Assembly: GCA_014337915.1 (NCBI GenBank)
Contig: QUBU01000021.1
Coordinates: 1-50,972 of the forward strand
From: Gammaproteobacteria bacterium
GTDB lineage: Bacteria; Pseudomonadota; Gammaproteobacteria; Steroidobacterales; GCA-2729495
Direction: 5' to 3'
DNA: 50,972 nucleotides
Numbering within the stretch: position 1 is the stretch's first letter; each line of letters opens with the position of its first letter. The position numbers were made by a program, and so were the translations under genes. Shown here in pieces: positions 1 through 50,972 of the stretch. Under the pieces are notes generated by a model that saw nothing but the letters and a program-made list of their open reading frames with translations, made no database searches and was not told where the DNA came from.

Positions 1-469
1 CGAGCGCGCCGAAGGTCGAGAAGGTCAGCGCCATCGCGACGATGAAACCGGCGTCACCGATCCGGTTGACAATGAACGCTTTGCGCGCGGCGTTGTGGGG
101 ATGGTTCGGCGCCTCGGCCATGTCGAGCACCGGGGCGAAGCAGACGTCGGTGCCCTCCATGATCTGGCACCATTCGTCGCGGGTCTTCGACTTGAAGATG
201 GCCGCCATCCGGGTCTCCATCTCTGACCACCTGGACATATCGTGCTGGTGGGGCAGGTCCTGGCCGGCGATTGCCGCATGCGAGCGCGCATAGCTGCAGT
301 CGCTGAGGTAGAAGAAGATCGAGACGTGGATGCAGGCGTTCTCCTGGCTGCCGTTGAAGCTGCCCTGCACCGCCGTGGCCATCTCGCGCGCCGTGGCCGT
401 CCCCACCCAGCCCGCGGCCACCGCCGCCAGCGCCGTCACCACCGCCAGACCTGCCGATCGCATCCGCAT
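1..469 (-). CDS. Left-edge partial ORF, apparently chimeric (signal peptide / CaiB-like / NuoL-like)
   Basis: The frame opens at ATG 469, directly after an in-frame TGA, and runs off the left edge. Residues 1-27 look like a Sec signal peptide (MRMRSAGLAV then an Ala-rich core ending TATA). Residues about 28-68 match nothing I know. Residues about 69-132 read like the C-terminal part of a CaiB/BaiF CoA-transferase or alpha-methylacyl-CoA racemase (QHD..RW, KTRDEW, EGTDVCFAPVL, EAPNHPHN). The last part (VNRIGDAGF, ALTFSTFG) reads like a NuoL membrane segment. These families do not normally share a chain, so I infer a contig-end misassembly or a broken fusion rather than a working gene. Confidence 0.4.
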   Translation of the reverse strand, partial: MRMRSAGLAVVTALAAVAAGWVGTATAREMATAVQGSFNGSQENACIHVSIFFYLSDCSYARSHAAIAGQDLPHQHDMSRWSEMETRMAAIFKSKTRDEWCQIMEGTDVCFAPVLDMAEAPNHPHNAARKAFIVNRIGDAGFIVAMALTFSTFGAL

Positions 470-494
470 GACTTGTCACCCCCAGTGGTCGCAA

Positions 495-512
495 TGTTAT
501 AACGATAGGACA
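495..512. promoter_or_regulatory. Putative 18-bp operator, copy 1
   Basis: TGTTATAACGATAGGACA is an AT-rich imperfect palindrome in otherwise GC-rich DNA. It lies 35 bases before the LLM start at 548 and between divergent genes. It resembles the sites at 13961, 29718 and 33412. The regulator is not established. Confidence 0.4.
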
Positions 513-547
513 AATCCTGTGAAGCCGCCCCGGAGGCGCCTACCGTC

Positions 548-1558
548 ATGCGCATCGACCTGATCCTGGAAGCCAACTCTTCCCCTGAACGCATCGCCGA
601 ACTCGGCCGGCTCGCCGAGCAGCACGGGCTCGGCGCCATCTGGGTCTCCGGCATGCTCGATGCCCGCGATCCCTTCATGTGCTTCACCGAGGCGGCGCGG
701 ACCACCCGCCGCCTGCGCATGGGACCGATCGCCGTCAGTCCCTTCGAACTGCACCCGCTGAAGATGGCCAGTTCGCTGCTGACGCTGAACGAGGCCTGTG
801 GCGGGCGCGCGCAGATCGTCGTCGGCGGTGGCGGCGGCACCATGACGGCGATGGCGCTGCAGCCCACGCGCCGGGTGCGCGCGGTGCGCGAGACACTGGA
901 GATCCTCAGGCTCGCCGGCCAGGGCCGCCAGGTCAGCTACGAGGGCGAGATTTTCAAGCTGCGCCGCTACAACCCCTCCTGGGCGCGCAGCACGCCGCCG
1001 GTGGTCTACGCCGGCGCCAACCGCGACAGCATGCAGCGCATGGCGGCGCGCCATGCCGACGGCATCATGCTCTCCGACAAGATCGTGCCGCAGGTGCGCG
1101 AGGCGCGCGAAGTGATCGACCCGGTGCTGGCCGAGGCCGGACGTGACCGCAACAGCTTCCGCCTGACCAATTTCTGGGCCTGGCACGTCAAGGAAACCCG
1201 CGAGGAAGCCGAGCGCGAGGCGCGCATCTGGCTGGCGCTGCGCGGCGTGCTGCTGCGGCGCAATCACCACTACTTCATGGACGAGGCCGACATGGACCTG
1301 GTCGACAAGACACGCCCCGCCTTCTTCGATGCGCTGCGCCGGCGCAGCCCGGACATCGCCGGCGTGCCCGACCGCGTGGTGAAACTGCTGGTGGAGAACC
1401 TCACCTCCTGCGCCGCGCTCGACGAGCTCGACAAGGAGATCGACCGCCTGCGCCAGTTCCAGGCCGCCGGCCTCACGGAGATCGCGCTGCGCATCTACGA
1501 GAAGCCCGAGGAGACCATCCGCGTGCTCGGCGAACGGGTGGTGCCGGCGCTGCGCTGA
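548..1558 (+). CDS. LLM class flavin-dependent oxidoreductase (paralogue 1)
   Basis: A 336-residue luciferase-like monooxygenase-fold protein. Such enzymes use FMN or F420 to oxidise or reduce small organic molecules; the substrate here is unknown. Family signs are the opening MRIDLILEA, the HPLKMA segment near residue 75, the Gly-rich VVGGGGG turn near 93, and VVYAGAN followed by HADGIMLSD. It has exactly the same length as the protein at 6918 and is clearly homologous to it throughout. The start is supported by CGGAGG at 531-536 and by alignment with the paralogue. A putative operator lies just upstream. A GST-like gene follows 47 bases later and may be co-transcribed. Confidence 0.85.
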   Translation: MRIDLILEANSSPERIAELGRLAEQHGLGAIWVSGMLDARDPFMCFTEAARTTRRLRMGPIAVSPFELHPLKMASSLLTLNEACGGRAQIVVGGGGGTMTAMALQPTRRVRAVRETLEILRLAGQGRQVSYEGEIFKLRRYNPSWARSTPPVVYAGANRDSMQRMAARHADGIMLSDKIVPQVREAREVIDPVLAEAGRDRNSFRLTNFWAWHVKETREEAEREARIWLALRGVLLRRNHHYFMDEADMDLVDKTRPAFFDALRRRSPDIAGVPDRVVKLLVENLTSCAALDELDKEIDRLRQFQAAGLTEIALRIYEKPEETIRVLGERVVPALR

Positions 1559-1605
1559 GCGGTGCCGCGTCGATGCCCGGCATTCATCCAGCCCCAGGAG
1601 ATCCC

Positions 1606-2214
1606 ATGAAACTCTATTTCAGTCCCGGCGCCTGTTCGCTGGCCCCGCACATCGTCCTGCACGAGGCCGGGCTCGCGTTCCAGGCGGTGAAGACCAACAC
1701 CCGCGAGCGCAGCACCAGCGACGGCTCGGACTTCCTGCGGGTCAATCCCAAGGGCTACGTGCCCGCGCTGTTGCTCGATAACGGCGAGTCGCTCACCGAG
1801 TGCCCGGCAATCCTCCAGTACCTCGCCGACCTGCGGCCGGAATCCGGGCTGCTGCCGCCGGCGCGGAGCATGGACTACTACCGCGTGCTCGAGTGGGTGG
1901 CCTTCGTCGCCACCGAGCTGCACAAGGGCTTCGGCCCGATCTTCCGGCCGGGCACGCCCGATGACCTCAAGGCCAGCACCCGCGAGCGGGTCGCCGGCCG
2001 GCTCGACTTCACCGCCCGGCAGCTCGACGGCCGCGACTTCGCCGTCGGCGCGCAGTTCACCATCGCCGACGCCTATCTCTACGTGGTGCTCGGCTGGATG
2101 AAACCCGCCGGCCTCGACCGCGAGCGCTGGCCGGTGCTGCGCGACTACCACGCACGCATCGGCGCCAGGCCCGCGGTGAAGGCGGCGCGGCAGGCGGAGG
2201 GGTTGGCGGGGTGA
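1606..2214 (+). CDS. Glutathione S-transferase family protein
   Basis: A 202-residue cytosolic GST-like protein. The N-terminal thioredoxin-like domain begins MKLYFSPGACSLAPHI, where Ser or Cys near residue 9-10 would contact glutathione as in beta-class enzymes. It contains the NPKGYVPAL cis-proline loop and TECPAILQYLADL. The helical C-terminal domain includes FAVGAQFTIADAYLYVVL, the usual N-capping box. I chose ATG 1606 because CAGGAG lies 5 bases upstream and the motif starts there; an earlier in-frame ATG at 1573 has no such site. Its position behind the LLM gene suggests detoxification or ring-cleavage chemistry in the same pathway, which is inference. Confidence 0.88.
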   Translation: MKLYFSPGACSLAPHIVLHEAGLAFQAVKTNTRERSTSDGSDFLRVNPKGYVPALLLDNGESLTECPAILQYLADLRPESGLLPPARSMDYYRVLEWVAFVATELHKGFGPIFRPGTPDDLKASTRERVAGRLDFTARQLDGRDFAVGAQFTIADAYLYVVLGWMKPAGLDRERWPVLRDYHARIGARPAVKAARQAEGLAG

Positions 2215-2261
2215 GTAACGAGGTTTCCCTGCTGCTGCAATCGATCCAATCGCCGATCGGT

Positions 2262-2496
2262 GAAAATAAGTCAGATACCAATTGCGAGGCGTATGCTTGA
2301 TCGTAGGTGCGCTGGTGATACAGGCCATTTGACCTGAGACCCAAGTCTAAACCCAATCCGACCGTGAGTTCCCATGGTAATTTCAACCCAGGACTGCAGC
2401 GCAACCAGAAAATAAATCCGGCACCATTTTCTGAAGCGGGCGCCACCGGAAAATAAGTCAGGCACCATTTATTCGCGGCACCATTTTCTTCAGCGC
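2262..2496. repeat. Cluster of degenerate interspersed repeat copies
   Basis: This 275-base gap (2215-2489) is AT-richer than its surroundings. It holds four related pieces: GAAAATAAGTCAGATACC at 2262, GAAAATAAATCCGGCACC at 2408, GAAAATAAGTCAGGCACC at 2449 and GGCACCATTTTCTTCAG from 2477. On the minus strand they read GGTGCCTGACTTATTTTC, a motif I associate with remnants around REP-associated (RAYT) transposases. No transposase is present. The last copy reaches into the end of the esterase gene and covers its stop codon. Confidence 0.6.
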
Positions 2497-3593
2497 AGGG
2501 CGCGCGTCAGGAACGGCAGGCTGACATCCATCCGGTAGTCGATATCGGAGTGGTTGTCGTCGAATTCCTCGTAGACGTGGCGGATGCCGGCGGCGCTGAG
2601 GCGCTGGGCGAGCTGCCGGCTGCCGTAGTGGATGTGGTACTGGTCGCGCCAACCGCAGTCGATGTAGATGCCGCGCAGTGAGCGCAGTGCGTCGCGGTGG
2701 CGGCTGACGAGGTTGACGGGATCGTGGCGCAGCCAGCGTGCCCAGCGCGCCTCGATGAGTTCGCCGGATTCGAGGTTGAACGGCAGCCGGAAGCCGAGCG
2801 GCGCGCGCGGATCGGGGTCGTAGGTCGCGGCCATGCAGAGGTTCATGATGCAGTGGCCCTCGGCGGTCGAGAGCTTCTCTTTTTTCCATACCGCCTCGAG
2901 GAAGCGCCTGGTGCGGCCGTCGTCGCGGCCTTCGGCCAGGCCGGCGCGGACGGCTTCACGCGCGGCGGCATAGGCACCCGGCCGCCGCGCTGGCCGGCGG
3001 TAGCGGGCGAGCTCGTTCAGCGTGTTCGGCCAGTCGCAGCGGTAAATGAACTCGAAGCCGGCATCGCCGGAATGATCCGCCACCGCACCCCAGACGCTCG
3101 CGTACTTCATGCCGTGGATGATGGCGCCGTAGCCGCCGGAGGACTTGCCGAAGCAGCCGCGGTGCTCGCGGCCGGCGCGGGTGCGGAACTCGCGGTCGAC
3201 GAAGGGCACGATCTCGCGCGTCAGGTAATCGGCGTAACGGCCGATGGCGCTGGAGTTGATGTACTGGTTGCCGCCGAGCGCGGTGAAGCAGTCGGGGAAC
3301 ACGATGATCGCCGGCGCCATGCGGCCTTCGCCGATGAGCCTTGCGGCGCGCTCCGGCAGGTTGTCGCCGAAGGGCTTCCAGTTGGCATGCGAGAGCCCGG
3401 TGCCGGTGAAGCCGACGAAATCGTAGAGCACCGGGAAACGCCGGCGCGCCGGCCCCCGGTGGTACTGCGGCGGCAGCCAGACGCCGAGGCGCCGGCAGTG
3501 CGGATCGCCGAGCGGGTTGTCCCTGAGGATGCGCGAGTCGTGCTCGAGCACGACCAGCGTGCCCTCGGCATGTTTCGGGCGCTTGATTGCCAT
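2490..3593 (-). CDS. Putative esterase of the alpha/beta-hydrolase esterase-D/Fes type
   Basis: A 367-residue hydrolase with no signal peptide. The nucleophile elbow GKSSGG places the catalytic Ser at about residue 151. An acidic residue in DCGWRD (about 312-317) and His near 348 in DDNHSD complete a plausible triad. FPVLYDFVGFTGTG and PAIIVFPDCF match the putative-esterase family. The gene starts 31 bases after the bioA stop on the same strand and may be the last gene of the biotin operon. That raises the idea of a pimeloyl-ester hydrolase role in place of BioH, but this family is distinct from BioH and the idea is inference. The stop codon lies within a repeat copy. Confidence 0.75.
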   Translation of the reverse strand: MAIKRPKHAEGTLVVLEHDSRILRDNPLGDPHCRRLGVWLPPQYHRGPARRRFPVLYDFVGFTGTGLSHANWKPFGDNLPERAARLIGEGRMAPAIIVFPDCFTALGGNQYINSSAIGRYADYLTREIVPFVDREFRTRAGREHRGCFGKSSGGYGAIIHGMKYASVWGAVADHSGDAGFEFIYRCDWPNTLNELARYRRPARRPGAYAAAREAVRAGLAEGRDDGRTRRFLEAVWKKEKLSTAEGHCIMNLCMAATYDPDPRAPLGFRLPFNLESGELIEARWARWLRHDPVNLVSRHRDALRSLRGIYIDCGWRDQYHIHYGSRQLAQRLSAAGIRHVYEEFDDNHSDIDYRMDVSLPFLTRALR

Positions 3594-3624
3594 GGATCGA
3601 TCTCCTGCGGGTGGCCGGCGGGCC

Positions 3625-4890
3625 TCAGGCCAGCGTATCGAGGCCGCTGGCCAGGGCGCGCGTGAGCAGCCCGAGTTCCCCGGGGCTGATGATGAAGGGT
3701 GGCATCAGGTAGACCAGGTTGCCGAAGGGGCGGATCCACGCCCCGGCCTCGACGAAATGCCGCTGCAGCGCTGCCACCGGCACCGGCTGGCGGGTCTGCA
3801 CCACGCCGATGGCGCCGAGCACGCGCACCTCGGCCACCGCCGGATGCGCGGCGAGCGGCGCGAGTTCCGCTCGCAGCTGCTGCCCGATGGCGGCCACCCG
3901 CGCCTGCCAGGGACTGTCGAGCAGCAGGTCGATGCTGCGCGCGGCGACCGCGCAGGCGAGCGGGTTGGCCATGAAGGTCGGCCCGTGCATCAGCACGCCG
4001 CCATCGGCGGAGATGCCGTGGGCGACGCGCCGGCTCGCCAGCGTCGCGGCCAGCGTCAGGTAGCCGCCGGTCAGGGCCTTGCCGAGGCAGAGGATGTCGG
4101 GGCTGATGCCCGCGTGCTCGCAGGCGAACAGCCGGCCGCTGCGGCCGAAGCCGGTGGCGATCTCGTCGGCGATCAGCAGCACCTCGTGGCGCCGGCAGAG
4201 CTCGGCGACGCCGGCCAGGTAATCCGCGGAGTAGAACCACATGCCCCCCGCGCCCTGGACGATGGGCTCGAGGATCACCGCGGCCAGCTCATCGGCGTGG
4301 GCCGCGATCAGCGCCTCGAAGGCCTCGATGTCGCCCGGCTGCAGCGGCTCGCCAAACCGGCTGCACGGGCGCGGCGCGAACAGGTGGCGCGGCAGCACCG
4401 GCGTGAAGCGCTCGTGCATGCCGTTGACTGGATCGCAGGCCGCCATGGCCCCGAAGGTGTCGCCGTGGTAACCGCCGCGGATGGTCAGCAGGCGCGACTT
4501 GCCGGGACGGCCCTGCGCCGACCAGTACTGCAGCGCCATCTTGATCGCGACCTCGACCGACACCGAACCCGAGTCGCAGAAGAACACTGCCTCCAGCCCG
4601 GCCGGCACGATGCCCAGCAGGCGTCGCGCCAGCTCCACCGCCGGTGCGTGCGTCAGGCCGCCGAACATCACATGCGCCATGCGCCCGAGCTGCTCCACCA
4701 CCGCCGCGTTCAGCGCCGGGTGGTTGTAGCCATGGATGGCGCACCACCAGGACGCCATGCCGTCGACCAGCTCGCGGCCATCGGCGAGCTGCAGGCGGCA
4801 GCCCGCGGCCGAGGCCACCGGATAGCAGGGCAAGGGCTCCACCATCGAGGTGTAGGGATGCCAGAGGTGCTCGCGGTCGAAGTCAGGCAC
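3625..4890 (-). CDS. bioA: Adenosylmethionine-8-amino-7-oxononanoate aminotransferase
   Basis: A class III PLP aminotransferase (421 residues) that converts KAPA to DAPA using SAM as amino donor, in cytosolic biotin synthesis. Diagnostic segments are LWHPYTSM at the N-terminus, MASWWCAIHGYNHP, DEIATGFGRSG and the Schiff-base lysine in LCLGKALTGG. The start is taken as GTG 4890, which overlaps the bioD stop by 8 bases (GTGCCTGA), the same arrangement as bioF/bioD. The frame stays open upstream, but that part is a low-complexity Arg-rich shadow of bioD. Confidence 0.95.
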   Translation of the reverse strand: MPDFDREHLWHPYTSMVEPLPCYPVASAAGCRLQLADGRELVDGMASWWCAIHGYNHPALNAAVVEQLGRMAHVMFGGLTHAPAVELARRLLGIVPAGLEAVFFCDSGSVSVEVAIKMALQYWSAQGRPGKSRLLTIRGGYHGDTFGAMAACDPVNGMHERFTPVLPRHLFAPRPCSRFGEPLQPGDIEAFEALIAAHADELAAVILEPIVQGAGGMWFYSADYLAGVAELCRRHEVLLIADEIATGFGRSGRLFACEHAGISPDILCLGKALTGGYLTLAATLASRRVAHGISADGGVLMHGPTFMANPLACAVAARSIDLLLDSPWQARVAAIGQQLRAELAPLAAHPAVAEVRVLGAIGVVQTRQPVPVAALQRHFVEAGAWIRPFGNLVYLMPPFIISPGELGLLTRALASGLDTLA

Positions 4891-5578
4891 GGCGCCGCGC
4901 CAGCAATGGTTCGGGATCAAGGTGGCGCGCAACGGCATCCGGCGTCGCCGCCGCCGCCAGCCAGGGCACCGTCCCCAGCCGTGGCGCCGCGAGCCGCGCC
5001 TCCAGCGTAGCGATGTTTTCCGCCAGCGCCGGCATCGCCGGCCAGGCGCTGTTCGCCACCCAGCCGGCGAGCGCGAGGCCCGCGCCGCGGATCGCCTGTG
5101 CGCTGAGTAATGCATGGTTCAGGCAGCCGAGGCGCATGCCGACCACGAGGACCACGGGCCAGCCGAGCGCCACCGCGACATCGGCCATGGTCTGCTGCGC
5201 GTCGAGCGGCACCAGCCAGCCGCCCGCGCCTTCGGCGAGCAGCAGGTCCTGCCCGAGGCGGGCGGCGTTGCGGCAGTGCCCGGCCAGCACGACGGCATCG
5301 AGCGTCACGCCCTCCGCCACCGCCGCGACATGCGGCGCCATGGCCGCCTGCAGCAGCACCGGGTTGGTCGCCGCGTAATCCAGCGGCGCGCTCGAAGCCG
5401 CCTGCAGCAGCAGCGCATCGTCGTTGGCCCAGGCGCCATCGACGAACCGGGCCCCGGCGGCGAGCGGCTTCACGCCCGTGCTGCGCAGGCCGCGGGCCGC
5501 AGCCGCGCGCAGCAGGCCGGCGCTGACCAGGCTCTTGCCGACGCCGGTGTCGGTGCCGGTGACGAAAAACTCAGCCAT
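4883..5578 (-). CDS. bioD: Dethiobiotin synthetase
   Basis: A 231-residue ATP-dependent carboxylase closing the ureido ring of dethiobiotin from DAPA. The N-terminus MAEFFVTGTDTGVGKS carries the P-loop. GVKPLAAG and LLAEGAGGWLVPL are also typical. ATG 5578 overlaps the bioF stop by 8 bases (ATGGCTGA), implying translational coupling. The order bioF-bioD-bioA on one strand marks a biotin operon; bioB, bioC and bioH are not in the window. Confidence 0.95.
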   Translation of the reverse strand: MAEFFVTGTDTGVGKSLVSAGLLRAAAARGLRSTGVKPLAAGARFVDGAWANDDALLLQAASSAPLDYAATNPVLLQAAMAPHVAAVAEGVTLDAVVLAGHCRNAARLGQDLLLAEGAGGWLVPLDAQQTMADVAVALGWPVVLVVGMRLGCLNHALLSAQAIRGAGLALAGWVANSAWPAMPALAENIATLEARLAAPRLGTVPWLAAAATPDAVARHLDPEPLLARRRA

Positions 5579-6773
5579 GCCCCTGCTCCTCCGCGACCTT
5601 GCGCAGGGCGCTCGCCAGAGTCTCCACCAGCCGATCCACGTCGGCCAGCTCATGCGCTGCGGTGAAGGTCACGCGCAGCCGCGAAGTACCCACCGGCACC
5701 GTCGGTGGCCGGATGGCACCGACCAGCAGGCCGGCCGCATCCAGCGCCGCGCTGAGCGCCAGTGCGCGCGTCGGATCGCCGACGACGATGGGCTGGATCG
5801 GCAGCGTCGCGGCCGGCAGCGGCAGGCCCAGTGCGGCGAGTCCCGCGTGGAAGCGTGCCACCAGCGCGCGCAGCCGCTCGCGGCGCCACTCCTCCTGCTC
5901 GACGATCTCCAGGCTGGTGAGCGTCGCGGCGGCGAGCGCCGCCGGCTGCGCGGTGGTGTAGATGTAGGGCCGCGCCTGCTGGATCAGCAGTTCGATGAGG
6001 TCCTCATCAGCGGCGACGAAGGCACCGGCGGTGCCGAAGGCCTTGCCGAGCGTGCCGACCAGCACCGGCACCTCGGCGCTGCCGTAGCGTTGCGCATCTA
6101 CCAGCCCGCGGCCGCCACGGCCATGGACCCCAAGGCCATGCGCTTCGTCGATCATCAGCCAGGCCGCGTGGCGCCGCGCGACGCCGACGAGTTCCGCCAG
6201 CGGGCAGAGGTCGCCATCCATGCTGAAGACGCCATCGCTCACCACCAGCGCCTGGCCACTGCCTGCGGAGCCGGAAGCGTCCGCCTGCAGCCGACGCTCG
6301 AGATCGGCCACATCCGCGTGCCGGTAGCGGCTGAACCTTGCGCGGCTCAGCTGGCCGCCGTCGAGCAGCGAGGCATGGTTGAGGCGGTCCTCGAGCACCC
6401 GGTCGCCGGGGCCGAGCAGCGCGGCGATGGTGCCCATGTTGGCGGCATAGCCGCTGCCGAAGAGCAGCGCCCGCGGCCGGCCGGTGAACGCGGCCAGCGC
6501 TTCTTCCAGTTCCTGGTGCGCCGCGGTGTGGCCGCAGACCAGGTGCGAGGCGCCCGCCCCCACGCCCCAGCGCAGCGCGGCCGCGCGCAGGCTCTCGCGC
6601 AGCCGGGGATCGGCGGCGAGGCCGAGGTAGTCGTTGCTGCAGAAATTGAGGAGCAGGCGGCCCCCCACGCGGATCTCGCGGCCCTGCGGACCCTCGACCA
6701 CGCGGCGGCGGCGATAGAGGTCGCGGCCGCGCAGGTCGGCGAGCCGCTCGGCGATGCTCGGGTTGCGTGGCAA
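5571..6773 (-). CDS. bioF: 8-amino-7-oxononanoate synthase
   Basis: A PLP enzyme (400 residues from the chosen start) condensing pimeloyl-ACP with alanine, the first step of the conserved biotin ring pathway. Motifs are NFCSNDYLGLA, GAGASHLVCGH, IDEAHGLGVHG and the PLP lysine in GTLGKAFG. The start is uncertain: no ATG fits. TTG 6773 gives MPRNPSIAERL, which matches the usual N-terminus; TTG 6854 would add 27 residues that resemble upstream DNA. The sequence CTAAACTAG at about 6803-6811 could be a -10 region between the two, favouring the shorter form. It is divergent from the LLM gene at 6918. Confidence 0.92.
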   Translation of the reverse strand: MPRNPSIAERLADLRGRDLYRRRRVVEGPQGREIRVGGRLLLNFCSNDYLGLAADPRLRESLRAAALRWGVGAGASHLVCGHTAAHQELEEALAAFTGRPRALLFGSGYAANMGTIAALLGPGDRVLEDRLNHASLLDGGQLSRARFSRYRHADVADLERRLQADASGSAGSGQALVVSDGVFSMDGDLCPLAELVGVARRHAAWLMIDEAHGLGVHGRGGRGLVDAQRYGSAEVPVLVGTLGKAFGTAGAFVAADEDLIELLIQQARPYIYTTAQPAALAAATLTSLEIVEQEEWRRERLRALVARFHAGLAALGLPLPAATLPIQPIVVGDPTRALALSAALDAAGLLVGAIRPPTVPVGTSRLRVTFTAAHELADVDRLVETLASALRKVAEEQGHG

Positions 6774-6917
6774 GGCGCGTGATCCGGGACGCGGACAGGC
6801 CGCTAGTTTAGCGACAGCGGCAACCGGCCGGTACCAGCCGGCGACCTGAATCAACAGCGCCCGCCGGCGGGCGTGCTAGATTCCGTGGCACCCCCAAACC
6901 GAGCCGCAGGAGCCACC

Positions 6918-7928
6918 ATGCAGACCGATGTCATCCTCGAAGCCGACCTCACGCCCACCCAGGTCGCCGAACTGGCGCAGGTCGCCGAGGGCTATGGCAT
7001 CCGCGGGCTGTGGACGCAGAACTTCGCCAACGGCCGCGACCCCTTCATGTCGCTGATGCCGGCGGCGGCCGCCACGCGGCGCATCCTGCTCGGTGCGGTG
7101 GTCATCAGCCCCTACGAGATGCACCCGCTGAAGATCGCCAACCTGGTCTCCACGCTCAACGAGGCCAGCAACGGCCGCGGCATGGTGGTCATCGGCGCCG
7201 GCGGCGAGTGGCCCGGCGTGCTCAAGGTCGGCTACGGCAAGCGCGTCACCGGCTGCGGCGAAGCGGTCGCCATGGTGCATCGCGCGGTGCGCGGCCAGGT
7301 CGTCAAATGGGACGGCCAGGTCTACAGCGCGCGCTACTTCCGCTCCACCTGGGTCAAGGGCCCGCCGCCCATCGTCTACGCCGGCGCCACCGGCCCGAAG
7401 ATGCTCGACATGGCCGCGCGATTTGCCGACGGCACCATGCTCAGCGACATGATCGAGCCGATGCTCGCGGAAACCATGGGCAGCCTGCACGCCAGCCTCG
7501 CCAGACACGGCCGCAAGCGTGACGAGTTCCGCGTCAACAATTTCTGTGCCTTCCACGTCAAGCAGGACCGCGAAGCGTCCTTTGCGGAAGCGCGCCGCGA
7601 GCTGATGCTGCGCGGCTGGCTCGGGGCGGAATGGTACGAGCCGTTCCTCAGCGCCGAGGAGGCGCAGGTCGTCGCCAGCAACAAGAACGCCTTCCTCACC
7701 GCCTACCGCACGCGCAGTGGCGACATCAAAGGTGTCGCCCCGGAGATCTGCGCCAAGCTGGTCGAAGGCCTGAGCCTCGCCGGCGACCTTTCCGACCTCG
7801 ACCGCCACGCCGCGCGGCTCAAGGCCTTCGCCGCCGCCGGCATGACCGAGAACGCGCTGCGGCTGCACGACGACCCGGCGGAGGCGCTGCACATCATCGG
7901 CCGGGAGCTGCTGCCGCGCCTGCGCTGA
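6918..7928 (+). CDS. LLM class flavin-dependent oxidoreductase (paralogue 2)
   Basis: A 336-residue luciferase-like fold protein, a homologue of the gene at 548 with identical length and the same landmarks (QTDVILEAD start, RDPFMS, MHPLKIANL, VVIGAGGE, IVYAGATGP, ADGTMLSD). The start at 6918 is supported by GCAGGAG 5-6 bases upstream and by alignment with paralogue 1; an earlier ATG at 6873 lacks both. The cofactor (FMN or F420) and substrate cannot be told from sequence. It sits alone between bioF (divergent) and a protease gene, and lacks the 18-bp operator found before paralogue 1. Confidence 0.85.
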   Translation: MQTDVILEADLTPTQVAELAQVAEGYGIRGLWTQNFANGRDPFMSLMPAAAATRRILLGAVVISPYEMHPLKIANLVSTLNEASNGRGMVVIGAGGEWPGVLKVGYGKRVTGCGEAVAMVHRAVRGQVVKWDGQVYSARYFRSTWVKGPPPIVYAGATGPKMLDMAARFADGTMLSDMIEPMLAETMGSLHASLARHGRKRDEFRVNNFCAFHVKQDREASFAEARRELMLRGWLGAEWYEPFLSAEEAQVVASNKNAFLTAYRTRSGDIKGVAPEICAKLVEGLSLAGDLSDLDRHAARLKAFAAAGMTENALRLHDDPAEALHIIGRELLPRLR

Positions 7929-7997
7929 CCGGCGCAGCGCATTGCAGCCGCTGCCGGGAAGGCGCAGCATCAGGATCCGGACAGGCATGGAGCCAGG

Positions 7998-9680
7998 ATG
8001 CGAAACCTGCAACGGCATCTGATCAGCATGGCGCTGTGCGCGCTCGCGCTGGCCGCCATGCCCGGCCTGGCCCCGGCGACCTCGCGGCTGCTCTACGCCG
8101 AGCCACTCTCAGCCAACTGGGAAGGCGTCCCGGAGATCCATGCGGCAGGAGTCACTGTCACCCGCGGCAGGCTGCGCTTCCGGGCCTTCGGACGCGGCTT
8201 CGAGCTGGAGCTGGCGCCCAATGGCCACCTCGGCCAGGCCCCGCCCGGGGTGTCACTGCTGGCGGGCTCGGTACCCGGCATCCCCGGCTCCTGGGCACGG
8301 CTCACGCGCCAGGGCGGGGATTACACCGGCCTGGTCTACGACGGCGCCGACTACTACGGCATCGAGCCCGTCGCGAACCTGGTGACGATCCTCGACCCGG
8401 ACCTGCCTCAGCCGGAATCCGGCAGCATGGTCTATCGGCTGGCCGACATGCTCATCGACCCACAGGCGCTGGCCTGGGATACGGATGCAGTGCCGGTCAC
8501 CGGCGCACCCGGGCAGGCCGCTGACGCTGCCACGACGCTGCGCGCGCTGGCGGCAGAGCTGGCCACCGGGCTGGCCACCGGTGGTGGCCCCAGCCTACGC
8601 CTCCACATCGCGCCGGTGGCCGACTATGAGTTTGCCAGCGCCTTCGGCGCCACTGCCGCCAGCGAGATACTCACCCGCCTGAACGTCGCCGACGGCATCT
8701 TCTCCAGCCAGGTTGGTGTCGATCTCATTGCCGATGCGCCCACCGTATTCACTTCCACCAACCCGCCATATTCGCTGACCGCGACCACGCCCACCGACCT
8801 GCTCAACCAGCTGGCCAGCTACCGCATGGCCAGTGGCAGCAGCGCTGGCATCACCCATCTCTTCAGCTACAAGACCTTCCCCGATCGCGTGGCCGGTCTC
8901 GCCTGGCTCGGCAGCCTGTGCTTTGCTCGCGAAGGCAGCAGCCTGAGCACCAGCGCCGGCATGAGCGCAGTGACCAGCGGCATGGTGGTGGCCCATGAGC
9001 TGGGCCACAACTTTGGCGCTGACCACGATGGCGAGGCTGGCACAGCCTGCGAGTCCACGCCCCAGACCTACCTGATGGCGCCGAACATCGGCAACAGCAT
9101 GACGTTCTCGCCCTGCAGCCTGCAGTCCATGACCACCCTGGTCAGCGCACGCGCCGCCGCCTACCCGGCCTGCCTGACCGCCATCGCCACCAACGAAGTC
9201 GCGCTGATGCAGCCCGCCGCGGCCCAGGTCATCGTGGGCAGCGTCGCCGAGCTGCCGCTGCGTGTGCAGAACCTCGGCAGCCAGCCGGCGAGCACGCTCA
9301 ACCTGCAGGTGCAGGTCCCGGCATCGTTGCAGCTGGCCGATGCCGTTACCGACAAGGGCAGCTGCACGATCACCGCCGGCCAGGCGAGCTGCGACCTGCC
9401 GAGCCTCGCCAGCAACGACAGCTGGGAAGTGCGCCTGCGGGTCAGCGGCAGCCAGCAGGGCAGCTATACGCTCAATGCCAGCATCAGCGCCGCCGTGGAC
9501 GAGAGCGCGGCCAACAACAGCCGCAGCTTCTCGCTGACGGTTAGCAATCCGCCGCCTGCCAGCAGCGGCGGCGGAGGTGGCGGTGGCGGTGGCGGCGGTG
9601 CCCTCGACATCCCGTCGCTGCTGGCACTGCTGTGGCTGCTGAAGCGGCGCTGCCCGCCGGCCGGCTCCCGCCCGGTTTGA
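7998..9680 (+). CDS. Secreted reprolysin-like zinc metalloprotease with GlyGly-CTERM-like tail
   Basis: A 560-residue exported protein. Residues 1-28 form a signal peptide. The catalytic core at about 200-395 carries HELGHNFGADHD at 333-344, the extended metzincin zinc motif, with a Met-turn candidate at Met360 (TYLMAPN). Residues about 396-515 resemble a CARDB/DUF11-like beta domain. An 11-Gly run (524-534), a hydrophobic stretch (about 537-548) and KRR follow, the three-part layout of GlyGly-CTERM sorting tails cut by rhombosortase. I infer export to the surface and tail processing. GGAG at 7989-7992 supports the start. Substrate unknown. Confidence 0.85.
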   Translation: MRNLQRHLISMALCALALAAMPGLAPATSRLLYAEPLSANWEGVPEIHAAGVTVTRGRLRFRAFGRGFELELAPNGHLGQAPPGVSLLAGSVPGIPGSWARLTRQGGDYTGLVYDGADYYGIEPVANLVTILDPDLPQPESGSMVYRLADMLIDPQALAWDTDAVPVTGAPGQAADAATTLRALAAELATGLATGGGPSLRLHIAPVADYEFASAFGATAASEILTRLNVADGIFSSQVGVDLIADAPTVFTSTNPPYSLTATTPTDLLNQLASYRMASGSSAGITHLFSYKTFPDRVAGLAWLGSLCFAREGSSLSTSAGMSAVTSGMVVAHELGHNFGADHDGEAGTACESTPQTYLMAPNIGNSMTFSPCSLQSMTTLVSARAAAYPACLTAIATNEVALMQPAAAQVIVGSVAELPLRVQNLGSQPASTLNLQVQVPASLQLADAVTDKGSCTITAGQASCDLPSLASNDSWEVRLRVSGSQQGSYTLNASISAAVDESAANNSRSFSLTVSNPPPASSGGGGGGGGGGGALDIPSLLALLWLLKRRCPPAGSRPV

Positions 9681-9742
9681 CCCCCGCCGGCGCCGCCTTT
9701 AACGTGGGCCCGCGCCGCGCCGCGGTTGCTGCTGGAGAGCCC

Positions 9743-10666
9743 ATGAAGCCGCTGTCATCGCTGTTGCCCGCCCTGCTCCTGCTCGCCGGCTGCGCCGGTA
9801 CGCCGAAGCTCAGCCCCTGGCAGGCCACGCCGCTGCTCACCGCCCTGCCCCCGGGCTGCGAGCCGCTCGCCACCGCCCCCACGCCAGGCGCCGCGCCGGT
9901 CATCCCGGGCGGGCTTGCCGTGGTGCGCAGCGAGGGCCGCGACGTCGTCCTCGTCGCCGTGCGTGGTTGCGTGATGGCGGTGGATGCCGGCACGGGCGCA
10001 GCCGAGCCGCTGCCGACCCACGGCGATTCGATCGCCCCGACCATGATCGACGCCACCAGCAACGGCATCGCCTTCAGCAGCAGCCTGTCGGGCACGGTGC
10101 GCGCCATCGACGCCACGGGCGCCATCAGCTTCAACGCCTCCGGGCTGCACCACCCGCTGGGCCTGCGCCTGGCCCCGGGCGGCAGCCTGCTGGTGGCCGA
10201 AGCCGCGGGCAGCCGCGTACTGCGCCTCGGGCCCCACGAGGAATCGCGACCCAAGCTGGTGGCCGATGGCCTGGACTGGCCCTGCGGCCTGCTGCTCGCC
10301 GATGCCACCCAGGCCTACGTGACCGAAAGCCAGGGCGGGCGCGTCACCCGCATTCGCCTCGACCGCTACGAGCGCAAGGAGATCGCATCGGGCCTCGACC
10401 GGCCGCAGGGCATCGCCCGCATGGCCGACGGGCGCCTGGCCGTGGTGGAAGCCGGCAAGCGGCGCCTGGTGGCGGTGGAGACCACGACCGGCCAGGTCGA
10501 GGTGCTGGCGGTGGACCTGCCCCTGAACCTGCTGGACGCCGACGGGGCGACCGACGCGAACGCGGTGGCGGATGTGGCTGCCGCGCCCGACGGAACGCTG
10601 TACGTCAGCGGCAATGCGACACGCACCCTGCTCAAGGTCACCCCACGCCCGAAACCGGTGAAATAA
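9743..10666 (+). CDS. Lipoprotein with NHL/SMP-30-like beta-propeller
   Basis: A 307-residue protein with a lipoprotein signal peptide: LLLLAGC puts the lipidated Cys at about residue 17. The rest is a series of roughly 40-residue blade-like repeats (HHPLGLRLAPGGSLLVAE, LDWPCGLLLADATQAYVTE, LDRPQGIARMADGRLAVVE, VAAAPDGTLYVSG), typical of NHL or gluconolactonase-like propellers. ATG 9743 has CTGGAGAG just upstream; the frame extends further 5' but overlaps the protease. It is followed 3 bases later by the SIMPL gene and probably shares an mRNA with it. No enzyme activity can be assigned. Confidence 0.8.
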   Translation: MKPLSSLLPALLLLAGCAGTPKLSPWQATPLLTALPPGCEPLATAPTPGAAPVIPGGLAVVRSEGRDVVLVAVRGCVMAVDAGTGAAEPLPTHGDSIAPTMIDATSNGIAFSSSLSGTVRAIDATGAISFNASGLHHPLGLRLAPGGSLLVAEAAGSRVLRLGPHEESRPKLVADGLDWPCGLLLADATQAYVTESQGGRVTRIRLDRYERKEIASGLDRPQGIARMADGRLAVVEAGKRRLVAVETTTGQVEVLAVDLPLNLLDADGATDANAVADVAAAPDGTLYVSGNATRTLLKVTPRPKPVK

Positions 10667-10669
10667 ACC

Positions 10670-11410
10670 ATGAACGACAGCAGCAAGTCACTGCTCCTCC
10701 CCGCCATCGTGCTTGCCGCCGGCCTGACCGCCGGCGGCTGGTTCGTCGGCCGCGGCTTCGTCGCGGCGCGCAGCGCGGACCGCGTGGTCACGGTCAAGGG
10801 CATCGCCGAACAGGAGGCCCAGGCGGACATCGCCATCTGGCCGCTGCGCATTTCCGCCGCCAGCGATGACCTTGGCCAGGCCCAGGCGCGGCTGGAACAG
10901 AGCCTGAAGGAGATCAATGCCTTCCTCCGGCGCCAGGGCCTGGACCCGGCAGTGGCGACGCTGCAGGCCTTCTCGGTCAGCGATGCGCGGACCAACCAGT
11001 ACGGCAACGGTCCGCAGGCAGGCAGCCGCTTCGTCATCAACCAGACGCTGGTGCTGCGCTCGACCGAGCCGGCAAAAGTGCGCGCGGCCTCGGAGAAGGT
11101 CGGCGAACTGGTATCGGCCGGCGTGGTGCTGTCCTCGGGCGGTGAATACGGCGCCAGCGGGCCGACCTACGTGTTCACCGGGCTCAACCAGCTCAAGCCC
11201 ACGATGATCGCCGCAGCCACGGCCCGGGCGCGCGAGGCGGCCGAGCAGTTCGCCCGTGACTCCGGCAGCCGGCTCGCCGGCATCCGTCGCGCCAACCAGG
11301 GTGTGTTCGAGATCCTGCCGCGTGATCAGGCACCGGGCATGAACCAGGAGAGCCAGATCGACAAGACGGTGCGGGTCGTGGCGACCGTCGAGTACGGTCT
11401 GGTGGACTGA
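10670..11410 (+). CDS. SIMPL domain (DUF541) protein
   Basis: A 246-residue protein anchored by one N-terminal membrane segment (about residues 8-30) with a periplasmic SIMPL domain. RVVTVKGIAEQEAQADIA and AAATARAREAAEQFARDSGSRL are typical family stretches. SIMPL proteins are often linked to envelope stress, but the molecular role is not settled. The start lies 3 bases after the preceding stop, and its TGA overlaps the ATG of the DedA gene (TGATG), so the three genes are likely co-translated. Confidence 0.85.
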   Translation: MNDSSKSLLLPAIVLAAGLTAGGWFVGRGFVAARSADRVVTVKGIAEQEAQADIAIWPLRISAASDDLGQAQARLEQSLKEINAFLRRQGLDPAVATLQAFSVSDARTNQYGNGPQAGSRFVINQTLVLRSTEPAKVRAASEKVGELVSAGVVLSSGGEYGASGPTYVFTGLNQLKPTMIAAATARAREAAEQFARDSGSRLAGIRRANQGVFEILPRDQAPGMNQESQIDKTVRVVATVEYGLVD

Positions 11411-12033
11411 TGGCGCTGCTGCAGCCGTTCATCGACTGGTACCTCGCGCAGCTCGAAACCGGCGGCTACTGGCTGGTGGCGCTGCTGATGGCCATGGAGT
11501 CGTCGATCATCCCGCTGCCGAGCGAGGTCGTGATCCCGCCCGCCGCCCACATCGCGCACACCACCGGCAGCATGTCGCTGGCCGGCGTGGTGGTGGCCGG
11601 CACGCTCGGCTCCTGGCTGGGTGCAGCGGTCATGTACTGGGCCTCGCGCCTCATTGGCCGCCCGCTGCTGATGCGCTTCGGCCGCTACCTGCTGATCACG
11701 CCGGCGAAGATCGAGGGTGCCGAGCACTGGGCCAATCACTACGGCGAGGTGGGCGTGTTCATCTCGCGGCTGCTGCCGGTGGTGCGCCACCTGATCGGCA
11801 TCCCGGCGGGCGTGGTACGCATGAATTTCCTCTATTACAGCGCCGCCACGCTGGTCGGCAGCACCATCTGGTGTTCGGTGCTGGCCTGGCTGGGCGTCAC
11901 CGCGGGTCAGGACCAGGCCCTGCTCGACGGCGACCTGCACCGCATCACCCTCTGGGTCGGCGGTGTGCTGCTGGTCCTCGGCGCCATCTATTACCTGTTC
12001 GTGCACCGCCAGATGCGCAGCCGCCGGGGCTGA
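11410..12033 (+). CDS. DedA family membrane protein
   Basis: A 207-residue inner-membrane protein of the DedA/VTT group, associated with lipid scrambling and membrane homeostasis. Landmarks are the re-entrant-loop motifs MAMESSIIPLPSEVV near residue 30 and FISRLLPVVRHLIGIPAG near 118, followed by two C-terminal membrane helices. The start codon overlaps the SIMPL stop. Confidence 0.9.
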   Translation: MALLQPFIDWYLAQLETGGYWLVALLMAMESSIIPLPSEVVIPPAAHIAHTTGSMSLAGVVVAGTLGSWLGAAVMYWASRLIGRPLLMRFGRYLLITPAKIEGAEHWANHYGEVGVFISRLLPVVRHLIGIPAGVVRMNFLYYSAATLVGSTIWCSVLAWLGVTAGQDQALLDGDLHRITLWVGGVLLVLGAIYYLFVHRQMRSRRG

Positions 12034-12123
12034 GGCCGGCCGCCGGGCCGACGCCTGCCTTGCGCCGCACCGCGCGGCAGGTCAAGATCACGAATCCGCG
12101 CTGTTTTTCGAGGTTCAGCCATC

Positions 12124-12537
12124 ATGCCTGCCAGGCCCAAGGTCATCATTTCTTCCCTGGACGTGGAGCGAATCGAGAAACTGCTCGAATCGCTGCCGGC
12201 CGGCTCGTTCCCGGGCCGCAACGCCCTGGAGGAGGAACTGGCGCGGGCGGAAATCGTCGATCCGAAGGACCTGCCGCCGACCGTGGTGACCATGAACTCC
12301 ACGGTGCGCTTCGAGGTGGAATCCTCCTCCGAGGAATTCCGCCTGACACTGGTGTACCCGAAGGACGTCGATGCCTCCGGCACCACCATCTCCATCCTGG
12401 CGCCGGTGGGCAGCGCGCTCCTCGGGCTCTCCCAGGGCGATTCCATCGAGTGGCCGAAGCCGGGCGGCGGCACCCTGCGGGTGCGCATCAAGGAAGTGGC
12501 CTACCAGCCCGAGCGGACTGGCGACTACCACCGCTAG
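12124..12537 (+). CDS. rnk: Nucleoside diphosphate kinase regulator / GreA-C-terminal-like protein
   Basis: A 137-residue Rnk-family protein: a short N-terminal helical region and a GreA/GreB-type C-terminal FKBP-like domain that can contact RNA polymerase. Typical segments are VTMNSTVRFEV, LTLVYPKD, ISILAPVGSALLGLSQGDSIEW. It lacks the long coiled coil of true Gre factors. A possible ribosome site GAGGTT lies at about 12109-12114. Encoded alone between DedA and an MFS gene. Confidence 0.88.
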   Translation: MPARPKVIISSLDVERIEKLLESLPAGSFPGRNALEEELARAEIVDPKDLPPTVVTMNSTVRFEVESSSEEFRLTLVYPKDVDASGTTISILAPVGSALLGLSQGDSIEWPKPGGGTLRVRIKEVAYQPERTGDYHR

Positions 12538-12564
12538 GCCACAACGGCCCAGGGAGCCCCGACC

Positions 12565-13911
12565 GTGAGCGAGCCAACGCCCTACCCGCGCCCCGCCTAT
12601 GCCTGGTACTGCCTCGGGATCATCTGCTTCGCCTACCTGTTCGGCTTCATGGACCGCATCATCGTCGGCCTGCTGACGCCGGCGATCCAGAAGGACATCG
12701 GCCTGAGCGATGGCCAGATGGGCATCATCCAGGGCCTGGCCTTCGCGGTCTTCTACACGCTGTTCGGCCTGCCGCTCGGCCGCGCCGCCGACCGCAGCAA
12801 CCGCAAGTGGCTGCTCACCGCCGGAACCACGCTCTGGAGCCTGATGACGGCCGGGGCCGGCCTGGTGCGCAGTTTCGGCGGCCTGTTCTTCATGCGCGCC
12901 GGCGTCGGCGTCGGCGAGGCCACGCTCAATCCCTGCGCCACCTCGCTCATCGGCGACTACTTCCGCCCGGAGAGCCGCGCCAAGGCCTTCGGCATCTACA
13001 CCATGTCCACCGCGCTCGGCACCGGCGTCACCTACCTCGGCGGCGGCCTGGTCATCGGCTTCATCGGCGGGCCGGCGGGCGGCAATAGCTTCGACATGCC
13101 GCTGCTCGGGGAGATTCCCGCCTGGCAGGCGGTGTTCATCCTCATCGGCATCGCCGGCCTGGTGCCCGCGCTGCTCATGGCACTCACTATCCGCGAGCCG
13201 GCACGCCGCGACCTGACCCGCGCCGCCGGCGAGCAGGCCAGCTGGGCGGAAACCCGGGCCTTCCTGCGGCAGAACCGCACCACGCTGCTCTGCCACCATT
13301 TCGGGGTCGCCTTCATCCTCATGGCGATCTACGGCTGGGTAAACTGGCTGCCAACGTTGTTCGTGCGCCTGCACGACTGGCCGGTCGCACGCTTCAGCAT
13401 CTGGTACGGCATCTTCGGCGGCACCGCCGGCATCCTCTCCGCCATCGCCAGCGGCTACGTCACCGGCTGGTTCCGCAAGCGCGGCCACCGCGACGGCAGC
13501 ATGCGTACCGTGCTGGTCGGTGGCATCGGCCTGACCCTCGGCACCAGCATCGCGCCACTGCTGCCCACCCCCGAGCTGGTGCTGGCGGGTTACTGCATCA
13601 CCGGCATCTTCACCAACTTCCCGCCGGCCCAGGCGCTGTCCGCAGTGGCCGAGATCACGCCCAACCAGCTGCGCGGCTTCGTCACCTCGCTGTACGTCTT
13701 CGTGATCGGCATCGCCGGGGCAGGCTTCGGGCCCTGGATCATGGGCATGGTCACCGACCAGGTCTTCGGCGATCCCATGAAGATCCACTATTCGATAGCG
13801 CTGGTGACCCTGGTCATGGGTTTGCTTGGCATTGCCCTGGTCAGCTACGGGCTGAAGTCCTTTCGCGAGAGCCTGGCGCGCGCCACCTGGAACGGCAGCG
13901 TCACCGGCTGA
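12565..13911 (+). CDS. MFS transporter, Spinster-like
   Basis: A 448-residue, 12-helix major facilitator. The N-terminal half carries DRIIVGLLTPAIQKD and the loop 2-3 motif GRAADRSNRKW, then GVGVGEATLNPCATSLIGDYF, common in proteobacterial Spinster-type carriers found near catabolic genes. GTG 12565 is preceded by AGGGAG. Substrate unknown; probably an organic acid or hydrophobic metabolite by context. Confidence 0.85.
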   Translation: MSEPTPYPRPAYAWYCLGIICFAYLFGFMDRIIVGLLTPAIQKDIGLSDGQMGIIQGLAFAVFYTLFGLPLGRAADRSNRKWLLTAGTTLWSLMTAGAGLVRSFGGLFFMRAGVGVGEATLNPCATSLIGDYFRPESRAKAFGIYTMSTALGTGVTYLGGGLVIGFIGGPAGGNSFDMPLLGEIPAWQAVFILIGIAGLVPALLMALTIREPARRDLTRAAGEQASWAETRAFLRQNRTTLLCHHFGVAFILMAIYGWVNWLPTLFVRLHDWPVARFSIWYGIFGGTAGILSAIASGYVTGWFRKRGHRDGSMRTVLVGGIGLTLGTSIAPLLPTPELVLAGYCITGIFTNFPPAQALSAVAEITPNQLRGFVTSLYVFVIGIAGAGFGPWIMGMVTDQVFGDPMKIHYSIALVTLVMGLLGIALVSYGLKSFRESLARATWNGSVTG

Positions 13912-13960
13912 CCGGCGGCCGGCACCGCGGTGGCCACCGCTCCTCCCTGCCGGTCCCAAT

Positions 13961-13978
13961 TGTCATAGAACTATGACA
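13961..13978. promoter_or_regulatory. Perfect 18-bp palindromic operator, copy 2
   Basis: TGTCATAGAACTATGACA has 8-bp perfect arms around AA. It sits 35 bases before the GTG at 14014 in a GC-rich intergenic gap, the expected place for a TetR- or GntR-type repressor site. It is the best copy of the motif also seen at 495, 29718 and 33412. Confidence 0.65.
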
Positions 13979-14013
13979 TTATCGGCGCAGTCCGCCAGAC
14001 CGACGCCGACACC

Positions 14014-15420
14014 GTGACCGCAGCCCCAGCCCCGCCCGCAACCGCCAGCACGACAGCAAGCGCCGCACCGGTGCCGTTCTCCACCCGGCTCGGCTGGGGC
14101 ATCGGCTCGCTCGGGGTCGCCATCCTCTTCAACAGCTACGCGGTGCTGCTGCTGTTCTACCTGACCGACGTCGTCGGCATGAAGGTGCAGGTCGCCGGCC
14201 TGCTGCTCACCATCGCCAAGCTCTATAACGTGGTCTGCGACGTGCCGATCGGCCTGCTGAGCGACCGTACCCACTCGCGCTGGGGCCGGCGCCGGCCATG
14301 GATGCTGGCCGGCTCCTTCCTCTGCGCGGCGGCCTTCATCGTCATGTTCAACGTGCCGCAGACCGGTACACCCGGGGATGCCGCCACCACCGCCTACGTG
14401 CTCGGCTCGCTGATCTTCTACGCCACCGCCTACAGCATGTTCAACGTGCCCTACATGGCCATGCCCGGGGAGATGTCCAACAGCTACCACGAGCGCACCG
14501 CGATCATGTCCTACCGCGTGGTGTTCATCCAGGTGGGTTACCTGATCGGCGTCGGCCTCGCACCACGTGTCGCCAGACTGCTGGGCGGCGGTGCGCTGGG
14601 CTACGGCCGGGTCGGCTGGATCCTCGGTGTGGCGGCCGGCATCGCCATGCTCGCCAGCTTCTTCGGCACCGCGCGGGCGCGGGCTACGGAGCGCGAGACC
14701 CGGCGCTACAGCGCGCGCGAGCAGTTCCTCAGCGCCATCGGCAACCGGCCGTTCCTGCTGCTCTCGGCCTTCAAGCTGCTGACGCTGTTTTCCGGCGCCA
14801 CGGTCACCGCCACCCTGCTCTATTTCGTGAAAAACGTGCTGCGCCACGATGCCGGCATCATGCTCTGGTACAGCATCGGCCATGCCGGCGCCGCGCTGCT
14901 CAGCGTGCCGTTCTTCTGGGTCAAGCTCTCGGCGCGTATCGGCAAGCACCGCGCACTGATGGTGGCGACCCTGGGCTTCCTGCTGGTCGCGCTGTCCTGG
15001 CTGCTGGCCGAGCCCGGCGAGAGCGAGTGGGTGTTCACGCTGCGGGCCTTCGCGCTCGGCGCCTTCGCCGCCGGCAAGCTGCTGCTCGGCATGACGCTGC
15101 TACCCGACATCATGGAATACGACAGCCTGCGCACCGGGATGCGCCGCGAAGGCGTGTACTCCGGTGCCTACAGCCTGGTGGAGAAAAGCGCCTTCGCGCT
15201 GAGCCCGCTGGTGCTGTCGCTGATCCTCGCGCTGTTCGGCTATCGCGAAAGCGTCAACAACGCCTTCGTCGAACAGTCCAGCGACGCGCTGTTCGGCATC
15301 TACCTCAACATCGCCATCGTGCCGGCCATCTGCAATGGCCTCGCCGCCCTGGTGCTGCTGCGCTGGAACCTCACCGAGGAGCGGCTGCAGGAACTGCGGC
15401 TGGCCGCTACGCGGGGCTGA
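14014..15420 (+). CDS. MFS transporter of the GPH (glycoside-pentoside-hexuronide:cation symporter) type
   Basis: A 468-residue, 12-helix carrier of the MelB-like group: LGWGIGSLGVAI at helix 1, and the family loop DVPIGLLSDRTHSRWGRRRPW (Asp near 72, RWGRRRPW). MLPDIMEYDSLRTG late in the protein is also typical of GPH members. GTG 14014 is the only sensible start. Its stop region overlaps the convergent sulfotransferase gene by 14 bases. Expression is probably controlled through the palindrome at 13961. Substrate could be a sugar conjugate, inferred from the family only. Confidence 0.88.
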   Translation: MTAAPAPPATASTTASAAPVPFSTRLGWGIGSLGVAILFNSYAVLLLFYLTDVVGMKVQVAGLLLTIAKLYNVVCDVPIGLLSDRTHSRWGRRRPWMLAGSFLCAAAFIVMFNVPQTGTPGDAATTAYVLGSLIFYATAYSMFNVPYMAMPGEMSNSYHERTAIMSYRVVFIQVGYLIGVGLAPRVARLLGGGALGYGRVGWILGVAAGIAMLASFFGTARARATERETRRYSAREQFLSAIGNRPFLLLSAFKLLTLFSGATVTATLLYFVKNVLRHDAGIMLWYSIGHAGAALLSVPFFWVKLSARIGKHRALMVATLGFLLVALSWLLAEPGESEWVFTLRAFALGAFAAGKLLLGMTLLPDIMEYDSLRTGMRREGVYSGAYSLVEKSAFALSPLVLSLILALFGYRESVNNAFVEQSSDALFGIYLNIAIVPAICNGLAALVLLRWNLTEERLQELRLAATRG

Positions 15421-16999
15421 GGTCGATGCCCGCGGCCTCCAGGATAGCCCGCGCCGGCGCGAGCGCATCCTCGTAGCGGCGCCAGCGGCCGACGCTGCGC
15501 CGGTTCAGCGGCTCGCGCACCTGCACGGCGCTGGCGGTAGCCACCGGTTCCGCATTGTCCTCGAAGCGCAGGCAGGCAGCATCCCAGCGCAGGCCGCAGA
15601 ATTCGAGCAGGCGGCGGGTCTCGCCCTCCTGGTCCGCAACCAGTGCCTCGTAGGATAGTTCGTGCACGAAGCCCGGCGCGGCCTGGCGCCAGTGCGCGAT
15701 CAGCCGGTCGAACAGCAGGTAGTAGCGCGCCGTGTCGCCGAGGTCGCCGGCGTAACCGTAGTAGGAAAAATTCAGCGCGAACAGCTGGCGGAAGTTGCTG
15801 AGACAGGTGTCCAGCGGATGCCGGCGCAGGCAGATCACGCGCGCCGCGGGCAGGGCCAGGCGGATGACGCCGACGTAGAGGAAGTTGAGCGGCATCTTGT
15901 CGACGAAACATGCAGCGCCTGGCGGCGCCGTCGCCGCCAGGTAGTCGCGGCCGATGGCGGCGAAGTCGGCGTCGCCCAGCCGGCGCAGGATGCCGGGGTC
16001 GAGCACCTCGCCTGAGCCGCCGCCCGCGGCCCGGTGCACCGCCAGCTGCAGGTTCTTCGATTCACCGACCGGAGCCACGTCGGGATGGCTGGAGAGGATG
16101 CGTTCCACCAGCGTGGTGCCGGTGCGTGGCATGCCCACCACGAAGATCGGCTCCGCTGTCGGGGCAGCAGGCGCCGGCTGCGCCAGCCGCGCGACGCTGA
16201 ATGCCTCCTGCACCGCCGCGAACAGTGCCTGGTCGCGCACAGCGTCGTAGGGCAACTCCCGCCGCTTGCGTGCCTTGCCGGCAGCGAGGTGGGCAAAGGC
16301 ACTGGCGGCATCACCCAGGTCCTCGTACTCCTTCGCGAGCGCATGGCGCAGATGCAGTTCACCGTCGGTGTCGGGCCCCGCGTTGGCCAGCAGGCTCTCC
16401 AGTTGCGCGATGTGGTTCTGCCCGGCAGTCTGCCGGCGCAGCTCGGACCGTGCCGGATAGGCCTTCCAGAACCGCGGACTCAGCGCGATCGCCGCGTCGA
16501 AGGCCTGCCCGGCGGCGGTGAAATCCCCGGTGAAGCGCAGCGCGGCGCCGAGGTTGAACTGGTAGCCGGGATGGCGTGGGTCGAGCCGTACCGCGCCGGC
16601 GAAGGCCTGCGCGGCGCGAGCGTGGTCGTTGGCGTGGCTGAAGACCACGCCGATGGTGTCCAGCGTCAGCGCATCGGCGGGCTCCAGCGCCAGCGCCCGC
16701 CCGGCGGCGGCGGCCGCTTCGCCGACCCGCTGGAGCGCCACCAGGCAGCGGCCCCGGTGGGCGTGGTAGGCGGCACAGCTGCCGTCGAGGCGGATGGCCG
16801 CGTCGATGAACTCCAGCGCGTTGGCGAAGCGCCCGCTGCCGGCGGCCACCATCCCCAGCAGGAAGTGTGCTTCGGCATCGCCGCGGTCGGCTGCGAGCAG
16901 GCGCAGGCAGCTGTCCTGCGCCCGGGCCAGGTCACCGCGCGCCAGCGCGGAGCGTGCCGCCTGGCGCAGTGCCCGGGAATCGGCCGGGGCGCCGGTCAT
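15407..16999 (-). CDS. TPR-containing sulfotransferase family protein
   Basis: A 530-residue protein: TPR-like helical repeats over about residues 10-260 (for example AEAHFLLGMVAAGSGRFANA), then a sulfotransferase domain. The PAPS-binding loop is VVGMPRTGTTLVERIL at about 287-302, with SSHPDVAPVGESK and ICLRRHPLDTCLSNFR supporting the 3'-phosphate site. Such proteins are predicted to sulfate a small molecule or peptide; the substrate is unknown. It starts 15 bases after the TonB receptor stop on the same strand. This receptor/TPR-sulfotransferase pairing recurs in receptor-rich proteobacteria. Confidence 0.88.
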   Translation of the reverse strand: MTGAPADSRALRQAARSALARGDLARAQDSCLRLLAADRGDAEAHFLLGMVAAGSGRFANALEFIDAAIRLDGSCAAYHAHRGRCLVALQRVGEAAAAAGRALALEPADALTLDTIGVVFSHANDHARAAQAFAGAVRLDPRHPGYQFNLGAALRFTGDFTAAGQAFDAAIALSPRFWKAYPARSELRRQTAGQNHIAQLESLLANAGPDTDGELHLRHALAKEYEDLGDAASAFAHLAAGKARKRRELPYDAVRDQALFAAVQEAFSVARLAQPAPAAPTAEPIFVVGMPRTGTTLVERILSSHPDVAPVGESKNLQLAVHRAAGGGSGEVLDPGILRRLGDADFAAIGRDYLAATAPPGAACFVDKMPLNFLYVGVIRLALPAARVICLRRHPLDTCLSNFRQLFALNFSYYGYAGDLGDTARYYLLFDRLIAHWRQAAPGFVHELSYEALVADQEGETRRLLEFCGLRWDAACLRFEDNAEPVATASAVQVREPLNRRSVGRWRRYEDALAPARAILEAAGIDLSPA

Positions 17000-17014
17000 G
17001 CACCACCCCGGCGT

Positions 17015-19411
17015 TCAGTCCATGCGGAAGCGGTAGCGGAAGCGCAGCCCGACCTCGCGCGGCCGCAGCACGTCCTGGTGGTAGCGCCGCAGGGCGAAGC
17101 CGCCGACATCGCGGATGTAGCTGCGGTCCTGGCGCACGCCGGTGACCGCGAACTTGTCGGTGAGGTTGTCGGCATACAGGGTGGCTTCCCAGGCCTCGTC
17201 ACCAAGGGACAGCGACGCATTGTGGACCGTGAAGCCGCCGATGTCCTCGCCATTGTTGCGCAGGCCCACCTTGGAATAGATGTCACTCTGCGCCGTGAGG
17301 CCGTAGTCGGCGGTGATGCGCCGGCCACTGGCGATGGCGGTCGTGTAGCGCAGGCCGAAGGCGCCCTTGTGCTCGGGCGTGCCGGCCAGGCGGTCGCCGT
17401 CCCTGCCATCGGCCACGCCATCGACCACGCCCGGGGCATCCTCGGTGAGCTCGGCGTCGGCCCAGGCGTAGCTGCCGCGGAGCGACCAGTGCTCGTCGAG
17501 CATGTATTCGGTGGACAGCTCGACACCGACGCTGCGGGCCTTGCCGCCATTGCCGGTGATCGGCAGCCCGCCGATGGCCGAGGTGCTGGCGATCTGGATG
17601 TCCTGCCAGTCGATCCAGAACAGCGCGCCGTTGACGATCAGCCGCCGGTCCAGCCAGGCGCTGTGCGCGCCGAGCTCGTAGTTGCGCGTGGTGTCCGGCT
17701 TGATCAGCACCTCGTCCGGCGCCAGGCAGAAAGTCTGGCCGGGAGGTACCGGGTCCGGGCAGGGCGGGCCGGAATTCACACCGCCGATGCGGTAACCCTC
17801 GCTGTAGGTTGCATAGGCCGTGAGGTCGGCGCTCAGGTCCACGGAGGTGTTGAGCTTGAAGATGAAGTCGCTGTCACTGACCTTGTTCGGGTCGCAGGAG
17901 AAGGCATAGCCGCTGGAAAGTCCATTCACCAGCGGGAAGTCCGTGCAGATCTGCACCTTCTCCTCGTAGTCGAAGTAGCGGGCGCCCGCTGTCAGCTGCC
18001 AGGCGTCGGTGAAGTGGTAGCCGATCTCGCCGAAGATGGCCTTCTCTTCCAGGTCATCGTCGGTCAGCTGCACATACTCGCGGTTGTCCGGCCGGTCGAT
18101 GCCCGCGTACGCGGGATAGCCCGGGGTGAACTCCTCGCTCTTCGCGTCGGTGTCGAAGTTGTTGTAGAACAGCCCGGCGATCCAGTTCCAGCGGCTGTCG
18201 TTGTCCGACACCAGGCGGATCTCCTGGTTGAAGCGGTTCTCGTCGGCCTGGTCCAGGGTGTAGGCAGAGAACGCCGGGAAGCCCTCGTAGCCATACTCGA
18301 AGTTGAGCAGCAGGTCGGTCTGGTCGCGCTGGCCATCCTCGTGGAACATCGAGTATCCCGTCGCCGAAGTCAGTTTCGCGTGCCCCAGCAGTGGCAGGTC
18401 GAGATCCGCCACGTTGACCTCCAGGCTGACGAGGTGGTTCTGCCGCTCGTTGGGTTCCAGGTAACGGTAGGCGGAGACATAGTTGCCGGTGCCGAAGGCG
18501 GCGACGTGGTTCATCTGCCGGCCGCCGATGTCGCTGTCCTGGTAGTAGTAGCCCAGCGTGGCGTCGATGTTCGCCGCCGGCGTCCACTGCAGCAGCGAGC
18601 GGGCGTACAGCGTGTGCTCGGAGTTGGCATCCTCCTTGCGGCTGAGATTTGCGGCCACATCCGCCGGGTTGCCGAGATCCGGCTGCGGATTGGAGACACC
18701 GGGCACCGTCACCAGGTAGTCATAGTCGATGAACCCGGGATCGCTGACGCTGCCCACCAGCACGCGCCAGGCCAGCTGCTCGCTCAGCGGCAGGTTCATC
18801 ACCACCTCGCCATCGAAACCCAGCCCATCGCTGTGGCCGAGGGCGTAGGCCTGGCCTTCGACATCGACGGTGAAGGCATCGGTCCGCGGCCGCTGCGGGA
18901 TGTAGCGCACCGCGCCACCCAGCGTGCTGGCGCCGTAGAGCGTGCCCTGGGGCCCGAGCAGCACCTCGACCCGGTCGAGGTCCTTGAGCTTCAGGTCCAG
19001 GTACAGTGGTATCTCGCCGATGTAGGTGCCGACGACATTGCCGCTGGTGTTATTCAGCAGTTCGGTGCCGTTCAGCGAATCGGTGTTCAGGCCGCGCACC
19101 GTCATGACGTTGCCGGCGCGCGGTCCCTGGTCGATGACGGTGAGCCCCGGCACCACGCGGCCGAGGTCGGCGAGATCGTTCAGCCGCTGTTCCTCGAGCT
19201 GCTGGCTGCCGATGGCGGCGATGTTGTAGGGGATTTCCTGGATGGAGGTCGCGCGCCGCGAGGCGGTGACGATGATCTCCGGAATGCCCGCGTCGGCTGC
19301 GGTGGCGCCGGGCGGCACCAGGCTCGCCGCGCCGAACGTCGCGGCGACGGCGGCAGTCAGCGGATGAATACGCAAGGCGGGCCGCAGTGGCCGCCGGCGG
19401 CAATGAACCAT
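17015..19411 (-). CDS. TonB-dependent outer-membrane receptor
   Basis: A 798-residue receptor with an N-terminal signal peptide ending about residue 39, a TonB-box-like PEIIVTASRR, a plug domain (IPYNIAAIGSQQL, MTVRGLNTDSLNG, VEVLLGPQGTLYGASTLGGAVRYI) and a long beta-barrel. It ends RFRMD rather than in the usual terminal Phe, with Phe at the fourth-last position. GGGGAG about 9 bases upstream supports ATG 19411. It probably imports an organic nutrient and forms an operon with the sulfotransferase. Confidence 0.93.
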   Translation of the reverse strand: MVHCRRRPLRPALRIHPLTAAVAATFGAASLVPPGATAADAGIPEIIVTASRRATSIQEIPYNIAAIGSQQLEEQRLNDLADLGRVVPGLTVIDQGPRAGNVMTVRGLNTDSLNGTELLNNTSGNVVGTYIGEIPLYLDLKLKDLDRVEVLLGPQGTLYGASTLGGAVRYIPQRPRTDAFTVDVEGQAYALGHSDGLGFDGEVVMNLPLSEQLAWRVLVGSVSDPGFIDYDYLVTVPGVSNPQPDLGNPADVAANLSRKEDANSEHTLYARSLLQWTPAANIDATLGYYYQDSDIGGRQMNHVAAFGTGNYVSAYRYLEPNERQNHLVSLEVNVADLDLPLLGHAKLTSATGYSMFHEDGQRDQTDLLLNFEYGYEGFPAFSAYTLDQADENRFNQEIRLVSDNDSRWNWIAGLFYNNFDTDAKSEEFTPGYPAYAGIDRPDNREYVQLTDDDLEEKAIFGEIGYHFTDAWQLTAGARYFDYEEKVQICTDFPLVNGLSSGYAFSCDPNKVSDSDFIFKLNTSVDLSADLTAYATYSEGYRIGGVNSGPPCPDPVPPGQTFCLAPDEVLIKPDTTRNYELGAHSAWLDRRLIVNGALFWIDWQDIQIASTSAIGGLPITGNGGKARSVGVELSTEYMLDEHWSLRGSYAWADAELTEDAPGVVDGVADGRDGDRLAGTPEHKGAFGLRYTTAIASGRRITADYGLTAQSDIYSKVGLRNNGEDIGGFTVHNASLSLGDEAWEATLYADNLTDKFAVTGVRQDRSYIRDVGGFALRRYHQDVLRPREVGLRFRYRFRMD

Positions 19412-19483
19412 TTACAACTCCCCGAGCCCCTATCCCTGGGGGGCAACGCTGGGACGACATAATCAGTCGCCCCTTCATGGGGA

Positions 19484-20662
19484 TCATAGGAACGGATTCA
19501 CATTTCCCGCGCTGTGGGATCCGGCAACGGGGGCCCGCGGCCAGCCCCACAGGGCCAGCACGATGCCGCCCATGCCCAGCAGCAGCACCGCCAGCCGCGC
19601 CAGGCTACCGAGCAACGGCAGGCCACCGACCAGGGCGAGCAGCAACAGCACCAGCAGCAGCGCGAGCAGGCGGCGCCCGGCGCTGGCCGGCTGGCCGGGC
19701 CGCAGCACTTCCAGGGCGCGATCGCCGAGGTACAACGCACCCACCACATAGGCGCCGATCAGCATGGCGAGATAGACCAGCACCAGGATCAGCGCCAGCG
19801 GCAGGCCCACCAGGGTGATGGCCAGCGCCACGGCCAGGAACGGCACGCCGGCCAGCACCGCCAGCCCGACCACCATGCCGAACCAGGGTCTTGCGCCCAG
19901 TGCCGCAGTCGTGCGGCGCGAAAAGCCGGCGAAGGCATAGGCGAGCAGCAGGCCGAGCGCCAGCAGGCCCGCGAACCAGAACCAGCCGGCACCGCGCGCG
20001 GCGCTGGCACCGCCCCAGTCATCCGCCGCGGCAGCAGTGCGATCCTCGTCGCGGCTGATGCCCTCCCCGACTTCCAGGTCTTCCGGCAGCTGGACCGGGC
20101 TCGTGGTCCGGTAGCGCAGCGCACCGCCGATGCGCGTGCCGGGCAGCACCGTCAGGCGCTCGGCGTAGACCCGCACGTCGCCATAGACGATGCCGCCGAT
20201 GGTGACGTCGCCGCCGGCCACGGTCAGGTAATGGCCGAACTCGCCCTCGGCATCGACGCTGCCACCGGCGATGGCCACGCCCCCGGCGATGCTCGACTCG
20301 GGCGTGATCCGCACCCGGCCACCGGCCAGGCGGGCATTGCCCTGCACCAGCGCATCCACCTCGACCTGCCCCGCGACCGCGTAGAGATCCTGGCCCACCG
20401 TGGCGCGCACCGCCACCTGGCCGCCGGCGAGGCTGGCATCGCCGGAAATGGAGGCGTTGCTCTCCACCGTGGCGCCGGCGAGCAGCGCATCGCCGCCGAC
20501 GGTCTGTTCCAGGCGCACGCTGCCGCCGGCCTGGAAGTAATCGTCCTCGATCGCGAGGCCGCCCAGGTCGCCGGCCGCCAGCGCCGGCGTGGAGCAGCCA
20601 CCCGCCAGGCAGAGCAGCGGCCCCAGCAGCCGGCGGCCGGTGATCAGGGCTGTGCTGCGCAT
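19484..20662 (-). CDS. Bactofilin-like polymer-forming domain fused to a membrane domain
   Basis: A 392-residue protein. After a signal peptide (cleavage near ALAA; the Cys in AGGC is a weak lipobox), residues about 40-200 consist of short regular repeats (GGDALLAGATVES, GDASLAGGQVAV, GNARLAGGRVRI), the right-handed beta-helix pattern of bactofilin/CcmA-type domains. Residues about 220-385 hold several membrane helices. I chose ATG 20662 because AAGGAG lies 6 bases upstream; ATG 20680 would overlap that ribosome site. It starts 26 bases after the frmA stop. Role probably in the envelope, unknown in detail. Confidence 0.75.
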   Translation of the reverse strand: MRSTALITGRRLLGPLLCLAGGCSTPALAAGDLGGLAIEDDYFQAGGSVRLEQTVGGDALLAGATVESNASISGDASLAGGQVAVRATVGQDLYAVAGQVEVDALVQGNARLAGGRVRITPESSIAGGVAIAGGSVDAEGEFGHYLTVAGGDVTIGGIVYGDVRVYAERLTVLPGTRIGGALRYRTTSPVQLPEDLEVGEGISRDEDRTAAAADDWGGASAARGAGWFWFAGLLALGLLLAYAFAGFSRRTTAALGARPWFGMVVGLAVLAGVPFLAVALAITLVGLPLALILVLVYLAMLIGAYVVGALYLGDRALEVLRPGQPASAGRRLLALLLVLLLLALVGGLPLLGSLARLAVLLLGMGGIVLALWGWPRAPVAGSHSAGNVNPFL

Positions 20663-20688
20663 CGACTGCTCCTTCGGCATGTCGCCAC

Positions 20689-21798
<1,110 letters not shown>

Positions 21799-21838
21799 CG
21801 GCTCGCTCCTGCTCCGTGAATCCCGGAGTATAGGCGAG

Positions 21839-21867
21839 CCGCGCCGGGCCGTGAGGGCCCGGCGCGG
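21839..21867 (-). terminator. Hairpin after rhlE
   Basis: A 12-bp perfect stem (CCGCGCCGGGCC / GGCCCGGCGCGG) with loop GTGAG lies 7 bases beyond the rhlE stop. It has no clear T-run, so it may be a weak terminator or an mRNA 3'-end stabiliser. Confidence 0.5.
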
Positions 21868-21874
21868 AGTCGGG

Positions 21875-23191
<1,317 letters not shown>

Positions 23192-23401
23192 TGAAAAGTT
23201 CCTGGAAAAATACGCAAGCCGCCCGGTCCGGGGCCGCGCAGGCGCGGTCCGGTGCGGTCACGAGCGGGAAATCAGTTACCGGAGTGCGTCAGGGAAATCG
23301 CGACGGACTGCGAGCCGGGGCGGCGCTGACCGCGCACGTGCCCGAACGGCGGGGCGCACTGTAACCGGGATCGGCCGCCACGTCCACCCCAGGGAGATAA
23401 G

Positions 23402-23513
23402 GAGATAGGGGGAGATAGGGGGACAGTTTACTCAACTCGGCTATGCACGCCCCGTACTCCGACAGCCTATAGAGCCGAGTTGAGTAAACTGTCCCCCTAT
23501 CTCCCCCTATCTC
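23402..23513. repeat. Perfect 41-bp inverted repeat (MITE/REPIN-like)
   Basis: The left arm 23402-23442 and right arm 23473-23513 are exact reverse complements over 41 bases, with a 30-base loop. The arms contain GGGGGAGATAGGGGGACAGT and TTTACTCAACTCGGCT. The outer end covers two bases of the aldehyde dehydrogenase stop codon. A further partial copy (GGGAGATAAGGAGATA) lies just left of it from 23392. It could fold into one very long hairpin and end transcription. The AAACTGTCCCC core resembles RAYT-associated repeats; no transposase is nearby. Confidence 0.85.
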
Positions 23514-24942
23514 AGATGCGGGCCGGGACGCCGCGCTGGGCGAGCAGTGCCTTCTTGCGGAAGAAGCGCAGCAGCCCGGCGTCGCCGTGGCGGGAGCCGC
23601 CGATGCCCGAGTAGCCGAAGGAGTTCTTCTCCGCCTCGTAGGTCTCGCGGGTCAGGCCGGCATCGTTGAGGCTCATGCCGCCAGCATTGATGCGCTCGGC
23701 CACGGCGCGCGCCTCCTCCAGCGTACCGGCGAATACCGCGCCCGAGAGCCCGTAGATGCTGTCGTTGGCGAGCGCCACGGCCTCGTCGACGTTGCGGAAC
23801 TTCATCACCGGCGTCACCGGGCCGAAGGTCTCCTCGGTCATCAGCGTCATGCCGTGGTCGACCCCGGTCACCACCGTGGCCGGCACGTAGCGGCCACCGC
23901 CCAGCGACAGGCTCTTGCCGCCGCAGCGAATGACGGCGCCCTTCGCCACCGCGTCATCGAGCTGCGCGTCGATGATGTCGGCCTGGCGGTCGAAGATCAT
24001 CGGGCCGACCTGGCCATCGTTGATGTCCGGGTAGTTGAGGCGGATGCGCTTCGATTTCTCCACCAGCAGCTCGACCAGGCGGTCGTGTATCGACTCATGC
24101 GCGTAGATGCGCTCCACCGCCAGGCAGGCCTGGCCGCTGGCGAGGCAGGAGGAACGCAGGATGCCATCGCTCGCCTGCTCGAGGTTGGCCGAGGCCAGCA
24201 CCACCACCGGATCCTTGCCACCGAGCTCGAGGAACGCAGGGATGAAATGACTGGCGGCGGCCACCGCCACCTTGCGGCCGGTGGCCACGCTGCCGGTGAA
24301 GCAGACCACGTCGACGTTGGCGACCAGCGCCGCACCGGTCTCGCGACCGCCGGCGATGATGTCGAACACCCGGGCCAGTTCCGGCACCGAGCGGATGATG
24401 GCGCGCAGCGGCGGGGCGAAGCGCGGTGTCACCTCGCTCGGCTTCACCAGCACCGCGCAGCCGGCCAGCAGCGCCGGCACCGAGTCGATCAGCGACAGCG
24501 CCATCGGGAAGTTCCACGGGCTGATCACCCCGACCAGCGGGTAAGGCACCAGCTGGTGGGCCACGCGCAGCGTCGGCATGATCTTCGAGTCGAACTCCAC
24601 CGTCGTGACGATGGCCGGCGCACGCTCACACCAGCGACGGATGTTGCGTGCCGCGGAGACGATCTCGCCCGCGGCCACCGACACGCGGCCGGTATCGATG
24701 CTCAGCGCCTGCACCAGCGGCTCGCGCTGCGCCTCGAGCGCGTCGGCGAAGCGGCGCATGACGGCAATGCGCGCCGCGAGGCCGGCCTCGCGCCAGGCCA
24801 TCTGCTCCTGGCGCAGCGCCTGGCAGCGCGCGGCGAGTTCGCTGTCCGTGGGCGGCGTGAATTCGTAGTCATCCTTGCCGCTGCGCGGATTGCGCACGGC
24901 GATGGCCGGTGAAACTGTGCTGACTGGCTGGCTGGCTTGCAT
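23512..24942 (-). CDS. Aldehyde dehydrogenase family protein
   Basis: A 476-residue NAD(P)-dependent aldehyde dehydrogenase. Catalytic residues are visible: Asn144 (SPWNFP), Lys167 (LVKPSE), Glu239 (LELGGKDP) and Cys273 (SGQACLAVERIY). ETFGPVTPV near residue 370 is the second cofactor motif. The stop codon is shared with a 41-bp inverted repeat, so the original C-terminus may have been replaced. It is the last gene of the minus-strand operon starting at 29683, 33 bases after the dehydratase-like gene. It may oxidise an aldehyde, such as a semialdehyde, from that pathway (inference). Confidence 0.9.
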   Translation of the reverse strand: MQASQPVSTVSPAIAVRNPRSGKDDYEFTPPTDSELAARCQALRQEQMAWREAGLAARIAVMRRFADALEAQREPLVQALSIDTGRVSVAAGEIVSAARNIRRWCERAPAIVTTVEFDSKIMPTLRVAHQLVPYPLVGVISPWNFPMALSLIDSVPALLAGCAVLVKPSEVTPRFAPPLRAIIRSVPELARVFDIIAGGRETGAALVANVDVVCFTGSVATGRKVAVAAASHFIPAFLELGGKDPVVVLASANLEQASDGILRSSCLASGQACLAVERIYAHESIHDRLVELLVEKSKRIRLNYPDINDGQVGPMIFDRQADIIDAQLDDAVAKGAVIRCGGKSLSLGGGRYVPATVVTGVDHGMTLMTEETFGPVTPVMKFRNVDEAVALANDSIYGLSGAVFAGTLEEARAVAERINAGGMSLNDAGLTRETYEAEKNSFGYSGIGGSRHGDAGLLRFFRKKALLAQRGVPARI

Positions 24943-24975
24943 GGCGTTCTGGCGACGGCTGTCGCTCCCTTGTTG

Positions 24976-26568
24976 CTAGTCGTGCGTGCCCGGCCCTTCG
25001 ACGGGCCGGAACACGCGGTTCAGGTATTGCCCGGGATCGTCCCCGGCGTCGGTCCCGGGCCCGGCAGCAGCGCCGGAGCCCGCATCCGCCTGCTCGCCCG
25101 GCTGCGGACCGATGCCGGCCAGGGCTTTGGCGAGGTCCTTCTTGAACTCGAGCTGCATGGCGCGGCCGATCTGGATGCGCTGCGCCTGCGGCGAGCCCGC
25201 ACCGTGCAACGATTCGGTCAGGTAGCCGACGGCGTTACGCCCCATGGTCATGTTCTCGATCAGCCGCAGGATGCGCATGCGGTCCTCGGCAGCAATGCCT
25301 GCGCGGCCCTGCAGGTACTTGCGCAGCAGCGCACCGATCTCCGGATGCCCGAGGTCGGCGGCCGCCGGCATGGTGACCACCAGCCCGCCCGCGAGGTCCT
25401 GGGCGAGCCGGCCGATCTCGTAGGGCAGCTTCGTCACATGGTGCTTGCAGACGTTGGCGAGCATGTCGTCGGCCTGGTAGACGCCCGAGGCCATGGCGGT
25501 GGCCTGGTAGCTGGCAGCGACACCGGTGCCATAGATGGTCTCGTTGAGGTGGGTCATCTCCACCAGCTTGTCGCGGATGTGGCTGGCCCGCTCCACGCCG
25601 TTGTAGTCGGCAATGGTGGCAGCGGCACCGATCAGCACGTCGCCGACGCCAGTCTTGCAGACATAGCTGCGGCGATGGTACCCGGTGAAGCGGTCGACCA
25701 GCACGGCGGCGAACTCGTGCTCGCCATCCATGAAGACGCGCTCCTGCGGAATAAATACGTCGTCGAAGACGATCATCGCCTCCTGGCCCGCGTAGTGCTG
25801 GTTGCCCGCATCGATGCCGCCGTCCATCGCGCGGTTGTCGCAGCTCTGCCGGCCGTAGACGTAGGTGATGCCCGGCGCGTCCACCGGGATGGCGCCGACG
25901 ATGGCGTAGTCGCGGTCCGCGGCCTCCAGCCGCATGGTCGGCATGACCAGCAGCCAGTGGGAATTCACGCAGCCGGTCTGGTGGGCCTTGGCACCACGGA
26001 TCCAGACGCCGCTGGCGTCCCGGCGCACCACGTGCACGAAGGCATCCGGGTCGGCCTGCTCGTGGGGTGCCTTGCCGCGGTCACCCTTGGCATCGGTCAT
26101 CGCGCCGCCGACCACGAGGTTGCGCCGCTGCACCATCGCCAGGAAATCCAGCAGCCGCCGGTGGTAGCCGGTGGCGTGACGCGCATCGATCTCGTGGGTG
26201 ACCGAGTGCAGCGCGTTGAAGGCATCCATGCCGACACAGCGCTGGAAGCAGGTACCGGTAAGCTGGCCGAGGCGCCGCTGCATCTTGTTCTGCATCACCA
26301 GGTCGCCGGGCGAGGTGGCGATGTGCAGGAAACGGTTGACGCGCGTGCCGGTGTAGGGCGAGAGCGCCGAGGCCAGCTCCGGGTTGCGCAGCGCGAGGTC
26401 GTAGGTTTCCGCCACGGCATTGATCGACGGGCGGATCACCGGGTGGTCCACTGGCTCGTCGATGAACTCGCCCTGGAGGAAGACGCGCAGCCCGCGCCCG
26501 CGCAGCGAGGCGATGTACTCCGCACCGCTGCGGATCGGCCGGGGTTCTGTGCCGTCCGGGGCGTTCAC
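24976..26568 (-). CDS. 4-hydroxybutyryl-CoA dehydratase / HpaB family flavoprotein
   Basis: A 530-residue member of the acyl-CoA-dehydrogenase-fold family that contains 4-hydroxyphenylacetate 3-hydroxylase and 4-hydroxybutyryl-CoA dehydratase. Dehydratase-like features: Cys107 and Cys111 (TCFQRC, same spacing as Clostridium Cys99/Cys103), His298 and Cys304 (HRRSYVCK), GAKAHQTG and HGAGSPQAQRI. HpaB hydroxylases lack these cluster ligands. The His-to-Cys spacing is one residue shorter than in the clostridial enzyme (His292/Cys299), so an intact 4Fe-4S site is not certain. GTG 26568 overlaps the preceding stop (GTGA). The last about 50 residues are Gly/Ala/Asp-rich and extra. Confidence 0.8.
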   Translation of the reverse strand: MNAPDGTEPRPIRSGAEYIASLRGRGLRVFLQGEFIDEPVDHPVIRPSINAVAETYDLALRNPELASALSPYTGTRVNRFLHIATSPGDLVMQNKMQRRLGQLTGTCFQRCVGMDAFNALHSVTHEIDARHATGYHRRLLDFLAMVQRRNLVVGGAMTDAKGDRGKAPHEQADPDAFVHVVRRDASGVWIRGAKAHQTGCVNSHWLLVMPTMRLEAADRDYAIVGAIPVDAPGITYVYGRQSCDNRAMDGGIDAGNQHYAGQEAMIVFDDVFIPQERVFMDGEHEFAAVLVDRFTGYHRRSYVCKTGVGDVLIGAAATIADYNGVERASHIRDKLVEMTHLNETIYGTGVAASYQATAMASGVYQADDMLANVCKHHVTKLPYEIGRLAQDLAGGLVVTMPAAADLGHPEIGALLRKYLQGRAGIAAEDRMRILRLIENMTMGRNAVGYLTESLHGAGSPQAQRIQIGRAMQLEFKKDLAKALAGIGPQPGEQADAGSGAAAGPGTDAGDDPGQYLNRVFRPVEGPGTHD

Positions 26569-27515
26569 AGGTCGGCCGCCACGCGAAAGCCGAAGAACGA
26601 ATAGCGCGCATCGACCGGGTCACGGCCGCGGAAGCTCGCACGCTGGCGGCTGGGCCGCGTAACCCAGCTGCCGCCGCGCACCGCGCGCCGTTCGCAGTCG
26701 CCCTGCGCCGCCTGCACCGGGCTGCCGTCGACCGGCGCCGGCGGATACGGCGCCTGGTAGCAATCCGCGGTCCATTCCCAGACGTTGCCGATCATGTCAT
26801 GCAGCCCGAAGGCATTGGGCAGGAAGCGGCCCACCGGTGCAGCCTGCGCGTAGCCATCGTCGCAGTCGAAGGGCTTCCAGCTGAAGCCGCTGGCTCGCTT
26901 GCCGCTCGCATCGTAGACGTTCGCGTAGACGCAGGCGCCGGTGTCGGCATCGGCACCCTGGTCCACCCAGTAATAGTCGGCGGTACCGCCGGCGCGGGCT
27001 GCATACTCCCACTCCGCCTCGCTCGGCAGGCGGTAATGCCGGCCGGTGCGCCGCGCCAGCCACTGTACGTAGGCCTGGGCATCGTTCCAGGTGACGCAGG
27101 CCACCGGTTCGTCGTCGAACGGCGCCCGGCCATAGCCGGGATTGGTCCAGTCCGCATCCGGCGGCGTGTGCCATTCCCCGCCCCGCCACACCTGGCAGCC
27201 GCCGGTCATGAGGTGGCCAGTGTCGCTGACGAAGGCAGCGAACTGCGCCTGGGTCACCTCGACCATACCGAGCGCGAAGGCCTTGCGGATACGCACCCGG
27301 TGCACCGGCCCCTCGGGGCGTCCCTCCTCGCCACCCGGCGCGCCCATCAGGAATTCCCCTGGCGGGATCACCACCAGCGCCGGGCACTGCGCGCAGTCCT
27401 GCAGCTGGCTGCCCGCCTTCGGAACGCTCGCGGCGCAACCGGCCAGCAGCAGGCCCAGCAGCAGCGGCAGGCCCAGCGCCAGCAACACAGTCCTTGCCTG
27501 CTGCAAGCGGTCCAT
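26565..27515 (-). CDS. Formylglycine-generating-enzyme-fold (SUMF1) lipoprotein
   Basis: A 316-residue protein with a lipoprotein signal (LLLAGC at about residues 22-27) and an FGE/SUMF1 C-type-lectin-like domain: IPPGEFLMGAP, PVACVTWNDAQAYVQWL, YRLPSEAEWEYAARAG, GNVWEWTADCY, RRAVRGGSW and FFGFRVA. Family members activate sulfatases or assist metalloenzymes; many have lost catalysis. No sulfatase is in the window. Being in an operon with a molybdenum hydroxylase subunit suggests a periplasmic accessory role, which is inference. The frame is open further upstream, but ATG 27515 begins the signal peptide. Its stop overlaps the next gene's GTG. Confidence 0.87.
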   Translation of the reverse strand: MDRLQQARTVLLALGLPLLLGLLLAGCAASVPKAGSQLQDCAQCPALVVIPPGEFLMGAPGGEEGRPEGPVHRVRIRKAFALGMVEVTQAQFAAFVSDTGHLMTGGCQVWRGGEWHTPPDADWTNPGYGRAPFDDEPVACVTWNDAQAYVQWLARRTGRHYRLPSEAEWEYAARAGGTADYYWVDQGADADTGACVYANVYDASGKRASGFSWKPFDCDDGYAQAAPVGRFLPNAFGLHDMIGNVWEWTADCYQAPYPPAPVDGSPVQAAQGDCERRAVRGGSWVTRPSRQRASFRGRDPVDARYSFFGFRVAADL

Positions 27516-27523
27516 GTGCGGGC

Positions 27524-29683
27524 TCAGGCCACCAGCCCATGGCGTAGCAGCGGCAGGCTGCGGATGCGCTGGCCAGTGGCAGCGAAGATCGCGTTGACCA
27601 CCGCCGGTGCGACCGGCGGCACGCCGGGCTCGCCGACGCCACCGAGTGGCAGGCCACCCTCGACGATGTCGACGACGATGCGCGGGGTTGTGGCCAGCGT
27701 GACCATGCGGTAGTCGTGGAAATTGCTCTCCACCGCCCGCCCAGACTTGATGTTGATGGCGCCATACAGCGCGGCAGAGAGCCCGAAGACGATGCCGCCC
27801 TCCATCTGCATGCGCACCACCTCGGGCTGCAGCGCCCGCCCGCAGTCGATGGCGCAGAAGACCTCCAGCACCTCGATCCTGCCCTCGCGCAGGCGCACAT
27901 GAGCTACCTGAGCCACGCTCGAGCCCTGGTCGTCCACCAGCGCCAGCCCGAGGCCCTCGCCCTTCGGCAGCCGCCGGCCCCAGCCGGCACGCTGCGCCAC
28001 TGTACGCAGGACCGCCTGGTGCCGCGGCTGCTTCCCGAGCAGGCCGAGGCGGAACTCCAGCGGATCGCTGCCGGCGGCATGGGCGATCTCGTCCAGCGCG
28101 CACTCCATGAAGAAGCCGTTGTGCGACTGGCCCACCGAACGCCAGGTGCCGATCGGCACATGCGTCGGCAGGTTGACCCAGTGCACGCGGTAGGCGCCGA
28201 AGGCATAGGGCGTGTCGTCGAAGGTGCTCACCGCCAGTGGATCCGGCTTGCCCTTCAGGCGCCCCGGCCGGCCCCACTCCATGATGGAAGCGCCGGCGAG
28301 CTTCACCGCCATGCCGGTGAGGCGGCCGGCATCATCGAGGTCGGCGCCGATGCGGGCGGCGAAGGCCGGGCGGTAGAAGTCGTGCTGCATGTCTTCGCTG
28401 CGCGACCAGATCAGCTTCACCGGCCGGCCGGGCACGGCGCGGGCGATGAGCGCCGCCTGGATGCCGTAGTCCACCGGCCAGCGCCGCCCGAAGGCGCCGC
28501 CGGCGAAGCTGCGCTGCACGCTCACCGCCGTCTTCGGCAGGCCGAGCGCGGCGGCCACCTCGTCGCGCAGACGGATCGGCCCCTGCGATGGCGCCCAGAG
28601 CTGGCAGCGACCCTCATTGAACAGCGCCGTGCAGGTCATCGGCTCCAGGGTGGCATGCGCGAGGTAGGGCACCTCGTATTCCATCTCCAGGTGCCGGGCA
28701 CCGGCGACCGGTGCCGCGCCCCGCTCCGCGCTCAGCACCCCGGGCTCGTCCAGCGCGCGCCGCAGCGCCGCCTGCAGCCCGGCCGAATCCACGGCATCGT
28801 TGGGGCCAGGCGCGAATTCCGGCCGCAGGGCGCGCAAGGCGGTATCCGCGCGCCAGAAATCCCCGGCCACCACGGCCACCGCATCGGGCAGGCGCACCAC
28901 GGCATGCACGCCCGGCATGGCGCGGGCCGGCGCCTCATCCACCGCAACCAGCGCGCTGCCGAAGACCGGGCTCGCCATGACGCTCGCCACCAGCAGGCCG
29001 GGCTGGCGCACGTCGACGCCAAACTCCGCGCTGCCGGTGACCTTGGCCGGCACGTCCTTGCGCGCCTGGTCGCGCCCGAGGTGGCGCAGCTCCGCATCCG
29101 GCCGCAGTACGACCTCGGCCGGCACCGGCAGCCTGGCCGCCGCCGCCACCAGGGCCGCGAAGGGCTGACGCCTGCCGCTCGGCCGGTGCAGGACCGCGCC
29201 GTTTTCCGTGGTGCATTCCGCGGCCGGCAGGCCCCAGCCACTCGCTGCCGCCTGGCACAGCAGCGTGCGGGCCGTGGCGCCGAGCTGGCGCAGATGCTGG
29301 TAGTGGCCGCGCACGCTCATGCTGCGCCCGGTGGCCTGGATACCCTTCATGGGATTGATGAAGCGCTCGTCGGCCCAGGACTGGCGCACTTCCACCCGCT
29401 CCCAGTCCGCGCCGAGCTCGTCGGCGAGGATCAGCGGCAGCGAGCTGTGCACGCCCTGGCCGACCTCGAGTTCAGGATTGGTGATGAGCACCCGGCCGTC
29501 GGCGCCGATCTCGAGGTAGGCGGCGAGCTGCGGGTCGGGCCAGGCGGTGCCGCCTGCGGTGGCCGCCTCGGCCGGGCGCAGCCCCAGCCACAGGCCGGCC
29601 GCCGAGCCGCCCGCCACCACGACGAAGTCGCGGCGGCTCAGGGCCGGTACGGAACGCTCAGCGGGCTGTCCTGGCGCGGTCAT
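27524..29683 (-). CDS. Molybdenum hydroxylase large subunit (isoquinoline 1-oxidoreductase beta / aldehyde oxidase type)
   Basis: A 719-residue xanthine-oxidase-family subunit with a Tat signal (SRRDFVVVAGGSAAG near residues 16-30), as in IorB-type periplasmic enzymes. Molybdopterin contacts include ELEVGQGVHSSLP, FAGGAFGRRW, GTWRSVGQSHNGFFME and the catalytic Glu685 in GGVGEPGVPPVAPAVVNA. It would hydroxylate an aromatic heterocycle or oxidise an aldehyde using water. The usual partner, a two-2Fe-2S small subunit, is not encoded next to it or elsewhere in the window. First gene of the four-gene minus-strand operon, divergent from the MFS gene at 29750. Confidence 0.88.
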   Translation of the reverse strand: MTAPGQPAERSVPALSRRDFVVVAGGSAAGLWLGLRPAEAATAGGTAWPDPQLAAYLEIGADGRVLITNPELEVGQGVHSSLPLILADELGADWERVEVRQSWADERFINPMKGIQATGRSMSVRGHYQHLRQLGATARTLLCQAAASGWGLPAAECTTENGAVLHRPSGRRQPFAALVAAAARLPVPAEVVLRPDAELRHLGRDQARKDVPAKVTGSAEFGVDVRQPGLLVASVMASPVFGSALVAVDEAPARAMPGVHAVVRLPDAVAVVAGDFWRADTALRALRPEFAPGPNDAVDSAGLQAALRRALDEPGVLSAERGAAPVAGARHLEMEYEVPYLAHATLEPMTCTALFNEGRCQLWAPSQGPIRLRDEVAAALGLPKTAVSVQRSFAGGAFGRRWPVDYGIQAALIARAVPGRPVKLIWSRSEDMQHDFYRPAFAARIGADLDDAGRLTGMAVKLAGASIMEWGRPGRLKGKPDPLAVSTFDDTPYAFGAYRVHWVNLPTHVPIGTWRSVGQSHNGFFMECALDEIAHAAGSDPLEFRLGLLGKQPRHQAVLRTVAQRAGWGRRLPKGEGLGLALVDDQGSSVAQVAHVRLREGRIEVLEVFCAIDCGRALQPEVVRMQMEGGIVFGLSAALYGAINIKSGRAVESNFHDYRMVTLATTPRIVVDIVEGGLPLGGVGEPGVPPVAPAVVNAIFAATGQRIRSLPLLRHGLVA

Positions 29684-29717
29684 CGGGCGGGGAAACCTCG
29701 GGGCCGGGTCTGCATGT

Positions 29718-29735
29718 CATTATAACAATATGATA
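29718..29735. promoter_or_regulatory. Putative 18-bp operator, copy 3, in a divergent promoter
   Basis: CATTATAACAATATGATA lies in the 66-base AT-rich gap between the molybdenum hydroxylase operon and the MFS gene at 29750. Its core AACAAT matches AACGAT of the copy at 495, and its right arm matches that of the copy at 33412. It overlaps TATGAT, a likely -10 for the plus strand only about 15 bases before the ATG. Confidence 0.4.
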
Positions 29736-29749
29736 AATTTCCACAGCCT

Positions 29750-30952
29750 ATGACTGCCGCAGCGCGTTTCGCCTTCCCGACCCTGTTCGCGGTGGTATTC
29801 ATCGACCTGGTCGGCTTCGGCATCGTCATCCCGCTGGTGCCATTCTACGTCGAGCGGCTGGGGGCCGGCCCGGAGCTGATCACCCTGATCATCGCGCTGC
29901 ACGCGCTCTGCCAGTCGCTCGCCATGCCGCTGTGGGGCGCCGTCAGCGATCGCTACGGCCGGCGCCCGGTGCTGCTGGTGAGCATGCTGGGCCACGCCGG
30001 ATCGTACCTCATGATGGGCTTCGCCGATTCGCTGTGGATGCTGGCGCTGGCGCGCATCATCAGCGGTGTCACCGCGGCCAACCTCTCCACCGCCTACGCC
30101 TACATCACCGACATCACCAGCCCGGCCGAGCGCGCCGGCGCCATGGGCAAGATCTCCGCGGCCTTCGGCCTCGGTTTTGCGGTGGGCCCGGCGATCGGCG
30201 GCCTGCTGGCCGGCGGCAGCACCATCGCCGAAGCCAACCTGATGCGCCCGGCGGTGGCCGCGGCGGCGTTCTCGCTGGTCGCCGCACTGGCCATCTGGTT
30301 CTTCCTTCCCGAGACGCACCACGCGGCCGCGCGGGCGGCGGCACGGAGCGAACGCCAGGGCCTGCTCGCGGACCTGCGCCGCGTCACGGCCCGCCCGGTG
30401 ATCGGCATGATGCTGGTGCTGGCGCTGATCGTCGTGACCTTCATGGCGGTGCGCGAGTCGATCTTCCCGCTCTGGGCCTATTACCGCCTGGACCTCAACG
30501 CCCGCGAGATCGGCATCACGCTCGGCTACAACGGCGCGCTCATCAGCGCCGTGCAGTTCCTCGGCATGGGCCGCCTGAGCACGCGCTACGGCGAACTCGG
30601 TCTGGTGAAGGCGGCGGTGCTGCTGTTCGCGACCGCCTGGGTGGGGCTGTCGCTCTCCGGGAACATGTTCCAGTGCATGCTGGCGCTGACGGCACAGGGC
30701 CTCGGCACCGCCTTCTTCCAGAGCAGCATGCAGACGCTGATCTCCAAGCGCGCCGCGGCTGCCGAGCGCGGCCTGGTGCTCGGCGTCTACCAGTCCTCGA
30801 GCGCCCTGGCACGCTTCATGGGCCAGGCCAGCGCCGGTACGCTGTTCGGGCAGATCGGCATGAACGCGCCCTTCCTCATCGGCGCCAGCGCCATGGCACC
30901 AGCCCTGTGGCTGGCGCTGCGCATCGGGCGCCACACGGAGCAAGCAACATGA
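29750..30952 (+). CDS. MFS transporter, tetracycline-efflux (TCR/DHA1) type
   Basis: A 400-residue, 12-helix major facilitator with VVFIDLVGFGIVIPLVPFY at helix 1 and loop motif GAVSDRYGRRPVLL, followed by ARIISGVTAANLSTAYAYITDIT and the antiporter-type GPAIGGLL near residue 145. This layout matches TetA-like drug or metabolite exporters. There is no convincing Shine-Dalgarno before the ATG and a -10-like TATGAT lies at 29730, so the message may be nearly leaderless. The stop overlaps the next ATG (ATGA). Confidence 0.88.
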   Translation: MTAAARFAFPTLFAVVFIDLVGFGIVIPLVPFYVERLGAGPELITLIIALHALCQSLAMPLWGAVSDRYGRRPVLLVSMLGHAGSYLMMGFADSLWMLALARIISGVTAANLSTAYAYITDITSPAERAGAMGKISAAFGLGFAVGPAIGGLLAGGSTIAEANLMRPAVAAAAFSLVAALAIWFFLPETHHAAARAAARSERQGLLADLRRVTARPVIGMMLVLALIVVTFMAVRESIFPLWAYYRLDLNAREIGITLGYNGALISAVQFLGMGRLSTRYGELGLVKAAVLLFATAWVGLSLSGNMFQCMLALTAQGLGTAFFQSSMQTLISKRAAAAERGLVLGVYQSSSALARFMGQASAGTLFGQIGMNAPFLIGASAMAPALWLALRIGRHTEQAT

Positions 30953-31251
30953 GCCAGCCACGCTGCTACATGATCGTCATCGCCCACCTCAGCGATCGCC
31001 AGCGCTTCCTCGACGGCTATGCGCGGGTGGTGCCGCAGCTGGTGGAGAAGTTCGGCGGCCGCTACGTCATCCGCGGCAGCGGCGGCAGCTTCCTCGAGGG
31101 TGGCTGGTGCGACCGCGCCAGCGCCCTGGTGTCGGAGTGGCCGGATCGGGCGGCGGCACAGGCCTTCTGGGACTCCCCGGAGTACGCGGCGGCGAAACGG
31201 CTGCGCGAAGGCACCGGCGAATTCCAGGTGCTGCTGATCGACGCCGTCTGA
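30949..31251 (+). CDS. DUF1330 (YciI-like alpha+beta barrel) protein
   Basis: A 100-residue protein of the dimeric ferredoxin-like barrel class: YMIVIAHLSDRQRFLDGYARVVPQLVEKFGGRYVIRGG-type opening and SEWPDRAAAQAFWDSPEYA, both typical of DUF1330. Function of the family is unknown; members often sit next to oxidoreductases and transporters. ATG 30949 overlaps the MFS stop by 4 bases, so the pair is co-translated. Confidence 0.85.
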   Translation: MSQPRCYMIVIAHLSDRQRFLDGYARVVPQLVEKFGGRYVIRGSGGSFLEGGWCDRASALVSEWPDRAAAQAFWDSPEYAAAKRLREGTGEFQVLLIDAV

Positions 31252-31303
31252 GCGATCGGTACCCCAGCAGCACCAGGCCGGGCCCGGGCGGGGCTCAATC
31301 CAG

Positions 31304-32596
31304 TCAATCCAGCACCCGCCCCCGCGTCTCGATCGCCCAGGGCATGAAGGCCAGTCCCAGCAGCGGGATGAAGCCTACGTAGAACAGCACGTCCACCGCG
31401 GCGCTGGTGCCGCGCGCGGCAATGGCGCCCACCATGAAGGGACCCACCGCCGCCACCACCCGGCCGATGTTGTAGCAGAAGCCGGCGCCGGTGCCGCGCA
31501 GCCGTGTCGGGAACAGCTCCGGCAGGTAGTAGGTGAAGCTGCCGAAGACACCGAACACCGTGAGGCCGATCGCGAAGTACAGGTACAGGCGCGTCTGCGG
31601 CGCCAGGTCGAGACCGAAGGTGGCGAAGATCGCGGCCGCCGAGGCGATCCAGTAGAGGCGGAACATCGCCTTGCGGCCGAGGAGCTTCGCCGCCGGGATA
31701 GTCAGCAGCGTGCCGATGAGGCCGCCGAGGTTGAACCAGCTGGTCGCCAGCGTCTTCCAGTGCTCGATCAGCGCCAGGGTCTCGCTGGTGCCGAGGCCGC
31801 GGGCCTCGGCCGCCGTGCGGGCCAGGCCGCCGGCCACCACCGGGATGAAGGCATTGCAGCTCCACCAGGTCAGCAGCGCCACCAGCGCCATCAGGAAACC
31901 CGAGAGCGTGGCGCGGCGCAGTTCCGGGCTGAACAGCTCGGCGATGCGCGCATGGCGGTCGGCGAGGTTCTTCCAGCGCTCCGGCTCCCTGACGAACAGG
32001 CGCACAGCGAACGCCGCCGCCGCCGGCAGCAGGCCGAACAGGAACACGTAGCGCCAGGACTGCTCCGGGCTGTCGGCGAACCAGTTGCCGGCCACCTGCA
32101 GGTTGACGAAGGTGGCGAGGAACAGGCCCATGGGCGCGGCGGTGTAGAGCAGCGCACCGGCCTCCACGCGCTTCGACTCGGGCACGGTCTCGGCGACCAT
32201 CGAGGCCCCGGCCGCCCACTCCCCGCCGATGCCGAGCGAGGCGACCACGCGGAACACCAGCAGCCACCAGATGTTGGGCGCGAAGGCGCAGGCGGCGGTG
32301 CCGACCGCGTAGAGCAGCATGGTCAGCAGTAGCGTGCGGCTGCGGCCGATGCGGTCGCAGACCAGGCCGAAGAGCACGCCGCCGGTGGCCCAGCCGAGCA
32401 GCAGCACCGAGGTGAGCAGCCCGGTCCAGTACAGCGTCGCCTGCTTGGCCTCCGGCGAGCCGAGCGGCAGGCCGAGCAGCGTCGGCACGCAGTTCGGCGC
32501 CACGTAGTTGAACAGCAACCCGTCGAAGACGTCGAAGCCCCAGCCCAGCCAGGCGGCGAACAGCACCGTCCACTGGTAGCGGCTGAAGCCGAGCAC
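31304..32596 (-). CDS. MFS transporter, aromatic-acid/sialic-acid symporter-like
   Basis: A 430-residue, 12-helix carrier with WLGWGFDVFDGLLFNYVAP (the acidic helix-1 motif of AAHS and related symporters), VCDRIGRSRTLL, GIGGEWAAGASMVAE and LPELFPTRLRGTGAGFCYNIGR. These are typical of proton-coupled organic-acid uptake. GTG 32596 follows the gntR stop with no gap, so the two genes are coupled. It is probably the carrier controlled by the adjacent GntR regulator. Confidence 0.88.
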   Translation of the reverse strand: MLGFSRYQWTVLFAAWLGWGFDVFDGLLFNYVAPNCVPTLLGLPLGSPEAKQATLYWTGLLTSVLLLGWATGGVLFGLVCDRIGRSRTLLLTMLLYAVGTAACAFAPNIWWLLVFRVVASLGIGGEWAAGASMVAETVPESKRVEAGALLYTAAPMGLFLATFVNLQVAGNWFADSPEQSWRYVFLFGLLPAAAAFAVRLFVREPERWKNLADRHARIAELFSPELRRATLSGFLMALVALLTWWSCNAFIPVVAGGLARTAAEARGLGTSETLALIEHWKTLATSWFNLGGLIGTLLTIPAAKLLGRKAMFRLYWIASAAAIFATFGLDLAPQTRLYLYFAIGLTVFGVFGSFTYYLPELFPTRLRGTGAGFCYNIGRVVAAVGPFMVGAIAARGTSAAVDVLFYVGFIPLLGLAFMPWAIETRGRVLD

Positions 32597-33352
32597 TCAG
32601 CGCGCCTTGCGGGTCAGGTGCACGTGGTGGTGGTAGCGGTCGCCGCGGTACCAGGCGACCAGGCGCTCGACGGGACGCCGCTGGCTGTCGAACACCACCA
32701 GCCGGATGTGCACCAGTGGCGCGCCCACCGTGGTGTTGAGCAGCGAGGCCAGGCGCGCATCGGCGAGCGTGGCGCTGATGACCTGGTCCGCCGCGGCGAT
32801 GTCCACGCCTTTGCGCTCCAGCAGGTTGAGCATCGGGCTCTCGTTGAGTTCGCGCAGGTCGAAGCGCACCCTGAGCGCGGCCGGCACGTAGGTGATGACG
32901 TAGCCGACCGGGTGGCGGTCGGTGAGCCGCACATGCGAGGCGCGCTGCACGCGGGCACCCGGCGCCAGCTGCAGGTCATGCGCGGTCTCCGGGTCGGCCT
33001 CGACCTCGGTGACCTCGGCCTGGGCGACGCGGCTGGTCTTGCCGAGGCGCTCGACCTTGCGCAGCAGCTGGTCCATCTCGCCGATCACCGGCGCGTCGGC
33101 CAGGTCCTCGACCACGAAGGTGCCGCGCCCCGGCTGGCGCAGCACCAGTCCCTCGTCGACCAGCATGTCGACCGCCTTGCGGGTGGTGATGCGCGAGACC
33201 TTGAACAGGCGGCACAGCTCCTCTTCGGTCGGCAGCCGGCCGCCGGGCTTGTAGCTGCCCTGGTAGATCCAGTCGCGTACGGTGGAATAAACCTGGATGT
33301 AACGCGGGCTCTTGATCGCGTGGTCGATCAGCTCGCCCCTTCTGGCCACCAT
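32597..33352 (-). CDS. GntR family regulator with UTRA ligand domain (HutC subfamily)
   Basis: A 251-residue one-component regulator. The N-terminal winged helix-turn-helix spans about residues 17-82 (RLPTEEELCRLFKVSRITTRKAVDMLVDEGLV, then QPGRGTFV). The UTRA domain follows, about 100-245, and would bind a small effector. It is divergent from the nitrilase-like gene, with a 109-base shared control region that contains operator copy 4. It is the only classical one-component DNA-binding regulator in the window. Confidence 0.92.
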   Translation of the reverse strand: MVARRGELIDHAIKSPRYIQVYSTVRDWIYQGSYKPGGRLPTEEELCRLFKVSRITTRKAVDMLVDEGLVLRQPGRGTFVVEDLADAPVIGEMDQLLRKVERLGKTSRVAQAEVTEVEADPETAHDLQLAPGARVQRASHVRLTDRHPVGYVITYVPAALRVRFDLRELNESPMLNLLERKGVDIAAADQVISATLADARLASLLNTTVGAPLVHIRLVVFDSQRRPVERLVAWYRGDRYHHHVHLTRKAR

Positions 33353-33411
33353 GCAAGGTACTCCGCTCGGCCTGCGTCATCCGGCCGCAGCGCCGGTGGC
33401 AGACGTCCCCA

Positions 33412-33429
33412 TGTCATGTGGATATGATA
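33412..33429. promoter_or_regulatory. Putative 18-bp operator, copy 4, in the gntR divergent region
   Basis: TGTCATGTGGATATGATA shares both arms with the perfect palindrome at 13961 except one base. It overlaps TATGAT, a plausible plus-strand -10, and lies 32 bases before the ATG at 33462. A second ATGTCA follows at 33430. Its place beside gntR makes that protein the first candidate ligand. Confidence 0.5.
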
Positions 33430-33461
33430 ATGTCAAAGCCCATAACAAGGAGACAAGAATA

Positions 33462-34520
33462 ATGACGACCCCGACCGAGCCCATGGTCCGCGCCGATGGC
33501 ACCTACCCCACGGTCGACCTGCGCAAGCCGGTGACCTTCGCCACCGTGGTGCAGACCAGGGTCCATGGCGTCGACGGCGCCAACCCGGGCCCGGGCCTGC
33601 GCAGCAACCTCGACTACTTCCTCGAGGCTATCGACATCGCCCAGGGCTACGGCGGCCGCAGCGACCTGCTGCTGTTCCACGAATTCCCGATCACCGGCTT
33701 CTCCGACTGGACCCGCGAGCAGCACTACCGCATCGCCATCGAGGTGCCGGGGCCGGAAGTCGACGAAGTGGTCAGGAAGGCGAAGCAGTACAACTGCTAC
33801 ATCGTCTTCGGCACCTACGCCCGCGACGAGAAGGACTGGCCGGGGCACATCCTGCACCTGATGGTGATGGTTACCCCCGACGGGCGGGTCATCAAGCACT
33901 GGAAGCAGCGCAACGTGCGCGGCATGTTCCCCGGCTCCGAGCAGTACACCTCGGTGATCTACGACGTCTACGACCGTTTCGTGGAGATGTACGGCCTCGA
34001 CGCCGTGATCCCGGTGGAGCGCACCGACATCGGCAACATCGCCATGTCGGCGGTGCAGTTCGAGCCGGAGCTGTTCCGCTGCATGGCCATGAAGGGCGCG
34101 GAGATCATCTGCCGCGTGGCCACCGGGGGCTTCGAGAGCGACGATATGCGCCTGACCTCTTACCACAACAGCGTCTACACCATGATCTGCAACAACTCGG
34201 TGAGCACCCACGGGCGCAATCGCGGCTTCTTCGAGGAAGAGGCCTTCGGCGGCCCCGGCCGCTCGGCCATCTACGGCCCGCGGGGCGTCGAGCTGGCAAA
34301 GGCCGGCGCCTTCGAGACCAAGAAGATGGCGGTGATTCCCATCGCCGAGTTCCGCGCGCGCCACCGCATCCCGGACCTGCACATGCAGCTGTACCGCCCG
34401 GTGCTCGACCAGTACCGCGAGCGCTACGACCACAGCCTGTACCTGAAGCAGCTGCCGAAGGACAAGCGCGACGCCTTCCGCTACTTCCAGGAAAACGCCC
34501 GCTGGACGCACTTCTGGTGA
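33462..34520 (+). CDS. Nitrilase/amidase-fold protein with the catalytic Cys replaced
   Basis: A 352-residue carbon-nitrogen hydrolase-fold protein. Of the Glu-Lys-Cys triad, Glu74 (LLLFHEFPITG) and Lys148 (KHWKQRN) are in place. The segment IAMSAVQFEPELFR aligns with the usual C-x5-PE nucleophile motif but has Ser196 where Cys is expected; Cys217 (AEIICRV) lies later and does not take that position. It may be a non-hydrolytic relative or use another residue. MAMKGAE and KHWKQRN resemble aliphatic amidases. AAGGAG at 33447-33452 fixes the start. It is divergent from gntR and probably controlled by it. Confidence 0.83.
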   Translation: MTTPTEPMVRADGTYPTVDLRKPVTFATVVQTRVHGVDGANPGPGLRSNLDYFLEAIDIAQGYGGRSDLLLFHEFPITGFSDWTREQHYRIAIEVPGPEVDEVVRKAKQYNCYIVFGTYARDEKDWPGHILHLMVMVTPDGRVIKHWKQRNVRGMFPGSEQYTSVIYDVYDRFVEMYGLDAVIPVERTDIGNIAMSAVQFEPELFRCMAMKGAEIICRVATGGFESDDMRLTSYHNSVYTMICNNSVSTHGRNRGFFEEEAFGGPGRSAIYGPRGVELAKAGAFETKKMAVIPIAEFRARHRIPDLHMQLYRPVLDQYRERYDHSLYLKQLPKDKRDAFRYFQENARWTHFW

Positions 34521-34554
34521 AGCCGCTGCCTGGCAATCCGGGAGCATTGCGCGC

Positions 34555-35883
34555 GTGAAGCTCAGGCCCGACGCCGCCGGTGAGCGCATCGGGCCTTTCT
34601 GGATCACGCCGGGCTGGACGCGGCTCAACGCCGCCACGGTATGGGCCGCGTCCTTCCTCACCATCGGGCTGGCCGCCTTCATCAGCTTCGTGCAGCCCTA
34701 CCTGCTCACCGAGGTGCTGCAACTGCCCGATGCCGTCCAGGGGCGCCTCACCGGCTCGCTGGGCGCGCTGCAGGAAATCATCGTCATCTGCAGCGCCAGC
34801 TTCTTCGGCGTCTGGTCCGACCGCAGCGGCCGCCGCCGCGTCTATTACCTCGGCTTCCTCGCCATGGCGGCCGGCTTCGCCATCTACCCGCTCGCGGACA
34901 GCGTCGCCGAGCTGGTGCTGTTCCGCTGCGTGTTCGCGCTGGGGATCGCCATGGCGCCGCTGATGCTCAGCGCCTGTGTCGTCGATGCCATCCAGGAAGT
35001 GTCGCGCGGCCGCTGGATCGCCTCCAACACGCTGTTGCAGGGACTTGGCGTGGTCACCATGTCGGTGCTGCTGGCGAAGATGCCGGCCTGGTTCGAACTG
35101 CGCGGCGTGCCGCCGGCCTCCGCCATCCGCTACGCCTTCTGGATGGCCGCGGCGCTGGCGCTGCTGGCCGCGGCGGTGGTGGCCACCGGCCTGCCGCGGC
35201 TCGCCCCCCGCAATATCCGCGGCGCCGGCCGCGGCGCCTGGCGGCTGGTGGCGCAGGCGCTCGGCCTGGCGCGGCGCAACCCGAGCCTCGGCATCGCCTA
35301 CGGCGCGGCCTTCATCGGCCGCGGGGATTTCACCATCGTCGGCGTGTTCTTCTCGCTGTGGCTGGTGCAGGCCGGCCGCGATGCCGGCATGAGCTCCGCC
35401 GAGGCGCTGGCCACGGCCGGCAAGCTTTTCGGCCTGATGCAGGGCGCCGCCATGCTCTGGGCGCCGGTGATGGGCATGGTGGTCGACCGCCTGCGGCGCC
35501 TCGACGTGCTGTGCCTGGCACTGGCCATCGCCGGAGTGGCCTACCTGGCCATGGGCCAGGTGACACGACCCTTCGATGCCAGCTTCATCCCCTTCGCGCT
35601 GCTGCTCGGCATCGGCGAGATGAGCGTCATCGTCGCCGCCGGCGCCCTGCTCGGCCAGGAAGCGCCGCAGGAGAACCGCGGACCGGTGATCGGCTTCTAC
35701 AATGCGGTCGGGGGCGTCGGCATCCTCTTCGCCACCTTCGTCGGCGGCCAGGTGTTCGACGGCATCGGGCGCACCGCGCCGTTCAGCCTCATGGGCCTGC
35801 TCAACCTGGTGCTGCTGGCCGCGGCACTGCTGGTGCGGCTGCGCGCGGCGCGCAGTGCGCGCACGGTGCCCTCATGCAACTGA
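34555..35883 (+). CDS. MFS transporter
   Basis: A 442-residue, 12-helix major facilitator. Loop 2-3 reads FFGVWSDRSGRRRVYYLG, the standard family motif; helix 1 FLTIGLAAFISFVQPYLL and a later VMGMVVDRLRRLDVLCLA loop are also visible. I cannot place it in a substrate-defined subfamily. GTG 34555 lies 34 bases after the nitrilase-like stop, and its end overlaps the aldo/keto reductase start by 10 bases, so three genes form one operon. Confidence 0.85.
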   Translation: MKLRPDAAGERIGPFWITPGWTRLNAATVWAASFLTIGLAAFISFVQPYLLTEVLQLPDAVQGRLTGSLGALQEIIVICSASFFGVWSDRSGRRRVYYLGFLAMAAGFAIYPLADSVAELVLFRCVFALGIAMAPLMLSACVVDAIQEVSRGRWIASNTLLQGLGVVTMSVLLAKMPAWFELRGVPPASAIRYAFWMAAALALLAAAVVATGLPRLAPRNIRGAGRGAWRLVAQALGLARRNPSLGIAYGAAFIGRGDFTIVGVFFSLWLVQAGRDAGMSSAEALATAGKLFGLMQGAAMLWAPVMGMVVDRLRRLDVLCLALAIAGVAYLAMGQVTRPFDASFIPFALLLGIGEMSVIVAAGALLGQEAPQENRGPVIGFYNAVGGVGILFATFVGGQVFDGIGRTAPFSLMGLLNLVLLAAALLVRLRAARSARTVPSCN

Positions 35884-36848
35884 AGGCGCTGGGACATTCC
35901 GGGCTGCGCGTCTCGGCAGTCGGCCTCGGCTGCATGAACTTCGGCATGGTCTGCAACCAGGCGGCGACTCGGGCCATCGTCGATGCGGCGCTCGATTGCG
36001 GCATCAACTTCTTCGACGTCGCCGACATGTACGGCGGCCCGCTGGGCGAAGCCGAGGCGCTGCTCGGCCGCGCCCTGGGCGCGCGGCGTCGCGAGGTGAT
36101 CCTCGCCACCAAGTTCGGCGGCCAGCGCGGCAGCCGCGAGCCCGGAGTGCGCGGCGGCGGTTCGCCGGCCTACATCACCCGCGCGGTCGAGGACAGCCTC
36201 AGGCGCCTGGGCACCGACTACATCGACCTCTACCAGCACCACTTCCCGGACGCCGCCACACCGCTCGAGGACACGCTGCGGGCACTCGATGACCTGGTCA
36301 CGCAGGGCAAGGTGCGCCACCTCGGCTGCTCGAACTATGATGCCGGGCAGCTGAAGGCGGCCAGCATCGCCGCGCGCAGCGGCCGCACCCACAGCTTCGT
36401 CAGCGCACAGAACCGCTACAGCCTCCTGTACCGCGACATCGAGCGCGAGCTGGTGCCCATTGCCCAGGCGCAGCAGGTCGGCATCCTGCCCTACTTCCCG
36501 CTGGAGAGCGGCCTGCTGACCGGCAAGTACCGGCAGGGCGCGACGCCGCCCGCGGACTCGCGCTTCGCACGCTGGCGCGGTGGCGGCGCCTTCGTCTCGC
36601 CCGGGCGCTGGGCCACGGTGGCACAGCTCGAGGAATACGGCGGCCGGATTGGCCGCTCGCTGCTCGACATCGCCATCGGCTGGCTGGCGGCACAGCCCTG
36701 GGTGTCGAGCGTGATCGCCGGCGTCACCAGTCCCGGGCAGGTCCGCGCCAATGTGCAGGCCGCTTCCTGGGAGCCGACCGCGGAAGACCTCGCGCGCATC
36801 GCCGCCATTGCACCAGTGCCGCCAGCGGCGCCGGCACCAGGGGGCTAG
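35874..36848 (+). CDS. Aldo/keto reductase
   Basis: A 324-residue NADPH-dependent (alpha/beta)8-barrel oxidoreductase. The tetrad is visible: Asp48 and Tyr53 (FFDVADMYG), Lys80 (LATKFGG) and His123 (IDLYQHH). HLGCSNYDAGQL and the C-terminal VSSVIAGVTSPGQVRANVQA cofactor loop match the YhdN/Tas-like class. ATG 35874 lies inside the end of the MFS gene. It ends directly against the convergent gene at 36849. Substrate probably a carbonyl intermediate of the local pathway (inference). Confidence 0.9.
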   Translation: MQLKALGHSGLRVSAVGLGCMNFGMVCNQAATRAIVDAALDCGINFFDVADMYGGPLGEAEALLGRALGARRREVILATKFGGQRGSREPGVRGGGSPAYITRAVEDSLRRLGTDYIDLYQHHFPDAATPLEDTLRALDDLVTQGKVRHLGCSNYDAGQLKAASIAARSGRTHSFVSAQNRYSLLYRDIERELVPIAQAQQVGILPYFPLESGLLTGKYRQGATPPADSRFARWRGGGAFVSPGRWATVAQLEEYGGRIGRSLLDIAIGWLAAQPWVSSVIAGVTSPGQVRANVQAASWEPTAEDLARIAAIAPVPPAAPAPGG

Positions 36849-37259
36849 CTAGCTGCGCCGGCGATCCTCGCGCTTGCGGCGCTCCTTGCCGGCATTGGGC
36901 ACCAGGCCACCAAAGCGCGCGAACATGTCGCGCCGGTCGCCGGACGTGCGCCGGTCGGCATGGCGTACGAAGCGGCAGCCGCAGCTGCCGCGGCCGCAGC
37001 CGGCCACCGGCAGGGCTGGCGCCCGCACCGCGAGATAGCGCGTGCCGGCCATGGCCAGCACCGCCTTGCAGGGATGATCGGCGCAGGGGCGGATCGAGAC
37101 TGCCGCGAAGGGATTACCCGGCCGCGCGGCCTCGCGGCGCGCCACGGGCGCCACCGGCCCGGCACGCACCAGGTCCCGCCGCCGCTGGAACTGCACCACG
37201 AGAAACGGCGTCACGACGCCGAGCGCCACGCCCGCCACGATCCAGGCCACCGTGCCCAA
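36849..37259 (-). CDS. Small membrane-anchored Cys-rich protein of unknown function
   Basis: A 136-residue protein: one N-terminal membrane helix (VAWIVAGVALGVVTPFLVVQF), a linker, then a compact domain with PCADHPCKA, GCGRGSCGCRF and HADRRTSGDRR and a basic tail. The Cys-x-Cys followed by H-x-DRR looks conserved and could bind metal. The start is a TTG at 37259 with GGAGGAG placed 8 bases upstream; a GTG four codons in is an alternative. I recall similar unnamed proteins in gammaproteobacteria but assign no function. Confidence 0.65.
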   Translation of the reverse strand: MGTVAWIVAGVALGVVTPFLVVQFQRRRDLVRAGPVAPVARREAARPGNPFAAVSIRPCADHPCKAVLAMAGTRYLAVRAPALPVAGCGRGSCGCRFVRHADRRTSGDRRDMFARFGGLVPNAGKERRKREDRRRS

Positions 37260-37326
37260 GTCACGATCTCCTCCACGTCCCGGTGCCATACATAACCCGG
37301 CGCGGCACCGGCCGCTGCGCCCTGTG

Positions 37327-38232
37327 TCACAGGAACGCGCGCCACCATGCCAGCGCCAGCAGCGCCGCGGCCGCCAGGCCGCAGCCCGCCTGCCGCCAGG
37401 GCTGCCCGGGACGCACCCCGCCCAGCGCATGCAGCCCGGTGCCGCCGAGAACGCCGGCGAGGAAGCCGGCGAGGTGGGCGAAGACATCGGTGTGCTCGTC
37501 ACCGGTGCCCGTGTAGGCGAGCAGCGCCACCGCCCCCACCGCCGGCGACCAGCGGCGCGCCCAGCCCGGCCGCTGCTGCCGCTGCCGGCGCGAGCTGCCG
37601 AGCACCACGGCCGCCACCAGTCCCAGCGCGGCGAACACCGCGGTTGAGGCGCCGATGCTGCGATGCTGGGCGACCTGCAGGAAGGCATTGGCCGCATTGC
37701 CGAGACCGGCCAGGGCCACGGTGCCGAGCGCCGCCACCCCGGACCCCAGGTGCTGACCGGCGAGGTAGGCGAAGAAGGCGCCGAAGACGATGTTGCCGAT
37801 GACGTGCTCGATGTCGGCATGCAGGCTGAGCGCGGTGACCACCCGCCACCACTCGCCCGCGCGCACCCGCCCGGCCACCAGCTCGCCGGCGCCGAGCCAG
37901 TCGAGGCCGAACAGCGCACTGACCTGCACCGCGTAGGCCAGGCTCAGCGCCACGATCCACGCGGTCGCCAGCGCCAGGCCGCGGCTCGGTGCAATCGCCG
38001 GCCAGGGCTCCACCAGGCGCTGCGGATTCTCGCGGCGGTACAGCCCGAGCTGGTCACGGGCGCGTGCGGCTGCCGCCTCCGGCACCATCAGGTGGCAGGC
38101 ATCCGGCTGCTCGGTGACAAAGTGCGCGATATCCATGGCCTTGAGCACCAGCGCCTGCTCCTCGCAGGGCCGGCGCGTGGCCGAGCTGAACACGCTCACC
38201 CAGTCCTCGGGCCGGGATCCGTCGGGCAGCAT
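37327..38232 (-). CDS. Rhomboid family intramembrane serine protease
   Basis: A 301-residue protein: about 80 cytosolic N-terminal residues, then six or seven membrane helices. Rhomboid signatures are EWWRVVTALSLHADIEHVIGN (His143, Asn147), GASTAVF with nucleophile Ser196, and AHLAGFLAG with catalytic His253. It therefore looks active. The substrate is unknown; the GlyGly-CTERM-like tail of the protease at 7998 is a candidate, although this is a general rhomboid and not clearly a rhombosortase. Confidence 0.88.
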   Translation of the reverse strand: MLPDGSRPEDWVSVFSSATRRPCEEQALVLKAMDIAHFVTEQPDACHLMVPEAAAARARDQLGLYRRENPQRLVEPWPAIAPSRGLALATAWIVALSLAYAVQVSALFGLDWLGAGELVAGRVRAGEWWRVVTALSLHADIEHVIGNIVFGAFFAYLAGQHLGSGVAALGTVALAGLGNAANAFLQVAQHRSIGASTAVFAALGLVAAVVLGSSRRQRQQRPGWARRWSPAVGAVALLAYTGTGDEHTDVFAHLAGFLAGVLGGTGLHALGGVRPGQPWRQAGCGLAAAALLALAWWRAFL

Positions 38233-38320
38233 GGCTGGCGTGCTCCGTGGCGCTGGCAGGAGCCCGTTCTTTTAGCGTCCCATGCATGGCCAGGCAAGGG
38301 CCGGGGCGCTGCGCCGGCTC

Positions 38321-38725
38321 TCAGTGCAGCCGTTCCCGCTGGCGCAGCAGCGCCGAGCGCAGGCGCTCGATCAGGTCGCGCTCGATATAGGGCTTGGTGA
38401 GGTAGTCGGCGACATCCGCGCGCATGGCGCGCACCGCGGTGGGCACGTCGCCGAGCCGCGTGAGGATCATCGCCGGGGCGAACACATTGTCCTGGCGCAG
38501 CCTGGAGATCAGCTCCAGCCCGGTCATGCCGGGCAGCTCCACCTCGGAGATCACACAGCAGTTCTCGCCACAGGTGGGGATCTCCTGCAGCAGGGCCTCG
38601 CCGGACTGGTAAGTGCGGGTGTTGTAACCGGCGCGCTCCAGCAAGGCCTTCAGGCTGGCGCTGTCGCCCGGGTCGCTGTCGACGACCAGTACGGTGTAAT
38701 CGCCGGGAATGAATTGCGTGCCCAT
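38321..38725 (-). CDS. Stand-alone response-regulator receiver domain with Asp-to-Glu change
   Basis: A 134-residue single-domain receiver, FixJ-like, with no output domain. The acidic pair (Asp16, Asp18 in VVDSDPGD), Thr89 (ILTRLGD) and Lys111 (YLTKPY) are present. The phosphorylation site, normally Asp before x-x-LPG, is Glu61 (ISEVELPGMTG). Glu at this place often mimics the phosphorylated state, so this may be an always-on or phosphorylation-independent adaptor. No histidine kinase is nearby. The gap 38726-38860 before it contains an AT-richer block, CTTAGGTAGTTGTCCGTAT on the minus strand, of unknown meaning. Confidence 0.88.
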   Translation of the reverse strand: MGTQFIPGDYTVLVVDSDPGDSASLKALLERAGYNTRTYQSGEALLQEIPTCGENCCVISEVELPGMTGLELISRLRQDNVFAPAMILTRLGDVPTAVRAMRADVADYLTKPYIERDLIERLRSALLRQRERLH

Positions 38726-38860
38726 GATCCGGTCACCGACGGCCCATGCTCCGGCAGGAGCACGGCATCCTCCGCTTGGCTCCAGACTCGCCGGTGAGTA
38801 TCAGGAGCGCGGCCGCGCGGGCCTATACGGACAACTACCTAAGGGCGGCCGGGCAACCGC

Positions 38861-39862
38861 TCAGAACACCTTGACATCGGGGATGTTGAACAGGGATTTC
38901 CATTCCCGGGCGATGAGCAGGTCCATCAGCTCGGAGGCCTGGCCGGCCTGCTTCTTTTCCATCTCGAAATGCAGCGTCGCCAGCGCCTCGTCGACCCGCG
39001 GCCCGAACAGGTAGCGCAGGTAGTCCATGGGGATGCGCGGCTCGTCCTCCTGGACGTCGCCCTCGGCGTCGAACGGCGGCGGCAGCATTGGCGGCACGTA
39101 GTAGACGTTGGGCTCGGTACCGAACTCCGGGTGCAGCGGCAGCGCCACCTTCCAGACGTTGACCAGCTTCCAGATCGGCCCATCGACATCGTCGATGAAG
39201 CCGACGAAGCGCAGCCGGCCCGGGCACTGGCGCGCGCAGGCCGGGGCCACGCCCTGCTCCACCCGCGGGAAGCAGAAGATGCACTTCTGCGAGCGGCCGC
39301 TGACGAAGTTGAAGTAGATCTTGTTGTACGGGCAGGCGCGGTTGCACTCGCGGAAGCCCTGGCACTTGTCCTGGTCGATCAGCACGATGCCATCCTTCTC
39401 GCGCTTGTAGATGGCGCGCACCGGGCAGGCTTCCAGGCAGGCCGGCTTCGTGCAGTGGTTGCAGAGCCGCGGCAGGTAGAAGTGGTAGTTGTTCGGGTAC
39501 GTGCCCTGGCTGCTGTCCTCGTCCCAGTTGGCACCCTTGCCCATGGGACGCTCCTGCGCCAGGCGGCTGGCCTCGCCCTTGAAATAGACCTGCTCGTGGT
39601 TGAGCGGGATGACATCGCCGTAGGCTTCCCGCGGCAGCAGCGTGCCGGGCTTCAGCCGGCCGCCCTGCCAGCCGCCGCCGTGTTCCTCCCAGCCGCGCGG
39701 GTAGCCGGGACCGGGCTTGGTCTCGACGTTGTTCCAGAGCATGTACTCCTGACCCGGCTCGTCGGTCCACAGGCTCTTGCAGGCCGCGGTGCAGGCCTGG
39801 CAGCCGATGCACTTGTTGAGGTCGATGACCATCGCGACCTGGTGACCCATCTGATTACCCAT
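38861..39862 (-). CDS. Type II DMSO-reductase-family iron-sulfur (beta) subunit
   Basis: A 333-residue NarH/EbdB/DdhB-like electron-transfer subunit. Four cluster motifs are visible: Cys18-21-24-28 ([11 protein letters not shown]), [26 protein letters not shown] and CIFC...CARQCPG. In the third, Phe replaces one Cys, as Trp does in NarH, indicating a 3Fe-4S cluster. It carries electrons from the alpha subunit. There is no Tat signal; it would be co-exported with alpha. ATG 39862 overlaps the TorD-like stop by 8 bases. No heme-b gamma subunit follows. Confidence 0.92.
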
Positions 39863-40538
39863 GGGTAGCCTCCTGCGGCTCGATGATGGTCGAGGACTGC
39901 CAGGCAAGGTCGCTGGCAACGTAGTCCGCGAGGGCCGCGAGCACCCGGCTGTAGAAGGCGCCGGGCGCGAGCCGCTCCACCCCGGCGGCGAGCGCCGGCA
40001 CCCAGTTCGCGAGGTGGCGCGGTGCGAAGTCGGCCTGTGCCAGCTGCCAGGAGAGCCGTTCGCCGGAATCGCTGGCCTCGTGGTAGCAGAGGAAATGCAT
40101 GAACTCGAGTTCCACCGAGAGATGATCCGGCGCCCAGGCGAAGCGCTCGTCGAGGCGGTAGCCGAAGAAATCGTAGAACCGCACCAGGTCCTCGCGGGTG
40201 CCGGCCTTCTGGCCGGTGAGCAGGTCCTCGCGGATCGGTGCCGGCGGGCCCTGGCTGCCGACCTCGAACAGGCCGCTGTACCCGGCCTTGAGCTCCTCGG
40301 GATCGGCCGCGATGAACTCCTCGAGCAGCACCACAATCGCCGGCGGCAGCAGCGCGCCCGCGGCGGCCAGCCGGCTGCGTACGGCGGCCTGCGCCTCCAC
40401 ATCGTGGGGCGAGGCGGTGAGTTCGGAGAACGCTGCGTAGCAGAGGGAGCGCTGTGGCGCCGTCGCCTCCGGATCGCGGCTGGCGGCAATGCCGCGCAGC
40501 GGACCCGGTTCCGCTGCGGCGCCGGCCGTAGCGCTCAT
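39855..40538 (-). CDS. TorD/DmsD-like molybdoenzyme chaperone
   Basis: A 227-residue all-helical cytosolic chaperone that would hold the alpha subunit until cofactor insertion and Tat export. Typical stretches are YSGLFEVGSQGPPAPIREDLLTG, LVRFYDFFGYRLDE, DHLSVELEFMHFLCYHE and DFAPRHLANWVPAL. It sits between alpha and beta genes with 4- and 8-base overlaps, so all three are translationally coupled. Confidence 0.9.
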   Translation of the reverse strand: MSATAGAAAEPGPLRGIAASRDPEATAPQRSLCYAAFSELTASPHDVEAQAAVRSRLAAAGALLPPAIVVLLEEFIAADPEELKAGYSGLFEVGSQGPPAPIREDLLTGQKAGTREDLVRFYDFFGYRLDERFAWAPDHLSVELEFMHFLCYHEASDSGERLSWQLAQADFAPRHLANWVPALAAGVERLAPGAFYSRVLAALADYVASDLAWQSSTIIEPQEATHG

Positions 40539-43312
40539 GCCCGGCCTCCCGCGCCCACGGCCGCCTTCTCGAAATTGCAGGTGAAATCGCGGTAGGTCTG
40601 GTTGGGCGCGTAGGCCAGCGGCCGGTAGCCGAGGTGGCCGTAGTCGCCGGCCATGGTGGTGGGCTTGATCAGCCCACCGGTGGGAATGACGGCGCTGAAG
40701 TTCTGCCCGCCGCGGAACATCAGCGGATCCCAGCCGTGGTACATGAACAGCATGCCCGGCTGGATGCCGGCGCTGAGGTGCGCCATGGCGATGAATTCCC
40801 CGGCCGGGTTGAACACGCGGATCAGGTCGCCGTCGGCCACGCCGCGCGCGCGTGCGTCGTCAGGGTTGACGTAGATGTCGGGCTCGCCGCGCTGCAGGCT
40901 CACCAGCAGCTTGTCGTCGCGCCACATGCTGTGGATGCCGTGGCGCGCGTGGCCCATGGTCATCTGCAGCGGATAGCCCTCGAGGCGCAGCGGGTCGCGG
41001 TGGCCGGGCAGCTGCTCGTCGAATTCGAGGAACCACTCGTGGTCGATGTAGAACTGCTGGCGGCCCGTGAAGGTCTCGTAGGGCTGCTTGTGGCGCACGC
41101 TGCGGGTGATGTCCTCGTGGTAGGGCGAACCGGCCTGGTCCCACATGACGCCCGCGGAGTCATCGACGCGGACGATGCCCCGGGCGGCGAGTTCGTCGAA
41201 GGTCATCTTCGGCAAGCCCTGGGTGGTGTTGATGAGGTACTGCGCGACATCCTTGACGCTACGGATGCGCCCGCCCATGGTGTAGTAGTCGAGTGCGCGA
41301 GCGTAGTCGCGGCGCACCGAGCGGCCGTCGACCTCGTCGCGCACCGCCGGCGTGCGCCGCTCCCGCGCGCGGCGCGCGATGGCCGCGATCAGCCGCCGAT
41401 TGGCCTCCCAGTCGTTGACCGCCTCGCCTAGCGGCGGCACGGCTTCATCGAGCACCTGCACGTAGGGCATGCGCGCCTGGAGCATCAGGTCCTGGCGCTC
41501 GTAGTGATGCGCGATCGGCAGTACGTAGTCGGCATTGTGCGCGGTCACGCTCATGTCGGGCGTGAGTACCACGACGGTCTCCAGCTTCTCGAAGGCCTCG
41601 CGCCGCCACTGGTTGCCCGAGGCGCGCCAGTTGAGGGCGTTCTCGCCGGCGAAGAACGCCATCTTCCAGCCCTGCTCGCTGTAGCTCGGGAACCAGTCCT
41701 CGCGGATGCTGTACTGGTAGCGCTCGTCGTAAAGCTCCGCCAGCTCCGCGCCGTAGATGGCGCGGTTCTGTTCCTTGAGCTTCGCGTGGTCGTAGTCCCA
41801 GGTGGTGCTGGAGATCATGCGCAGTGCCGGGCCGATGTCGGCGAAGGCGAAGGCCGACAGGCCACGGCCTTTGGGCGCGTTGCCGAACTGGATACCGCTG
41901 CCCTCGGGTCCGATGTTGCCGGTGAGTGACAGCATCAGCAGCATCGCCCGCTGCAGCATGTCGCCATGCAGCCACTTGCAGGCGGAATAACCGGTGTAGA
42001 TCATCGCCGGTTGCGCGCTGGCGAAGCTGCGGGCGATGCGCCGGATCAGCTTCGGGCTCATGCCGGTGATGGCCGCGACCTTCTCCGGCGTGTGCGCGGC
42101 GGCCTTCAGCTTCAGCAGCTCGAAGACCGTGGTGCACTCGACCTCGCCGTCCAGGGTATCGACCTTCCAGCGGCCCTCCAGCGCCGGGCGGATCGCGCCG
42201 AGGTCCAGGGTCTCGAAGCGCAGCCGGTCGCGGCCCACGGGCGGGTCCGCCAGCCCGGTGCCGGGCGCCTGCACCACGCGGCCGGCCGCCTCGTCCCACA
42301 GGTAGTAGACGTTCTCCCGTACCGCCAGCTTGCCCACCAGCGAGCGGTCCTCGCCGCGGAGGAACTCGCGGGTATCGAGCCGCACCAGGAACGGCAGGTC
42401 GGTCTGCTCGCGGATGTAATCGGCCTTGTAGAGCCGCTCCTCGAGGATGACGCTGACGAAGGCCATGGCCAGCGCCAGGTCGGTGCCCGGCTTCGGGTTG
42501 GCCCACAGGCTGGAGTGCATGGCGGTGGGCGTGAATTCCGGGGAGATGGCGATGACCTCGGTGCCGTTGTAGCGCGCCTCCCAGAAGAAATGCGCGTCGG
42601 GGATGCGCGTCACCGCTGGGTTGGCCATCCACACCAGCACGCAGCGCGCCTTGAAGATCGCCGCCAGCGTGTCGCCGGTGTAGACCGCGCCCAGCGTCAT
42701 GAAGACCCCGGTCGGCAGGTCGCCGACGCCGGAGTAGAACTCCGGCACCGTGACGCCGGTGATGTTGGCGAAGCGGGCCAGCGACGCAAACGAGGCCATC
42801 TTGATCGACATCTGCGTGCCGCTGCCGTAGGTGATGCACTGCGGGCCGCGGCTGGTGGCGAGGTCGAGGAAGCGGTCGGCAATCTCGGTGGTGGCCTGCT
42901 CCCAGCTGATGCGCTGCCACTTGCCGGAGCCGCGCTCGCCGGCGCGCTTCATCGGATAGAGCACGCGCTGCGGGCCGTACATGTACTTGGCGTGGCGCAG
43001 GCCCTTGTTGCAGCCGCGTGGCCCGTAGTCCGGCACGTCGGCGCCCGAGGGCGCGTACATGCCCTGCTGCTCCTCGCGCCAGACGATGCCGTTCTTCACG
43101 TAGACGTTGAAGGCACAGGTGCCCGCGCAGTTGGTGCCGTGGGTACCGTGGGTGACACGATCCCAGGTCCACTTGTTGCGCATCAGGTCTTCCCAGCGCC
43201 GGTAGGCCGGGCCGGCCGGCGCCGGTGTCGCCGCCACCGCGTAGCGCAGGCTGAGCGCGGCGGCCGCGCCCGCGGCCTGCATGAACTTTCGCCTGTCGGT
43301 GGTAGCTGGCAT
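40535..43312 (-). CDS. Type II DMSO-reductase-family molybdenum (alpha) subunit
   Basis: A 925-residue Mo-bisPGD enzyme with a Tat signal (DRRKFMQAAG). The FS0 cluster motif is His58-x3-Cys62-x3-Cys66-x34-Cys101, the NarG-type spacing. Asp198 in GVGDLPTG is the candidate Mo ligand, so it belongs to the clade of ethylbenzene dehydrogenase, dimethylsulfide dehydrogenase and steroid C25 dehydrogenase as well as chlorate and selenate reductases. It therefore acts in the periplasm; whether it oxidises a hydrocarbon or reduces an oxyanion cannot be told. MoeA is divergent and a HiPIP gene is close. Confidence 0.9.
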   Translation of the reverse strand: MPATTDRRKFMQAAGAAAALSLRYAVAATPAPAGPAYRRWEDLMRNKWTWDRVTHGTHGTNCAGTCAFNVYVKNGIVWREEQQGMYAPSGADVPDYGPRGCNKGLRHAKYMYGPQRVLYPMKRAGERGSGKWQRISWEQATTEIADRFLDLATSRGPQCITYGSGTQMSIKMASFASLARFANITGVTVPEFYSGVGDLPTGVFMTLGAVYTGDTLAAIFKARCVLVWMANPAVTRIPDAHFFWEARYNGTEVIAISPEFTPTAMHSSLWANPKPGTDLALAMAFVSVILEERLYKADYIREQTDLPFLVRLDTREFLRGEDRSLVGKLAVRENVYYLWDEAAGRVVQAPGTGLADPPVGRDRLRFETLDLGAIRPALEGRWKVDTLDGEVECTTVFELLKLKAAAHTPEKVAAITGMSPKLIRRIARSFASAQPAMIYTGYSACKWLHGDMLQRAMLLMLSLTGNIGPEGSGIQFGNAPKGRGLSAFAFADIGPALRMISSTTWDYDHAKLKEQNRAIYGAELAELYDERYQYSIREDWFPSYSEQGWKMAFFAGENALNWRASGNQWRREAFEKLETVVVLTPDMSVTAHNADYVLPIAHHYERQDLMLQARMPYVQVLDEAVPPLGEAVNDWEANRRLIAAIARRARERRTPAVRDEVDGRSVRRDYARALDYYTMGGRIRSVKDVAQYLINTTQGLPKMTFDELAARGIVRVDDSAGVMWDQAGSPYHEDITRSVRHKQPYETFTGRQQFYIDHEWFLEFDEQLPGHRDPLRLEGYPLQMTMGHARHGIHSMWRDDKLLVSLQRGEPDIYVNPDDARARGVADGDLIRVFNPAGEFIAMAHLSAGIQPGMLFMYHGWDPLMFRGGQNFSAVIPTGGLIKPTTMAGDYGHLGYRPLAYAPNQTYRDFTCNFEKAAVGAGGRA

Positions 43313-43351
43313 AGTGGCCGGGAGACTATGGGAAGGCCCCGCGGCGGGGCA

Positions 43352-43363
43352 TGACAATTATCA
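43352..43363. promoter_or_regulatory. Short AT-rich imperfect palindrome before moeA
   Basis: TGACAATTATCA stands out in the 55-base divergent gap between the molybdoenzyme and moeA, next to a small GC hairpin (GCCCCG-CGG-CGGGGC, 43336-43350). It is not the same arrangement as the 18-bp operator and does not match an FNR box. It may be part of a promoter or regulator site. Confidence 0.3.
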
Positions 43364-43367
43364 CCCA

Positions 43368-44615
43368 ATGATCAGCTACGCCGCTGCACTGGACATCCTC
43401 GCTTCGGCCGCCACGCCGCTGCCCGCCGCGAACCTGCCCTGCAACCCGGCGGCGGGGCTCACCGCCGCCGCCGACCTGGCCAGCAGCGTGGCCGTGCCGC
43501 CCTTTGCCAATGCAGCCATGGATGGCTTCGCCCTGCGCAGCATCGACACGCAGGGCGCCAGCGCGGAGGCGCCGCTGCGGCTCGCCGTAGCCGGCAGCAT
43601 CCCGGCCGGCAGCGCGGCACCGGCGGCGACCGCGGCCGGCCTCGCCTGGGAAATCATGACCGGTGCGCCCCTGCCGGAGGGCTGCGATGCCGTGGTGGCC
43701 GTCGAGCGCGCCGAGGTGCAGCGCGACACGGCGGGCCGGCCGCAGGCGCTGCTGCTGCGCGAGCCGCTGGCCGCGGGGCGCAACCGCCGCGATGCCGGCG
43801 AGGACTTCCGCCCCGGTGGGCGCCTGCTCGCCGCCGGGCGCGCCATCGATGCGCCGGCCATCATGGGCCTCGCGGCCACCGGCACCACGACGCTGCTGGC
43901 GCGCCCCGCGCCACGGGTGGCGGTGATCGCCACCGGCAGCGAACTCTCCGGTGCGCCGACGCTCGGGGCCGGCCTGATCCGCGACAGCAACCGGCCCTAC
44001 CTGGCGGCGATGCTCACGCAGCTGCAGCTGCCGCTCACTGGCAGCACCGCGGTCGCCGACGAACCCGCCGCCTTCACGCAGGCCCTGGCCGCCGCGCTCG
44101 ACGGCGCCGACCTCGTCATCACCACCGGCGGCGTTTCCGCCGGACGCCTGGACTTCGTGCCCGCGGCGATCACGGCGATGGGCGGCGAGACGCTGTTTCA
44201 CAAGGTCGCGATCCGGCCCGGCAAGCCACTGCTCGCCGCGCGCTTCGGCCGGCGCCTGGTGCTGGCGCTGCCGGGCAATCCGATGGCGGTGGCGGTCGGG
44301 CTGCGCTTCTTCGTGCTGCCGGCACTGCGCGCACTGGCCGGCCGCGCTCCCGAGCCGCGGCTGCGCGCCCGCGCGCTCGATGCCATCCACAGCCGCAAGG
44401 GCCTGACCTTCTTCGCCAAGGCCCGCGCGCATGTGGACGCACAGGCATCGCTCTGCGTCAGCGCGCTGCCGGGACAGGAGTCATTCCGCATCGCACCGCT
44501 GCTCGCGGCGAACTGCTGGGCGATCCTCGACGCCGAGCGCGGCGGCGTCGCCGCCGGCGAACTGCTCGACGTCGCGCCGCTGCTGCCCGGGGAGTTTCCG
44601 GCCGGCGCTCATTGA
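43368..44615 (+). CDS. moeA: Molybdopterin molybdenumtransferase
   Basis: A 415-residue cytosolic enzyme inserting molybdate into adenylated molybdopterin. Segments are PPFANAAMDGFALR, IMTGAPLPEGCDAVV, VAVIATGSEL, DLVITTGGVSAGRLDFV, FHKVAIRPGKPL and ALPGNPMAV, covering the linker, MogA-like and C-terminal domains. The start at 43368 gives the usual N-terminus; the frame is open upstream into the divergent gene. It would serve both molybdenum enzymes in the window, although the aldehyde-oxidase type needs a different cofactor form. Confidence 0.93.
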   Translation: MISYAAALDILASAATPLPAANLPCNPAAGLTAAADLASSVAVPPFANAAMDGFALRSIDTQGASAEAPLRLAVAGSIPAGSAAPAATAAGLAWEIMTGAPLPEGCDAVVAVERAEVQRDTAGRPQALLLREPLAAGRNRRDAGEDFRPGGRLLAAGRAIDAPAIMGLAATGTTTLLARPAPRVAVIATGSELSGAPTLGAGLIRDSNRPYLAAMLTQLQLPLTGSTAVADEPAAFTQALAAALDGADLVITTGGVSAGRLDFVPAAITAMGGETLFHKVAIRPGKPLLAARFGRRLVLALPGNPMAVAVGLRFFVLPALRALAGRAPEPRLRARALDAIHSRKGLTFFAKARAHVDAQASLCVSALPGQESFRIAPLLAANCWAILDAERGGVAAGELLDVAPLLPGEFPAGAH

Positions 44616-44715
44616 GCGGCACGTAGAATCCCGTATACCCGCGATCGCTGCCTGCCGATAATGCTGGCCCGCGGCCGTCGCCGGCCTCGTGCGGACAGGA
44701 CAAAAAGGAGCAGAA

Positions 44716-45114
44716 ATGTACCCGGTGCTGAAGGCCATCCACCTCACCGCCATCGCCACGACCATCACGCTGTTCATGCTGCGTGCAGTCTGGGCCTTCC
44801 AGGGTTCGGCGCGGCTGCGGATGCCGATCATGCGCTGGCTGCCGCATGCCAACGACACCGTGCTCCTCGTGAGTGCACTGGCCACCGCCGCGGTGCTCGG
44901 CCAGTATCCGTTCGTGAACGACTGGCTGACGGCCAAGGTCCTCGCGCTGCTCGCCTACATCGTGCTCGGCCACATCACGCTCTGGCGCTGCCGCAACAAC
45001 CAGCAGCGCGCACTGTGGTTCACCGCCTCGCTGGCCTGCTTCGCTTACATCCTGCTGGTGGCGCGCTGCCACGACCCGCGCGCCTGGCTCTGCGCGCAGA
45101 GCCTGCTCGCCTAG
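44716..45114 (+). CDS. SirB2-like membrane protein
   Basis: A 132-residue, four-helix inner-membrane protein of the SirB family (MYPVLKAIHLTAIATTITLFMLR, LRMPIMRWLPHANDTVLLVSALA). Function is not known; the His residues near helices 1 and 3 resemble those of small heme- or quinone-linked proteins. AAGGAG 5-6 bases before ATG 44716 sets the start. It is convergent with the HiPIP gene across the hairpin at 45145. Confidence 0.82.
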   Translation: MYPVLKAIHLTAIATTITLFMLRAVWAFQGSARLRMPIMRWLPHANDTVLLVSALATAAVLGQYPFVNDWLTAKVLALLAYIVLGHITLWRCRNNQQRALWFTASLACFAYILLVARCHDPRAWLCAQSLLA

Positions 45115-45144
45115 CCCCGCGTCCGGCGGTACCCCGAAACGCAG

Positions 45145-45169
45145 GCGGCCCGGGGGTCACCCGGGCCGC
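45145..45169. terminator. Bidirectional hairpin terminator
   Basis: A 10-bp perfect stem, GCGGCCCGGG / CCCGGGCCGC, with loop GGTCA lies between the convergent SirB2-like and HiPIP genes. It has no T-run on either side, but the position suits a shared terminator. Confidence 0.6.
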
Positions 45170-45201
45170 GCGCGTCAGCGAATCGCTGCAGGCGGGAAAC
45201 G

Positions 45202-45537
45202 TCAGGCCGGCTTCGGTGCCCAGGCGCTGCACCAGCCCTTCTCGGCCACCAGCTTCCCCGGGAACGCCGTGCAGGGACGCCAGGCGCCCGAAGCTGCCTG
45301 GACCTGCACGCAGTTGGCGCAGTCCGAGCCCGCCTTGAAGTTCGGCACCTTCGCCTTGTCGATCTTGCTGGCGTCATGCGTGTACATGAGTGCCTTGGCA
45401 ACCGGATCGTTCGGGTCGAGGTGCGGCATGGCCTTGGCCTGCGCGGCAGCGGTACGGCTGGCGAAGATCGCCGTCACCGGGATCGCCACCGCGGTGGCAC
45501 CGATGAAGCCGCGCCGCGAAATCATCTTGTCGGTCAT
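45202..45537 (-). CDS. High-potential iron-sulfur protein
   Basis: A 111-residue exported protein with a Tat signal (SRRGFIGATAVAIPV). Cys73, 76, 89 and 103 (C-x2-C-x12-C-x13-C) bind the single 4Fe-4S cluster; the final GWCSAW is typical of HiPIP. It would carry electrons in the periplasm. A nearby periplasmic molybdoenzyme without a gamma subunit makes it a reasonable electron partner. GAAGGAA upstream supports ATG 45537. It is divergent from the SAM hydroxide adenosyltransferase gene. Confidence 0.93.
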   Translation of the reverse strand: MTDKMISRRGFIGATAVAIPVTAIFASRTAAAQAKAMPHLDPNDPVAKALMYTHDASKIDKAKVPNFKAGSDCANCVQVQAASGAWRPCTAFPGKLVAEKGWCSAWAPKPA

Positions 45538-45696
45538 CTGGGTTCCTTCCAAAGATAGGCAAGCACTGGACAGTGTTGGCTGTTGCGATATGCTGCGTCG
45601 CCATCAGGAAAGAACGCTGGCGGCCCAGCGGTGCGCATGCTACCAGCACCCCCGGCGCAGATCATCCGCATTCCTACGTATGACAGGGCCCGCCAG

Positions 45697-46482
45697 ATGG
45701 TTCCACTCATTACCCTGACCACCGACTTTGGCGCCGCCGGCCCCTACGTGGCGATGATGAAGGCCGTCATCCACCGCCATGCGCCCGGGGTGCAGATCGT
45801 CGACCTGACCCACGAGGTGGCCCCCTGCAATCCCGGCGAGGCGGGATTCTGGATTGCGCACAGCTACCGCCACTTCCCCGCTGACAGCCTGCACCTGGCG
45901 GTGGTGGACCCGGGCGTCGGCACCTCGCGCGCCATCATCGCTGCAGCGCACGACGACCAGCTGTTCCTGGCGCCCGACAATGGCCTGCTGCCGCTGGTGC
46001 TGCCGGAGACCGTGCCGCTGTACGCACTGGCCGCGGACTGGCCGGGGCGCCGTGACTGGCCCGCGCCGAGCCAGAGCTTCCACGGCCGCGACATCTTCGC
46101 GCCGCTCGCCGCGGCGCTCGCCTGTGGCCGGGCCAGGCCGGCCGACATCGGCCCGCGGCTATACGACCCGGTGCCAGCCGCGCTGCCGGCCGCCCGGCGC
46201 AATGCTGACGGCATCAGCGGCCAGGTGGTTACGGTCGATCATTGGGGCAACCTGATCACCAACATCGACGCCGCGCTGCTCGAGGACATCGCCGCCCCGC
46301 GGGTCAGCATCGGCCACCGCGACCTGCCCCTGCGCCGTACCTACGGCGAGGCGCCGCCAGGCGCTTTGCTGGCGCTGGTGAATTCCCTCGGCGTGGTGGA
46401 GATCGCCTGGCGCGAGGGCAATGCTGCGGCGATGCTCGGTCTCGGCCGCGGTGCCCCGGTCCAGGTCAGCGCCGGCGGCTGA
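45697..46482 (+). CDS. SAM hydroxide adenosyltransferase (DUF62)
   Basis: A 261-residue enzyme that hydrolyses S-adenosylmethionine to adenosine and methionine, related to fluorinase and chlorinase. Visible signatures are LITLTTDFGAAGPYVAMMK, VDLTHEVAP, VVDPGVGTSRA, APDNGLLPLV, FHGRDIFAPLAA and DHWGNLITNI. The loop insert of true halogenases is not evident. ATG 45697 begins the conserved domain; the frame stays open 5' without homology. It ends 6 bases from the convergent glnS. Confidence 0.88.
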   Translation: MVPLITLTTDFGAAGPYVAMMKAVIHRHAPGVQIVDLTHEVAPCNPGEAGFWIAHSYRHFPADSLHLAVVDPGVGTSRAIIAAAHDDQLFLAPDNGLLPLVLPETVPLYALAADWPGRRDWPAPSQSFHGRDIFAPLAAALACGRARPADIGPRLYDPVPAALPAARRNADGISGQVVTVDHWGNLITNIDAALLEDIAAPRVSIGHRDLPLRRTYGEAPPGALLALVNSLGVVEIAWREGNAAAMLGLGRGAPVQVSAGG

Positions 46483-46488
46483 ACGACC

Positions 46489-48174
<1,686 letters not shown>

Positions 48175-48375
48175 GGTTTCCCTGCGCACCATCCGGACCG
48201 GGGGCATTCTGCCCGAAATGGCGGTGCCGGGCCTCCCTTCCCCACTCCTGTTGCCGACAGGCGACGAATTGACGCCCGACCGCAACTGGATTAGTTTCGC
48301 TCACGACAAAAACGCCACCACGGGCCGGGACGGGTCCGCGGCCGGCATCCAGGGATTTGCATGGGGGAGAGCCAA

Positions 48376-50919
48376 ATGCCTGCATCCTGTCGTTCGTTGT
48401 CCGTGGCCGCGCGCCCGCTGGCGCTGGCACTCGCCGCCACCGGCCTGTCCGCTGCCGCCACACCACTGCTCGCCGCCGACCAGATCGACGAGATCGTGGT
48501 CACGGTCCGGCAGCGCGCTGAATCCGTGAAGGACGTGCCCGGCAGCGTCGATGTGCTGTCGGCCAAGGCCATCGAGGACGCCGGCGTGGAACGCGCCCGT
48601 GACTTCATCGCCCTGACGCCCGGCGTGTCAATCGTCAACGCCGCCGAGGTCGCCGACAGCCAGGTCAACATCCGCGGCATCAACGGCGCGCGCGACGCGG
48701 AAACCAACTACGCGCTGGTCATCGACGGCATCCTGATGACCAACCCCGCGGCGCTCAACCGCGAATACACCAACCTGCAGCAGATCGAGGTGCTGAAGGG
48801 TCCGCAGGGCGCCATCTACGGCCGCAACGCCGCGGCCGGCGCCTTCATCATCACCACGAAGAAGCCGGGCGACACCCTGTCCGGCAACGTCAAGGCGAGC
48901 GCCGCGCAGGACGACACCTACCTGCTCTCGGGCAACATCGGCGGCCCGCTCGGCGGCGCCTTCAAATGGGGCCTGGAAGCCGACTACCGCGACAGCAACG
49001 GCTACTACAAGAACAAGGACACCGGCAACACCTACTCCCGCGAGTACTACCCGGACCCCGGCTGCGACGACTGCGTGGACTACTTCGAGGGCTGGGACGT
49101 CGCCGGACGCCTGATCTGGGACGTCAGCCCCAACGCGAGCCTCGACACCAAGATTCGCTACGGCGAGGTCGATGCCGGCTCCATCAGCTTCAACTCCGTG
49201 TTCCAGCTGCCGGTACCGCTGCAGTTCGGTTTCAACAAGGCGTTCTACGAGGACGTCAATGACCATCCCTTCGGCTTCAACCCCAACGTCAAACCCTACA
49301 ACGACCAGCAGTCCTTCGAGATCTCCAGCAAGCTCGACTACGACCTCGGCTGGGCGGACCTGACCGCCTGGGGCCTGTTCAGCGATATCGAGAACGATCT
49401 CGGCTCGGAAGGCACCAGCGGCGCCTTCGGCTTCTTCTGGGGCGAGGCGCGCTGCCAGGCCTCGACCGCCGCCCTGCAGGGCTTCCCCGTCAACCCGCCG
49501 CAGGTCATCGGCGCCACGCCGGCCGCCTCCATCCTCGGTGCCTACACGCCGACGACCTGCGACGGCACGCAGTACCAGCAGCGCGACCAGAAGGACTACT
49601 CCTTCGAGGTCCGCCTGGCCTCCAAGTCCGACCAGCGGCTGCGCTGGCTGGGCGGCCTGTACTACCTGAACATCGACCGCGAGGTCGCGGTCAACACCGG
49701 CCTCGACACCGGTACCGGCGTCGCGAAAACGGCCTATACCGCCGGCCCCGACAACCCGACCCAGCAGCTGCTGCACGACCAGTTCAAGACCGACGTGTAC
49801 GCGGTGTTCGGCCAGCTCGCCTACGATGTCACCGATACCGTCGAGGCCTCGCTGGCGCTGCGCTATGACCGCGAGGAGCGCGAGGTCCACAACAAGGTGC
49901 CGACCGGCGCCACCACCCCCTACATCGACACCTGCCTCGACGGTGCCGGCATCGACCCGATCAACCCCGGCCTCTGCGGCGGCGCCAGCATCCCCGACAA
50001 GGAGAAGACCTTCGAGCAGCTGGAGCCCAAGTTCGCCCTGACCTGGGATGCGACCGAGGCCGTCACCGGCTTCGCCAGCATCGGCGTCGGCTTCAAGAGC
50101 GGCGGCTTCAACAGCCAGGGCTCGAAGGCCACCATCGACGGCTTCATCAACAACGCCGTGGTCGCCGGCTTCCCGGCCTTCTGCGGCAACAACAGCCCCT
50201 GCACGCGAGTGAACATCGCCGACGACTACAAGAAGGAGACCTCGCTGGCCTTCGAGGTCGGCGCCAAGTCCACCTGGCTCGACAACCGGCTGCGGGTCAA
50301 CGCCGCGTACTACTACACCACCGTCGACGACATGCAGTTCTTCGAGTTCTACGTCGGGCCCTTCGGCCTGCTGCGCGTGGTCTCCAACATCGACGAGGTC
50401 AACCTCTACGGCGTCGAGGCCAGCGTCAACTGGGTCGCCAGCGACTGGCTGGAACTGTACGCCGGGGCCAACATCACCCACAGCAACATCGAGAAGAACA
50501 GCGTGCGCCCGGACACCGTGGGCAACGAGTCGCCCTACACCCCGGACTGGACCGGCAACCTCGGCGCCCGCTTCAGCTGGCCGATCGCCAGCACCGGCCT
50601 GGATTTCATCGCCAACGTCGATGTCCGGGCCGTGGGTGACACCTGGTTCCACACCGTGCAGGACCAGAGCCGCCCGACGCTGTTCTCGCTGTTCGGCTTC
50701 GGCTACGGCCAGTACGGCCCGACCGAGCGCGACGCCTACACCCTGGTCGATGCCCGGGTCGGCGTGCAGGGCGAGCACTGGTCCATCGTCGCCTTCGGCA
50801 AGAACGTCTTCGACGAGGACTACATCGAGGAAGCCATCCCCGCCCCCGAGTTCGGCGGCACCTTCACCCACGTCGGCACCCAGAGCCGCTTCGGCCTCGA
50901 AGCCACCTACAAGTTCTGA
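48376..50919 (+). CDS. TonB-dependent outer-membrane receptor
   Basis: An 847-residue receptor. Signal peptide to about residue 34, TonB-box-like DEIVVTVRQR, plug domain (VPGSVDVLSAKAIEDAGV, VNIRGINGARDAE, IEVLKGPQGAIYGRNAAAGAFII), then a 22-strand-type barrel ending YKF with terminal Phe, the assembly signal. ATG 48376 is preferred because GGGGGAG lies 6 bases upstream; ATG 48361 would contain that site. Cys pairs in extracellular-loop regions (CDDC, CLDGAG...LC) may form disulfides. Likely substrate an organic nutrient rather than iron, by family resemblance only. Confidence 0.93.
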   Translation: MPASCRSLSVAARPLALALAATGLSAAATPLLAADQIDEIVVTVRQRAESVKDVPGSVDVLSAKAIEDAGVERARDFIALTPGVSIVNAAEVADSQVNIRGINGARDAETNYALVIDGILMTNPAALNREYTNLQQIEVLKGPQGAIYGRNAAAGAFIITTKKPGDTLSGNVKASAAQDDTYLLSGNIGGPLGGAFKWGLEADYRDSNGYYKNKDTGNTYSREYYPDPGCDDCVDYFEGWDVAGRLIWDVSPNASLDTKIRYGEVDAGSISFNSVFQLPVPLQFGFNKAFYEDVNDHPFGFNPNVKPYNDQQSFEISSKLDYDLGWADLTAWGLFSDIENDLGSEGTSGAFGFFWGEARCQASTAALQGFPVNPPQVIGATPAASILGAYTPTTCDGTQYQQRDQKDYSFEVRLASKSDQRLRWLGGLYYLNIDREVAVNTGLDTGTGVAKTAYTAGPDNPTQQLLHDQFKTDVYAVFGQLAYDVTDTVEASLALRYDREEREVHNKVPTGATTPYIDTCLDGAGIDPINPGLCGGASIPDKEKTFEQLEPKFALTWDATEAVTGFASIGVGFKSGGFNSQGSKATIDGFINNAVVAGFPAFCGNNSPCTRVNIADDYKKETSLAFEVGAKSTWLDNRLRVNAAYYYTTVDDMQFFEFYVGPFGLLRVVSNIDEVNLYGVEASVNWVASDWLELYAGANITHSNIEKNSVRPDTVGNESPYTPDWTGNLGARFSWPIASTGLDFIANVDVRAVGDTWFHTVQDQSRPTLFSLFGFGYGQYGPTERDAYTLVDARVGVQGEHWSIVAFGKNVFDEDYIEEAIPAPEFGGTFTHVGTQSRFGLEATYKF

Positions 50920-50950
50920 CCCCCATCGGTGCCGGTGTTACGGTTCGGTT

Positions 50951-50972
50951 ACTCGGGGCGGCAGCCCCGAGT
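50951..50972 (+). terminator. Hairpin after the TonB receptor at the right edge
   Basis: ACTCGGGGC / GCCCCGAGT form a perfect 9-bp stem with loop GGCA, 31 bases after the receptor stop. The window ends at the last stem base, so any following T-run cannot be seen. Confidence 0.65.

Follow-up and report, generated by a model that had tools for sequence, protein, structure and literature searches.

Proteins of the GntR/UTRA type contact their operators in dimeric form and bind less tightly in the presence of ligands, as set out in passages of PMC4333415 and PMC4918961. For most members of the HutC subfamily, section 11 of PMC4494728 gives the operator as a palindrome with GT and AC steps 4 nt apart, and it names exceptions. 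HutC, the histidine utilization repressor of Pseudomonas, is described in part of PMC12977541 as repressing several promoters, namely hutU and hutF. Here, we consider a window of 50,972 bp, the entire contig C19 of a gammaproteobacterial genome (2.72 Mb in 35 contigs), which holds four copies of a 20-bp palindrome, roughly TTGTYAT-N6-ATRACAA, together with a gene for a regulator of this type, gntR (Table 1). We regard it as likely, with a probability of about 0.8, that these sites are operators of one regulon under the ligand-released GntR/UTRA repressor encoded at 32597-33352. The proposed targets comprise a nitrilase and, around it, transporters and oxidoreductases.

The regulator and its described relatives

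The window regulator scores 73.8 bits against PF00392 (cut-off 27) in its N-terminal winged helix-turn-helix (wHTH) and 97.2 bits against PF07702 (cut-off 23.8) in its C-terminal UTRA domain. Its domain architecture equals that of NagR/YvoA and DasR, which also provide its closest named solved structures (2WV0, 4U0V, 9I0V and 4ZS8), and the HutC regulon of Pseudomonas is likewise governed by a GntR wHTH with a C-terminal ligand domain. It is not HutC itself, as it reaches only 108.3 bits on the HutC equivalog TIGR02018, under the cut-off of 220. Nor is it a member of the YtrA subfamily, whose proteins have short C-terminal domains, whereas the window protein has a full UTRA at residues 104-241.

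The operators, in contrast, differ. The GT and AC steps of the window motif lie 12 nt apart, against the 4 nt that PMC4494728 treats as the HutC-subfamily norm; the HutC operator TGTA-N2-TACA, as it appears in the portion of PMC12977541 on this protein, is far shorter, and the dre site of NagR and DasR, GTGGTCTAGACCAC in the relevant part of PMC4333415, is different. SdhR, one of the HutC-subfamily exceptions, also has a palindrome wider than the norm, TCTTATGTCTTATATAAGACATAAGA as printed in section 11 of PMC4494728, but its sequence is unlike the window motif, the likeness being judged by operator only. In the YtrA subfamily, too, section 5 of the same source places GT and AC far from the palindrome centre. 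NagR Arg48 corresponds to Arg54 of the window GntR, and an arginine stands there in 16 of 17 aligned sequences. Conversely, NagR Arg38, one of two arginines reading the half-site guanine pair, aligns with Glu44, and none of the 17 has an arginine at this point, which is position 28 of the HTH, where arginine is the most frequent and yet not a universal HutC residue. The absent arginine fits the missing GG step of the window motif, as far as an alignment can tell; its absence alone is not rare, because other HutC members frequently lack Arg38, according to passages of PMC4918961. Among the papers listed, our literature search showed no apparently relevant report of an operator with TGTCATA and TATGACA, no GntR regulon of Rieske/TonB-dependent genes and no comparable HutC or sphingomonad regulon; for GntR, nitrilase, Rieske and Sphingopyxis it gave work on isoprene. 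Operator spacing has reportedly been treated for AraR by Jain and Nair in 2013.

Four palindromes in the window

The initial annotation had described an 18-bp element before four start codons. All four look-alike sequences lie where it placed them, although the palindrome measures 20 bp (13960-13979 and so on) and the site at 29718 departs at its left end, with CAT for TGT, from the proposed common consensus TGTYATANNRATATGAYA. Three of the sites (494, 29717 and 33411), and not two as had been claimed, fall in divergent regions. The 13960 site has perfect arms, and 16 of its 18 core bases pair; it precedes the start codon of the GPH symporter by 34 bases if this is GTG 14014, or by 91 if it is GTG 14071, the start that our gene caller, a script of our own, prefers. 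Overall, the distance from site to start ranges from 14 to about 200 bp.

Table 1. Candidate operators and genes of the proposed regulon in the window (contig C19) and elsewhere in the genome.
Feature	Position	Strand	Remarks
Candidate operator ATGTTATAACGATAGGACAA	494..513	.	Upstream of LLM oxygenase, between divergent genes
Luciferase-like (LLM) monooxygenase, proposed target	548..1558	+	Pfam PF00296
Candidate operator TTGTCATAGAACTATGACAT	13960..13979	.	Upstream of GPH symporter
GPH-family cation symporter	14014..15420 (start GTG 14014 or 14071)	+	Pfam MFS_2
Molybdopterin-binding (xanthine-dehydrogenase-like) protein	27524..29683	-	Pfam MoCoBD_1/2; divergent from 29750
Candidate operator TCATTATAACAATATGATAA	29717..29736	.	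3 mismatches; between divergent molybdoenzyme and MFS genes
MFS transporter, proposed target	29750..30952	+	Pfam MFS_1
MFS transporter	31304..32596	-	Pfam MFS_1; directly downstream of gntR
GntR/HutC-type regulator (GntR wHTH + UTRA), proposed repressor	32597..33352	-	Pfam GntR and UTRA above gathering
Candidate operator ATGTCATGTGGATATGATAA	33411..33430	.	gntR/nitrilase divergent promoter
Nitrilase/amidase-like carbon-nitrogen hydrolase, proposed target	33462..34520	+	Pfam CN_hydrolase
MFS transporter	34555..35883	+	Pfam MFS_1
Aldo/keto reductase	35874..36848	+	Pfam Aldo_ket_red within frame 34641-36848
MFS transporter with divergent GNAT gene	C13:17496		Site upstream
Kelch/PKD/cytochrome-like protein	C17:263747		Site upstream
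DUF4437/cupin protein	C9:179947		Site upstream
VanA-type Rieske oxygenase	C34:42696		Site upstream, 3 mismatches
220-aa protein without Pfam match	C21:50571		Site upstream

The query TGTCATA-N4-TATGACA, which has 14 informative positions around a 4-base centre and is itself one of the four sites, finds exactly four matches in the window at up to four mismatches, and these are the four sites (0, 2, 2 and 4 mismatches). All are intergenic, the whole-window count equalling the intergenic one. The 30 intergenic segments, 3,592 bp in all, were shuffled 1000 times with dinucleotides preserved. Three matches were observed at up to two mismatches versus a shuffle mean of 0.00, and four at up to four mismatches versus 0.26; no shuffle reached three and four, respectively. 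The four window sites are real and lie beyond chance.

Aligning 38 distinct sites from orthologous and further promoters gives about W-T-R-T-Y-A-T-R-N4-Y-A-T-R-A-Y-A-W, with the RT and AY steps at -8,-7 and +7,+8, that is, 12 nt apart; in the symmetrised set T occurs at -7 in 75/76 and at -4 in 76/76 cases, figures inflated because the sites were chosen by likeness. A reading of the element as two canonical GT-N4-AC sites set back to back was rejected, the requisite inner step (AC at -2,-1 or GT at +1,+2) being present in just 12/38. Overlapping matches 8 bp apart occur at window 29709/29717 (29709-29736) and, in a Sphingopyxis record discussed below (L156), at 1225/1233 and 15867/15875; from their placement, they suggest a third, weaker half-site beside the palindrome. 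Section 17 of PMC4494728 reports a third half-site at 7-12 nt for the family.

Scanning the whole genome with TTGTYAT-N6-ATRACAA at up to two mismatches gave eight places, against seven and three for the spacer controls N5 and N7. As the regulon initially proposed would have it, none of the eight falls inside a gene, as against 4/7 for N5 (counting its seventh place, window 33430, as intergenic by coordinates) and 1/3 for N7. In four genomes of the genus, the N6, N5 and N7 patterns found 38, 31 and 18 places at this threshold and 11, 3 and 1 at up to one mismatch. Use of the reversed pattern as the only background was dropped, because the spacer controls had given 31 and 18 places against 38. 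Moreover, little can be concluded from intergenic position by itself, as AT-rich matches to the motif are intergenic in four gntR-minus genomes too (11/11).

Conservation and co-occurrence with gntR

Each window site is kept upstream of orthologues in related genomes, in agreement with the initial proposal, and, where checked by BLAST, the flanking genes proved to be orthologous. Before the LLM orthologue, the site is identical in G006 and 17/20 in G003; the GPH site is identical in G003 and G006, 19/20 in G001 and 17/20 in G007. The gntR/nitrilase site is kept in G006, G003, G007, G009, G001, G032 and G011, and as the variant GTATTAACATCATG in G016, G020, G023 and G028. The MFS/molybdoenzyme site is kept in G006, G007, G009, G023, G011 and, by eye, G032, as well as in two genomes of another family, G037 and G052; the gene pair itself flanks it in G006, G007, G023 and G037 (49-87% identity). 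No site at up to four mismatches was found before the MFS match of G020. Between the window's genome and G003, the 14-position core is identical at 91/98 positions over seven promoters, versus 421/560 in the gapped flanks; for G007 the figures are 49/56 and 200/320 over four promoters, with the G007 flanks near saturation because unrelated flanks align at 0.585, and both comparisons are biased because the sites were found by motif matching in both genomes. Ungapped flank identity overstated the contrast and was replaced by these gapped figures.

The presence of sites follows that of gntR. We compared 60 genomes, including the window's own and mostly MAGs, using a strict pattern at up to two mismatches and defining a gntR orthologue by at least 59% identity (or the 76% fragment in G016). 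The 15 genomes with an orthologue hold 26 strict sites versus none for the reversed control, and 13 of them have at least one, the exceptions being G011 and G020, where gntR is present and no strict site was found; the 45 without hold 13 versus 14 (Fisher p about 1e-5, uncorrected for kinship). Within the genus, strict sites accompany gntR in 6/6 genomes (G000, G001, G003, G006, G007 and G009) and occur in 0/4 of those without it (G002, G004, G005 and G008). A relaxed pattern at up to two mismatches gave site/control counts of 8/0 (G000), 9/0 (G003), 13/2 (G006), 8/3 (G007), 8/2 (G009) and 4/4 (G001) in the gntR-bearing members and 3/0 (G002), 4/0 (G004), 1/1 (G005) and 3/5 (G008) in the others. 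In gntR-bearing genomes of other genera it showed no clear excess over the reversed control (G011 6/5, G014 22/17, G016 3/4, G020 11/15, G023 6/7, G028 4/4, G032 2/2). The data show that the sites exist, exceed what shuffled DNA yields, are conserved and co-occur with gntR.

It could be argued that the regulon is real but that the palindrome is recognised by another transcription factor whose gene lies elsewhere, with gntR no more than one of its targets. Such a factor would account for the GT-N12-AC geometry, which is unlike that of most HutC operators as PMC4494728 presents them; the divergent promoter of gntR itself contains a site, as that of any target would; and G005 keeps most of the MFS-promoter site while having no gntR. 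The G005 case may reflect an assembly gap, since the nitrilase orthologue is missing there as well. However, the presence of sites and of gntR match exactly in the genus. In G037, moreover, four intergenic sites (up to three mismatches) share one 37-kb region in which two of the 31 called genes look regulator-like, gntR and, by eye, a LysR-type gene at the far end. Within the window itself, gntR alone among 42 called genes has a Pfam domain of a DNA-binding regulator (two have no Pfam match and one, at 38321, is receiver-only). In light of this and the evidence below, we hold an unseen factor to be improbable. A further genome, G035, has a 42% gntR homologue flanked by two sites on one contig.

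A natural deletion of gntR

The nitrilase loci of G002, G004 and G008 (L093, L092 and L094) yielded no gntR match. Instead, the MFS gene that otherwise follows gntR (81-88% identical) adjoins the nitrilase promoter, starting about 90-120 bp from the nitrilase gene (85-86% identical). At this promoter the left half-site GTCAT is replaced and a TATGAT element is kept, leaving the remnant TATGATAATGTCA in G002 and G004 and TATGATACCGACA in G008. By comparison of these loci, they represent a natural deletion of gntR with decay of the operator. That the arm is lost where gntR is missing suggests that it is GntR that needs the left arm, and this is the strongest single argument we have. It also tells against another factor as the binder, for the nitrilase promoter persists and yet loses its half-site.

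The same loci bear on the idea that the palindromes are mere core promoter elements, namely -10 boxes where promoters diverge, and resemble each other simply because promoter sequences do. The sites do stand before genes, the TATGAT part survives the loss of gntR, most of the MFS site is conserved in G005, and the AT-rich matches of gntR-minus genomes are, as noted, intergenic. Yet shuffles of the same intergenic DNA fail to yield the palindromes, gntR-minus members of the genus lack the strict site, orthologous promoters of diverged genomes keep the arms, and where gntR is lost the left arm is lost too, but not the -10-like part. Scans for sigma-70-like promoters also gave hardly any at the sites: three of the four regions had none and the fourth a single weak minus-strand match, a result that counts against our preferred reading as well. 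We therefore consider this interpretation very improbable.

GntR might instead bind the sites as an activator, or act in both ways, as the varying distance between site and start would allow. We doubt this, since the nitrilase promoters have persisted where both gntR and the operator arm are gone, and since regulators of the same type, NagR and HutC, are described as repressors in the consulted portions of PMC4333415 and PMC12977541.

Under our preferred reading of GntR as a repressor, a GntR dimer would most likely bind the 20-bp TTGTYAT-N6-ATRACAA at or near the promoter core. It would thereby repress gntR itself, the nitrilase operon divergent from it and, in the same contig, the MFS/molybdoenzyme pair, the GPH symporter and the LLM oxygenase, as well as other genes for uptake and oxygenases outside this contig. 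By analogy, a catabolic intermediate bound by the UTRA domain may release GntR from DNA. We infer direct binding, repression rather than activation, and the ligand from the patterns above; the initial suggestion of GntR as the regulator gains support from co-occurrence, the half-site loss without gntR and the sites before distant gntR homologues. To judge by spacing, the MFS transporter and aldo/keto reductase downstream of the nitrilase gene, for which the Pfam scan used the longer frame 33312-34520, probably belong to its operon; the TIGR00792 score of the GPH symporter is just over the cut-off.

A genome-wide set of proposed targets

The initial annotation envisaged one regulon over 33 kb; a regulon is supported, but its extent is larger and genome-wide. 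About nine promoters of the genome have the motif, four of them in the window (Table 1). One of the eight places at up to two mismatches, C17:256621, has no orthologous site in the site lists compared and may be due to chance. In relatives, sites also stand before TauD-like dioxygenases (G007, G009, G016, G023, G028 and G032; 76-99% identical to each other's query), TonB receptors (G006, G007 and G037) and a methyltransferase (G037 and G052). The kelch-type gene seems to be duplicated in G003 (L252 and L255, by the likeness of the protein starts), with a site at both copies. VanA-type Rieske oxygenases are abundant in the window's family, with up to eight matches per genome at E<=1e-60 in the 17 genomes searched; in the gntR-minus genomes, the search gave one 55% partial match in G005 and otherwise paralogues at 35-43% identity.

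In a gammaproteobacterial family about which little is known, these observations would place dispersed genes for catabolism and uptake under one switch and name its likely regulator. The substrate thereby becomes findable, as the compound releasing GntR is probably the inducer of the pathway, and the loci that lack gntR and have lost the arm offer a natural test case. The spacing, unusual for the family, is an exception to that of the usual HutC operators, which a structure could explain.

Promoters of distant gntR homologues

The own promoters of gntR homologues point independently to GntR as the regulator, as they have like sites above controls. Among 34 homologues in named records, the 330 bp upstream contain a best match at up to three mismatches in 10, versus 1 (reversed), 0 (N5) and 1 (N7) for the controls; with the ten closest (L145-L155) excluded, the count is 5/24 versus 1, 0 and 0. 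Examples are L160 (48% identity, one mismatch), L163, which is G017 (41%, two), and L159 (47%, three), while 17/34 show no match at up to four mismatches within this distance. That such sites precede the genes of distant homologues at a higher rate than any of the three controls again weighs against a different factor.

One such homologue, 50% identical, comes from the alphaproteobacterium Sphingopyxis panaciterrulae DSM 27163 (L156). At L156:1225-18395 its gene clusters with those for a Rieske protein (54% to that of the window's genome), a nitrilase (56%), an aldehyde dehydrogenase (55% to window 23512), a TonB-receptor-like protein and transporters. Eight intergenic motif-like matches (up to four mismatches) lie at five promoters of this record, against 2 (reversed), 1 (N5) and 4 (N7), and some of the elements seem longer than 20 bp. 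On this footing, a like regulon in Sphingopyxis is suggestive only. More generally, we lean slightly towards a HutC-subfamily repressor lineage with half-sites spaced about 8 bp wider than the norm, present in uncultured gammaproteobacteria and probably alphaproteobacteria including Sphingopyxis, and governing genome-wide oxygenases and transporters for a nitrogen-containing substrate. If true, the wider spacing means that the DNA-binding domains must sit differently, relative to each other, on DNA. Relatives of GntR also occur in MAG records titled Klebsiella pneumoniae, Rheinheimera tuosuensis and Marinimicrobia (L174, L195 and L158), titles that look doubtful.
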